Virus record (IMG/VR): IMGVR_UViG_3300023184_000277
Span: 1 to 38,876 of that record
Direction: 5' to 3' (one strand)
DNA from: a virus
DNA length: 38,876 bases
In this document: piece after piece, positions 1-38,876 of the stretch
How positions within the stretch are numbered: position 1 is the stretch's first letter
How the letters are laid out: each line of letters starts with the position of its first letter
Notes under the pieces: generated by a model
What the model was told of the DNA's origin: nothing
The model's input: the letters and a program-made list of their open reading frames with translations, nothing else
Database searches by the model: none
Made by a program: the position numbers and the translations under genes

Positions 1-711
<711 letters not shown>

Positions 712-724
712 GTAATTATTAAAT

Positions 725-732
725 TATAAATA
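725..732 (+). promoter_or_regulatory. T4-type late promoter box TATAAATA
   Basis: A perfect TATAAATA ends 17 nt before the ATG at 749 and lies in the short gap after the preceding fibre gene. In T4 this octamer is the sole core element recognised by the gp55 late sigma factor. Confidence 0.6.
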
Positions 733-748
733 GAAAACAATATAAATC

Positions 749-1822
<1,074 letters not shown>

Positions 1823-1832
1823 AGGATATAAA

Positions 1833-2054
1833 ATGAAATTTACAATAGAATCTGTGACAGATCTATATTGGATTGACGCTACTCATACTAGCATAGTATG
1901 CCAAGTAAAATTTGCCGAGTTTGAAAAAATATTGCCATTTAATGCCATACCCACAGACAGCGAAGAACATGGTAGATTTATTTTTGAACAGGCTGTTAAC
2001 GGAGTATATGGTGCTATCAGCAGTGATCGGATTCCACCAGAAATACCAACATAA
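1833..2054 (+). CDS. Small fibre-associated protein, possible fibre assembly factor
   Basis: 73 residues from the ATG at 1833, chosen because AAAGG lies 7 nt upstream; an in-frame ATG at 1815 overlaps the fibre gene and has no ribosome site. The protein is acidic with no signal peptide or membrane segment (MKFTIESVTDLYWIDATHTS, ending DRIPPEIPT). I do not recognise the family. Its position between two fibre genes that share the PNDGTG head suggests a fibre chaperone or accessory subunit, which is inference from context only. Confidence 0.6.
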   Translation: MKFTIESVTDLYWIDATHTSIVCQVKFAEFEKILPFNAIPTDSEEHGRFIFEQAVNGVYGAISSDRIPPEIPT

Positions 2055-2060
2055 AATTAT

Positions 2061-3299
2061 ATGACTTTTCCACTATTAGCAAACATATTCGTTGGTACTT
2101 TCCCTAACGATGGTACTGGCGAGGCCTTACGTAATGCCTTTATTAAAACAGACATAAACTTTGATAAGATATACGTTTATCTATTAGAGTCGAGTAATGT
2201 ATTTTCTTATTTTGGTAATAGGGTGTCGGTTAACGACACCATGACTATCACTAAGAATCTTAATATTTTACAAGATCTTAATGTACTGCGAGATGTAAAC
2301 ATACTAGGTAATCTTACTGTAGATGGAAATACCATAGTTGAAAATACCTACATAAACATTGATAACATAGTAACTGAAGATACTATTATAGTAAAAAATA
2401 CCGAGAACACTATAAATGTAGCCACAGGCGCTTTGGTAGTCAAAGGTGGTGTTGGAATCGCTAAAGATGTTAGGGTTGGCGGAAACATATATGGTTCTAG
2501 TATATATGGTGAGTTAACTGGTAATGTCATTGGTAACGTTACCGGAACTGTAAGTAGTCTAGCAAATCATAATACCGATGATGTAGTAGAAGGCGGTACA
2601 AATTTATATTTTACTGCTACTAGAGTTAGAGGAAATGTTAGTGCAACTAAATCTGGCGGAGATGGCAATTTAACATACGATAGCGCCACCGGGGTGTTTA
2701 CCTACGCCGGTCCAAGTGAATCAGAAGTACACGGACATTTTAGTTCTGGTACCGGATTAACGTATAATGCTGGAGAATTTAAAATTACCGACACCGGAGT
2801 AACTGCGGCCACGTATGGTAGCGCAACTTCGATTCCAGTGATTACCGTTAATGCGCAGGGACAACTTACCAGCGTAGTCGGTGTTGGTATTCCACAAATT
2901 GGCGGCACTGCAAATCATGTAATATTTAGAAATGCCAGCAATGATTTAACTGGAACTGCTAGTTTGACGTTTGACGGCACTAATCTAGTATGTGCAGGAG
3001 ATATAACAGCATTTTCAGATGCCAGGTTAAAGACAGATGTTACAACTATCGAAAACCCACTGTCTATTGTAAGACAACTGCGTGGTGTTGATTTTTTTAG
3101 GACGGATACCAATGAGCCCGGCAGTGGGGTAATTGCACAGGAAACCATTATGGCTAGACCCATGTTGGTTAGGATCGGCGCTAATGGCATGCACAGTGTT
3201 AACTACAATGGCTTTAGCGGCGTGTTCATTGAAGCTATTAAAGCACTAGAAGATCAATTGCTAGAATTAAAAGCAGAAATTACTAGGCTCAAAGGCTAA
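2061..3299 (+). CDS. Tail fibre with C-terminal S74-type intramolecular chaperone
   Basis: 412 residues. The N-terminus (ANIFVGTFPNDGTGEALRNAF) is a close paralogue of the fibre at 749. The middle is beta-rich with repeats typical of trimeric fibres: DLNVLRDVNILGNLTVDGNT, then TATRVRGNVSATKSGGDGNL. From residue ~319 the sequence SDARLKTDVTTIENPLSIV, followed by GVIAQE and IEAIKALEDQLLELKAEI, matches the peptidase S74 / endosialidase chaperone domain. That domain drives trimer folding and then cuts itself off, with Ser319-Asp320 as the expected cleavage dyad. The C-terminal helix is the usual coiled coil. This is likely a mature receptor-binding fibre of ~318 residues after self-cleavage. The next gene starts 1 nt after the stop. 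Confidence 0.88.
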   Translation: MTFPLLANIFVGTFPNDGTGEALRNAFIKTDINFDKIYVYLLESSNVFSYFGNRVSVNDTMTITKNLNILQDLNVLRDVNILGNLTVDGNTIVENTYINIDNIVTEDTIIVKNTENTINVATGALVVKGGVGIAKDVRVGGNIYGSSIYGELTGNVIGNVTGTVSSLANHNTDDVVEGGTNLYFTATRVRGNVSATKSGGDGNLTYDSATGVFTYAGPSESEVHGHFSSGTGLTYNAGEFKITDTGVTAATYGSATSIPVITVNAQGQLTSVVGVGIPQIGGTANHVIFRNASNDLTGTASLTFDGTNLVCAGDITAFSDARLKTDVTTIENPLSIVRQLRGVDFFRTDTNEPGSGVIAQETIMARPMLVRIGANGMHSVNYNGFSGVFIEAIKALEDQLLELKAEITRLKG

Positions 3300-3300
3300 C

Positions 3301-3963
3301 ATGACCGTACCAGCAACTGGCCCAATATCCATGACAGCGATCGGCAACGAGGAAGGGGTACCTTTATCTAATTTAAGTATCAATGGCGAGGTGCGGTGGC
3401 TGTGTAATAAGCTGGTACCCAATTCTACTATTAAGTTCAGTGATTTTAGAAACACATTTAAAATACGTGCCAGCTATGTCATGATTACCTATGCATTCAC
3501 AGATGGGCGAGATATGGATACTCGCACTAGAATAGTAGTTCCAGATTCTGGAGGCTACGTAGGGTGGGGGCAAAGTGATCATGTTGGTGCATATATTCAG
3601 TGGGGAGGGGACAACCTAGGCACAGGAACAGAATCGGCACTGATTGATATGACTAGAATATCAGACGCGTTTGGTGGACTTCCTACCATTAAAGTTGAAG
3701 GTCGAGCACAGTGGTACGGCGATCGCGGTTACAACCCAGTCATCATGGCTCTAGTCTTGTGGGAAGGTGGATCTCCAGTTAAAGCAGGATTTGCGTGGGA
3801 AAATCCCACTGCCATTCATGCCATTAGTGTTAATTCTGTTGGTAAAGTAGTTGGTATGGTGTCCCGGGAAGCAACTAGCATTGGAGAAAGAGTTGCGGTA
3901 TTGGTATACGATATAGTACACGGAACTGGTTATATTGATGAGAATGATACCAACACCTACTAA
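3301..3963 (+). CDS. Putative tail fibre / virion structural protein
   Basis: 220 residues, starting 1 nt after the S74 fibre stop. The N-terminus (TGPISMTAIGNEEGVPLSNLS) is a short motif I associate with structural proteins of marine tailed phages, where it precedes variable tips. The rest is predicted beta-rich with many Trp and Gly (GGYVGWGQSDHVGAYIQWGG; VEGRAQWYGDRGYNPVIMAL), consistent with a jelly-roll or lectin-like domain. There is no signal peptide or membrane segment. Probably a distal fibre subunit or adhesin; the exact family is not recognised. Confidence 0.65.
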   Translation: MTVPATGPISMTAIGNEEGVPLSNLSINGEVRWLCNKLVPNSTIKFSDFRNTFKIRASYVMITYAFTDGRDMDTRTRIVVPDSGGYVGWGQSDHVGAYIQWGGDNLGTGTESALIDMTRISDAFGGLPTIKVEGRAQWYGDRGYNPVIMALVLWEGGSPVKAGFAWENPTAIHAISVNSVGKVVGMVSREATSIGERVAVLVYDIVHGTGYIDENDTNTY

Positions 3964-3979
3964 ACTAATAATATCACTC

Positions 3980-3987
3980 GATAAATA
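3980..3987 (+). promoter_or_regulatory. Late-promoter-like box GATAAATA
   Basis: One mismatch from TATAAATA. It ends only 7 nt before the ATG at 3994, so a T4-style start site would fall at or next to the start codon, giving an almost leaderless mRNA. Confidence 0.35.
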
Positions 3988-3993
3988 ATATAT

Positions 3994-6456
3994 ATGACAT
4001 CACCTGTTTGGATCACAAAAAGAAATTTAGGTATAATTGAAGAAAATTCTTATTTAGAATTTCAATTAGAAGCCTCCAGCGCTGGTGGTAGTGGTGCTGT
4101 TAGTTATAATTTTATATCAGGCAATCTACCAACAGGTATGCACATAACGCACACTGGATTGCTAGTTGGTACTCCAGTGAGTCCCAACACGTATGATTAT
4201 GCCAGTATCTTCACTGTAAGAGCCACTGACGATCACGGAAACATCACTGATAGGAATTTCCAAGTTTTAGTGTCTGCTGTTGAACCGCCTACCATAACAA
4301 CAGAACCTTACCTAATAGGCAGTTATTGGGATGGTGAATATTATGACTTTCAGCTGGCAGCATCAGACGATAATCCAACAAGTTCTTTAGTATGGAAAAT
4401 TGCATATGGAAAACTTCCCCCAGGTATTACCTTAGATGCAGACGGCAAGCTATCGGGATTTTTTTATAAAAATCATGAAAAGCCAATTGGCTATTCTGTG
4501 GGTTGGGATCGTACCGGGTGGGACCGATATCATTTTGATGATCGTAATCAACCGAATGCATTCACTGACTATCAATTCACAGTCGAAGCATCAGATGGAG
4601 TAATTCCGGCTAGAAGAAGTTATATGATTAGAGTTAAGGCTCGCGATGCACTAACTGTAGATACTACCGAAGTTCAAGTGGACACTGATAAACTAACTAT
4701 TGATAACATAGCCGGTCATGCACCAGTTGTGATCAATCCTGATCTCACCATTAAAAATTCTCTGTTTACTGGTACTAATACTACAAATGTATTATCACTA
4801 ATTCAACCGGCATTGTATACCACTGCCATTAACCAACCTACAACTAACTATCTGCCATTTATCACTAATTCACCAAGTACACTACCACAGGTTAGGATAG
4901 CAACTGCTAGAGAGAATACAAACTTTGCATTTAAATTTGAAGCACTTGATCTTGATGGCGACGAATCAATATTTCAAATAACCAGTCCAGACTCAAAGGG
5001 ATTTGACCAAGACGGTGACGAAGGATTTGATTCCGAACCGTTTGACGGCAGTGATTATCCAATGCCGGTACAAATGGGATTAGACAATGAAACTGGCTGG
5101 TACACCGGTCAACTACGACCGCAAGTGCTGCATGAAAAGAATTATCAATTCCAAGTATATGCTAGCAAAAAAAATATACCGTTGCGTGGCCGCGGGGCCG
5201 ATGTAAATCTACGAGTACTAGGCCCATACAATAGAACCATTAAATGGCTAACTGATGAAAACTTAGGGTCAATAGCCGACGGAGAAGTGTCTGGGTTTTT
5301 TGTAAAGGCCATTAGCACCATTGGCGCTGCACTAACTTATAAGATCAAGCCAAATTCACACAGCAGAACTCCACAAGGTATTATATTATTGCCAGACGGT
5401 ATGCTTTCTGGCAGAGCCAGTTTTAAACATTTTAAAATAGATAGTGATCATACTACATTCGATAATGAGTTATCAACGTTTGATAAAAATTTTAAATTTA
5501 CAGTAGTAGCCGAATCCATTGATGGCACTGCCTATGAAGAAAAAACTTTTACATTGGATTTAATAAACGTCAATCAATATCCTTACGAGAATCTTTATTT
5601 ACGAGGATTTCCTGACAGTGCCCAACGTAGATTATTTAAATCTATCATGAATTCTGAAGAGCTATTTCCCACAGATTTAATATATAGACCAACAGATCCA
5701 TGGTTTGGTAAGGCACAAGACTTGAGATTTTTATTTTTATCAGGGCTTAACTCAGTTGAAATAGAAAAATATCATTTGGCTATTTCAAAGAATCATTATA
5801 ATAAAAAATTATTGTTAGGCGATGTTAAACTTGCATATGCGCTAGATGATTATTATAATGTAATATACGAAGTTGTTTATTTAGATGTCATTGACGAACT
5901 GGAAGGACGGGACCCAGTGACTGGTGAAACGGCCAATTGCGCACAAACTATTAGCCTAACTGATAGGAAAAATCGATATGTCAGTAACGGAATCACATAT
6001 ACCCAATTTACACCAAACGGATTGGGAAATATGCGAAATCGGATAATATCTTCTATAGGAATTTCAAATCCCAACACTTTACCACAGTGGATGACTTGTA
6101 TACAGCCCGACGACACTTCTCCGGGAAAATATCTAGCACCAATTGGCTATTTGCCTGCTGTAGTATTAGCGTATACTGTGCCAGGCGCTGGAAAATTAAT
6201 AGCATTTCGATTAAATCAATCAAAATTTAACTTTAATCGAATTGAATTTAGCACTGATAGATATGTACTTGATGACTATTTAAGTAGTAATTATGATCCT
6301 ACTACTAAAGAATTTATACCGTCGGCCGAAACGACATTTCGAAGTACCACGTTTGATTCTAAAGGTACAAGATTCCTTAGCAGCATAGATCATTATGCAG
6401 GACCTGAAACTTATGCTAAATACATTAAATTTACTAAATCTGGAGAATTTGTATAA
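3994..6456 (+). CDS. Large Ig-like-repeat virion protein (baseplate/tail adhesin)
   Basis: 820 residues. At least three putative-Ig (He_PIG-like) modules are visible by the recurring pattern LPTGMHITHTGLLVGTP (~47-65), KLPPGITLDADGKLSGFF (~146-163) and PQGIILLPDGMLSGRASF (~467-484). Each is followed by a FTVRATD / FTVEASDG / FTVVAES strand. Acidic DLDGDES and DQDGDEGFDSE loops near residues 318-345 resemble calcium-binding linkers. The last ~300 residues are a different domain (LYLRGFPDSAQRRLFKSIMN onward). No signal peptide is seen. Such proteins in T4-like marine phages are tail- or baseplate-associated surface proteins. The gene overlaps the next one by one base (TAATG). Confidence 0.75.
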   Translation: MTSPVWITKRNLGIIEENSYLEFQLEASSAGGSGAVSYNFISGNLPTGMHITHTGLLVGTPVSPNTYDYASIFTVRATDDHGNITDRNFQVLVSAVEPPTITTEPYLIGSYWDGEYYDFQLAASDDNPTSSLVWKIAYGKLPPGITLDADGKLSGFFYKNHEKPIGYSVGWDRTGWDRYHFDDRNQPNAFTDYQFTVEASDGVIPARRSYMIRVKARDALTVDTTEVQVDTDKLTIDNIAGHAPVVINPDLTIKNSLFTGTNTTNVLSLIQPALYTTAINQPTTNYLPFITNSPSTLPQVRIATARENTNFAFKFEALDLDGDESIFQITSPDSKGFDQDGDEGFDSEPFDGSDYPMPVQMGLDNETGWYTGQLRPQVLHEKNYQFQVYASKKNIPLRGRGADVNLRVLGPYNRTIKWLTDENLGSIADGEVSGFFVKAISTIGAALTYKIKPNSHSRTPQGIILLPDGMLSGRASFKHFKIDSDHTTFDNELSTFDKNFKFTVVAESIDGTAYEEKTFTLDLINVNQYPYENLYLRGFPDSAQRRLFKSIMNSEELFPTDLIYRPTDPWFGKAQDLRFLFLSGLNSVEIEKYHLAISKNHYNKKLLLGDVKLAYALDDYYNVIYEVVYLDVIDELEGRDPVTGETANCAQTISLTDRKNRYVSNGITYTQFTPNGLGNMRNRIISSIGISNPNTLPQWMTCIQPDDTSPGKYLAPIGYLPAVVLAYTVPGAGKLIAFRLNQSKFNFNRIEFSTDRYVLDDYLSSNYDPTTKEFIPSAETTFRSTTFDSKGTRFLSSIDHYAGPETYAKYIKFTKSGEFV

Positions 6457-7043
6457 TGACAAGCAATATTAACCCTAACAACATTGATGGTACTTTTCCC
6501 GTAGCCGGGCAAGATAATGACAGTCAGGGATTTAGAGACAACTTTACCAACATTAAAAATAACTTAACGTATTCACGTGACGAAATCAGTGACTTACAAA
6601 GTAAAGTTTTATTGAAATCAGCGTTAGGGCCGGGGGCCGCGGCTGCTAACAACGACCTTAATAATGCAGTATTATACCGAGCAAAGCTGAAATCACACAG
6701 TGAGATATTTACTGACTTGGGGACTATTAGTTCTACCGCAGCTATTAGTTTTTTAGATGGAAACATACAAAAAATTACCGGCGGAACTATTGCTGATACT
6801 TTGGCAATAGGTTTGCAAGACTTTCCAAATGCAGGAACATATGGTTCACTGAGATTGTGGTTTCACACAACAGTGTCAAACTATAAGCTTCAGCTGCCAA
6901 CTTCAGTTACATTTGGGTTAGGAAATTTAGCCAATTGGACATCAAGTCCCAGTACTATCACTTTTGCTACCCCAACTCATGCTTTATTTGAGTTTATCAC
7001 TGTCGACGGCGGTGTTAATTTCTGGATTATTCGACTAGCATAA
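6456..7043 (+). CDS. Putative tail fibre/baseplate structural protein
   Basis: 195 residues. The N-terminus (NPNNIDGTFPVAGQDNDSQG then FRDNFTNIKNNL) is a variant of the head module seen in the fibres at 749 and 2061. It is followed by a predicted short helix (FTNIKNNLTYSRDEISDLQSK). The C-terminal part is beta-rich and ends FEFITVDGGVNFWIIRLA. It is translationally coupled to the 820-residue protein through TAATG. Likely a baseplate-proximal fibre or short structural subunit. The gene closes the fibre cluster; the next gene has its own sigma70-like promoter. Confidence 0.65.
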   Translation: MTSNINPNNIDGTFPVAGQDNDSQGFRDNFTNIKNNLTYSRDEISDLQSKVLLKSALGPGAAAANNDLNNAVLYRAKLKSHSEIFTDLGTISSTAAISFLDGNIQKITGGTIADTLAIGLQDFPNAGTYGSLRLWFHTTVSNYKLQLPTSVTFGLGNLANWTSSPSTITFATPTHALFEFITVDGGVNFWIIRLA

Positions 7044-7046
7044 CCA

Positions 7047-7075
7047 TTGACTTCTTGTTGGCAATAGTGTATACT
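7047..7075 (+). promoter_or_regulatory. Sigma70-type promoter
   Basis: TTGACT at 7047-7052, a 17-nt spacer and TATACT at 7070-7075. It lies right after the fibre cluster and 20 nt before the ATG at 7096. An imperfect inverted repeat AGTGTATACT (7066-7075) covers the -10 element. Confidence 0.75.
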
Positions 7076-7095
7076 TTGCTAACACAGGAGACAAT

Positions 7096-7251
7096 ATGGA
7101 CTTAAAAGATCTAGACCAGCATACTAAGAATTTATATCGGGTACATGCCTTGCTTGAGTCGGGGCGGATTCTTATGGCTCGAGAACTATTAGAAAAGATA
7201 CTGGGTATCTACGTAGAACCTGCACCCAGTCCCGAACCAGAGGCGGCATAA
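7096..7251 (+). CDS. Small hypothetical protein (51 aa)
   Basis: The gene starts at an ATG preceded by CAGGAGA and a sigma70-like promoter. The 51-residue product begins MDLKDLDQHTKNLYRVHALL, is predicted helical and ends in a Pro/Glu-rich tail (PAPSPEPEAA). There is no signal peptide or transmembrane segment. The stop is 1 nt from the next start. Function unknown. Its place at the head of a replication-related transcript suggests an early or middle phage accessory protein. Confidence 0.65.
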   Translation: MDLKDLDQHTKNLYRVHALLESGRILMARELLEKILGIYVEPAPSPEPEAA

Positions 7252-7252
7252 T

Positions 7253-7489
7253 ATGCACCCGCTATCACAAGATCTGAGCAAGTTAACTGATGTGGAGTTG
7301 CAAGAAAAACATAACGACCTAACGAAAAAAATGACTTGGGCATATCGCACAGGCTCAACAAGTCTAATAGGTCAGATGCAGATGGTGTTGGAAGATTTCA
7401 ACTTTGAAATTCAAGCTAGGCAGCGTAAAATGCTAGATGACCTCGCTAAGAATAATCCCAAATTCAATGGTACAATTAACATCAACTGA
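7253..7489 (+). CDS. Small hypothetical helical protein (78 aa)
   Basis: 78 residues starting 1 nt after the previous stop, so probably translationally coupled to it. The sequence is helical (LSKLTDVELQEKHNDLTKKM, then QMVLEDFNFEIQARQRKML), with charged heptad-like spacing that suggests a short coiled coil or helical hairpin. The C-terminus overlaps the following gene. Resembles small structural or DNA-associated phage proteins but I do not recognise a family. Confidence 0.65.
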   Translation: MHPLSQDLSKLTDVELQEKHNDLTKKMTWAYRTGSTSLIGQMQMVLEDFNFEIQARQRKMLDDLAKNNPKFNGTININ

Positions 7490-7997
7490 GATAGACGCAT
7501 ACGGTCGTAAGAAGATTACCACGCAGCGTCTCTGTGAATTGCTGTATCAAAATCCCACGTTAGATCTCACTAGATTTTTAGTAGCCGACGCTGATACTTA
7601 TAATCACAGTGTGCAACAATTGCACATTGCAACAGGGTTATTGAAACAATACCAAACATTGGATATACCGGTTGAAGAATTTGATCAGTTAAATCAAAAT
7701 AATTGGTACCTGCCAGATGAATATAAAAATTTAGATATTGCTGAGTGGGTTCTAGACCAGTGCTCTACACAAGAAGAACTTCAGCGAGTTGGTACAGAAC
7801 TAGTGTTATACCAAGAAAGAAATTTGTTTCCATTACTAAAATATTTGAAATATCTAGTGGACACAATGCGGGCAAATCAAGTAGTTTGGGGAGTAGGAAG
7901 AGGTAGTAGTGTATCAAGTTTTGTGCTATACTTGATAGGTGTACACCGCATTAATTCCCTCTATTATGATTTAGATATAGAAGAATTTTTAAAGTAA
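7467..7997 (+). CDS. DnaE-like (PolIII alpha) fragment protein
   Basis: About 176 residues from ATG 7467 (MVQLTSTEIDAYGRKKI). An upstream ATG at 7437 is in frame but neither start has a good ribosome site. The C-terminus, VVWGVGRGSSVSSFVLYLIG followed by LYYDLDIEEFLK, closely resembles the motif before the active site of bacterial PolIII alpha (GRGSGAGSLVAYxLxIT...LLFERFL). The protein stops at the position where DnaE would continue into the palm with its catalytic aspartates, so it cannot be a polymerase alone. It may be a structural mimic, a regulator of the host replisome, or the first part of a split gene; no continuation is seen nearby. Overlaps the previous gene by 23 nt. Confidence 0.7.
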   Translation: MVQLTSTEIDAYGRKKITTQRLCELLYQNPTLDLTRFLVADADTYNHSVQQLHIATGLLKQYQTLDIPVEEFDQLNQNNWYLPDEYKNLDIAEWVLDQCSTQEELQRVGTELVLYQERNLFPLLKYLKYLVDTMRANQVVWGVGRGSSVSSFVLYLIGVHRINSLYYDLDIEEFLK

Positions 7998-8005
7998 TAC
8001 AGGTA

Positions 8006-8013
8006 ATAAATAA
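8006..8013 (+). promoter_or_regulatory. Late-promoter-like box AATAAATA
   Basis: One mismatch from the T4 late octamer, in the 35-nt gap after the DnaE-like gene and 20 nt before the ATG at 8033. Confidence 0.4.
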
Positions 8014-8032
8014 TTTTCATAAGGAGAAAATA

Positions 8033-8374
8033 ATGTCGAGAATACAAAGAACAGCAATGGGTCGATCAGTTGATATGGATTCATTGAGATTAAACAACGA
8101 AGAAACTATTGCCATTGGCAATATGAAAGTCAATGCACGTGGTGATGAATTGGGACCTGGTGGTAGAATTGAAAAGCCCAGGAATCAAGTAATGTCCGAA
8201 TATTACCGATTAAATACTCCCACAGTAATGAGTGCAACTAAAACAAACAAAGCTGGGCCAGTGGCAGATGAATTGCCAGATGCTGGCGCCCCTGTTGTTA
8301 AAACAGTAGAATCAGACACCGCTCAAACTGGACAACTGCGCGGTAGTTTGGCAAGTACTATTGCTAAAAAATAA
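8033..8374 (+). CDS. Conserved phage protein of unknown function (113 aa)
   Basis: 113 residues with a strong Shine-Dalgarno (AAGGAG, 8022-8027) and a late-type box upstream. The N-terminus (MSRIQRTAMGRSVDMDSLRL, then IAIGNMKVNARGDELGPGGRI) looks like a conserved uncharacterised protein of T4-like marine phages. The middle and C-terminus are low complexity and probably disordered (Pro/Ala/Thr/Asp, ending LRGSLASTIAKK). There is no signal peptide or membrane segment. The late box and composition suggest a virion component. It is followed after 12 nt by the GroES-like gene. Confidence 0.65.
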   Translation: MSRIQRTAMGRSVDMDSLRLNNEETIAIGNMKVNARGDELGPGGRIEKPRNQVMSEYYRLNTPTVMSATKTNKAGPVADELPDAGAPVVKTVESDTAQTGQLRGSLASTIAKK

Positions 8375-8386
8375 GGAACAATATCA

Positions 8387-8752
8387 ATGAGTTTAGAACC
8401 AGTCAAGATTAAATCACTAAAGCCATTACATGATCATGTAATGGTCAGTGATATGAATTTCAAAGAACGTTTTACCAGCAGCGGAATTATTATTCCCAGC
8501 GACAACGGAAAAACACAGGGTATTAGACCACGGTGGGCACAGGTATATGCGGTCGGTCCCGAGCAACAAGATGTTAAGGTAGGTGATTGGATTTGTGTGG
8601 CGCACGGCCGTTGGACACGTGGCACCACTGTTGAAGATGACAACGGTGTTCATACTGTGCGCAGGATTGATACCAATGACATCCTGCTGGTCAGTGACGA
8701 GCAGCCAAGTGATGACACCATGAGTGAAGCCATCCACGGTAATCCAGTTTAA
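8387..8752 (+). CDS. GroES-like co-chaperonin (gp31-type role)
   Basis: 121 residues with the GroES beta-barrel signature: IKSLKPLHDHVMV at the start, a mobile-loop region FKERFTSSGIIIP (~24-37) including the GIIIP contact motif for GroEL, then VYAVGPEQQDVKVGDWICV. E. coli GroES is 97 residues; T4 gp31 (111) and this protein are longer. In T4, gp31 replaces GroES so that the host GroEL chamber can fold the large capsid protein gp23. This gene lies directly upstream of the clamp loader gene (16 nt apart). Family membership is clear; a major-capsid client is inference by analogy. Confidence 0.85.
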   Translation: MSLEPVKIKSLKPLHDHVMVSDMNFKERFTSSGIIIPSDNGKTQGIRPRWAQVYAVGPEQQDVKVGDWICVAHGRWTRGTTVEDDNGVHTVRRIDTNDILLVSDEQPSDDTMSEAIHGNPV

Positions 8753-8768
8753 TATCAAGGAGACATTT

Positions 8769-9701
8769 GTGAAAGAGCTTTGGGTAGAAAAGTGGCGGCC
8801 TAGAACCGCCAGTGAATATGTGTTTGCTGATAGTACGCAGAAAGAGTTAGTAGAGTCCTGGATCAAGGACAAATACATTCCGCACATCTTGCTCAGTGGC
8901 AGTCCAGGTACTGGTAAGACTACATTGGCTAAGGTCTTAATCAATGAACTGGATGTTGATGAATACGACATCATGTATGCAAATGGTAGTAAAGAAGCAC
9001 GTAAGATCGAGTGGGTGGACAAGCTGATCAGCTTTTGTCAAACCATGCCATTTGGTGCATTCAAAGTAGTCATGATTGACGAAGCTGACTACATGAACAT
9101 CAATAGTGTACAGCCGGCATTACGTGGGCTCATGGAAGACTACAGCCAAACTGTGCGATTTATCTTGACTTGTAACTATCCCAACAAGATCATGCCAGCG
9201 ATACACAGTCGCTGTGAACAAGGCAGAATCCACATAGATAAGACTGATATTACTGAATTTACTGCCAGAGTTGCTACGGTTTTAGTGGAGGAAGGCATCG
9301 AATTTGATCTGGACACCCTAGACAGCTATGTCAAGGCAACCTATCCTGATTTACGTAGTTGTTTAAATCTATCACAAAAGAAGTCTGTTAGTGGAACTCT
9401 AGCAGTACCCGGGGAGGCAGATGCAGCAGTACGGGATTGGCGATTAGACAGCGTGGGCCTGTTCAAAGCTGGCCGCATCAGGGAAGCTAGACAGTTGATT
9501 TGCAGCCAAGTGGCCACAGAAGACATGGATGGTATGTTTCGTTGGATGTATGACAACTTGAGTATATGGAGTGCAACTCCTGAAGGTCAAGACGAAGCTA
9601 TTTGCGCAATCCGTAAAGGCTATGTCAGTCATGCCAGCTGCGGAGATGCCGAAATCAATGTCAGCGCCACAATCACAGAACTTTGTCAAATAGGAATCTA
9701 A
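8769..9701 (+). CDS. 44: Sliding-clamp loader ATPase subunit (T4 gp44-like)
   Basis: 310 residues from GTG 8769. This start was chosen over the upstream ATG at 8724 because AAGGAGA sits 5 nt before it and the protein then begins at KELWVEKWRP, the usual N-terminus of clamp-loader ATPases. Walker A GSPGTGKT at ~44-51, Walker B IDEAD at ~103-107 and the SRC motif with arginine finger at ~147-149 are intact. T4 gp44 is 319 residues. gp44 forms the ATPase ring with gp62 and loads the gp45 clamp for DNA replication and, in T4, late transcription. No obvious gp62 follows, so it may be elsewhere or highly diverged. Confidence 0.92.
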   Translation: MKELWVEKWRPRTASEYVFADSTQKELVESWIKDKYIPHILLSGSPGTGKTTLAKVLINELDVDEYDIMYANGSKEARKIEWVDKLISFCQTMPFGAFKVVMIDEADYMNINSVQPALRGLMEDYSQTVRFILTCNYPNKIMPAIHSRCEQGRIHIDKTDITEFTARVATVLVEEGIEFDLDTLDSYVKATYPDLRSCLNLSQKKSVSGTLAVPGEADAAVRDWRLDSVGLFKAGRIREARQLICSQVATEDMDGMFRWMYDNLSIWSATPEGQDEAICAIRKGYVSHASCGDAEINVSATITELCQIGI

Positions 9702-9703
9702 CC

Positions 9704-10084
9704 ATGTCAATCTACTTAATTGCATCATACTCAATTCGACCACAACGTACTGTAAAAACGCAGAAAGCAGGCTGGATGACCAATCCCAGTAATATCAGTT
9801 ATGACGAGAGCATTGCCATCGCACGTAAACTTAAACCACGGGATCATCAAACGTCTAAAATTATTTTAGATTTTACTGATCGTCGAGTAATTAAGAATAC
9901 ATGGAATGATGACAAATCATTTGAAGAGTTGTTCAGTTATTTCTATCAAGGTTATCCCAATTACATTAATCCTATCCTTAAAGAACTTGGATATGAAATT
10001 GAGACTACTAGCAACAATGTACCAACAGCTGATGTTACTGAGGTTGCACCACAGGCCACGGGTAGTTCATTATCGTCAAGTTGA
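9704..10084 (+). CDS. Hypothetical protein downstream of clamp loader (126 aa)
   Basis: 126 residues from ATG 9704, which has TAGGAA 8 nt upstream; an in-frame ATG at 9683 overlaps gene 44. It begins MSIYLIASYSIRPQRTVKTQ, has a mixed alpha/beta middle (SFEELFSYFYQGYPNYINPI) and a disordered Thr/Ser tail. In T4 the gene after 44 is 62 (clamp-loader small subunit, ~187 aa). This protein is shorter and I see no clear gp62 features. Unknown function. Likely co-transcribed with 44. Confidence 0.6.
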   Translation: MSIYLIASYSIRPQRTVKTQKAGWMTNPSNISYDESIAIARKLKPRDHQTSKIILDFTDRRVIKNTWNDDKSFEELFSYFYQGYPNYINPILKELGYEIETTSNNVPTADVTEVAPQATGSSLSSS

Positions 10085-10114
10085 TTGTAGGTATAAAATT
10101 AGAAAAGATATGTC

Positions 10115-10122
10115 TATAAATA
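10115..10122 (+). promoter_or_regulatory. T4-type late box TATAAATA
   Basis: A perfect octamer ending only 5 nt before the ATG at 10127. The expected T4-style start site would coincide with the start codon. Either the mRNA is leaderless or the true start codon lies further in. Confidence 0.45.
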
Positions 10123-10126
10123 TTGT

Positions 10127-10369
10127 ATGAACCCAATCTTTTCTAAACTATATCGACACAAAAAAACAAGAGTGCGTGATCCAAACGCGCCACCGCCGCC
10201 AACACTATTGGGCCAAGTTAAAGAAATCAAAGACGTTAAAGGTAAAGCAGATGCGCAAGCAAGTTATATTGCCATACTAGAAAATAAAATTGAATTGCTG
10301 GAAAGAAAACACAATAGGTTAGAAAGTCAAGTAGAGCAGATAATCTCTGCAATCAATCGAAGGAAGTAA
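10127..10369 (+). CDS. Small coiled-coil protein (80 aa)
   Basis: 80 residues. A basic N-terminus (MNPIFSKLYRHKKTRVRDPN) is followed by a Pro-rich linker (APPPPTLLGQ) and a C-terminal coiled coil (YIAILENKIELLERKHNRLE). No ribosome site is visible before the ATG, but a TATAAATA box sits immediately upstream. No signal peptide. Unknown family. Coiled-coil oligomerisation plus a basic arm would fit a small structural or DNA-binding protein. The next ORF begins at the base after the stop codon. Confidence 0.55.
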   Translation: MNPIFSKLYRHKKTRVRDPNAPPPPTLLGQVKEIKDVKGKADAQASYIAILENKIELLERKHNRLESQVEQIISAINRRK

Positions 10370-11446
10370 ATGACGCCAGATAATGAAAATTTATTATACA
10401 TTGGTCATCAAAATTTAACATACACACCCGGATCTTTTAGACAAATTTATGCCAGCGAATTTGGTAGGTATATTTGTCCAGTAGATAGATTTGATATGCT
10501 TAAACAAATTGGGGTTAGTGATCCATTTAAATTTGTGAGTATCGTCCCATGGGTTAAATTTGATTTAAATAATCTTACCAATGATTGGTGGGACCGCTAC
10601 GTAAACACTTTTGATGTTGTCGCCAATAATGTGTATAACGTCGCAGGAGATCGTAAAATTGCTGTACTGTATAGTGGAGGGATAGACAGCACCGCTATGC
10701 TGATTGCTTTAATGCAACATCCCAACTATCAAGAGTTCTTAACCAGCAATAGATTTTATCTAGCATTAACTACACCGCCCGGTACACTTGAAAATTCTGA
10801 ATTTTTTTATACTGAGTTATTAGGCACAGTACCAATGGTGCTAGCTGATTACAATCAGCTCATGCACGATGATACCAGTTTAGTAGTAACTGCCCTTGGC
10901 GGTGACGGAATTATAGGTTGCTCGAATCCATTGCGTTACGTGCCAGATATAGTAGACTTTTTACATCTACCAGTTACTGAGGTTATTCCATATGGAGAAT
11001 TAAACAGACGTGATCCTAGCAAATTATTAACTAAAATAGTTGCCAGTACCAAAGTCTATTGCCCCTTTGATATCGAATCGATGAACCAACTAGTTTGGTG
11101 GTTTAACCAATGCTTTGCATTGCAAAATAAAATATGTAATCCATATGTTTGGTCTAATGCCAGTGATTTGTCTGAGTTAGACAGTCACAAAAAGGTCTAT
11201 AGATTTTATATGGATCCAATTTGGTCTACGTTCAGCTACGAATACATGAGTACTAATCCCAAGTATACTAATTTGGATAGTCTTCGAAGTTATCCTAAAA
11301 AATACATAATGGACTATACCGGGAACCTTAATTATCTAAGAACACCAATCGTATTAGATGAAAAAATCTTGTACAAGGCTCAAACAAAAACTCAAATATA
11401 TGCCGATTTGAGCTATAAATCCGATGAGATTAAAATAGCCACTTGA
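10370..11446 (+). CDS. PP-loop (asparagine-synthase-like) ATP pyrophosphatase
   Basis: 358 residues. The PP-loop SGGIDST at ~102-108, after strand KIAVLY, marks an N-type ATP pyrophosphatase that adenylates a substrate. TALGGDGIIGCSNPLRYV (~182-199) resembles the second asparagine-synthase C-domain element (GDGxDE-like). No N-terminal glutaminase (Cys2) domain is present; the first ~95 residues are unrelated. Candidates are an amidotransferase-like amide-bond enzyme or a nucleobase or cell-surface modification enzyme. It lies upstream of the strong promoter at 11443 and its stop overlaps that promoter. The superfamily is clear, the substrate unknown. Confidence 0.7.
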   Translation: MTPDNENLLYIGHQNLTYTPGSFRQIYASEFGRYICPVDRFDMLKQIGVSDPFKFVSIVPWVKFDLNNLTNDWWDRYVNTFDVVANNVYNVAGDRKIAVLYSGGIDSTAMLIALMQHPNYQEFLTSNRFYLALTTPPGTLENSEFFYTELLGTVPMVLADYNQLMHDDTSLVVTALGGDGIIGCSNPLRYVPDIVDFLHLPVTEVIPYGELNRRDPSKLLTKIVASTKVYCPFDIESMNQLVWWFNQCFALQNKICNPYVWSNASDLSELDSHKKVYRFYMDPIWSTFSYEYMSTNPKYTNLDSLRSYPKKYIMDYTGNLNYLRTPIVLDEKILYKAQTKTQIYADLSYKSDEIKIAT

Positions 11447-11471
11447 CATTTTATAAAAATCCTAGTATAAT
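11443..11471 (+). promoter_or_regulatory. Consensus sigma70 promoter
   Basis: Perfect TTGACA (11443-11448), a 17-nt spacer and perfect TATAAT (11466-11471), 22 nt before the ATG at 11494. AGTA-TAATG-TACT (11464-11476) forms an inverted repeat across the -10. It should drive 11494, dCMP deaminase and the 12095 gene. Confidence 0.85.
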
Positions 11472-11493
11472 GTACTATTAGAAAGGATCTAGT

Positions 11494-11673
11494 ATGTCAA
11501 GTTTCAGACTCTGGTTACAGAAAATCTGGGTGCAGCACAAAGAGGAAACGCTCAATTGGACTGGCCACATGCCCGAATATGAAATGGCATACTATGTCAA
11601 CAAGTATCGCTGGTGGCTGAGACGAGAATACCGCCATCAACAAGAACACGGCGAACGCAGTGATCAAGCATGA
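11494..11673 (+). CDS. Small basic hypothetical protein (59 aa)
   Basis: 59 residues directly after the best sigma70 promoter in the window, with AAAGGA 7 nt before the ATG. It is rich in Trp, Tyr, Arg and His (MSSFRLWLQKIWVQHKEETL ... YYVNKYRWWLRREYRHQQEH). There is no signal peptide or transmembrane segment. It overlaps dCMP deaminase by ATGA. A strongly expressed early/middle small protein in this position could be a host-takeover factor, but that is context only; family not recognised. Confidence 0.65.
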   Translation: MSSFRLWLQKIWVQHKEETLNWTGHMPEYEMAYYVNKYRWWLRREYRHQQEHGERSDQA

Positions 11674-12098
11674 AGCAAAAGTTCATTGATCTTTACATGG
11701 CGTGGGCTGAACGTGCAGCCCAATTAAGTCATGCTCGTAGACTACAAGTTGGTGCTGTCGTTGTCAAAGACGATACAGTTATCAGTTACGGCTACAATGG
11801 TATGCCCGCAGGTTGGGATAACAACTGTGAAAATATTGTAGGATATAACATGGGAGAACCCATGCTTAAAACTAAACCAGAGGTATTACATGCTGAATCA
11901 AATGCTATTGCGAAATTGGCCAAAAGTACAAATAGCGGTTTGGGCGCTACTATGTTCGTTACCCACGCTCCATGTATGGAGTGTGCCAAACTTATATGCC
12001 AAAGCGGTATTGGGCACGTTCTATATCGTAGTGCTTATAGGGATACTAGTGGCGTTACGTTTCTCGAAGCATCAGGTGTAAAGGTTGAACAAATATGA
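11670..12098 (+). CDS. dCMP deaminase
   Basis: 142 residues with the full zinc deaminase signature: HAE at 74-76 (zinc ligand His74, proton-shuttle Glu76) and PCMEC at 101-105 (zinc ligands Cys102 and Cys105). The N-terminal ARRLQVGAVVVKDD and GYNGMPAG motifs are typical of the dCMP deaminase family. It converts dCMP to dUMP, feeding thymidylate synthesis for phage DNA. T4 gene cd encodes a 193-residue enzyme; this one is shorter and lacks the second zinc-binding insert. Overlaps the neighbours on both sides by ATGA, so all three are one translational unit. Confidence 0.93.
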   Translation: MKQKFIDLYMAWAERAAQLSHARRLQVGAVVVKDDTVISYGYNGMPAGWDNNCENIVGYNMGEPMLKTKPEVLHAESNAIAKLAKSTNSGLGATMFVTHAPCMECAKLICQSGIGHVLYRSAYRDTSGVTFLEASGVKVEQI

Positions 12099-12556
12099 AA
12101 AAGATTTATTACGAAAAGAAAGGCAAGAGGTATGTACCTGTAGCTGAATACGACAACGACTTGGCAGATAGTTTCCACAAAGGTACTCATATTGTCATGT
12201 GTTATCCAGGTGGGCAAAGTCGTCGCTATAATATTGATCCTAACTATGCGGCTTTGATTGCTGCCGGCCGCGTAGCAGAAGATGCCATATGTAAGGCTTT
12301 GAATAAAGCCAGTGAAATGCGTCCTGCTCGTACTCCTATTACACCTGCTCAACAACGGGCGTGGAAGAAACTGGCCAAAGAATTTGGAGACGAACTCTGT
12401 ACACTAAATGGAGCCAGCATACACGATATTGCCGAAGCGGGAGTCAAAGCCTTGCAGTCGGAGGCAGATAAGTTACTAACTAACCCTGCGGTGCGGGCAG
12501 CATATGACCACTTCTTATTCGTGGCTGAACTAAGCAAGTCACACGACACCGCGTGA
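12095..12556 (+). CDS. Conserved hypothetical phage protein (153 aa)
   Basis: 153 residues, coupled to dCMP deaminase by ATGA. The start is MKKIYYEKKGKRYVPVAEYD, followed by HIVMCYPGGQSRRYNIDPNY and a helical C-terminal half (AAGRVAEDAICKALNKAS). The short beta N-terminus plus helical C-terminus looks like a protein recurrent in T4-like aquatic phages, but I know no function for it. It ends 20 nt before the convergent phoH stop codon. No terminator hairpin is seen between them. Confidence 0.6.
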   Translation: MKKIYYEKKGKRYVPVAEYDNDLADSFHKGTHIVMCYPGGQSRRYNIDPNYAALIAAGRVAEDAICKALNKASEMRPARTPITPAQQRAWKKLAKEFGDELCTLNGASIHDIAEAGVKALQSEADKLLTNPAVRAAYDHFLFVAELSKSHDTA

Positions 12557-12575
12557 CTCGCTGTTTAGCTGGGTA

Positions 12576-13325
12576 TTAGATTTCGCGATAGATACGTAAT
12601 ACCTCCACCACTGCTGGATGACGGTGTATATCCCGTCCTCCGAATTCTACCCCAGCAATGTACTCGCTACGACTGTAGTCGGCTACTAAACCTTGGAAGT
12701 TTAGCAATCCATTATCAGCGTCGGCGCGATCTGCTTGCCGAGTGTCCCCAGTTACCACCATCTTACTTCCATCACCTAAGCGTGTGAGCAGCATTTTCAT
12801 TTGGTTTGGCGTGGCATTCTGCATTTCATCAGCTATGATCCACGAGTTTTTAAATGTCCGCCCGCGCATGAATGCTAGTGGAGATACCTCGATTATTTGG
12901 TCGTCTAGCATCCTGGCAACGTCCTTAGGGCTGTAATACTCTTGTATCACATCCATAATAGGTCTCGTCCAAGGTTCCATCTTGGCGTTTAAGTCGCCCG
13001 GCAAGAATCCATGCTTTTCGTCATCAACTCCCACTGCTGGGCGTGTGATAACAATCTTACTGACTTCTCCGGCCTTGTAGGCTCTAACTGCGGCCATAAC
13101 GGCCAGCATGGTTTTGCCGGTACCAGCTGGTCCGGTGGCAAATACTATGAGCTTTTGGGGGTCTGTGAGTAAATTGATGTATTCTTCTTGCTTGAGGCTT
13201 TTTGGTATTAAATTGACTACTTTCTTGTAAGTGTTGCGATTGTATGAATTAAAACTAATTGTGTTATCCTGGGCTTTCTCTGTCTGCACAGCGTATTCCC
13301 GGTTCCTTCTCTTTGATGATGTCAA
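12576..13325 (-). CDS. phoH: PhoH-like ATPase
   Basis: 249 residues on the minus strand. It starts at TTG 13325 (complement), chosen because AGGAGA lies 5 nt upstream on that strand. Walker A GPAGTGKT is at 65-72 and Walker B IIADEMQN at ~163-170. TRPAVGVDDEKHGFLPGDL and VTGDTRQAD are PhoH-family motifs. The N-terminal ~45 residues are a basic extension. phoH is a very common auxiliary gene in marine phages; its role is unsettled (RNA helicase/ATPase, phosphate-stress link). It is the only convincing minus-strand gene here, convergent with 12095 and divergent from 13530, so it is separately regulated. Confidence 0.92.
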   Translation of the reverse strand: MTSSKRRNREYAVQTEKAQDNTISFNSYNRNTYKKVVNLIPKSLKQEEYINLLTDPQKLIVFATGPAGTGKTMLAVMAAVRAYKAGEVSKIVITRPAVGVDDEKHGFLPGDLNAKMEPWTRPIMDVIQEYYSPKDVARMLDDQIIEVSPLAFMRGRTFKNSWIIADEMQNATPNQMKMLLTRLGDGSKMVVTGDTRQADRADADNGLLNFQGLVADYSRSEYIAGVEFGGRDIHRHPAVVEVLRIYREI

Positions 13326-13529
13326 GTTTATCTCCTAGGGTTAATGTGTTAGGCCCCGTGCAGCTGGCGCAAGCGCCTATCCACACAAATATTTAATACT
13401 CATCTATCAAGTTTTTTAGTGTCAGTTAACTTTTTTTTATTTGCCATAAGTATATTTCTGTGCTGAGGTTTTTCTAATCGTAAATCAAAAGTCCATCTGC
13501 CATAAATAACTAAAATACGGAATATTCCA
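13326..13529. other. Divergent regulatory gap between phoH and the 13530 gene
   Basis: 204 nt without a gene. Toward phoH it carries the Shine-Dalgarno (complement of 13331-13336) and a palindrome GGCGCAAGCGCC at 13366-13377. The palindrome lies inside a longer possible stem bounded by TAGGC (13350-13354) and GCCTA (13375-13379), so phoH mRNA probably has a structured 5' leader. No clear -35/-10 pair was found for phoH. Toward 13530 there is a CATAAATA box. Confidence 0.5.
13501..13508 (+). promoter_or_regulatory. Late-promoter-like box CATAAATA
   Basis: One mismatch from TATAAATA, ending 22 nt before the ATG at 13530. It lies in the divergent gap and is the only promoter-like element facing right there. 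Confidence 0.4.
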
Positions 13530-14108
13530 ATGGCAGCTGACTTAAAAGACGTAATAGAAAACACCAAAAACATCTATATGACTGATAGTGCGCTATCGTC
13601 GCTCATGGACTTTGAGCGTGTGATAGATGAGCTAGATCTCTATGTATTTGAAAACTGGAAAAAAGGCGAACTAGTCGAAGGACCTATTTACGAAAAGTAC
13701 TTTGTAACTTGTACTTTTATGTGGCCCTACAAAAAGATGCCCGATCCTCGCGGTGGACAAAAGCTACTGGATTATGGATGCAGCATTAGGTACAAAAAAG
13801 ATCTGCTGAAATTTCCCATGAAGGTCAAAAGTCCTAACGATTTTGAACCTGGGTCTAAGATGCCCAAGATGCAACAAGTACCAGTCTGGCTAGTAGAAAT
13901 AGTTATGCCTAAAAAGCTCATGCAAGAAATACATCAAGGCAGCATTGAATTAGAAAACGAAACTATTGATGCCGAAGATGTTGAACAAGCATATGAAACC
14001 GGTACCGATGATGATGTATACAAAACAGATGATCAACAACAAAATGGACAACCACCACAAAATGGACAACAACCAGCACCACCAGCACCGCTCCCACCAG
14101 CCGCTTAA
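13530..14108 (+). CDS. Conserved phage protein, possible late virion protein
   Basis: 192 residues. A folded N-terminal part of ~150 residues (MTDSALSSLMDFERVIDELD; YFVTCTFMWPYKKMPDPRGG; VPVWLVEIVMPKKLMQEIH) is followed by an acidic segment and a Gln/Pro-rich tail (QQQNGQPPQNGQQPAPPAP). The core resembles a conserved uncharacterised protein of T4-like aquatic phages. The tail-coding DNA is also open in the next frame, where the following gene begins. The late-type box at 13501 suggests late expression. Start ATG 13530 has only a weak CGGAA upstream. Confidence 0.65.
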   Translation: MAADLKDVIENTKNIYMTDSALSSLMDFERVIDELDLYVFENWKKGELVEGPIYEKYFVTCTFMWPYKKMPDPRGGQKLLDYGCSIRYKKDLLKFPMKVKSPNDFEPGSKMPKMQQVPVWLVEIVMPKKLMQEIHQGSIELENETIDAEDVEQAYETGTDDDVYKTDDQQQNGQPPQNGQQPAPPAPLPPAA

Positions 14109-14649
14109 AGAAGGACTGGAAAAAGGAGATTTGAATCGTCTGTTGCATGACGAACTGCACATTGACGAGTACAAAAGCAAGATGGGCGAAGATGCAGATA
14201 TCGTGGTACTTACTTTTAAAGTCAAAGGCAAAGATCCAGCAACTGATTTGGTTAACTACATTGAAAAAAGCTACGACTGGGTGCTAGATGCTGATACCAG
14301 CGCCGGCGAAATGGACGACGGCGATTACATAGTGTTTGTAGAAATAGAACGCAATCGTGAAGTTCCGGCGTACATCATAGAAATGTTAGAAGGACTCGTT
14401 AATCTAACAGAAATTGAATTAGACCACTGGCGTATTTTTTATCAAAAGAATCATACCGGGCATCATGCAGACCAGCGTGAGTTGGCAAATCTTATACCCA
14501 AAGATCCTACAGAATATCAGGCACGATTTGGTGATAAAGACCAAGAAGAATTAGATCAATTGAAAACTGCTGCAGGTGTCCCGGTAACTACTACTGCTCC
14601 TAAAAATGATTTTACAGAGAGCTTAAGAATAGCAGCGGGGATAAGATAA
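14062..14649 (+). CDS. Conserved phage protein of unknown function
   Basis: About 195 residues if it starts at ATG 14062. The frame is open from ATG 13966 but the earliest part is low-complexity Met/His/Asn sequence antiparallel in bias to the upstream Gln/Pro tail. The conserved-looking core begins at LHIDEYKSKMGEDADIVVL and continues DLVNYIEKSYDWVLDADTSA and DGDYIVFVEIERNREVPAYI, an alpha/beta fold. No start in this frame has a well-spaced ribosome site: a GGAG at 14125-14128 is too close to TTG 14131 and too far from TTG 14143. A ribosomal frameshift from the 13530 gene is an alternative. Couples to the spanin gene by TAATG. Confidence 0.6.
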   Translation: MDNNQHHQHRSHQPLKEGLEKGDLNRLLHDELHIDEYKSKMGEDADIVVLTFKVKGKDPATDLVNYIEKSYDWVLDADTSAGEMDDGDYIVFVEIERNREVPAYIIEMLEGLVNLTEIELDHWRIFYQKNHTGHHADQRELANLIPKDPTEYQARFGDKDQEELDQLKTAAGVPVTTTAPKNDFTESLRIAAGIR

Positions 14650-15110
14650 TGTGGTTAATGAATTTTTTACCAGACTGGATATTCCATGCGGTATTATTAG
14701 CAGGCGTATTGGGATTACTTGCTAGTTTTGTATTAAAATTTATACCAGCAGTTAGCACCTACCGATTGCCCATACAAGCAGCGGCAATACTATTAATAGT
14801 AGTAGGTGTATGGTTTGAAGGTGCAATGAGTAATCAAGCAGCTTGGGAGGCTCGTGTGGCAGAAATGCAGGTTAAAGTTGCAGAGGCAGAAGCAAAATCT
14901 GCAGAAACTAATACTAAAATAATTACTAAAACAGTCAAGCAGCTTGAGCTGGTCAGGACACGCGGTGACGATATCATTAACTATGTTGATCGTGAAGTGG
15001 TTAAAGATCGAGAAGTTATTAAATTTGTAGAGAATTGCCCTATTCCGCAAATTATTATTAATACACACAATGCAGCAGCATTGAATCAACCCATTGAGGC
15101 CGCTAAATGA
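14649..15110 (+). CDS. Rz: Rz-like inner-membrane spanin subunit
   Basis: 153 residues. Two hydrophobic segments, at ~9-33 and ~40-58, precede a long periplasmic coiled coil (AAWEARVAEMQVKVAEAEAK, ~64-105). The C-terminal region holds a single Cys (VENCPIPQIIINTHNAAALN). Classical Rz has one transmembrane helix; the second segment is an unusual feature. The neighbour at 15107 is a small lipoprotein starting in the ATGA overlap, the arrangement expected for an i-spanin/o-spanin pair that fuses inner and outer membranes in the last step of lysis of Gram-negative hosts. Confidence 0.82.
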   Translation: MWLMNFLPDWIFHAVLLAGVLGLLASFVLKFIPAVSTYRLPIQAAAILLIVVGVWFEGAMSNQAAWEARVAEMQVKVAEAEAKSAETNTKIITKTVKQLELVRTRGDDIINYVDREVVKDREVIKFVENCPIPQIIINTHNAAALNQPIEAAK

Positions 15111-15385
15111 AATTAATTAAATTACTAGCAATGGTATCTATTTTATTAATTGCAGGGTGTAGTACCACTGTTCCAGTCGCTGCTAGATTTCCGGATGCCC
15201 CTATTCTGCTATTAGAAAAATGCCCTCAGTTAAAAACTATTGAAGGCGAATCGGTGAGTATTATTGATTTTACAAAAACTGTAACATTAAATTATACAAC
15301 ATATTATGAATGTGCTGTAAAAAGCGATGCTTGGATAGAGTGGTATCAAATACAAAAGAAAATATTTGAGGGAATAAATGACTAA
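15107..15385 (+). CDS. Rz1: Rz1-like outer-membrane spanin lipoprotein
   Basis: 92 residues with a type II signal peptide: a basic N-terminus, hydrophobic core LLAMVSILL and lipobox LIAGC with Cys18 as the lipidated residue. The mature protein is ~75 residues with two further Cys and no membrane segment. Typical Rz1 is shorter and Pro-rich; this one is longer and not Pro-rich but its position fits (4-nt overlap with the Rz-like gene). It should span the periplasm with the Rz-like partner during lysis. Overlaps the next fibre gene by 8 nt. Confidence 0.8.
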
Positions 15386-17045
15386 AATTTTATCAGACGA
15401 TGGTAGCACTCCTAAATTACCTAGTAGGACATTAACTGCGGCAATACCAAGATCCCAAGTTGATATAGTAGGGCCCACTGGGCCTAAAGGGGCAACTGGA
15501 CCCACAGGGCCCTCGGGAGTTAAAGGAGCAACTGGGTCCACTGGCCCGACCGGTATTAGGGGCGCCACTGGTAACACTGGTCCTGCAGGACCACAAGGTA
15601 CATCAGGTATCAGAGGATCAACCGGAATTACTGGCCCAACAGGTCCATCTGGACTAAGAGGTGCTACTGGTGTTAAAGGTGACCGTGGAGAGACTGGTGT
15701 AACCGGACCAACCGGTGTAACCGGTGTAACCGGACCAACTGGCCTAGGTACCACTGGACCAACCGGACCAATTGGTGCAACAGGACCTGGTGGTGGACCA
15801 ACTGGCCCAACTGGGGTAGGATACTACGGACTGACTTCTAATACTAATATGGTCATCGAAGGGGGGTTACTTGACGTTGGGGACACGGTTGGGTTTACAA
15901 CAAATCTCATGTCAACAGAAACAGCATTCACAAACGGGCAGCGTATTCGTGCATATGCCGTTTCAAGTACTAATAGCAGCTTTTTAGAAGGAGACATAAC
16001 TTCTTTTACTGGTAATTTATTAAACTTAACCATAACTAATTCTGGCGGCAGCGGATCATACACCATGTGGAATTTTTCCACAGCTGGTATTATGGGAGCA
16101 TCTGGTACTGTTGGACTAACAGGTCCTACTGGCGCAGTTGGTATCACTGGTACAACTGGTGCAACTGGTCCAACTGGTCCAACTGGTGCGTCTGGTATTG
16201 GATACCTTGCGTTAACTGCCAATGTTGCTCGCACCATTGAATTTGGCGCAAATATATCATTCCCAGTTAATAAGACCGCAAATCTAACAGCATTCACAGT
16301 TGGTCAGCGTGTACGTGCAGCAAATATTGCCGCAGATGTTATAAATGCTGTTGAAGGTACTATTACTGCATTCACTGGAAATACCATGTATGTCTTAACA
16401 GATAACATAACCGGTGACGGAATTTACAACGGCTGGGTAATATCTGCGGCGCCCGGCGAAAAAGGATCAAGAGGATCAACCGGTGTAACTGGTCCCACTG
16501 GTCCAACTGGTGCAACTGGGGCATCGGGATCATTTACGTTTGGTAATTTAACTACCAGTATTACAAGTTCTCCAGGAACTACTGTTCGCTTCACCAGCAA
16601 TACTACCGCAAATAGTTCAGGTAATTTACAAATTAATGTACTTAATAACGAAATTAGTTTTGCTCTACCAACCTCAATGAAGTTAATTGAAACCGTTATA
16701 AGCACTGCTAACGTTGTAGCCGGAACTGCCAACGTTGGTAATATTAGTAGTAACATTAGGCCTGATTGGGCCACTGGAAGTATTTTTAATTACACATTAA
16801 AAACCAACGCCAATCTATTTGTACCAAACAATATGCCAATTGGTTCATCAGTAACATTGGTATTCACACAAGATGCTGTGGGCAGCAGGATCATAACGCC
16901 AGTAGGTAATGTTACTACTGGCACTTATTTGTTTGCTGGTAATATTAGAACCTTAAGTACTGCCGCCAACGCAGTTGACATGATGAACGTGGTGCGTACA
17001 AACAGCACTCAGTATTTGGCAGCGGTGTCGCTAGGGTATAAGTAA
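15378..17045 (+). CDS. Collagen-like fibre protein with duplicated globular domain
   Basis: 555 residues. After a 30-residue leader come three collagen blocks (~31-148, ~246-273, ~361-386) alternating with globular domains. Two interposed domains of ~85-100 residues are homologous to each other. One contains [16 protein letters not shown] and [20 protein letters not shown]. The other contains [16 protein letters not shown] and [20 protein letters not shown]. Both carry a TxFTGNxxxL element and end in a Tyr-Trp pattern (SYTMWNFS / IYNGWVIS). The C-terminal ~165 residues form a third beta-rich domain. Probably a second receptor-binding fibre, unrelated at its N-terminus to those at 749/2061. 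Lies inside the lysis cluster. Confidence 0.8.
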
Positions 17046-17699
17046 ATGCGTCCTAGTTTACACGGTTTTTTTGGTAGTGGAGTTGCTATTAATTTTAAAA
17101 ATGGCGACTTCATTGACATCACCGGGTGGACAGTATTTTCAGGGCAAATTAAACTAAATGGGTTAACCAGCATTGCTGGGTGGCCTACCCCAACAGATCC
17201 CACACAGAATCCACCAGGCGGAGGCGGCAGCGGCGTAGGTGATAGTGGAGGCGTAGTGTCTATTACTACAAATTATGAATTTTCAACTACCGAATTACCA
17301 CCAGGATTTTCTGCGCCACAACGGTCATTGCGTTTATGGAATAGTGGGAATTCAGTCAGCTACGGAATAGTCCATGGGCCGGCAATATTCTCACAAGACA
17401 CTGTTCACATCCAAGGGGGATCTCTAGTAGAATTTTGGTGGAGAGCATTGGCTGGGGGCGATGCGTATGATGTGTTTGCGTACTTATTAAATGTCGACGA
17501 CGGTAGTACTATCACCTTACTCAACAATACTGGCCCTGATGATAATGGAGTAACTGCGTGGGCATTAAATTCTATAACTATTCCGCCCGGAATAGCAGGT
17601 GATTATAGATTTGTTTTTATTGCTGGCAGTTTTGATTATACTGGTGGCACTGTATATGGCGGAAGTTTATATATCACCGGAGTTAAAGTTAAAGTTTAA
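17046..17699 (+). CDS. Putative fibre tip / lectin-like structural protein
   Basis: 217 residues, with its start codon directly after the stop of the collagen-like fibre. N-terminal ~55 residues (MRPSLHGFFGSGVAINFKNG), then a Gly/Pro linker (TQNPPGGGGSGVGDSGG), then a ~140-residue beta-sandwich-like domain. That domain has RSLRLWNSGNSVSYGIVHGP, VEFWWRALAGGDAYDVFAYL and DYRFVFIAGSFDYTGGTVYG, resembling concanavalin/MAM-type carbohydrate-binding folds. There is no signal peptide. Probably a virion adhesin partnered with the preceding fibre. Fold assignment is by pattern only. Confidence 0.65.
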   Translation: MRPSLHGFFGSGVAINFKNGDFIDITGWTVFSGQIKLNGLTSIAGWPTPTDPTQNPPGGGGSGVGDSGGVVSITTNYEFSTTELPPGFSAPQRSLRLWNSGNSVSYGIVHGPAIFSQDTVHIQGGSLVEFWWRALAGGDAYDVFAYLLNVDDGSTITLLNNTGPDDNGVTAWALNSITIPPGIAGDYRFVFIAGSFDYTGGTVYGGSLYITGVKVKV

Positions 17700-17710
17700 A
17701 AAGGAAAAAT

Positions 17711-18331
17711 ATGGAACTTACATTACAACAACTACAACAACTATTGCCAAAAAATCCACATGTGGAGCACTGGCACGAGGCATTGGAGCAGCTACTACCC
17801 GACTACGAAATTAATACCGCACAGCGCATAGCAGCATTTGTTGCTCAATGTGCTCACGAGTCAGGCGGATTTACTGCTATCAAAGAAAACTTAAACTATC
17901 GCCCCGAGAGCTTGGCCAAACTGTTCAGCAAGTATTTCAATTTGGAATTAGCCAAGCAGTACTGCGCACACCCCAACAAGCAAGAGTACATTGCCAATCG
18001 CATCTATGCCAGTCGCATGGGCAACGGTGACGAAGCGTCAGGTGACGGATATCGCTACTGCGGACGTGGGCTCATACAGCTGACTGGCAAAAGCAATTAT
18101 CAAAACTTTGCTGACAGCCTGCAGATGGCAGTAGAAGATGTACCCGAGTACTTGGCCACATTTGAGGGTGCTGCGCAGAGCGCCTGCTGGTTCTGGGAAG
18201 CAAATAACTTAAACCGGTGGGCCGACGCCGGTGACATACTTAAAATGACCAAGGTTATCAACGGTGGTACTATTGGATTAGAAGATCGTATTAAACACTA
18301 CGAACACGCATTACATGTATTAGGAGCATAA
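17711..18331 (+). CDS. GH19 chitinase-like endolysin
   Basis: 206 residues. The GH19 signature is clear: AHESGGF with catalytic Glu50, YRPESLAKLF, and GRGLIQLTGKSNYQ at ~118-131, then SACWFW and KVINGG. Phage GH19 enzymes act as endolysins that cut the glycan strand of peptidoglycan. There is no signal peptide or anchor, so release would need a holin. A good AAAAAGGAAAAAT ribosome site precedes the ATG. It stands with spanins, a holin-like protein and other membrane proteins in one lysis region. Confidence 0.92.
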   Translation: MELTLQQLQQLLPKNPHVEHWHEALEQLLPDYEINTAQRIAAFVAQCAHESGGFTAIKENLNYRPESLAKLFSKYFNLELAKQYCAHPNKQEYIANRIYASRMGNGDEASGDGYRYCGRGLIQLTGKSNYQNFADSLQMAVEDVPEYLATFEGAAQSACWFWEANNLNRWADAGDILKMTKVINGGTIGLEDRIKHYEHALHVLGA

Positions 18332-18332
18332 T

Positions 18333-18662
18333 ATGTCAGCTGAAACATCAAAGGGCGTTTTTATAGAAAAACTATTGTTTGCTCTTCTACCTTTACTAAT
18401 AGCCGGTGTAGGATACTTACTAAATTCAGTGGCAACACTCAATCACCAAGTTACCATTCTTGAAAGTAAAGTAAGCCTCGTAGTAACACAAGATAACAAG
18501 CAGGCATCTAATACAGGTAGCGAACTTGCTCGAGAAAAACTACGCCAAGACTTAACAGAAGCAATTCAAAAGAACCGTGATAGTATTCAAGATAATAGAC
18601 AAATGATTGCTATTCACGAAGAAAAAATTAGACAACTGCAAAAAGCACAAGGAGCAAAATAA
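18333..18662 (+). CDS. Small membrane-anchored coiled-coil protein
   Basis: 109 residues, starting 1 nt after the endolysin stop. One N-terminal transmembrane segment (LLFALLPLLIAGVGYLLNSV, ~14-33) precedes a long charged coiled coil to the C-terminus (HQVTILESKVSLVV; QMIAIHEEKIRQLQKAQ). Such topology fits phage lysis regulators, antiholins or pinholin-like proteins, but no family is recognised. Its position within the lysis cluster supports a role in lysis timing; that is inference. Confidence 0.65.
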   Translation: MSAETSKGVFIEKLLFALLPLLIAGVGYLLNSVATLNHQVTILESKVSLVVTQDNKQASNTGSELAREKLRQDLTEAIQKNRDSIQDNRQMIAIHEEKIRQLQKAQGAK

Positions 18663-18663
18663 A

Positions 18664-19200
18664 ATGGCAGACGAAACAAAACCTTTATCACGTTCAGAGC
18701 GTGAAGCACAAATCAAAGACAAAGCAGGATTAGTAATTGTTATCATGGCATTATTCATGGCCATTACCACTTACTTCAGTAACAGTTATTCCGGTGCTGT
18801 GTTAAAAAACATGCTCAAGGCCACAGACACATACTCTTTCTATCAAAGTAAAAGCATCAAACAAACTATTGCCGAAGGGCAATTAGAAGATGCTAAAGAT
18901 AAAAAAGATAAAGAACGTATTGCTAAACTAGAAGCTAAGATTGATCGCTATGAGACTGATCCTGAAAAGGGCGAAGGCAAGAAAGAATTGTTGGCTAAAG
19001 CAAGAGCCTACGAAGCAGTTCGTGATGACGCTGCTAGACATAGCCCATGGCTGACGTTTGCCAGCATGGCATTCCAATTAGCCATTGTATTGTTATCAGC
19101 AAGTATTCTAGCAGTTAACAACAAGATGTACAAAATCAGCGAAGTAGTGGCTGTGATAGGTGTACTATTGTTATGTCAGGGCATTTGGCTCTGGATCTAG
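18664..19200 (+). CDS. DUF4337-like membrane protein
   Basis: 178 residues from ATG 18664, preceded by a GGAG at 18651-18654 and adjacent to the previous stop. A first hydrophobic segment (LVIVIMALFMAITTYF, ~23-38) is followed by KATDTYSFYQSKSIKQ, which matches the DUF4337 family signature. Then comes a charged helical middle (AEGQLEDAKDKKDKERIAK) and two C-terminal transmembrane segments (LTFASMAFQLAIVLLSASIL; VVAVIGVLLLCQGIWLWI). DUF4337 proteins are found in bacteria and some phages; the function is unknown. Likely inner membrane. Confidence 0.75.
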   Translation: MADETKPLSRSEREAQIKDKAGLVIVIMALFMAITTYFSNSYSGAVLKNMLKATDTYSFYQSKSIKQTIAEGQLEDAKDKKDKERIAKLEAKIDRYETDPEKGEGKKELLAKARAYEAVRDDAARHSPWLTFASMAFQLAIVLLSASILAVNNKMYKISEVVAVIGVLLLCQGIWLWI

Positions 19201-19238
19201 TTAACACTAGCTTTATCAAAACGGGTTTTCCATTTAAA

Positions 19239-19261
19239 TAATAGTATATAATATACTATTA
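19239..19261. promoter_or_regulatory. AT-rich perfect inverted repeat with TATAAT
   Basis: The 23-nt palindrome has 11-nt arms around one central A and contains TATAAT (19247-19252) and TATACT (19252-19257). No good -35 sits upstream. It lies just before the small secreted-protein gene, and could be an operator overlapping a -10 element. Confidence 0.4.
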
Positions 19262-19273
19262 TGGAGAGTCCAG

Positions 19274-19510
19274 TTGGCATCAATTACCGCCAGAACCCTA
19301 ACAATATCAAGATGGATCGCGTTAACCATCATATTGTCTACGATTCTAGTAGCGTCATCCCAACAACCACTTAAAAAAGACCAAGTACGTGTATGTGTCC
19401 GGTGGCATTGGACTGGTACTCCCGTTGAGGGCCAGGTAACCTGCGTTGAGTGGGCCGTTAAGGACTGCTCTAACCGACTATATCCAGAAATATGTAAACT
19501 CGGCGGGTGA
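19274..19510 (+). CDS. Small secreted Cys-containing protein
   Basis: 78 residues from TTG 19274, with GGAGAG 5 nt upstream. An N-terminal hydrophobic segment (WIALTIILSTILVASS) looks like a signal peptide or anchor. The mature part has four Cys (VCVRW, TCVEW, DCSN, ICKL) that could form two disulfides in the periplasm. An ATG at 19261 in another frame yields only 37 unremarkable residues. Family unknown. It lies between membrane-protein genes of the lysis region, so a periplasmic lysis or superinfection role is possible. Confidence 0.5.
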   Translation: MASITARTLTISRWIALTIILSTILVASSQQPLKKDQVRVCVRWHWTGTPVEGQVTCVEWAVKDCSNRLYPEICKLGG

Positions 19511-19513
19511 TAC

Positions 19514-20131
19514 ATGATTGACCCAATTAGTATAAGTCTTGCCTTTTCAGCAGCACAATCAGCAATCAGTGGCATTAAACAAGCCATTGCCATGGGCAAG
19601 GATGTTAATAGCATCATTGGGCAAGTAGGGCATTTCTTTGAGTCTGCTGATCAAGTGCATATGGCCAGTATTCAGGCCAAACACAGTTCAATGGGTAAAA
19701 GTGATGCTCAACTCGGTCGTCAGGCTCTTGAGTTTGCCATGCACAGTAATCAACTGCGTGAGGATGAAAGAGCACTCAAGGACATGATTTATTGGCAACT
19801 GGGTAAGCCGCAAATCTGGGATGAAATGGTTAAAGAGCGTGCTAGATTATTAAAAGAAAAACGCGAAGGTGAAGAAGCACTGGCAAAAGCCAAACAGGCA
19901 CATAAAGAAAAGATGGCCAAATATTTTATGCTGGCTTTATATGTATTGTCTGGCGGGCTTGTTATTGGTGCATTTGTTATGCTAGGTGTTCAATTTTACA
20001 GCATGGCCGAAGAACAAAAAGCATTTGAGGCTGCACAGGCAAAAGTCTTAAAGATTCGTAGAGAACAACAATGGGCTAGAGAACAAGAACAGAAGAAACA
20101 ACTTGAATCCGCAAGCAAAAACGGTGGTTAA
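19514..20131 (+). CDS. Phage membrane protein with coiled coil
   Basis: 205 residues. N-terminus MIDPISISLAFSAAQSAISG; the middle is a long charged helix (MVKERARLLKEKREGEEALA), then one transmembrane segment (~137-160, MLALYVLSGGLVIGAFVMLG) and a basic helical tail (KVLKIRREQQWAREQEQKKQ). The overall design recurs beside holins in T4-like aquatic phages, as I recall, but the function is unknown. Probably inner-membrane with large cytoplasmic helical parts. Confidence 0.65.
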   Translation: MIDPISISLAFSAAQSAISGIKQAIAMGKDVNSIIGQVGHFFESADQVHMASIQAKHSSMGKSDAQLGRQALEFAMHSNQLREDERALKDMIYWQLGKPQIWDEMVKERARLLKEKREGEEALAKAKQAHKEKMAKYFMLALYVLSGGLVIGAFVMLGVQFYSMAEEQKAFEAAQAKVLKIRREQQWAREQEQKKQLESASKNGG

Positions 20132-20303
20132 TACCTATTTCTGTCGTTGGACCAATCTTTAAACATGACCCAAAATATCATAACCAATGGCACACACCCT
20201 AGTAAAAATAGTAGATCGTTAAATGTGATGATTATGTTGAAATGCATCCTGTATTTATTGCCCATTTCTGTATAAATATTACTATACTTAATGGAGTTCA
20301 ATT
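20132..20303. other. Intergenic leader before the holin gene
   Basis: 172 nt with no credible ORF on either strand. The right part carries TATAAATA (20271-20278) and TATACT (20289-20294). The left part shows no feature I can name. Confidence 0.5.
20271..20278 (+). promoter_or_regulatory. T4-type late box TATAAATA
   Basis: A perfect octamer ending 26 nt before the ATG at 20304, at the end of a 172-nt gap. A TGGAG ribosome site lies between the box and the start codon. Confidence 0.6.
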
Positions 20304-20927
20304 ATGGCCGACGACACAGTAGAAAAAATGAGTGCAAGCGAAAAGAAAAAAGAAGATTGGATGAATTCAAAATGGCGTCCAATGATGGGTTGGATGTATA
20401 TGCTGATCTGTACCATGGACATGGTAGTATTTCCAATTCTATGGAGTTTGCTACAGAGTCTTAGCCACGGAGCAGTTAATTCACAATGGCAACCATTAAC
20501 CTTACAAGGTGCAGGATTGTTCCATATTGCTATGGGTGCTGTACTGGGTATTGCTGCACACGGTCGTACACAAGAAAAATTAAATGGCGCTAATAATGGC
20601 GGCTTAGGTCAACCAGGATTAGGAACTACATATGTTCCACCGGGCGCGCAAAATACAGTTAATGTAAGCAACCAACCGGGAATGGGTGGTGGATTTGGAG
20701 GAGGTTCAAATGGCGGGTTCGGTTCACCACAAGGCAGTGCCCCAACGTTTGGCGCTCCAGCAGCAGGAGGCTTTGGCAACAGCGGCGGGTTTGGTTCACC
20801 AGCACCAGGAGGCTTTGGTGGTAATTCAGGATTTGGAGCGCCAGCGAGTGGTACCGAATTTGGATCAGTGGGCGTTGGATTTGGTGGCAAAAAGGCTCCA
20901 CCAGCAGCACCGCAACCATTAATATAA
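20304..20927 (+). CDS. GTA-type 3TM holin with Gly/Phe-rich tail
   Basis: 207 residues. SKWRPMMGWMYMLICTMDMV and the hydrophobic segments at ~28-54 and ~70-92 match the holin 3TM family first described in gene transfer agents. Holins open the inner membrane so that endolysin reaches the wall. Residues ~110-207 form a low-complexity tail made of repeated GGFG, GGFGSP and FGAPA units, ending KKAPPAAPQPLI, which is unusual for holins. Expressed from its own late box, separate from the endolysin by about 2 kb. The tail is disordered and FG-rich; function unknown. Confidence 0.75.
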   Translation: MADDTVEKMSASEKKKEDWMNSKWRPMMGWMYMLICTMDMVVFPILWSLLQSLSHGAVNSQWQPLTLQGAGLFHIAMGAVLGIAAHGRTQEKLNGANNGGLGQPGLGTTYVPPGAQNTVNVSNQPGMGGGFGGGSNGGFGSPQGSAPTFGAPAAGGFGNSGGFGSPAPGGFGGNSGFGAPASGTEFGSVGVGFGGKKAPPAAPQPLI

Positions 20928-20937
20928 AGGAAACAAC

Positions 20938-21144
20938 ATGAAAAAATTATTAGCATTATTATTTGTTAGTGTTATGGCTGGAGCAAGCTATGCTGGTGGC
21001 GAGCTCAAAGAAGTTTGCCATGACAAAGTAGATAAAGCCGGCAAGCCAGTTATGGACAAAAAAACTGGTAAGCAAGCACAAGAGTGCAAAAAAATCAAGG
21101 TGCATAAAAAACTCGAAGGCACCGAAATTCCAGTAAAGAAATAA
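20938..21144 (+). CDS. Small secreted basic protein
   Basis: 68 residues with a clear signal peptide: MKKLLALLFVSVMAGASYAG, type I cleavage expected after ASYA. The mature ~48 residues are Lys-rich with two Cys (EVCHDKVDKAGK; AQECKKIKVHKK), so one disulfide is possible. A good AAAGGAAAC ribosome site precedes the ATG, 10 nt after the holin stop. Likely periplasmic. Function unknown; co-expression with the holin suggests an envelope role. Confidence 0.7.
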   Translation: MKKLLALLFVSVMAGASYAGGELKEVCHDKVDKAGKPVMDKKTGKQAQECKKIKVHKKLEGTEIPVKK

Positions 21145-21151
21145 TAAACCA

Positions 21152-21180
21152 TTGACCTTTCATTAAATATATACTATACT
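21152..21180 (+). promoter_or_regulatory. Sigma70-type promoter
   Basis: TTGACC (21152-21157), a 17-nt spacer and TATACT (21175-21180), 20 nt before the ATG of the DnaJ-like gene. It should transcribe the dnaJ-clpA-24315 operon with host polymerase, so probably before late time. Confidence 0.75.
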
Positions 21181-21200
21181 AGTGTATATGGAAGGTATCA

Positions 21201-22064
21201 ATGAAAGACTATTTTAATATTTTAGGCGTAGGAAAATCTGCGTCCGAAGATGAAATTAAAAAAGCCTATAGAGGGCTAGCCATGAAACATCACCCTGATC
21301 GCGGTGGTGATTCAAATAAGTTCCAAGAAATCGAAGAAGCATATCGAGTGTTGTCTGACCCCAATCAACGACAACAATGGGAACAACAATCAAGAAATCC
21401 GTTTGGTGGAGGGCAACAGGGCGGAGGGTTCCACTTTAACTTTGGAGGTGGCGGGATGGATATCAATGATATCTTCCGTAATTTCCACCATGGTGGAGAT
21501 CCATTTGATATATTTGGTAGGCAACAGCAACAACGACGCAACCGAGATCTTAGAATTGCTATACAGTTGGATTTAGCCAGCACGTTAGAAAAACAAAATA
21601 AAACAATTAGTGTACAACACCTAAATGGTCAACGACAAGAATTAAATGTTGAAATTCCGCGTGGTGCTAGAAACGGCATGCAAATGAAATATGGTGGACA
21701 CGGTGATAGATCTAATCCTGGTATTGAGCCCGGTGATCTTTACATTGAATTTCAAATCAGCCCGCATCCTGAATTTCAAATTGACGGCATTGACTTAATA
21801 AAAAATATTCAGCTAGATTGTTTAGACGCAATAACTGGCACTGAAATAATCATCAACGGACTTGATGGTAGACAATTTAGTTGGACTGTTCCGGCTGGTA
21901 CACAATCAGGCGCAAAATTTAAAATACCCGGGCAAGGGTTGTGGCACTTAGAGCATCCTGTGCGTGGCAATATAATTGCGGTAGTAGCTGTAGTAGTTCC
22001 AGCTGGTTTAACAAGGGAACAAAAAGATGCCGTTGAACAACTTAAAACTAAAATTAAAAGGTAA
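21201..22064 (+). CDS. dnaJ: DnaJ/CbpA-like co-chaperone
   Basis: 287 residues. J domain 1-~62 with the catalytic HPD at 31-33, the residues that stimulate DnaK ATPase. Then a Gly/Phe-rich linker (~66-112: NPFGGGQQGGGFHFNFGGGG), then two beta-barrel substrate-binding domains (RDLRIAIQLDLASTLE; GDLYIEFQISPHPEFQ; FSWTVPAGTQSGAKFKIPGQ). No Cys zinc-finger region is present, so it is a type II (CbpA-like) J-protein. It would recruit host DnaK. It is followed 8 nt later by a ClpA-like unfoldase. Together they suggest phage control of host protein folding or turnover. Confidence 0.93.
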   Translation: MKDYFNILGVGKSASEDEIKKAYRGLAMKHHPDRGGDSNKFQEIEEAYRVLSDPNQRQQWEQQSRNPFGGGQQGGGFHFNFGGGGMDINDIFRNFHHGGDPFDIFGRQQQQRRNRDLRIAIQLDLASTLEKQNKTISVQHLNGQRQELNVEIPRGARNGMQMKYGGHGDRSNPGIEPGDLYIEFQISPHPEFQIDGIDLIKNIQLDCLDAITGTEIIINGLDGRQFSWTVPAGTQSGAKFKIPGQGLWHLEHPVRGNIIAVVAVVVPAGLTREQKDAVEQLKTKIKR

Positions 22065-22072
22065 TAAAATAC

Positions 22073-24337
22073 ATGATAACTCCAAATCCTGAAATTGAAT
22101 TAGTAGTAAATGGTGCTACTGAACTAGCCAAAAAGTATAATCACGAGTATGTTACTCTTGAACACCTGTTTGCTAGTATGATACAATTTGAACCTTTCAG
22201 GAACATCCTAATTAAATTTGGTGTTGACATCGAAGGCATGGATCGAGACGTAGCCGACTATTTAGAAAAAATGAGTTTTTTAGCTAAACCTGCCGACGTT
22301 GACCACCCACGAAAAACTCATTCTTTAGAGCGTGTGTTTAATCGTGCGGCCACACAAGTTTTGTTTAGCGGGCGTAGTCAGATTTTGCTGATTGACATTT
22401 TCATGCATCTTATTAAAGAAAATAACAGTCATGCCAGTTATTTTATACTCAAGTATGGGGTTGACCGACAGACTTTTGTTAGTTTCTATAGCAAGCATTA
22501 TCAAGAAAATGTAGGACGTAAAACTGCAATGGTGCATCAAGCCGATGCAGTACTGGAAGAATATTGTACCGATTTAAATCAACGTGCCCGAGATAATAAA
22601 ATTGATCCTGTTATTGGCAGAGAGTTTGAAATTGACGAAATCGCACAGGTGCTGGCCAAGCGCAACAAGAGCAATGTGTTGTTGGTTGGTGATCCTGGCG
22701 TAGGAAAAACTGCTATTGCAGAAGGTCTTGCACTTAACATTGTTAACGGCAATGTACCCGAGTATCTTAAAGCGTACACAGTGTTTAATTTGGATATTGG
22801 ATCATTATTAGCAGGCAGTAAGTATCGTGGTGAGTTTGAAGAGAAACTCAAAGACGTTATTAATGCATTGAGTGTAAAAGGTAAGACTATTTTGTTTATT
22901 GATGAGGCGCATCAAATGCGTGGGGCCGGCAGTGGTAGCCAAAGCAGCGTGGACTTTGCTAACATGATCAAGCCAGCACTGACCAAAGGCACTATTAAAG
23001 TTATTGCGTCAACTACCTGGGAAGAATACACACAGAGCTTTGAAAAGGATCGCGCACTAATGCGCAGGTTCTATAGGCTTACTGTAGAAGAGCCAACCCC
23101 GGCGGTGTCTAAAGATATATTGCGCGGCTTACGCAGTCACTTTGAAGAATTTCACACAGGTAAAATCAGTGACGCAGCAATTGATGCCGCAGTTGAACTC
23201 AGTGTGCGCTACCAAACTGATAAAAAATTGCCCGACAAAGCAATCGACTTAGTTGACACCGCAGCAGCCAAGCTAAAAATTGCTGGTGGTGAATTTACAG
23301 TACAGCGCAGCAACATTATTGATGTGCTTAGTAAGTTAACTAAGATACCAATTGACCAAATTGGTACTGAAGCGACAACAAGTCTTGCCAGCTTAGAATC
23401 TAATGTTAAAGAAAAGTTATACGGACAAGACGCAGTAGTTGACAGTGTACTTGAAAAAATCTATGTGGCCAAGGCCGGACTCAAGAGCCTTAACAAGCCA
23501 ATTGGTAACTTTTTATTCCTGGGCCCAACTGGTACTGGTAAAACTGAGTTGGCTAAACTGCTGGCAGAAAATCTCAGCATGAAGCTGCTGCGTTATGACA
23601 TGAGTGAATATCAAGAACGACATAGTATTGCTAAACTAATTGGTGCTCCCCCCGGCTATGTTGGCTACGAAGATGGTAACCTAGCCGGTGGGGTGTTAAT
23701 ATCAGCACTGGAAAAGAGTCCCAACAGTATAATACTGTTTGATGAAATTGAAAAGGCTCATCCGGATGTTAGTAATCTGCTATTGCAAATCATGGACGAA
23801 GGATTCATTACTGCCAGCAATGGTAAACGAGCAGATGCACGTAACTGTATTGTTATCTTAACCAGCAACTTAGGCAGTGCTGACAATGAACGCAATAACA
23901 TTGGCTTTGGCCGAGACTTTGAAAAGACTGATGAAGATACGCGAGCAGTTAAGGAGTTTTTCAAGCCCGAGTTCCGCAATCGCCTGGATGCTATCTGCAA
24001 GTTTAATAAACTGGACCGATTCAGTATGAAGAAGATTGTTGCCAAATTCCTAGCCGAAATGAATGACTTGTTAGCTGAAAAACAAATACGTATGCGCTTC
24101 AGCGAATCACTAGTGGAGCATTTGGTAGAAACGGGATTTGACAGTAAAATGGGCGCTCGACCCCTAGCTAAAACTATAAATGATTTGATCAAAGTGCCCG
24201 TAAGTAAGCGAATACTATTTGATAATATTGCGTCAGGGTCTATAATAGCAGTAGATGTTGTCGACGGTGCAGTTACCTTTAGTACCCTAACACCCTTAGT
24301 AGAATTAATAACTCATGAACAATTATCCTTGGAGTGA
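22073..24337 (+). CDS. clpA: ClpA-like AAA+ unfoldase
   Basis: 754 residues, close to E. coli ClpA (758). N domain 1-~145. First AAA+ module: Walker A GDPGVGKT at ~206-213 and DEAH at ~277-280. Second: GPTGTGKT at ~484-491 and DEIE at ~557-560. The long middle domain of the disaggregase ClpB is absent. An IGF tripeptide at ~610-612 (ERNNIGFGRDF) sits where ClpA carries its IGL loop that docks onto ClpP, so this unfoldase could feed host ClpP. No phage ClpP or ClpS is seen in the window. Its targets (host or phage) are unknown. Confidence 0.93.
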   Translation: MITPNPEIELVVNGATELAKKYNHEYVTLEHLFASMIQFEPFRNILIKFGVDIEGMDRDVADYLEKMSFLAKPADVDHPRKTHSLERVFNRAATQVLFSGRSQILLIDIFMHLIKENNSHASYFILKYGVDRQTFVSFYSKHYQENVGRKTAMVHQADAVLEEYCTDLNQRARDNKIDPVIGREFEIDEIAQVLAKRNKSNVLLVGDPGVGKTAIAEGLALNIVNGNVPEYLKAYTVFNLDIGSLLAGSKYRGEFEEKLKDVINALSVKGKTILFIDEAHQMRGAGSGSQSSVDFANMIKPALTKGTIKVIASTTWEEYTQSFEKDRALMRRFYRLTVEEPTPAVSKDILRGLRSHFEEFHTGKISDAAIDAAVELSVRYQTDKKLPDKAIDLVDTAAAKLKIAGGEFTVQRSNIIDVLSKLTKIPIDQIGTEATTSLASLESNVKEKLYGQDAVVDSVLEKIYVAKAGLKSLNKPIGNFLFLGPTGTGKTELAKLLAENLSMKLLRYDMSEYQERHSIAKLIGAPPGYVGYEDGNLAGGVLISALEKSPNSIILFDEIEKAHPDVSNLLLQIMDEGFITASNGKRADARNCIVILTSNLGSADNERNNIGFGRDFEKTDEDTRAVKEFFKPEFRNRLDAICKFNKLDRFSMKKIVAKFLAEMNDLLAEKQIRMRFSESLVEHLVETGFDSKMGARPLAKTINDLIKVPVSKRILFDNIASGSIIAVDVVDGAVTFSTLTPLVELITHEQLSLE

Positions 24338-25043
24338 TATTACTCCCTTTCTTGACTTTAGGGATACAAGAAAGAAATTTTTTAATAAGTTTTGCTATGC
24401 CATGGTGTACAAATGCCCAGGCGGACGTATTATTAAATTAGCAAAAACTGCAGATGACATTGGCTGGTTAGCTGAACGACGAATTGCTAGCGACCAGTAT
24501 CGGATGCAGCAGGTCAGATGGAATCCTACACCGTACCTCAAGACCGGAGACATTGACGAGCAACAGATAGCGGCATTTATTGATATTAAAAATAATAAAT
24601 CTCAAGACACCGCCATCAGGATAGAAGAGCCATATGTAAGGGTATATGGACAAAAAGAACAGACGCTATATGATATTGCCAACAATGAGTTAGCAGCATG
24701 GAAACCCTCTTTGGTTGAGTTATATAGGCCAGCTGGTGCTATGGACGAGGCTGCGCTGAACAATGGCAATATAGTTATGAAAACCAACGTTGGGTACCGT
24801 TACAAGTTTATAATGCGCGATGGCTACTATGGGGAAGAAAACAAACTAGCACTTAGTAACTATCTTTTACAGTTAGGGGAGTTAGTAAAAGTATCGCCCA
24901 CAGTAAATCGAAGCTTAACAAACACTGGGAAATACATGTGGCGTGGTTGGTTTTACAGCAATGAGTACGATATTAAAACCATGATTGACATCATAGCACC
25001 CGGTGCAATATCAGCGATTCATACTGTAGTGCATAATAACTGA
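24315..25043 (+). CDS. Conserved phage protein of unknown function (242 aa)
   Basis: 242 residues. The start overlaps the clpA end by 23 nt in another frame, with no evident ribosome site, suggesting translational coupling. Features: RDTRKKFFNKFCYAMVYKCP, WLAERRIASDQYRMQQVRWN, then a C-terminal GKYMWRGWFYSNEYDIKTMI. Mixed alpha/beta, no membrane segment. I believe the C-terminal pattern recurs in T4-like aquatic phages but know no function. Context places it with chaperones. Confidence 0.6.
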   Translation: MNNYPWSDITPFLDFRDTRKKFFNKFCYAMVYKCPGGRIIKLAKTADDIGWLAERRIASDQYRMQQVRWNPTPYLKTGDIDEQQIAAFIDIKNNKSQDTAIRIEEPYVRVYGQKEQTLYDIANNELAAWKPSLVELYRPAGAMDEAALNNGNIVMKTNVGYRYKFIMRDGYYGEENKLALSNYLLQLGELVKVSPTVNRSLTNTGKYMWRGWFYSNEYDIKTMIDIIAPGAISAIHTVVHNN

Positions 25044-25049
25044 TAAATA
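25042..25049 (+). promoter_or_regulatory. Late-promoter-like box GATAAATA
   Basis: One mismatch from TATAAATA, ending 24 nt before the ATG at 25073, which also has an AAGGAG ribosome site. Confidence 0.45.
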
Positions 25050-25072
25050 TCATATGCATACAAGGAGCATAT

Positions 25073-25384
25073 ATGGCTAAAATACAAAAAGAAACAGTAG
25101 TTGTTACGTTTAGTAAACTGGTAAAAGATACTGATCCAGAAAATCGGACAATAGTCCCCAACTCTTTAATTAAAGCATTGCAAGAGCATGCTCAAACCAT
25201 GGTTGAGGAAGATATTATAGTAGAATCTAAAATACAAGAACCGGATCAATTTGATGCCTGGGAAACAACAATTTCGTTAAGTGACGAAGATTTCCATGAA
25301 TCAATTGAACTGGTAGATGCTGCACCAGTAGAAATACAAGTATCAACAATTACAGAAGTATCACCAGACGGGACTGGTTTCTAA
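25073..25384 (+). CDS. Small acidic hypothetical protein (103 aa)
   Basis: 103 residues after AAGGAG and a late-type box. MAKIQKETVVVTFSKLVKDT leads into an acidic alpha/beta sequence (LIKALQEHAQTMVEEDIIVE; FDAWETTISLSDEDF) with a Val/Thr-rich tail. No signal peptide or membrane segment. Family not recognised. It could be a small regulatory or virion protein. Confidence 0.55.
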   Translation: MAKIQKETVVVTFSKLVKDTDPENRTIVPNSLIKALQEHAQTMVEEDIIVESKIQEPDQFDAWETTISLSDEDFHESIELVDAAPVEIQVSTITEVSPDGTGF

Positions 25385-25422
25385 AAAACCCATTTCAAAT
25401 CAATTAACCTAGAAAGCAATCA

Positions 25423-26274
25423 ATGACTGACGAGACTAACAAGACCATCGACCTCCCCGGTACTAGCGCCACTGACGTGGTACAAAAGATCCAAGATCTA
25501 ATGAAAAAGCAAAGTAGCGGGGCGGCCCAACAACCACAACCTCAAGGGGCACCTTACGATTTTAGTAAGATACATATCCATATCGGCATCCCTTGCTATG
25601 GTGGTATGTGTAGTGAACCTACTATGACCAGCCTATTGCGTTTTGTGCTAATGGCGCAACGCAGCGGACTAAACTGGAGTTTAGATACTATGGTCAACGA
25701 GAGTTTGATCACACGTGGTCGTAACAACTTGATGGCTAAAATGATGACCAATGACAAGGCTACACATTTTATGTTCATTGATGCCGATATCCGTTTCCAG
25801 CCTGAAAGCATTTTCCAGATGCTAGCATACGAAAAAGACGTTATTGGTGGCTTGTATCCTAAGAAAAGTATCCCCAGCAACTATGTTATCAACTTGTTGC
25901 CACAGACCAAGATCCAAGGTGATATCTTTACAGTAGATACCATGGGCACTGGTTTCTTGATCTTCAAGCGTGGTGTTTATGAGCAGCTAATGGCTGCGCA
26001 TCCTGAAAGCAAATACGTGGATGACGTAGGTTTAGGCAAGCAGTACGAGCCCATGATGTATGCTATTTTTGATACAGAAATTGACGACAAAGGTCACTAC
26101 CTAAGCGAAGATTGGTTGTTTTGCCGACGCTGGCAAGCTGTTGGTGGTGAAATTTGGGCACACAGCAAGACTCTATTAAATCATGTAGGGCACTATGAGT
26201 ATCTAGGCGACTTGAGCAAGATGCCAGACTTTAGCAAGGCTGCACCAATTCCACAAGAGGCGGTACCTGCTTAA
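25423..26274 (+). CDS. GT-A-like glycosyltransferase
   Basis: 283 residues. After a ~45-residue Gln/Pro-rich leader, IHIGIPCYGGMCSEPTMTSL and TRGRNNLMAKMMTNDKATHF precede FMFIDADIRF with a DAD motif at ~120-122, the nucleotide-sugar/metal site of GT-A enzymes. Then VIGGLYPKKSIPSNYVINLL and MGTGFLIFKRGVYEQL follow. The C-terminal SEDWLFCRRWQAVGGEIWAH is typical of GT-A acceptor regions. Related proteins are widespread in aquatic myoviruses. The target (phage DNA, virion protein or host surface glycan) cannot be told from sequence. Confidence 0.8.
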   Translation: MTDETNKTIDLPGTSATDVVQKIQDLMKKQSSGAAQQPQPQGAPYDFSKIHIHIGIPCYGGMCSEPTMTSLLRFVLMAQRSGLNWSLDTMVNESLITRGRNNLMAKMMTNDKATHFMFIDADIRFQPESIFQMLAYEKDVIGGLYPKKSIPSNYVINLLPQTKIQGDIFTVDTMGTGFLIFKRGVYEQLMAAHPESKYVDDVGLGKQYEPMMYAIFDTEIDDKGHYLSEDWLFCRRWQAVGGEIWAHSKTLLNHVGHYEYLGDLSKMPDFSKAAPIPQEAVPA

Positions 26275-26285
26275 ATCAAATAATA

Positions 26286-26293
26286 CATAAATA
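26286..26293 (+). promoter_or_regulatory. Late-promoter-like box CATAAATA
   Basis: One mismatch from TATAAATA, 20 nt before the ATG of the nucleotidyltransferase gene. It would open the putative head-cargo cluster. Confidence 0.45.
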
Positions 26294-26312
26294 CAGCAAT
26301 AACTTTTAAAAT

Positions 26313-26945
26313 ATGTTTATTGCTGAATTATTTGAAGAAACACAAGAAAAGGCTGATGTCCTGGTAATTTATCCCGGGAGATTTCAGCCTTTTCATAAGG
26401 GGCATTTTGCCGTTTATAACCGGTTAGTTAAACTCTACGGTCGCGACAGTGTGTTTATTGCCACCAGCAACAAGGTAGAACCTCCCCGTAGTCCATTTAA
26501 TTTCAGTGATAAAGCACAGTTCATGGCCCTGACTGGGGTACACCTAGACCGAGTAATTGAAAGCAGCCAACCTTACCGTGCTATAGAAATAGTCGGACGG
26601 TATGATCCTGCACGTACACAGTTGATTTTTGCAGTCAGCGAAAAAGACATGGCCGAAGATCCTAGATTTTCCAGCTGGGTTAAGAAGGACGGAACTCCTG
26701 CTTACTTCCAACCCATGCCGCATGACAACGGCCCAATGACTACACTGGATCATCACGCCTACATACTCACAGTACCTACAGTAGAGTTTAAGGTATTAGG
26801 TGAGCCTATGCAAAGTGCTACACAGATACGTGCTCGGTTTGCGGCCAGCGACGAAAACACACAAAAACGCATTGTGCAGGACCTATTTGGCGGTTATAAT
26901 GACGCCGTGATGGCCATTATGCAGCACAAACTAGCAGGTGTATAA
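26313..26945 (+). CDS. NMN-adenylyltransferase-like enzyme with capsid-targeting-like N-terminus
   Basis: 210 residues. GRFQPFHKGH at ~22-31 is the (H/T)xGH nucleotidyltransferase signature in the form typical of NadM-type NMN adenylyltransferases. SATQIRARF at ~168-176 matches their second motif (S-x-T-x-x-R). Such enzymes make NAD from NMN and ATP; related cytidylyltransferases cannot be ruled out. The first 12 residues (MFIAELFEETQE) precede the catalytic fold. They match the pattern of the neighbouring putative head-cargo proteins, with an L-F-E cleavage candidate, and resemble my recollection of the T4 Alt start. This suggests the enzyme is packaged and injected. Late-type box upstream. 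Confidence 0.8.
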   Translation: MFIAELFEETQEKADVLVIYPGRFQPFHKGHFAVYNRLVKLYGRDSVFIATSNKVEPPRSPFNFSDKAQFMALTGVHLDRVIESSQPYRAIEIVGRYDPARTQLIFAVSEKDMAEDPRFSSWVKKDGTPAYFQPMPHDNGPMTTLDHHAYILTVPTVEFKVLGEPMQSATQIRARFAASDENTQKRIVQDLFGGYNDAVMAIMQHKLAGV

Positions 26946-26948
26946 ATA
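26941..26948 (+). promoter_or_regulatory. T4-type late box TATAAATA
   Basis: A perfect octamer overlapping the stop codon of the nucleotidyltransferase and ending 20 nt before the ATG at 26968. It likely transcribes 26968-31812. Confidence 0.6.
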
Positions 26949-26967
26949 TTACTAACCCACTAATACT

Positions 26968-27357
26968 ATGAAAAAATCCGACTTCGTTAAAGAAAATATC
27001 GTGTTGCGAGCCGATACCATGCAAAGAGATCATGAAGTGCAGATGGCACGTGAAGAGTGCTATCACATTGCCAGTAATGCAATTGAGCTGCATAAACTGT
27101 TAAAAACTGTTAGCGAGTCACATGGCCTAGATGGTTGGGTATCTGAGAAAATCAGTCTAGCTAACGACTATGTTAACACCGTTAAAGAATACTTAGAATA
27201 CGAATTGCGTACCGGAAGCCCAAGTAGTATTGCCACCCTAGGCGAAGATGGCGGCATGGGCGCGGTATCGGCTGGTGCTACCACTGCCAGCAGCATAGCA
27301 GCAGCACCTCCCCGTAGCCTATTCCCTAAAAAAATGATTAAAAGGAAAATGAAATGA
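26968..27357 (+). CDS. Putative head protein, cargo-type N-terminus (129 aa)
   Basis: 129 residues. MKKSDFVKEN fits the shared M-x3-[DE]-hh-x-E start (V-K-E site at 7-9). A helical core follows (ADTMQRDHEVQMAREECYHI; IELHKLLKTVSESHGLDGWV; DYVNTVKEYLEYEL), then an Ala/Ser-rich linker and a basic tail ending KKMIKRKMK. I associate the core with a small conserved protein of T4-like aquatic phages but know no function; a prohead core or internal head protein fits its helical, basic-tailed build. Overlaps the next gene by ATGA. Confidence 0.65.
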   Translation: MKKSDFVKENIVLRADTMQRDHEVQMAREECYHIASNAIELHKLLKTVSESHGLDGWVSEKISLANDYVNTVKEYLEYELRTGSPSSIATLGEDGGMGAVSAGATTASSIAAAPPRSLFPKKMIKRKMK

Positions 27358-29543
27358 GTAACAATAGCGACATGATTAAAATGCTGCGACTGGTAGAAGG
27401 TCAGCAGTTTGCAGGCTTACCGGAGCAGAAGCCTGGTGACCAAGTGCGTGGTACCGAGCGAGCCAAAAAGAAAGGCGATCAACATCCATTTCATAATCGC
27501 TTAGTTGGCGAAGAAATCAGCTTGGAAGATAAACTGTCCAAGAAGTACCAGGACATGAAAGACCTGCATGGCAAGGACAAAGATGTGGCGGAAGAAGGTT
27601 CAGAAAACAAATATTCTAACCTATCTAACCGCGGAGTAAATCGCGGAATAAATCGTGCCGCTGATGATTTTGACAGATTTATGGACCTTGACCAAGCAGA
27701 ATCACCACATTATAAAACACAACATCAACAAGATACAAAGCAAAGACTAAAAACAAAACCCATGGCAGGACCTAAGGGTCAATTGCCAGAAGCCGCTGGT
27801 CCTGTTGATTATGAAAAAGTGCTAGAGGCTATTGCTGCATTGTATGGTGATGACATGTGGGACAACGATGCCATGGGAGACCTGGCACAAGATCTTGAAC
27901 AAGCTGGACCAACTGATCGAGAATTAGATTTTATTATTGCCAAAGGCAAGTTACCGACACGTTTAAAGAATATTAGATTCACCAACTCAGACGATGTTCA
28001 ATTTGGCCATCTAGACGAAAAAAGTGGCACACACGCCAAACCCAACTTGCCCGAGGGTGTCGCAGAATCAATGTCCATGGCGGATGCCGTAAAATTGTTG
28101 CGTCAGTATGGTGCAGGTCATTTCAAAACAGGCAGCGAAACTTTGCAGTTTTACAAAAACGGTCGACCTTTCAGTCTTGACTTAATCTGGAACGATGATA
28201 CGACTCGTAGTGTGAGTTTAAGTCAGTTAAACTCAGTCACCCGGGGATTAAAGGGCCAAGGTATAGCAGAAGGCCGTAATGAAATAGCCACAGGAACGCC
28301 CGATGCTATTAAAGCAAAAATTGCAGAGCTAGGTCTAGGACCATATAGACGAGAAAGTACCGGTTCAGGAGGCGAGGCAATATTTGTTTTTAATAAGAAT
28401 CCAGATTATTACATATATCAAGGCCAAGACGGTGCCTGGGTATTAGTCCAGACCAACGCAGAATCAGACCAGCAAGGTGTGGCGGAAGGCAATTTCAAAC
28501 AAACACCTGGACAACGACAATATCGTGCCATGCACTCACAATTACAATCATTGGCCAATTCTGGACAAATCAACACCCCTGATGGTAAACAAAAAGCAGA
28601 AAAAACGATTGACACTATTCAACAATTAGTTGATACAGACCCATCGTGCGCTGGTAGCACGGTGCCCTCTAAGAAGATATGGTTGTCAGAGCAAAGTATA
28701 GCGGAAGGCAATATGCCACAGTCAGTTATCAAAAGCAAACAAAAGTATGCTGACATGACTGACCAAGAGTTCTATGCTGCACACAAGAATAAATCTGCGG
28801 AAGAATTACAAGCCATGGCATGGCGTCATGGTTACGGTCGAGGCAGCAACCACTATGTGGCCAAGCACAAAAAAGGTTCAACAGTGACCGAAGGCCAAGA
28901 AGAAATCGAATACATCTGTTCGGGTTGCAGCGGATCGGGTGAAGGCCCACACGAAGGCACTACCTGCAGAACCTGCCATGGCAGTGGAGTAGAAATGGGT
29001 TATGCAGATGAGCCAGAACACGAGCATGATCAAGAAGAATTGGATGAAGACCAACACGGAAGCCCCATGGAGCGGCCTATGCTGAATAGGATCATGATGC
29101 GTCATATGGATCTAATAGAAAAATACGGGATTGACCGTGTGCTAGATGCAGTACGCGAGGTTGCAGACGGCATACATATTGGTCCAGATGATGAAATCGG
29201 TACCAGTGATGTCAGTGCCGCAATGGTCAATGTCATGAATCAACTCAAATCATCAGACCATGCCGTTGACGAAGATATACCGGCCGGGGATATTAATGCC
29301 AGCGGATCAGCATCAACTTCTAGTGGTCCAGCGCCAGCAGTATCAGCTGGCGGTACTGCTCCGACTACACCAAGCAGCACTGCGCCAGCCCCGGCAGCAA
29401 CTACTGCGCCAGCACCAGCTGGATCCACTGCACCAGGGCAGCAACAGCCAATGACGCCCGAAGAACAAGCAGCATTAGATAAAATTAAATCCAACGCTGG
29501 ACTAAAAGCCCAGTACGATAGATTAATACAACAAGCACACTAA
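27354..29543 (+). CDS. Putative head-cargo polyprotein with VAEG joints and a DnaJ-type zinc module
   Basis: 729 residues. Hydrophobic-x-Glu joints recur: LVEG (~13-16), LPEAAG, GVAES (Glu238), GIAEG (Glu306), GVAEG (Glu378), SIAEG (Glu451) and TVTEG. They separate unlike modules of ~65-100 residues. Joints are followed by G, S or A, as at T4 prohead-protease sites. One module after TVTEG holds CSGCSGSG and CRTCHGSG (Cys522, 525, 538, 541), half of a DnaJ-type zinc finger, followed by an acidic stretch. The C-terminus is Ala/Pro/Thr-rich then helical (EEQAALDKIKSNAGLKAQYD). Best read as a structural precursor cut into modules; not proven. Individual modules are unrecognised. Confidence 0.65.
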   Translation: MSNNSDMIKMLRLVEGQQFAGLPEQKPGDQVRGTERAKKKGDQHPFHNRLVGEEISLEDKLSKKYQDMKDLHGKDKDVAEEGSENKYSNLSNRGVNRGINRAADDFDRFMDLDQAESPHYKTQHQQDTKQRLKTKPMAGPKGQLPEAAGPVDYEKVLEAIAALYGDDMWDNDAMGDLAQDLEQAGPTDRELDFIIAKGKLPTRLKNIRFTNSDDVQFGHLDEKSGTHAKPNLPEGVAESMSMADAVKLLRQYGAGHFKTGSETLQFYKNGRPFSLDLIWNDDTTRSVSLSQLNSVTRGLKGQGIAEGRNEIATGTPDAIKAKIAELGLGPYRRESTGSGGEAIFVFNKNPDYYIYQGQDGAWVLVQTNAESDQQGVAEGNFKQTPGQRQYRAMHSQLQSLANSGQINTPDGKQKAEKTIDTIQQLVDTDPSCAGSTVPSKKIWLSEQSIAEGNMPQSVIKSKQKYADMTDQEFYAAHKNKSAEELQAMAWRHGYGRGSNHYVAKHKKGSTVTEGQEEIEYICSGCSGSGEGPHEGTTCRTCHGSGVEMGYADEPEHEHDQEELDEDQHGSPMERPMLNRIMMRHMDLIEKYGIDRVLDAVREVADGIHIGPDDEIGTSDVSAAMVNVMNQLKSSDHAVDEDIPAGDINASGSASTSSGPAPAVSAGGTAPTTPSSTAPAPAATTAPAPAGSTAPGQQQPMTPEEQAALDKIKSNAGLKAQYDRLIQQAH

Positions 29544-31284
29544 AAGGTACACGATGCGTTTATTTGATGTTTTTTCTTACAACGATGGCCAATTGGTAAC
29601 TGAATCTCTAAATGTGCAGCAGTTGGCCGCCATTAGCGACGAAGCACTAGATAATAAGTACCATTATGGTCGTAGTACACCCGGTAACACATTTGGATGG
29701 CAAGCTAATTTAGCCAGCGCCGCCTATGCTAAACAAGCAATTGAATCTGGTTTTACTAAGATTGATCAAATAAGTGATGCTGTTCATAAAGGTTGGTGGT
29801 CAGTGGCACAAAAATTTGTAGACGATCCTGATCAATTTAGTGATACCGAGACGTTACGTGCAAAGGGAAAGTTTGATAAAAAAATGGCTGATAGAATAGC
29901 ACAAATGGTGCCATTTAATCAATTAACAAAAGACCAACAAGACATAGACCGCGAAGTAGCAGAAGCGTTATTGCAGGCTATTACTGGTGGCAGCGAGCAA
30001 GGTGTAGCAGAAGGCATATTAGGTTCAGATCCAAATCGTGGACAGAAAGTTCCTGGCTGGGCTAAAGGAGGTGTCATAGGAAAGATAGGTCGCAAGTTAG
30101 ATCCAGCATGGAGTGATATCCAAATGACTGTTCCTCAGCACCTACTATCCAAGCAATCCAGTGTACCTGCTACAAACTCACCGGCAACTAAAGACATGCC
30201 CAAAGTTAAAGCTACATCAATTATTCCTACTAGAGCAATTCCACAAAGGGCAGGAAACAACTCATCACACCCGGTGACGAAGAATGTTGTAAAAACAATA
30301 GCAGATAAGTCAGGTGTGGCGGAGGGTTCAGACCGGGTTGATTCACTTGTGACCGACGCATTACGAGTAATGAAGGGTCCAGAAATAAGTGATGCTGTAC
30401 TAGCATTAAAGAGAGTATTGGGCGATAGAGCATATAATGAGCGCCGCGGCTTTTACAGTTTCTATGTTGACCAAATACATAGAAATTGGCAACTTCCTAT
30501 GAACGGTCAGCAAGGCATGGCGGAAGGCACCGGACAAGTTGAAGCATATGGTTATAGATATAATAATCGTGATCAACGTGTGGTGTGGCGTAAAAATTTC
30601 CCAAGTAGTGAGGCTGCTTATGCATGGGCAGATAAAAATAATGCTACAGTAATAGGTGTCCGGGCTGCTGAAAAAGCAGTAGACGAAGCGTTTAGATTAG
30701 GCAATAAACGACTGGGCAATAGGCGCGATAGATTTAAAAGCATACATAAGCCAAGTCTAGTAGAAACAGAACCAACACATCGTATTGGTGTTACTGTAAC
30801 TGACCCTAATCATCCCATGGTGAGCAAACGTGGCGAAACTGTACAGAAGAGTATACGTGTAACACATGCAGACCGTGATGCAGCAATCAATCGTGCTATT
30901 GCTCACTATCGCCGCAAAGGTTACAAGGTACATGATCATCACTACATGGGTACTGTAGAGCCGGGTGTGGCGGAAGGCTCGTTAAACGAATTTTCTCAGG
31001 GATCGGGTGGCGGCGAATCAGGACGCTGGTACACAGACGATGAAATGACTGACATTGTAGGTGATGGATGGTGGCAAGACATGGACGTCAGCGGTGCAAA
31101 CATTGGCGTAATTGATAGTGAAGTGCCAAAAGAATACATGATCCAACAAGCACAGGCTTGGTTAGATGATCAAGGTTATAGTGTTCAAGTACTGAATTGT
31201 CGAGTAAATGATGATGACATGGAATGGTATATCGAAGGCAGTTTCCAAAATTCCAGCTTTGCTAAAAAAGGTGTGGCGGAAGCC
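28056..31284 (+). repeat. Dispersed GGTGTGGCGGAAGGC-type joint repeats
   Basis: Near-identical 15-mers encode GVAEG at 28476, 30964 and again at 38596 (perfect). Variants begin at 28056, 28260, 28695, 30001, 30313, 30514 and 31270. All are in the same codon phase. Six or more share the core TGGCGG, including GCG for Ala, so similarity extends to synonymous positions, beyond what protein selection requires. Confidence 0.8.
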
Positions 31285-31812
31285 AAAACCAGTGCAGCAG
31301 TTAGGTTGGGTCGCGCAATTGATCGTACACAAGGCAAGACAGCAGCCAGCCAAGCACGGTCTGTTATCCCATCAAGTATTCCTAAAAAAGAAGAGCCCAA
31401 GCGGGATGAAAAGAAAGTCGACGAAGGCATACAAGCTGGTGATGGATTTATTATCGAGTGCGGCGACATTGCTATTGAAACCGTAGTGCTGGGCAACTAC
31501 CACGATGGTATCTTGATTGAGTTTGATCACACTGCCACATTCATGTTGATTGATCATGGCATTGTACTAACCGAAGCTGAGTATCATGGACGCACAGTGC
31601 CCCTGGGCAAGCGCATGGCCGGTGATGTCAAGAAAAGCAAAGTCTACGTTAAAAAGCCCAACGGCAATGTAGTCAAGGTCAACTTTGGCGACAAAAACAT
31701 GACCATCAAGAAGCACTTGCCCAAGCACAGAAAGAGCTATAGAGCCAGACACCACTGTGAGAACCCGGGACCCAAGTGGAAAGCCAACTATTGGAGTTGC
31801 CGTGCTTGGTAA
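29554..31812 (+). CDS. Putative head-cargo polyprotein with C-terminal conserved phage domain
   Basis: 752 residues. The N-terminus (MRLFDVF...LVTES) matches the cargo-type start. GVAEG-type joints place Glu at 153, 257, 324 (GMAEG), 474 and 576 (GVAEA), plus VDEA (~369) and VDEG (~627). Modules between them differ, for example SDRVDSLVTDALRVMKGPEI and ESGRWYTDDEMTDIVGDGWW. The last ~115 residues (RMAGDVKKSKVYVKKPNGNV; KVNFGDKNMTIKKHLPKHRK; SYRARHHCENPGPKWKANYW) are a domain I recognise from many T4-like aquatic phage virion proteins of unknown role; Cys/His conservation there hints at metal binding. Eight possible cuts would give about nine pieces. Not proven. Confidence 0.65.
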   Translation: MRLFDVFSYNDGQLVTESLNVQQLAAISDEALDNKYHYGRSTPGNTFGWQANLASAAYAKQAIESGFTKIDQISDAVHKGWWSVAQKFVDDPDQFSDTETLRAKGKFDKKMADRIAQMVPFNQLTKDQQDIDREVAEALLQAITGGSEQGVAEGILGSDPNRGQKVPGWAKGGVIGKIGRKLDPAWSDIQMTVPQHLLSKQSSVPATNSPATKDMPKVKATSIIPTRAIPQRAGNNSSHPVTKNVVKTIADKSGVAEGSDRVDSLVTDALRVMKGPEISDAVLALKRVLGDRAYNERRGFYSFYVDQIHRNWQLPMNGQQGMAEGTGQVEAYGYRYNNRDQRVVWRKNFPSSEAAYAWADKNNATVIGVRAAEKAVDEAFRLGNKRLGNRRDRFKSIHKPSLVETEPTHRIGVTVTDPNHPMVSKRGETVQKSIRVTHADRDAAINRAIAHYRRKGYKVHDHHYMGTVEPGVAEGSLNEFSQGSGGGESGRWYTDDEMTDIVGDGWWQDMDVSGANIGVIDSEVPKEYMIQQAQAWLDDQGYSVQVLNCRVNDDDMEWYIEGSFQNSSFAKKGVAEAKTSAAVRLGRAIDRTQGKTAASQARSVIPSSIPKKEEPKRDEKKVDEGIQAGDGFIIECGDIAIETVVLGNYHDGILIEFDHTATFMLIDHGIVLTEAEYHGRTVPLGKRMAGDVKKSKVYVKKPNGNVVKVNFGDKNMTIKKHLPKHRKSYRARHHCENPGPKWKANYWSCRAW

Positions 31813-31817
31813 GCTGG

Positions 31818-31825
31818 AATAAATA
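31818..31825 (+). promoter_or_regulatory. Late-promoter-like box AATAAATA
   Basis: One mismatch from TATAAATA, ending 6 nt before the ATG of the Dps-like gene; no ribosome site lies between them apart from a GGA before the box. Confidence 0.35.
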
Positions 31826-31830
31826 ACAGT

Positions 31831-32298
31831 ATGGAAGAACTACAAAAAGCCGCTAAGATTGGATTCGCCAGTGAATTCAGTTTCTATTTAAAAGCACACA
31901 ATTTTCACTGGAACGTTGAAGGCATCCACTTCCAAGAATTACATTCACTGTTTGAAACTATCTACTTAGAAGTTTACGGCAGCATAGACCCTTTCGCAGA
32001 AAACATACGCAAGCTCAATGCCTATACACCAGCCAGTCTGGAACGTTTTAGTATGTTAAGTACTATTGACGATGAAAACGAAATGTTAGGCCCAACAGAA
32101 ATGTTGCAGGAATTGCTCGTCGATTCCGATAAGATGGTGCGTGTACTTAAGATGATTTACGACATCGCTGAACGTGAAGGCGAACATGGTTTCAGCAACT
32201 TCCTAGCTGAGCGCATGGATGCACACCGTAAACACAGCTGGCAACTGCGAGCCAGTTTAAAAACTCGTGATCATGAGCCTCCTGCTGTGGAGGCGTAA
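31831..32298 (+). CDS. dps: Dps-like ferritin
   Basis: 155 residues. KAHNFHWNVEGIHFQELHSL and IDPFAENIR match the Dps family. The intersubunit ferroxidase ligands are conserved in spacing: His26, His38, Glu42 (Asp in E. coli Dps), Asp53 and Glu57. Dps dodecamers bind DNA and oxidise Fe(II) with hydrogen peroxide, protecting DNA. The Lys-rich N-terminal tail of E. coli Dps is absent, so DNA binding is uncertain. No cargo-type N-terminus, unlike its neighbours. The stop overlaps the next start by one base (TAATG). It may protect packaged or replicating phage DNA from oxidative damage. Confidence 0.9.
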   Translation: MEELQKAAKIGFASEFSFYLKAHNFHWNVEGIHFQELHSLFETIYLEVYGSIDPFAENIRKLNAYTPASLERFSMLSTIDDENEMLGPTEMLQELLVDSDKMVRVLKMIYDIAEREGEHGFSNFLAERMDAHRKHSWQLRASLKTRDHEPPAVEA

Positions 32299-33986
32299 TG
32301 AGACTACACGACTTTCTCAATTTATCCGAAAACATGGACCACAGCCAGGATGGCCGGGCTGTGCCTGAGCTCAAGGCCGCGCTAACCTCACACAGCAAAG
32401 AAATACAATCGGCCACAGACGATCAAGTCTATGACATAATCGATCGCATGATGACTCGCATTGCCAAGAGTCATGGCATCAGCGGACAAAAACTACACGA
32501 CATGTGGGTTGACAAGTACGGACAGATACCTGATACTTGGATAATGAAAATCAAAGAAGAACGACAACGTCTTGACCCACATTGCTGGAAAAACAAAAAA
32601 ATTGGCAATCCCAATACAAAGGTCAAAGGTGGCGTCAGAGTCAACAACTGTGTACCCAAAGAAGGCCTAGTGGCGGGCCTGGTCAGTACCCTACTGGTAG
32701 AATACGATCGCAGCAAAACAGCAGCCAACTTTGGTGAGAAAATACTAGCAATAGCGGCCAAAGACAAATGGTTAGTAAACGAACTAATGGCACGTATGCG
32801 CTTTCTCGTTGGCAGCGACCAGCTTGCTCTAAAGTTTGCTGAGTTGGTTAAAACCGACCCGCAAGAAACCATAACAAAAATACTAGAGTATCTAGAACGT
32901 GGCGATCCTACGCCACACAAAGAATACACTCCTGCTATCGCTAAAATGTATGCCAATGGACAGAGCAAAATGGAAGACATTGTTAGTACATTAGCTGACT
33001 ACTTGACTAAGTTTGATAGACTTAAACGTAAGAAAAAGATACAGCCGCCGCGCAACGACTTTAATCGTTATCGCAACCTTGAAGACTTTTATGACGTGGT
33101 GGACGAGTATCCCGATGAAGAAGAAGTCAAGCCAGAAACCAAACAAAACGCACAAGAACTGTATCGTGACAGCCGGTTGATTGTTACTGTTCCCCGAGAC
33201 GTAGCTGCTGCTTGCTACTACGGGCAAGGCACACGCTGGTGTACAGCAGGCAAGAACAACAACATGTATGACTACTATACTAAAGGCGATCGCCCACTGT
33301 ATGTTATTATTCCACGCCAGCCTGCACATCCTGGCGAAAAGTATCAGTTTCACTTTGAAACCAAACAGTTCATGAACGAACAAGACCGCCAGATTGGTAT
33401 GGATGGTATTGCCCAGCTGGTACAAAGATTTCCTGAACTGACCAAGATCCTACAAGCGCCTGCAGAGAAGTATTCCATCATGCCACTAATTGGTCCCGAG
33501 TACAAGAACATTGTTAAAGAATTTACTCCAGTGGCAATCGAACAAACTGCGCAGTTGGTAAACCAATACGCCGATCGCATCATTGGATTTGGCTTCAAGA
33601 GCATCAAAGACTATGGCATAGTTTTAAATCCCCAGAGCGAGCAGGCCATCGAAGGCAACATGCGCGACTATCTGGCACAGTGTTTAAAGGCCATGACCGC
33701 GCACACCGGCATTTGGAACCAAATCATGCAACAGTCGGGCACAGAACGCAACGAAGATAAAATTGAAAGCATGCTCAGCAGCGACGAATTATTGAAGAAG
33801 GTGTCAGAGACCAGCCAGGCGGGTCAACTGTTACATAAAGAATTACAAAATCAAAAGATTAATAATATGGCCGTTCCGCATGTAGTTGACCTTGTGATGA
33901 GAGATCCACTGTTTAGATTCCTCATGCGCCAAATACCCAAAATGTACACTGCCAAGCTACAGGAGAATGGCCATGCGCTGGCGTGA
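32298..33986 (+). CDS. Putative head-cargo protein with WCTAG domain
   Basis: 562 residues. Start MRLHDFLNLSEN fits the cargo pattern with an L-S-E site at 9-11. Residues ~60-120 are helical with HCWKNKKIGNPNTKVKGGVR and a conserved-looking basic patch. The middle (LSPxxx-like LYRDSRLIVTVPRDVAAACY, then GTRWCTAGKNNNMYDYYTKG and EKYQFHFETKQFMNEQDRQI, ~292-372) is a compact domain I have seen in unrelated phage proteins; Trp314-Cys315-Thr316-Ala317 is its hallmark. No function is known to me. Possibly an injected enzyme. The C-terminus is helical and overlaps the next gene. Confidence 0.7.
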   Translation: MRLHDFLNLSENMDHSQDGRAVPELKAALTSHSKEIQSATDDQVYDIIDRMMTRIAKSHGISGQKLHDMWVDKYGQIPDTWIMKIKEERQRLDPHCWKNKKIGNPNTKVKGGVRVNNCVPKEGLVAGLVSTLLVEYDRSKTAANFGEKILAIAAKDKWLVNELMARMRFLVGSDQLALKFAELVKTDPQETITKILEYLERGDPTPHKEYTPAIAKMYANGQSKMEDIVSTLADYLTKFDRLKRKKKIQPPRNDFNRYRNLEDFYDVVDEYPDEEEVKPETKQNAQELYRDSRLIVTVPRDVAAACYYGQGTRWCTAGKNNNMYDYYTKGDRPLYVIIPRQPAHPGEKYQFHFETKQFMNEQDRQIGMDGIAQLVQRFPELTKILQAPAEKYSIMPLIGPEYKNIVKEFTPVAIEQTAQLVNQYADRIIGFGFKSIKDYGIVLNPQSEQAIEGNMRDYLAQCLKAMTAHTGIWNQIMQQSGTERNEDKIESMLSSDELLKKVSETSQAGQLLHKELQNQKINNMAVPHVVDLVMRDPLFRFLMRQIPKMYTAKLQENGHALA

Positions 33987-34563
33987 AATACTAGAATCAG
34001 TTGACACCAGTGATGACGACCTGTTTGGTGAGCATGTGGGCATTGAAAAGGCCTGGCGTAGTGTAGCCAAGTACATGAGTTGGTTTCCCAAGGTGTATAC
34101 AGTGCTGAGACAGTCTGGAAAAATATACGGCGAACTCAAACACAGGACTGGCACTAGCGACCCCGAATTTAGTGAGATAGTGGCGGTTGCTACACCGCTG
34201 GAACTACTGGAACTGTCAGCTGAACTAAAAAAGATTGCCAATATCACAGAATGGGAATATCAAAGGCAGCGTAGGGTGAACGAAAATAAAGATGACGATA
34301 TTGACGATGACGATATGTTTGCGCATCGCGATCCACGTGCTGTGAGAGTCGGCAATCGGGCTGTTGACATGGGGTCTATAGAACTTGGCGGTGTTGATAG
34401 TAGAGACTACCCAGACTTCACTGATGCATATGTACAAGCAGCAGACTATAGAAATGGTACTCCACTAAGTGATGACGAGTTAAATGAATTAACTGACACG
34501 TTGTCTAACAGCGGGCAGCTACATGCCATGATCTGGGATACGTTGAACGAAGGTAACAGATAA
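33973..34563 (+). CDS. Putative head-cargo protein with two DDD-[LM]-F tags
   Basis: 196 residues from ATG 33973, preferred to ATG 33967 because AGGAGA (33961-33966) is 6 nt away and the protein then starts MRWREILES like its neighbours. I-L-E is the cleavage candidate, followed by VDTSDDDLFGEH. A second VNENKDDDIDDDDMFAHRD occurs at ~101-119, so it would give two modules: a helical one (KAWRSVAKYMSWFPKVYTVL) and an acidic one (DYPDFTDAYVQAADYRNGTP). It looks like a short version of the 34563 protein. TAATG coupling to that gene. Confidence 0.65.
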   Translation: MRWREILESVDTSDDDLFGEHVGIEKAWRSVAKYMSWFPKVYTVLRQSGKIYGELKHRTGTSDPEFSEIVAVATPLELLELSAELKKIANITEWEYQRQRRVNENKDDDIDDDDMFAHRDPRAVRVGNRAVDMGSIELGGVDSRDYPDFTDAYVQAADYRNGTPLSDDELNELTDTLSNSGQLHAMIWDTLNEGNR

Positions 34564-36833
34564 TGAATATTAAAGACGTAATTAAAGAAAACATTGAATC
34601 TGACAGTGACCTGTTTGGTTCAGCCAGCGTACGAGACAAATTGCATAAACAAATAAATAGCCTTTATGATAAGATAGGTAAAGAATATGATGATCTCGGA
34701 TTTGAGGCACTGATGAGTACCAAGGTCTATAGTAAACTATTTGATAAATGGGACGATGGTGAGCACGACCCCAACGAAGTCATGGCCTATAAAGAACCCG
34801 TAAATCTGCTGGTGCAAGCAGTGGCCGAAATGGAAGACGTTTCTCAGAATGCATATGACTATCTAGAACTAGAAGAAAACAAGGAATCCGACAGTGATCT
34901 GTTTGGCGGTGGTGCTGCTAGACCTCTCCTGCTATCAAAATATTTTGAATTCCCTGAGGGTGGCAATCTTGGATACACCGAAGGCGGCGGCGGCATTGGC
35001 TATGGTGGACAGCGTACAAATGGACTAGTTATTGTTAACCGAGCCAGCAATCAGATTGCCTTTGTTCCAGACTTTACATATTTTGACGAAGAGCCCACGC
35101 AGGAAACACTGGAAGAATGGTGGTACGAACATGACGCAGAGTATGCACTGGATAAACTGCCACTTACTTTACAGAATGTAGAAAAGTTTTTAGAGCTTAA
35201 CGAATCAGAATCTGACAGTGACCTGTTTGGCGATCCCGGTGCAGTGTCAATCAACGCGGTGAGAGCATTACGCAATCAAAATAAAACCAATAAGGATCCG
35301 TTCAACAACACTAGACAGTACGGGGATCACCGAATAAAAAGCAACGGCAAAATATACCGACAGGATCAAGAAGCACGACGCCATCGTGTCGGGGCACGAC
35401 TTGGCAGACACGCAAATCCTGTACTGCCCGAGAGTGAGTCGGATGACGACTTGTTTGGTCATGACATGATGCTAGACAAAATTCATGATGCATATGCACG
35501 AATTTATAATTACGATAACAACGGTCTTGAGATGTTGGATGCCTTGGCAGGGACATATAATGAATTAAGTGAGAAGTACAATAGTGCCAATATAGATTCA
35601 ATAATTGCTCAGGCTGATGCAATTGAACGCAAACAATTGTTACTTGATTTAGAATATGTCGCTGATGCATGCGATGAACAATATGGGCATATGGGCATAT
35701 ACGAAGCCGAAGACGATGACTTGTTTAGTACTGCTCGACGTGCGCCACCTAAAGATTTAAACTTGTTGTTGGGCTGGGCCGGCAACGATCCCGAAAAAGA
35801 AGACTTTGCGTATGTGGCCAAATTTGGCATCAAACACAACATGAATCTTAAACAGACTTTTGAAGTGCTACAGCACTTTGATGACGTACCTGGTAACTCA
35901 AGACTAGAAAAAAAGTGGGGAGTCAGTGAAGCCATGGCCATGCGATTGTTCATTGCATATGAGTACACCTATGATGCATGGGAGCCTGCCGGTAACAACG
36001 GCGAGCAGGCAGCACACGACTTCTGGGAGGCAGCAGATGCTGAACTGGCAGAGCCACCAGAGCCACCACGCCGGGCTGCTGCACCAACAAAAGACAAGCC
36101 CAAACTGGATCCCAACATGTTTGCTCCTCAAATGGATCAGCCCTTGGCTAAAACAGATCCTCTTGACGATCTTAAAAAGAATGCCGGCATCGGTGGTGAT
36201 CGACCCACAGTAGACCTACGCAAGTCTAGTCAAGCCAACACATTAAATAAAACAGCCGGCCTTGGATCAGCTGACATGAGCAACATGCTGGGTCGCATGC
36301 GCAATATCGAAATTGACAAGGACCTAGACGCATATCCAGATCAAGACTCAGAGACTGTGCCTAGCGTAGAAGTCAACACGGCCAACTTGCCAGCAGTAGC
36401 AGGGCAAGCACTACGGGCGGCGGGTGTAGAAAACCCCGAGTTCCACCAAGTGGCAAACTTGCCCGGCAACATGGCGGATCAAATCCGCCAGCTGGGCAAG
36501 AGCCTGTTTGGCAGCATGACCATGACTCCCACCAAGCGCATACATGTCATTGCCAACTTGGGCGGCAAAGGCCCTAACAGCACACAAGAAGTCAATGCTG
36601 TGGCCGGTTTCTTAAAACAACATGGCAGCGATCGTGGTCCCGGTGATGTAGATTTTGATGCAGTCATGCCTGGCTATAAAGCACAAACACACATGTACAC
36701 CGCAGCAGGTATCCGTTGGATGCTGGTAAAAGACTTTGCTGGACAATACATCTACTGCTGGCCCGAAGAAGACAGCCATGATGCTGCACCTGCGCTAGGC
36801 AACGACTCACCAGAGGCACCAAGACTGCGATGA
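34563..36833 (+). CDS. Five-tag polyprotein with repeated E-S-D-S-D-L-F-G joints
   Basis: 756 residues. Start MNIKDVIKEN with an I-K-E site. The tag E-S-D-[SD]-D-L-F-G recurs with Glu at 12, 108, 216 and 292, and a degenerate EAEDDDLF at ~381. Each tag follows a [LI]-x-E site within ten residues: IKE, LEE, LNE, LPE, IYE. Modules 1 and 4 are similar helical bundles (KLHKQINSLYDKI / KIHDAYARIYNYD, each ending before the next site). Module 2 is Gly/aromatic, module 3 basic and short. The last, longest part has a DPNMFAP echo and a folded C-terminal domain (GSMTMTPTKRIHVIANLGGK; AGIRWMLVKDFAGQYIYCWP). Likely a cut precursor. Confidence 0.7.
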   Translation: MNIKDVIKENIESDSDLFGSASVRDKLHKQINSLYDKIGKEYDDLGFEALMSTKVYSKLFDKWDDGEHDPNEVMAYKEPVNLLVQAVAEMEDVSQNAYDYLELEENKESDSDLFGGGAARPLLLSKYFEFPEGGNLGYTEGGGGIGYGGQRTNGLVIVNRASNQIAFVPDFTYFDEEPTQETLEEWWYEHDAEYALDKLPLTLQNVEKFLELNESESDSDLFGDPGAVSINAVRALRNQNKTNKDPFNNTRQYGDHRIKSNGKIYRQDQEARRHRVGARLGRHANPVLPESESDDDLFGHDMMLDKIHDAYARIYNYDNNGLEMLDALAGTYNELSEKYNSANIDSIIAQADAIERKQLLLDLEYVADACDEQYGHMGIYEAEDDDLFSTARRAPPKDLNLLLGWAGNDPEKEDFAYVAKFGIKHNMNLKQTFEVLQHFDDVPGNSRLEKKWGVSEAMAMRLFIAYEYTYDAWEPAGNNGEQAAHDFWEAADAELAEPPEPPRRAAAPTKDKPKLDPNMFAPQMDQPLAKTDPLDDLKKNAGIGGDRPTVDLRKSSQANTLNKTAGLGSADMSNMLGRMRNIEIDKDLDAYPDQDSETVPSVEVNTANLPAVAGQALRAAGVENPEFHQVANLPGNMADQIRQLGKSLFGSMTMTPTKRIHVIANLGGKGPNSTQEVNAVAGFLKQHGSDRGPGDVDFDAVMPGYKAQTHMYTAAGIRWMLVKDFAGQYIYCWPEEDSHDAAPALGNDSPEAPRLR
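34596..35726 (+). repeat. Dispersed in-frame repeat coding for ESDSDLFG
   Basis: Copies at 34596-34618, 34884-34906, 35208-35230, 35436-35458 and a weaker one at 35703-35726. The first and third are identical over 23 nt; the second differs by two synonymous changes. Spacings are 288, 324, 228 and 267 nt, all multiples of three. Related tags occur at ~34011, ~34291 and ~36862 in adjacent genes. Confidence 0.85.
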
Positions 36834-38068
36834 ACATCAAAGACATAATTTTTGAAAACGACGATGCAGATGATATGTTTGCCCCCAGCGAACGATCACT
36901 GCGGTCACTGAATCAAGCCACTTTTCAACAGCGCATACCCGCCATGATTAGATCAGCGTATGCTGCACTGGATGCCCAGACTGGCTGGTTTCCAATACAC
37001 CTGGCCAGGGATATAGGTCAATGTGCGTCCGAGCTCTATAAAGATACAGAAGTATACACACTGGCAGATCAAATGATTAGACAAGATATCATGCCCGTGA
37101 TTGGAAATATTGTGCATCTGCTGGATGCTGAAGCCATGCAACACCAAGACAATTTAGGCGACGCGCTCGCGGATAGTGTTGAAAGCATACAGAGCAACAG
37201 CGAACTTGGGGCGCATATTGGAGCCTTACATGAACAAGAGTACATAAGCCCTGACGAATACTATGAGTGCTACCATGTCATAGAAGGACACATAGCCGAT
37301 TTGTTGATTCGGGTAATATACAATGCGTATGTATCAACAAAAATAACAGATGTGGCAGAAAACAATCATTGGCATGCGGCCGGTGTAGCAGATGCCCGTC
37401 GTGATGTCAAACGCGATCCCAACAGAAAAGTTAAAACACTCAACCCACGCACACAGTTGAAAACCATGCAAGACAAGCAAGCACGACACCCAGATGAAGT
37501 AGAACAATACTCACTGGGTTACAGAAGCATCAATCCTGCATTAAATGAAGATGCTGTAATGGGCAAGATTGAACAGAGTGGACAGATTGTTCGCATACTC
37601 AAGAAACAACACACAGTACCTTTCAGCAGCGACAAGGACTGGTTACTGATAGACACAGATCCTGCCAAGGGCAATAAAGGCTTGGGCATTAAATGGGTTC
37701 CCGCAACTACCCGATTTGAGTGGGTGAGATCTTATAAGGATACTCTCAACCAAGAAGTAGAGGAATCTAATGTGTTTACTGATGCTAGAATGAATGCTAT
37801 CAAAGCAGACAAAGATGCATTTGTAGTTCATGGAAAAAAATATCAAGTAACTGGTGATACTACCGACGAGCTTGAAGCAGGCATAACAGAAAACTTCATC
37901 GACGGTCGACATCCTGAAGACAAAGGTGATGCCAAGCGACACGGTATCAATACCAAAGCATCAGTAAGTAGTCTACGCAAAACTGCCAAGTCAGGTGGCC
38001 GCAAAGGACAACTGGCACACTGGTTGGCCAACATGAAAGCAGGACGAGCAAAGGCTAACAAAAAATGA
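36830..38068 (+). CDS. Putative head-cargo protein (412 aa)
   Basis: 412 residues. MNIKDIIFENDDADDMFAPS has the cargo start, an I-F-E site and a D-D-M-F tag. A helical bundle follows (PAMIRSAYAALDAQTGWFPI; QDIMPVIGNIVHLLDAEAMQ; ECYHVIEGHIADLLIRVIYN). Then a basic linker and a beta-rich part (QSGQIVRILKKQHTVPFSSD; KGLGIKWVPATTRFEWV). The C-terminal 45 residues are Lys/Arg/Gly-rich (SSLRKTAKSGGRKGQLAHWL ... MKAGRAKANKK), which would fit DNA contact within the head. The start overlaps the previous stop by ATGA. Family unknown. Confidence 0.65.
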   Translation: MNIKDIIFENDDADDMFAPSERSLRSLNQATFQQRIPAMIRSAYAALDAQTGWFPIHLARDIGQCASELYKDTEVYTLADQMIRQDIMPVIGNIVHLLDAEAMQHQDNLGDALADSVESIQSNSELGAHIGALHEQEYISPDEYYECYHVIEGHIADLLIRVIYNAYVSTKITDVAENNHWHAAGVADARRDVKRDPNRKVKTLNPRTQLKTMQDKQARHPDEVEQYSLGYRSINPALNEDAVMGKIEQSGQIVRILKKQHTVPFSSDKDWLLIDTDPAKGNKGLGIKWVPATTRFEWVRSYKDTLNQEVEESNVFTDARMNAIKADKDAFVVHGKKYQVTGDTTDELEAGITENFIDGRHPEDKGDAKRHGINTKASVSSLRKTAKSGGRKGQLAHWLANMKAGRAKANKK

Positions 38069-38876
38069 GATCCAGTGAGTTTATTGTTGAACGGCGCGAT
38101 GCAATGTTTCGAGATAAAATTACAGAAGCATTTGACTATCCCTATAAACTTAAATGGGAAAAGAGTAGCTACGGTGATATCGATGCATCCGCTACATTAG
38201 ATGATGGTAATTATCTAAATATATCCTTCAATCAGGAAGAGAATCAAGACGGTAAATTAGTATGGAATGTTGAGTTTGATAGAAACTACAGCCAAGCAGT
38301 AACGGGCGAAGGCGATGCACAACGAGTATTTGCTACTGTTCTATCTGCTATACAAATATTCATTAAAAAGTACAAACCATTGAAATTGGCCTTTGGCGCT
38401 AGTAAAGAAGTTGATCAAGGACAAAACTCTCAAAGCAGAGCCAGACTCTACGATAGTTTAGTTCAACGATATGCTAGAGCTTGGGGTTACAGGGTTTTCC
38501 GTGCAGACACTGGTAATTTAGTTATATATGAATTTTCAAGAATACAAAAGCCTAAGGCTGTAGGTGAAGATTACAATAATCGATTTGCCAAAGAAGGTGT
38601 GGCGGAAGGCTTGGAACAAACTCCTGATCAGGTTCGTCAAACTCTTAATGCTTGGATGAATAAGGATCAACAATTCAAAAATCCAACAGAGCGAGCAGGA
38701 TTCCAAGCACAAGTTTGGCCTTACATTCAGCAGAACATAAAAACTATATTTGCAGACAAAGGTGAGGACGGTAAAGGTAGTTATCCTGCGTCTCCTTTTG
38801 CGGCTTGGTTGTTGGTACAACACATGGATGCTTATCCACAAAATCAAGGAGAATTCTTACAACAACTGGCTCAATC
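38065..38876 (+). CDS. Putative head-cargo protein with GVAEG joint (3' partial)
   Basis: At least 270 residues, open to the window end. Start MRSSEFIVERRDAMFRDKIT, with I-T-E/A at ~20-22 as cleavage candidate. The domain after it (EAFDYPYKLKWEKSSYGDID; RVFATVLSAIQIFIKKYKPL; LVQRYARAWGYRVF) resembles a module I recall from many aquatic phages, usually after an ITEA site. A GVAEG joint with Glu181 follows, identical in DNA to those at 28476 and 30964, then a new helical module (EQTPDQVRQTLNAWMNKDQQ). Overlaps the previous stop by ATGA. Polyprotein like 27354 and 29554. Confidence 0.7.
   Translation, partial: MRSSEFIVERRDAMFRDKITEAFDYPYKLKWEKSSYGDIDASATLDDGNYLNISFNQEENQDGKLVWNVEFDRNYSQAVTGEGDAQRVFATVLSAIQIFIKKYKPLKLAFGASKEVDQGQNSQSRARLYDSLVQRYARAWGYRVFRADTGNLVIYEFSRIQKPKAVGEDYNNRFAKEGVAEGLEQTPDQVRQTLNAWMNKDQQFKNPTERAGFQAQVWPYIQQNIKTIFADKGEDGKGSYPASPFAAWLLVQHMDAYPQNQGEFLQQLAQ

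Follow-up and report, generated by a model that had tools for sequence, protein, structure and literature searches.

Repeated joints in two adjacent proteins

Two adjacent genes in a 38.9-kb virus record, a genome fragment referred to here in full as the window, raise the question of why one short motif recurs along two large proteins. ORF1 (27354–29543, plus strand) encodes a putative polyprotein of 729 amino acids and ORF2 (29554–31812, plus strand) one of 752 amino acids, a layout that matches the description in an earlier note on this DNA. The earlier note had counted at least 14 copies of a set of named joint types; many copies are present, but their number is 11. With a slash marking the predicted cut, ORF1 has GVAE/S at residue 235 (28056–28070), GIAE/G at 303 (28260–28274), GVAE/G at 375 (28476–28490), SIAE/G at 448 (28695–28709) and TVTE/G at 510 (28881–28895). 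ORF2 has GVAE/G at residues 150 (30001–30015), 254 (30313–30327) and 471 (30964–30978), GMAE/G at 321 (30514–30528), GVAE/A at 573 (31270–31284) and KVDE/G at 621 (31414–31428). All lie on the plus strand; those at 28476, 28881 and 30514 are assigned by the motif and that at 31270 by the motif and DNA homology.

The broader consensus [LIVM]xE[GSAN] is found 9 times in ORF1 and 10 times in ORF2, for 19 sites. The core motif [GS][VIM]AE[GSA] occurs 4 times in ORF1 and 5 times in ORF2, compared with 0.024 and 0.023 expected from shuffled sequences; none of 5000 shuffles reached the observed count, and the motif is absent from the 7430 residues of the window's upstream proteins. An additional GVAE/G joint is located at 38596–38610 (plus strand) within an ORF at 38065–38874, past the coordinates of the earlier note. 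At least one match to the motif is probably no joint: EVAEA at ORF2 residues 134–138 (29953–29967) lies within a confidently modeled helix of module A.

The joint is conserved as DNA

At the DNA level the joint is a recurring 18-base repeat, CAAGGTGTGGCGGAAGGC, that uses rare codons and is conserved at synonymous positions. Among 40 G[VIM]AEG joints from loci chosen independently of the joint, 24 are exactly GGTGTGGCGGAAGGC. The Ala codon is GCG in 85% of joints compared with 10% in the same proteins, and the Val codon is GTG in 91% compared with 23%. In a set that includes loci chosen by pattern, four-fold degenerate sites are about 80% identical in the joints, including joints whose surrounding modules show 34–46% identity at such sites. 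The natural 18-mer is present in at least 120 stretches of the viral collection and its reversed control in 7, and a synonym of the 18-mer written in common codons is present 27 times, never in a multi-joint gene. Records of relatives hold 0 to 5 exact copies of the 15-mer each, mainly on a single strand per record. A search of bacterial and archaeal genomes totaling 257 Gb returned 26 scattered single matches to the exact 18-mer, near the chance expectation, one of them in an ORF with two joint-like motifs. Conservation of the joint at the DNA level is established. The initial reading of the joint as a protein motif was incomplete, as it is also conserved as DNA and is the site of module recombination.

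The likelihood that the joints arose by chance, composition or chimeric metagenome assembly is negligible. They are known from metagenomic contigs only, which would fit an assembly artifact, but these modules and joints recur in many independent contigs. Chance and composition were rejected since shuffles and reversed-pattern controls fall far short of the observed numbers. An 18-bp repeat is also shorter than the usual assembly words, which counts against chimeric assembly.

Homology stops at the joints

Searches of viral contigs with ORF1 and ORF2 return matches that are single stretches delimited by joints. The proposal that the sites fall between distinct segments is borne out by homology breakpoints, beyond composition alone. 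Across 153 joint-bearing proteins there are 476 breakpoints that are each backed by at least two alignments, and 47% of these are within 6 residues of [LIVM]xE[GSAN] compared with 12% at random. Control patterns that replace the P1 Glu by Asp or Lys score below random, and Gln gives 7.6% compared with 4.5%. The median segment bounded by joints is 91 amino acids long, and 22 of the 29 module families with at least two members have different neighbors on both sides. Collinear proteins compared directly for the presence or absence of segments yielded few clear cases, in which 9 of 18 insertion ends fell at sites.

The breakpoints can be followed along the two proteins. ORF1 residues 229–307 are matched in loci L088, L106 and L014, with homology beginning at residues 229–234 beside the first joint and stopping at residues 306–307 beside the second, and DNA homology to L134 begins at 28701 within the SIAE/G joint. 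In ORF2, module A (29605–30000, residues 18–149) is a helical domain that is weakly RyR-like and occurs in other contexts in L135, L136 and L141, with residues 14–146 matched in L136. DNA homology begins at 29999 at the joint that follows. Module B (30013–30324) is bounded downstream by the joint at 30313–30327, where DNA homology reaches its limits at 30325 and 30314. Module C (30325–30525) is in a different gene in L134 and also occurs in L136, L004 and L009, and residues 252–326 are matched in several loci. Modules D and E (30526–30975), the latter a predicted β-β-α-β unit, are defined by homology and the model. Module F (30976–31281) is the most widely shuffled by homology; residues 468–578 give 85–91% matches in L134 and L137–L140 with different neighbors. 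DNA homology breaks again at 31423–31426 in the KVDE/G joint, and the C-terminal domain (31429–31809) has a relative that is a stand-alone gene in Pelagibacter phage HTVC008M and phage C48C1. All of these modules are on the plus strand.

The comparison with L134, which is the same contig as L125, resolves the exchange at the nucleotide level. The two DNAs are collinear and 91.6% identical at window positions 31423–32558. Module B (29999–30325) corresponds to L134 positions 8925–9245 and module F (30958–31285) to 8618–8942, so module B comes after module F in L134 and before it in the window, and the two L134 matches overlap exactly in the joint. Module C (30314–30476) corresponds to L134 positions 6977–7139. 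For the joint-bearing genes of all loci, 21.6% of DNA-homology ends are no more than 15 nt away from a joint 18-mer compared with 4.8% at random. Modular shuffling at the joints is established in both protein and DNA.

Drifting joints retain a hydrophobic P3 residue and a P1 Glu

Copies of the repeat that have drifted in sequence show that the joint is a protein element as well. With up to 5 mismatches allowed, 532 of 564 copies are on the coding strand in the GVAEG phase of the longest frame. The P1 Glu is kept in 351 of 378 drifted in-phase copies and Val, Met, Leu or Ile is kept at P3 in 368, while drift occurs at P1′ (Gly in 222), P2 (Ala in 287), P4 (Gly in 291) and P5 (Gln in 212). In the 274 copies with at most 4 mismatches, the Val codon differs at its second base in 2, and the Glu codon at its first two bases in 5. 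Processing of the T4 IPIII targeting sequence needs residues 8 and 10, and Asp at residue 10 blocks it (PMC9026906); Glu is the residue after which the proteases of T4 and giant phages cut (PMC5694885). The fixed hydrophobic P3 and P1 Glu support the gp21-type specificity that had been proposed for the joints. Cleavage by the prohead protease is predicted as the best reading of this constraint and of the genomic context, and the P3/Glu constraint could in principle serve some other interaction.

The reading phase bears on whether the repeat is a mobile or site-specific element, such as a recombinase or homing-nuclease target, that is tolerated in frame and encodes a peptide without a role. This explanation accommodates an 18-mer that has rare codons and is near-identical between contigs, and the scarcity of the common-codon synonym and its absence from multi-joint genes. 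It is highly improbable, as nearly all copies share one phase on the coding strand, drifted copies show strong amino acid constraint, and no dedicated recombinase was identified.

The constraint also bears on whether the joints are recombination-compatible linkers only, in an intact multidomain chain of the polyvalent type that is never cut. The joint DNA is conserved beyond any protein need, modules shuffle at the joints, and Iyer et al. (PMC5512222) describe polyvalent proteins, among them the N4 virion RNA polymerase, that are packaged without cleavage. A pure linker does not need the hydrophobic P3 and P1 Glu that are kept after DNA identity is lost, Asp-for-Glu sites are not used as boundaries, and some joints come directly after a short N-terminal peptide, with no domain there to connect. 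Uncut linkers are an unlikely explanation, and cleavage at the joints is the preferred reading.

Module content and predicted structure

Among the Pfam matches in 65 joint proteins are GNAT, dCMP deaminase, Pol-beta nucleotidyltransferase, NT5C, ParB, SutA-RBD and GP88 domains but no peptidase family, and one joint protein weakly matches a polyvalent-protein kinase. Chains of disparate domains are a property of the joint-protein family as a whole; the modules of the two window proteins are mostly without a known family. The modules are mostly 50–150 amino acids long, several contain recognizable enzyme domains, and a good fold is predicted for at least one; for these reasons the term "small cargo peptides" used for them earlier was an understatement.

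For module A (ORF2 residues 17–146), most of the prediction has pLDDT above 84, and the domain stops just short of the joint at 150; residues 1–16 and 147 onward have low confidence. In the model of modules E and F, the joint at ORF2 residues 471–475 is in a low-confidence linker (model residues 104–124) between two α/β units and the joint at 573–577 is in the low-confidence C-terminal end; the overall confidence is modest. Modules B, C, E and F and all joints are in low-confidence regions with shallow alignments. The per-segment structure check proposed earlier found no joint buried in a continuous domain, but it is a weak test except for module A. A Foldseek search with structure model 1 found no significant fold. 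Full-length multiple alignments of fragment homologs (A1–A5 and A7) misplaced modules and were left out of folding.

Other features were observed in the window. ORF1 residues ~511–565 (28884–29048) contain a zinc-finger-like CxxCxGxG motif with a weak match to the DnaJ central domain. A Dps/ferritin-like gene (31831–32298) immediately follows the joint proteins and precedes further cargo-like genes. A second repeated motif that resembles a junction, E..(D/S)D(S/D)DLFG, occurs five times in a 756-residue protein (34563–36833) and at the start of its neighbors (33967–34563 and 36830–38068), and is essentially confined to the window among the fetched loci. Long collagen-like GPTG/GATG repeats at 1–1822 and 15378–17045 belong to probable tail or surface proteins.

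Prohead protease, major head protein and N-terminal peptides

The prohead protease expected from the initial proposal was located in relatives: a gp21-type protease (PF03420) is present in 10 of 24 and gp23 (PF07068) in 12, and in the two that have gp23 but no protease match, gp23 is at the contig end. Neither gene was detected in the window contig, where head genes are absent. In the relatives, a gp22-like gene with dense sites lies between the protease and gp23 genes and adjacent to both, and the gp23 propeptides begin with repeated sites of the LLE/G, LLE/G, ILE/N, and LAE/N or LAE/S types.

The gp22-like gene bears on whether the joint proteins are a dispensable core or scaffold of the prohead, comparable to T4 gp22, gp67 and gp68, that is cut and mostly expelled and delivers no cargo. 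The gp21 protease degrades these three T4 proteins to small peptides (PMC9958956), and the relatives' gp22-like gene is rich in sites. A scaffold role is improbable nonetheless, since that position is already filled by a separate gene, and joint-protein modules include recognizable enzymes, vary freely in content and have joints between rather than through them.

A cargo role is consistent with the amino termini. ORF1 begins with MSNNSDMIKMLRLVE/G (27354–27398, plus strand), a candidate capsid-targeting sequence (CTS) with a gp21-like site at its end, LVE/G (Glu15). ORF2 begins with MRLFDVFSYNDGQLVTE/S (29554–29604, plus strand), a second candidate CTS that is low-confidence in the model at residues 1–16 and ends in VTE/S (Glu17). 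Both sites are assigned by pattern only. Joint proteins in relatives have T4-CTS-like amino termini such as MRFSEIISEA and MRATEFIIEGVAEG. A regular expression for such termini is matched by 14–20% of joint proteins, by 4.9% of the remaining genes of these loci and by 0.7% of shuffled N-termini, and most joint proteins do not match it. The first joint is within 30 residues of the start in 7 of 68 proteins, and 1 of 207 inter-joint gaps is that short, which makes linkers alone a hard explanation.

A cytidylyltransferase-like protein upstream of ORF1 (26313–26945) has the amino terminus MFIAELFEET, which resembles a capsid-targeting peptide. HNH-endonuclease-like ORFs were seen by eye beside the protease/gp23 cluster in L237 and L240 and near a joint gene in L138, and are possible drivers of exchange.

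Discussion

The joint proteins are probably head-packaged modular cargo polyproteins that are cut into domains by the prohead protease and built by recombination at a joint that is also the cleavage site. The proposal that they are virion polyproteins processed by the prohead protease is upheld by joints that bound modules, by gp21-like drift and by the protease in relatives. In this model, the N-terminal targeting peptide would bring the polyprotein into the prohead core, a gp21-type protease would cut after Glu in [V/I/M/L]-x-E-[G/A/S] joints, and the freed single domains would be retained in the head and delivered along with the DNA. Packaging and delivery of the modules are proposed by analogy. 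We infer that the genes grow and change via recombination between copies of the 18-bp in-frame joint. The joint would act as recombination homology and cleavage site at once, so an exchanged module would enter in frame with its own cut site.

A broader reading is possible but tentative: the joint may define a cassette system in a wide range of T4-like environmental phages, including jumbo phages, by which virion cargo domains are assembled, swapped and released, and its DNA sequence may be upheld by selection or by an active recombination process, perhaps one driven by an enzyme. The data suggest that viruses with joints build multi-part protein payloads, swap the parts and cut them inside the particle. 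If this is true, tailed phages carry and rapidly re-tool a multi-part payload, and the polyprotein logic known from eukaryotic RNA viruses is operated by a head-maturation protease. The joint sequence can serve to find many effector-like domains of unknown kind in uncultivated phages, and what cargo accompanies the DNA of T4-like and giant phages into the host becomes a question testable module by module. Annotated phage records and isolated relatives found by homology contain single modules only and no joints, and limited literature searches returned no description of this joint or of virion polyproteins of this kind. For phages with joints, neither a cleavage product nor a virion proteome turned up.

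The closest known systems each share part of this arrangement. The T4 internal head proteins IPI, IPII, IPIII and Alt have a capsid-targeting sequence and are processed by gp21. The joint proteins resemble them in the candidate N-terminal targeting peptide of a minority of chains, the predicted Glu-specific site with a constrained P3, the gp21- and gp23-type genes in relatives and the cargo-like enzymes. The T4 internal proteins shed only a short N-terminal peptide, whereas the joint proteins have multiple predicted cuts between shuffled domains at a DNA-conserved joint. Multiple prohead-protease cuts per chain, predicted here, also occur in the T4 core proteins gp22, gp67 and gp68 and in the SPN3US and phiKZ head propeptides; those are scaffold or propeptide fragments, whereas the pieces here are shuffled enzyme modules, and the gp22-type position between the protease and gp23 is occupied by a separate gene in relatives. 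Polyvalent proteins are described by Iyer et al. (2017, PMC5512222) as chains of 2–15 disparate effector domains with extensive mosaicism and presumed injection. The joint proteins are likewise multidomain mosaic chains with GNAT and nucleotide-active domains and a weak kinase match. The sections of that paper considered here ascribe processing to embedded peptidases, as a common but not universal theme, and report no shared joint sequence, whereas a shared joint is present here and cutting is predicted to be done in trans by the prohead protease. The arrangement combines two known ideas, the targeting and processing of T4 internal proteins and the domain mosaicism of polyvalent proteins.
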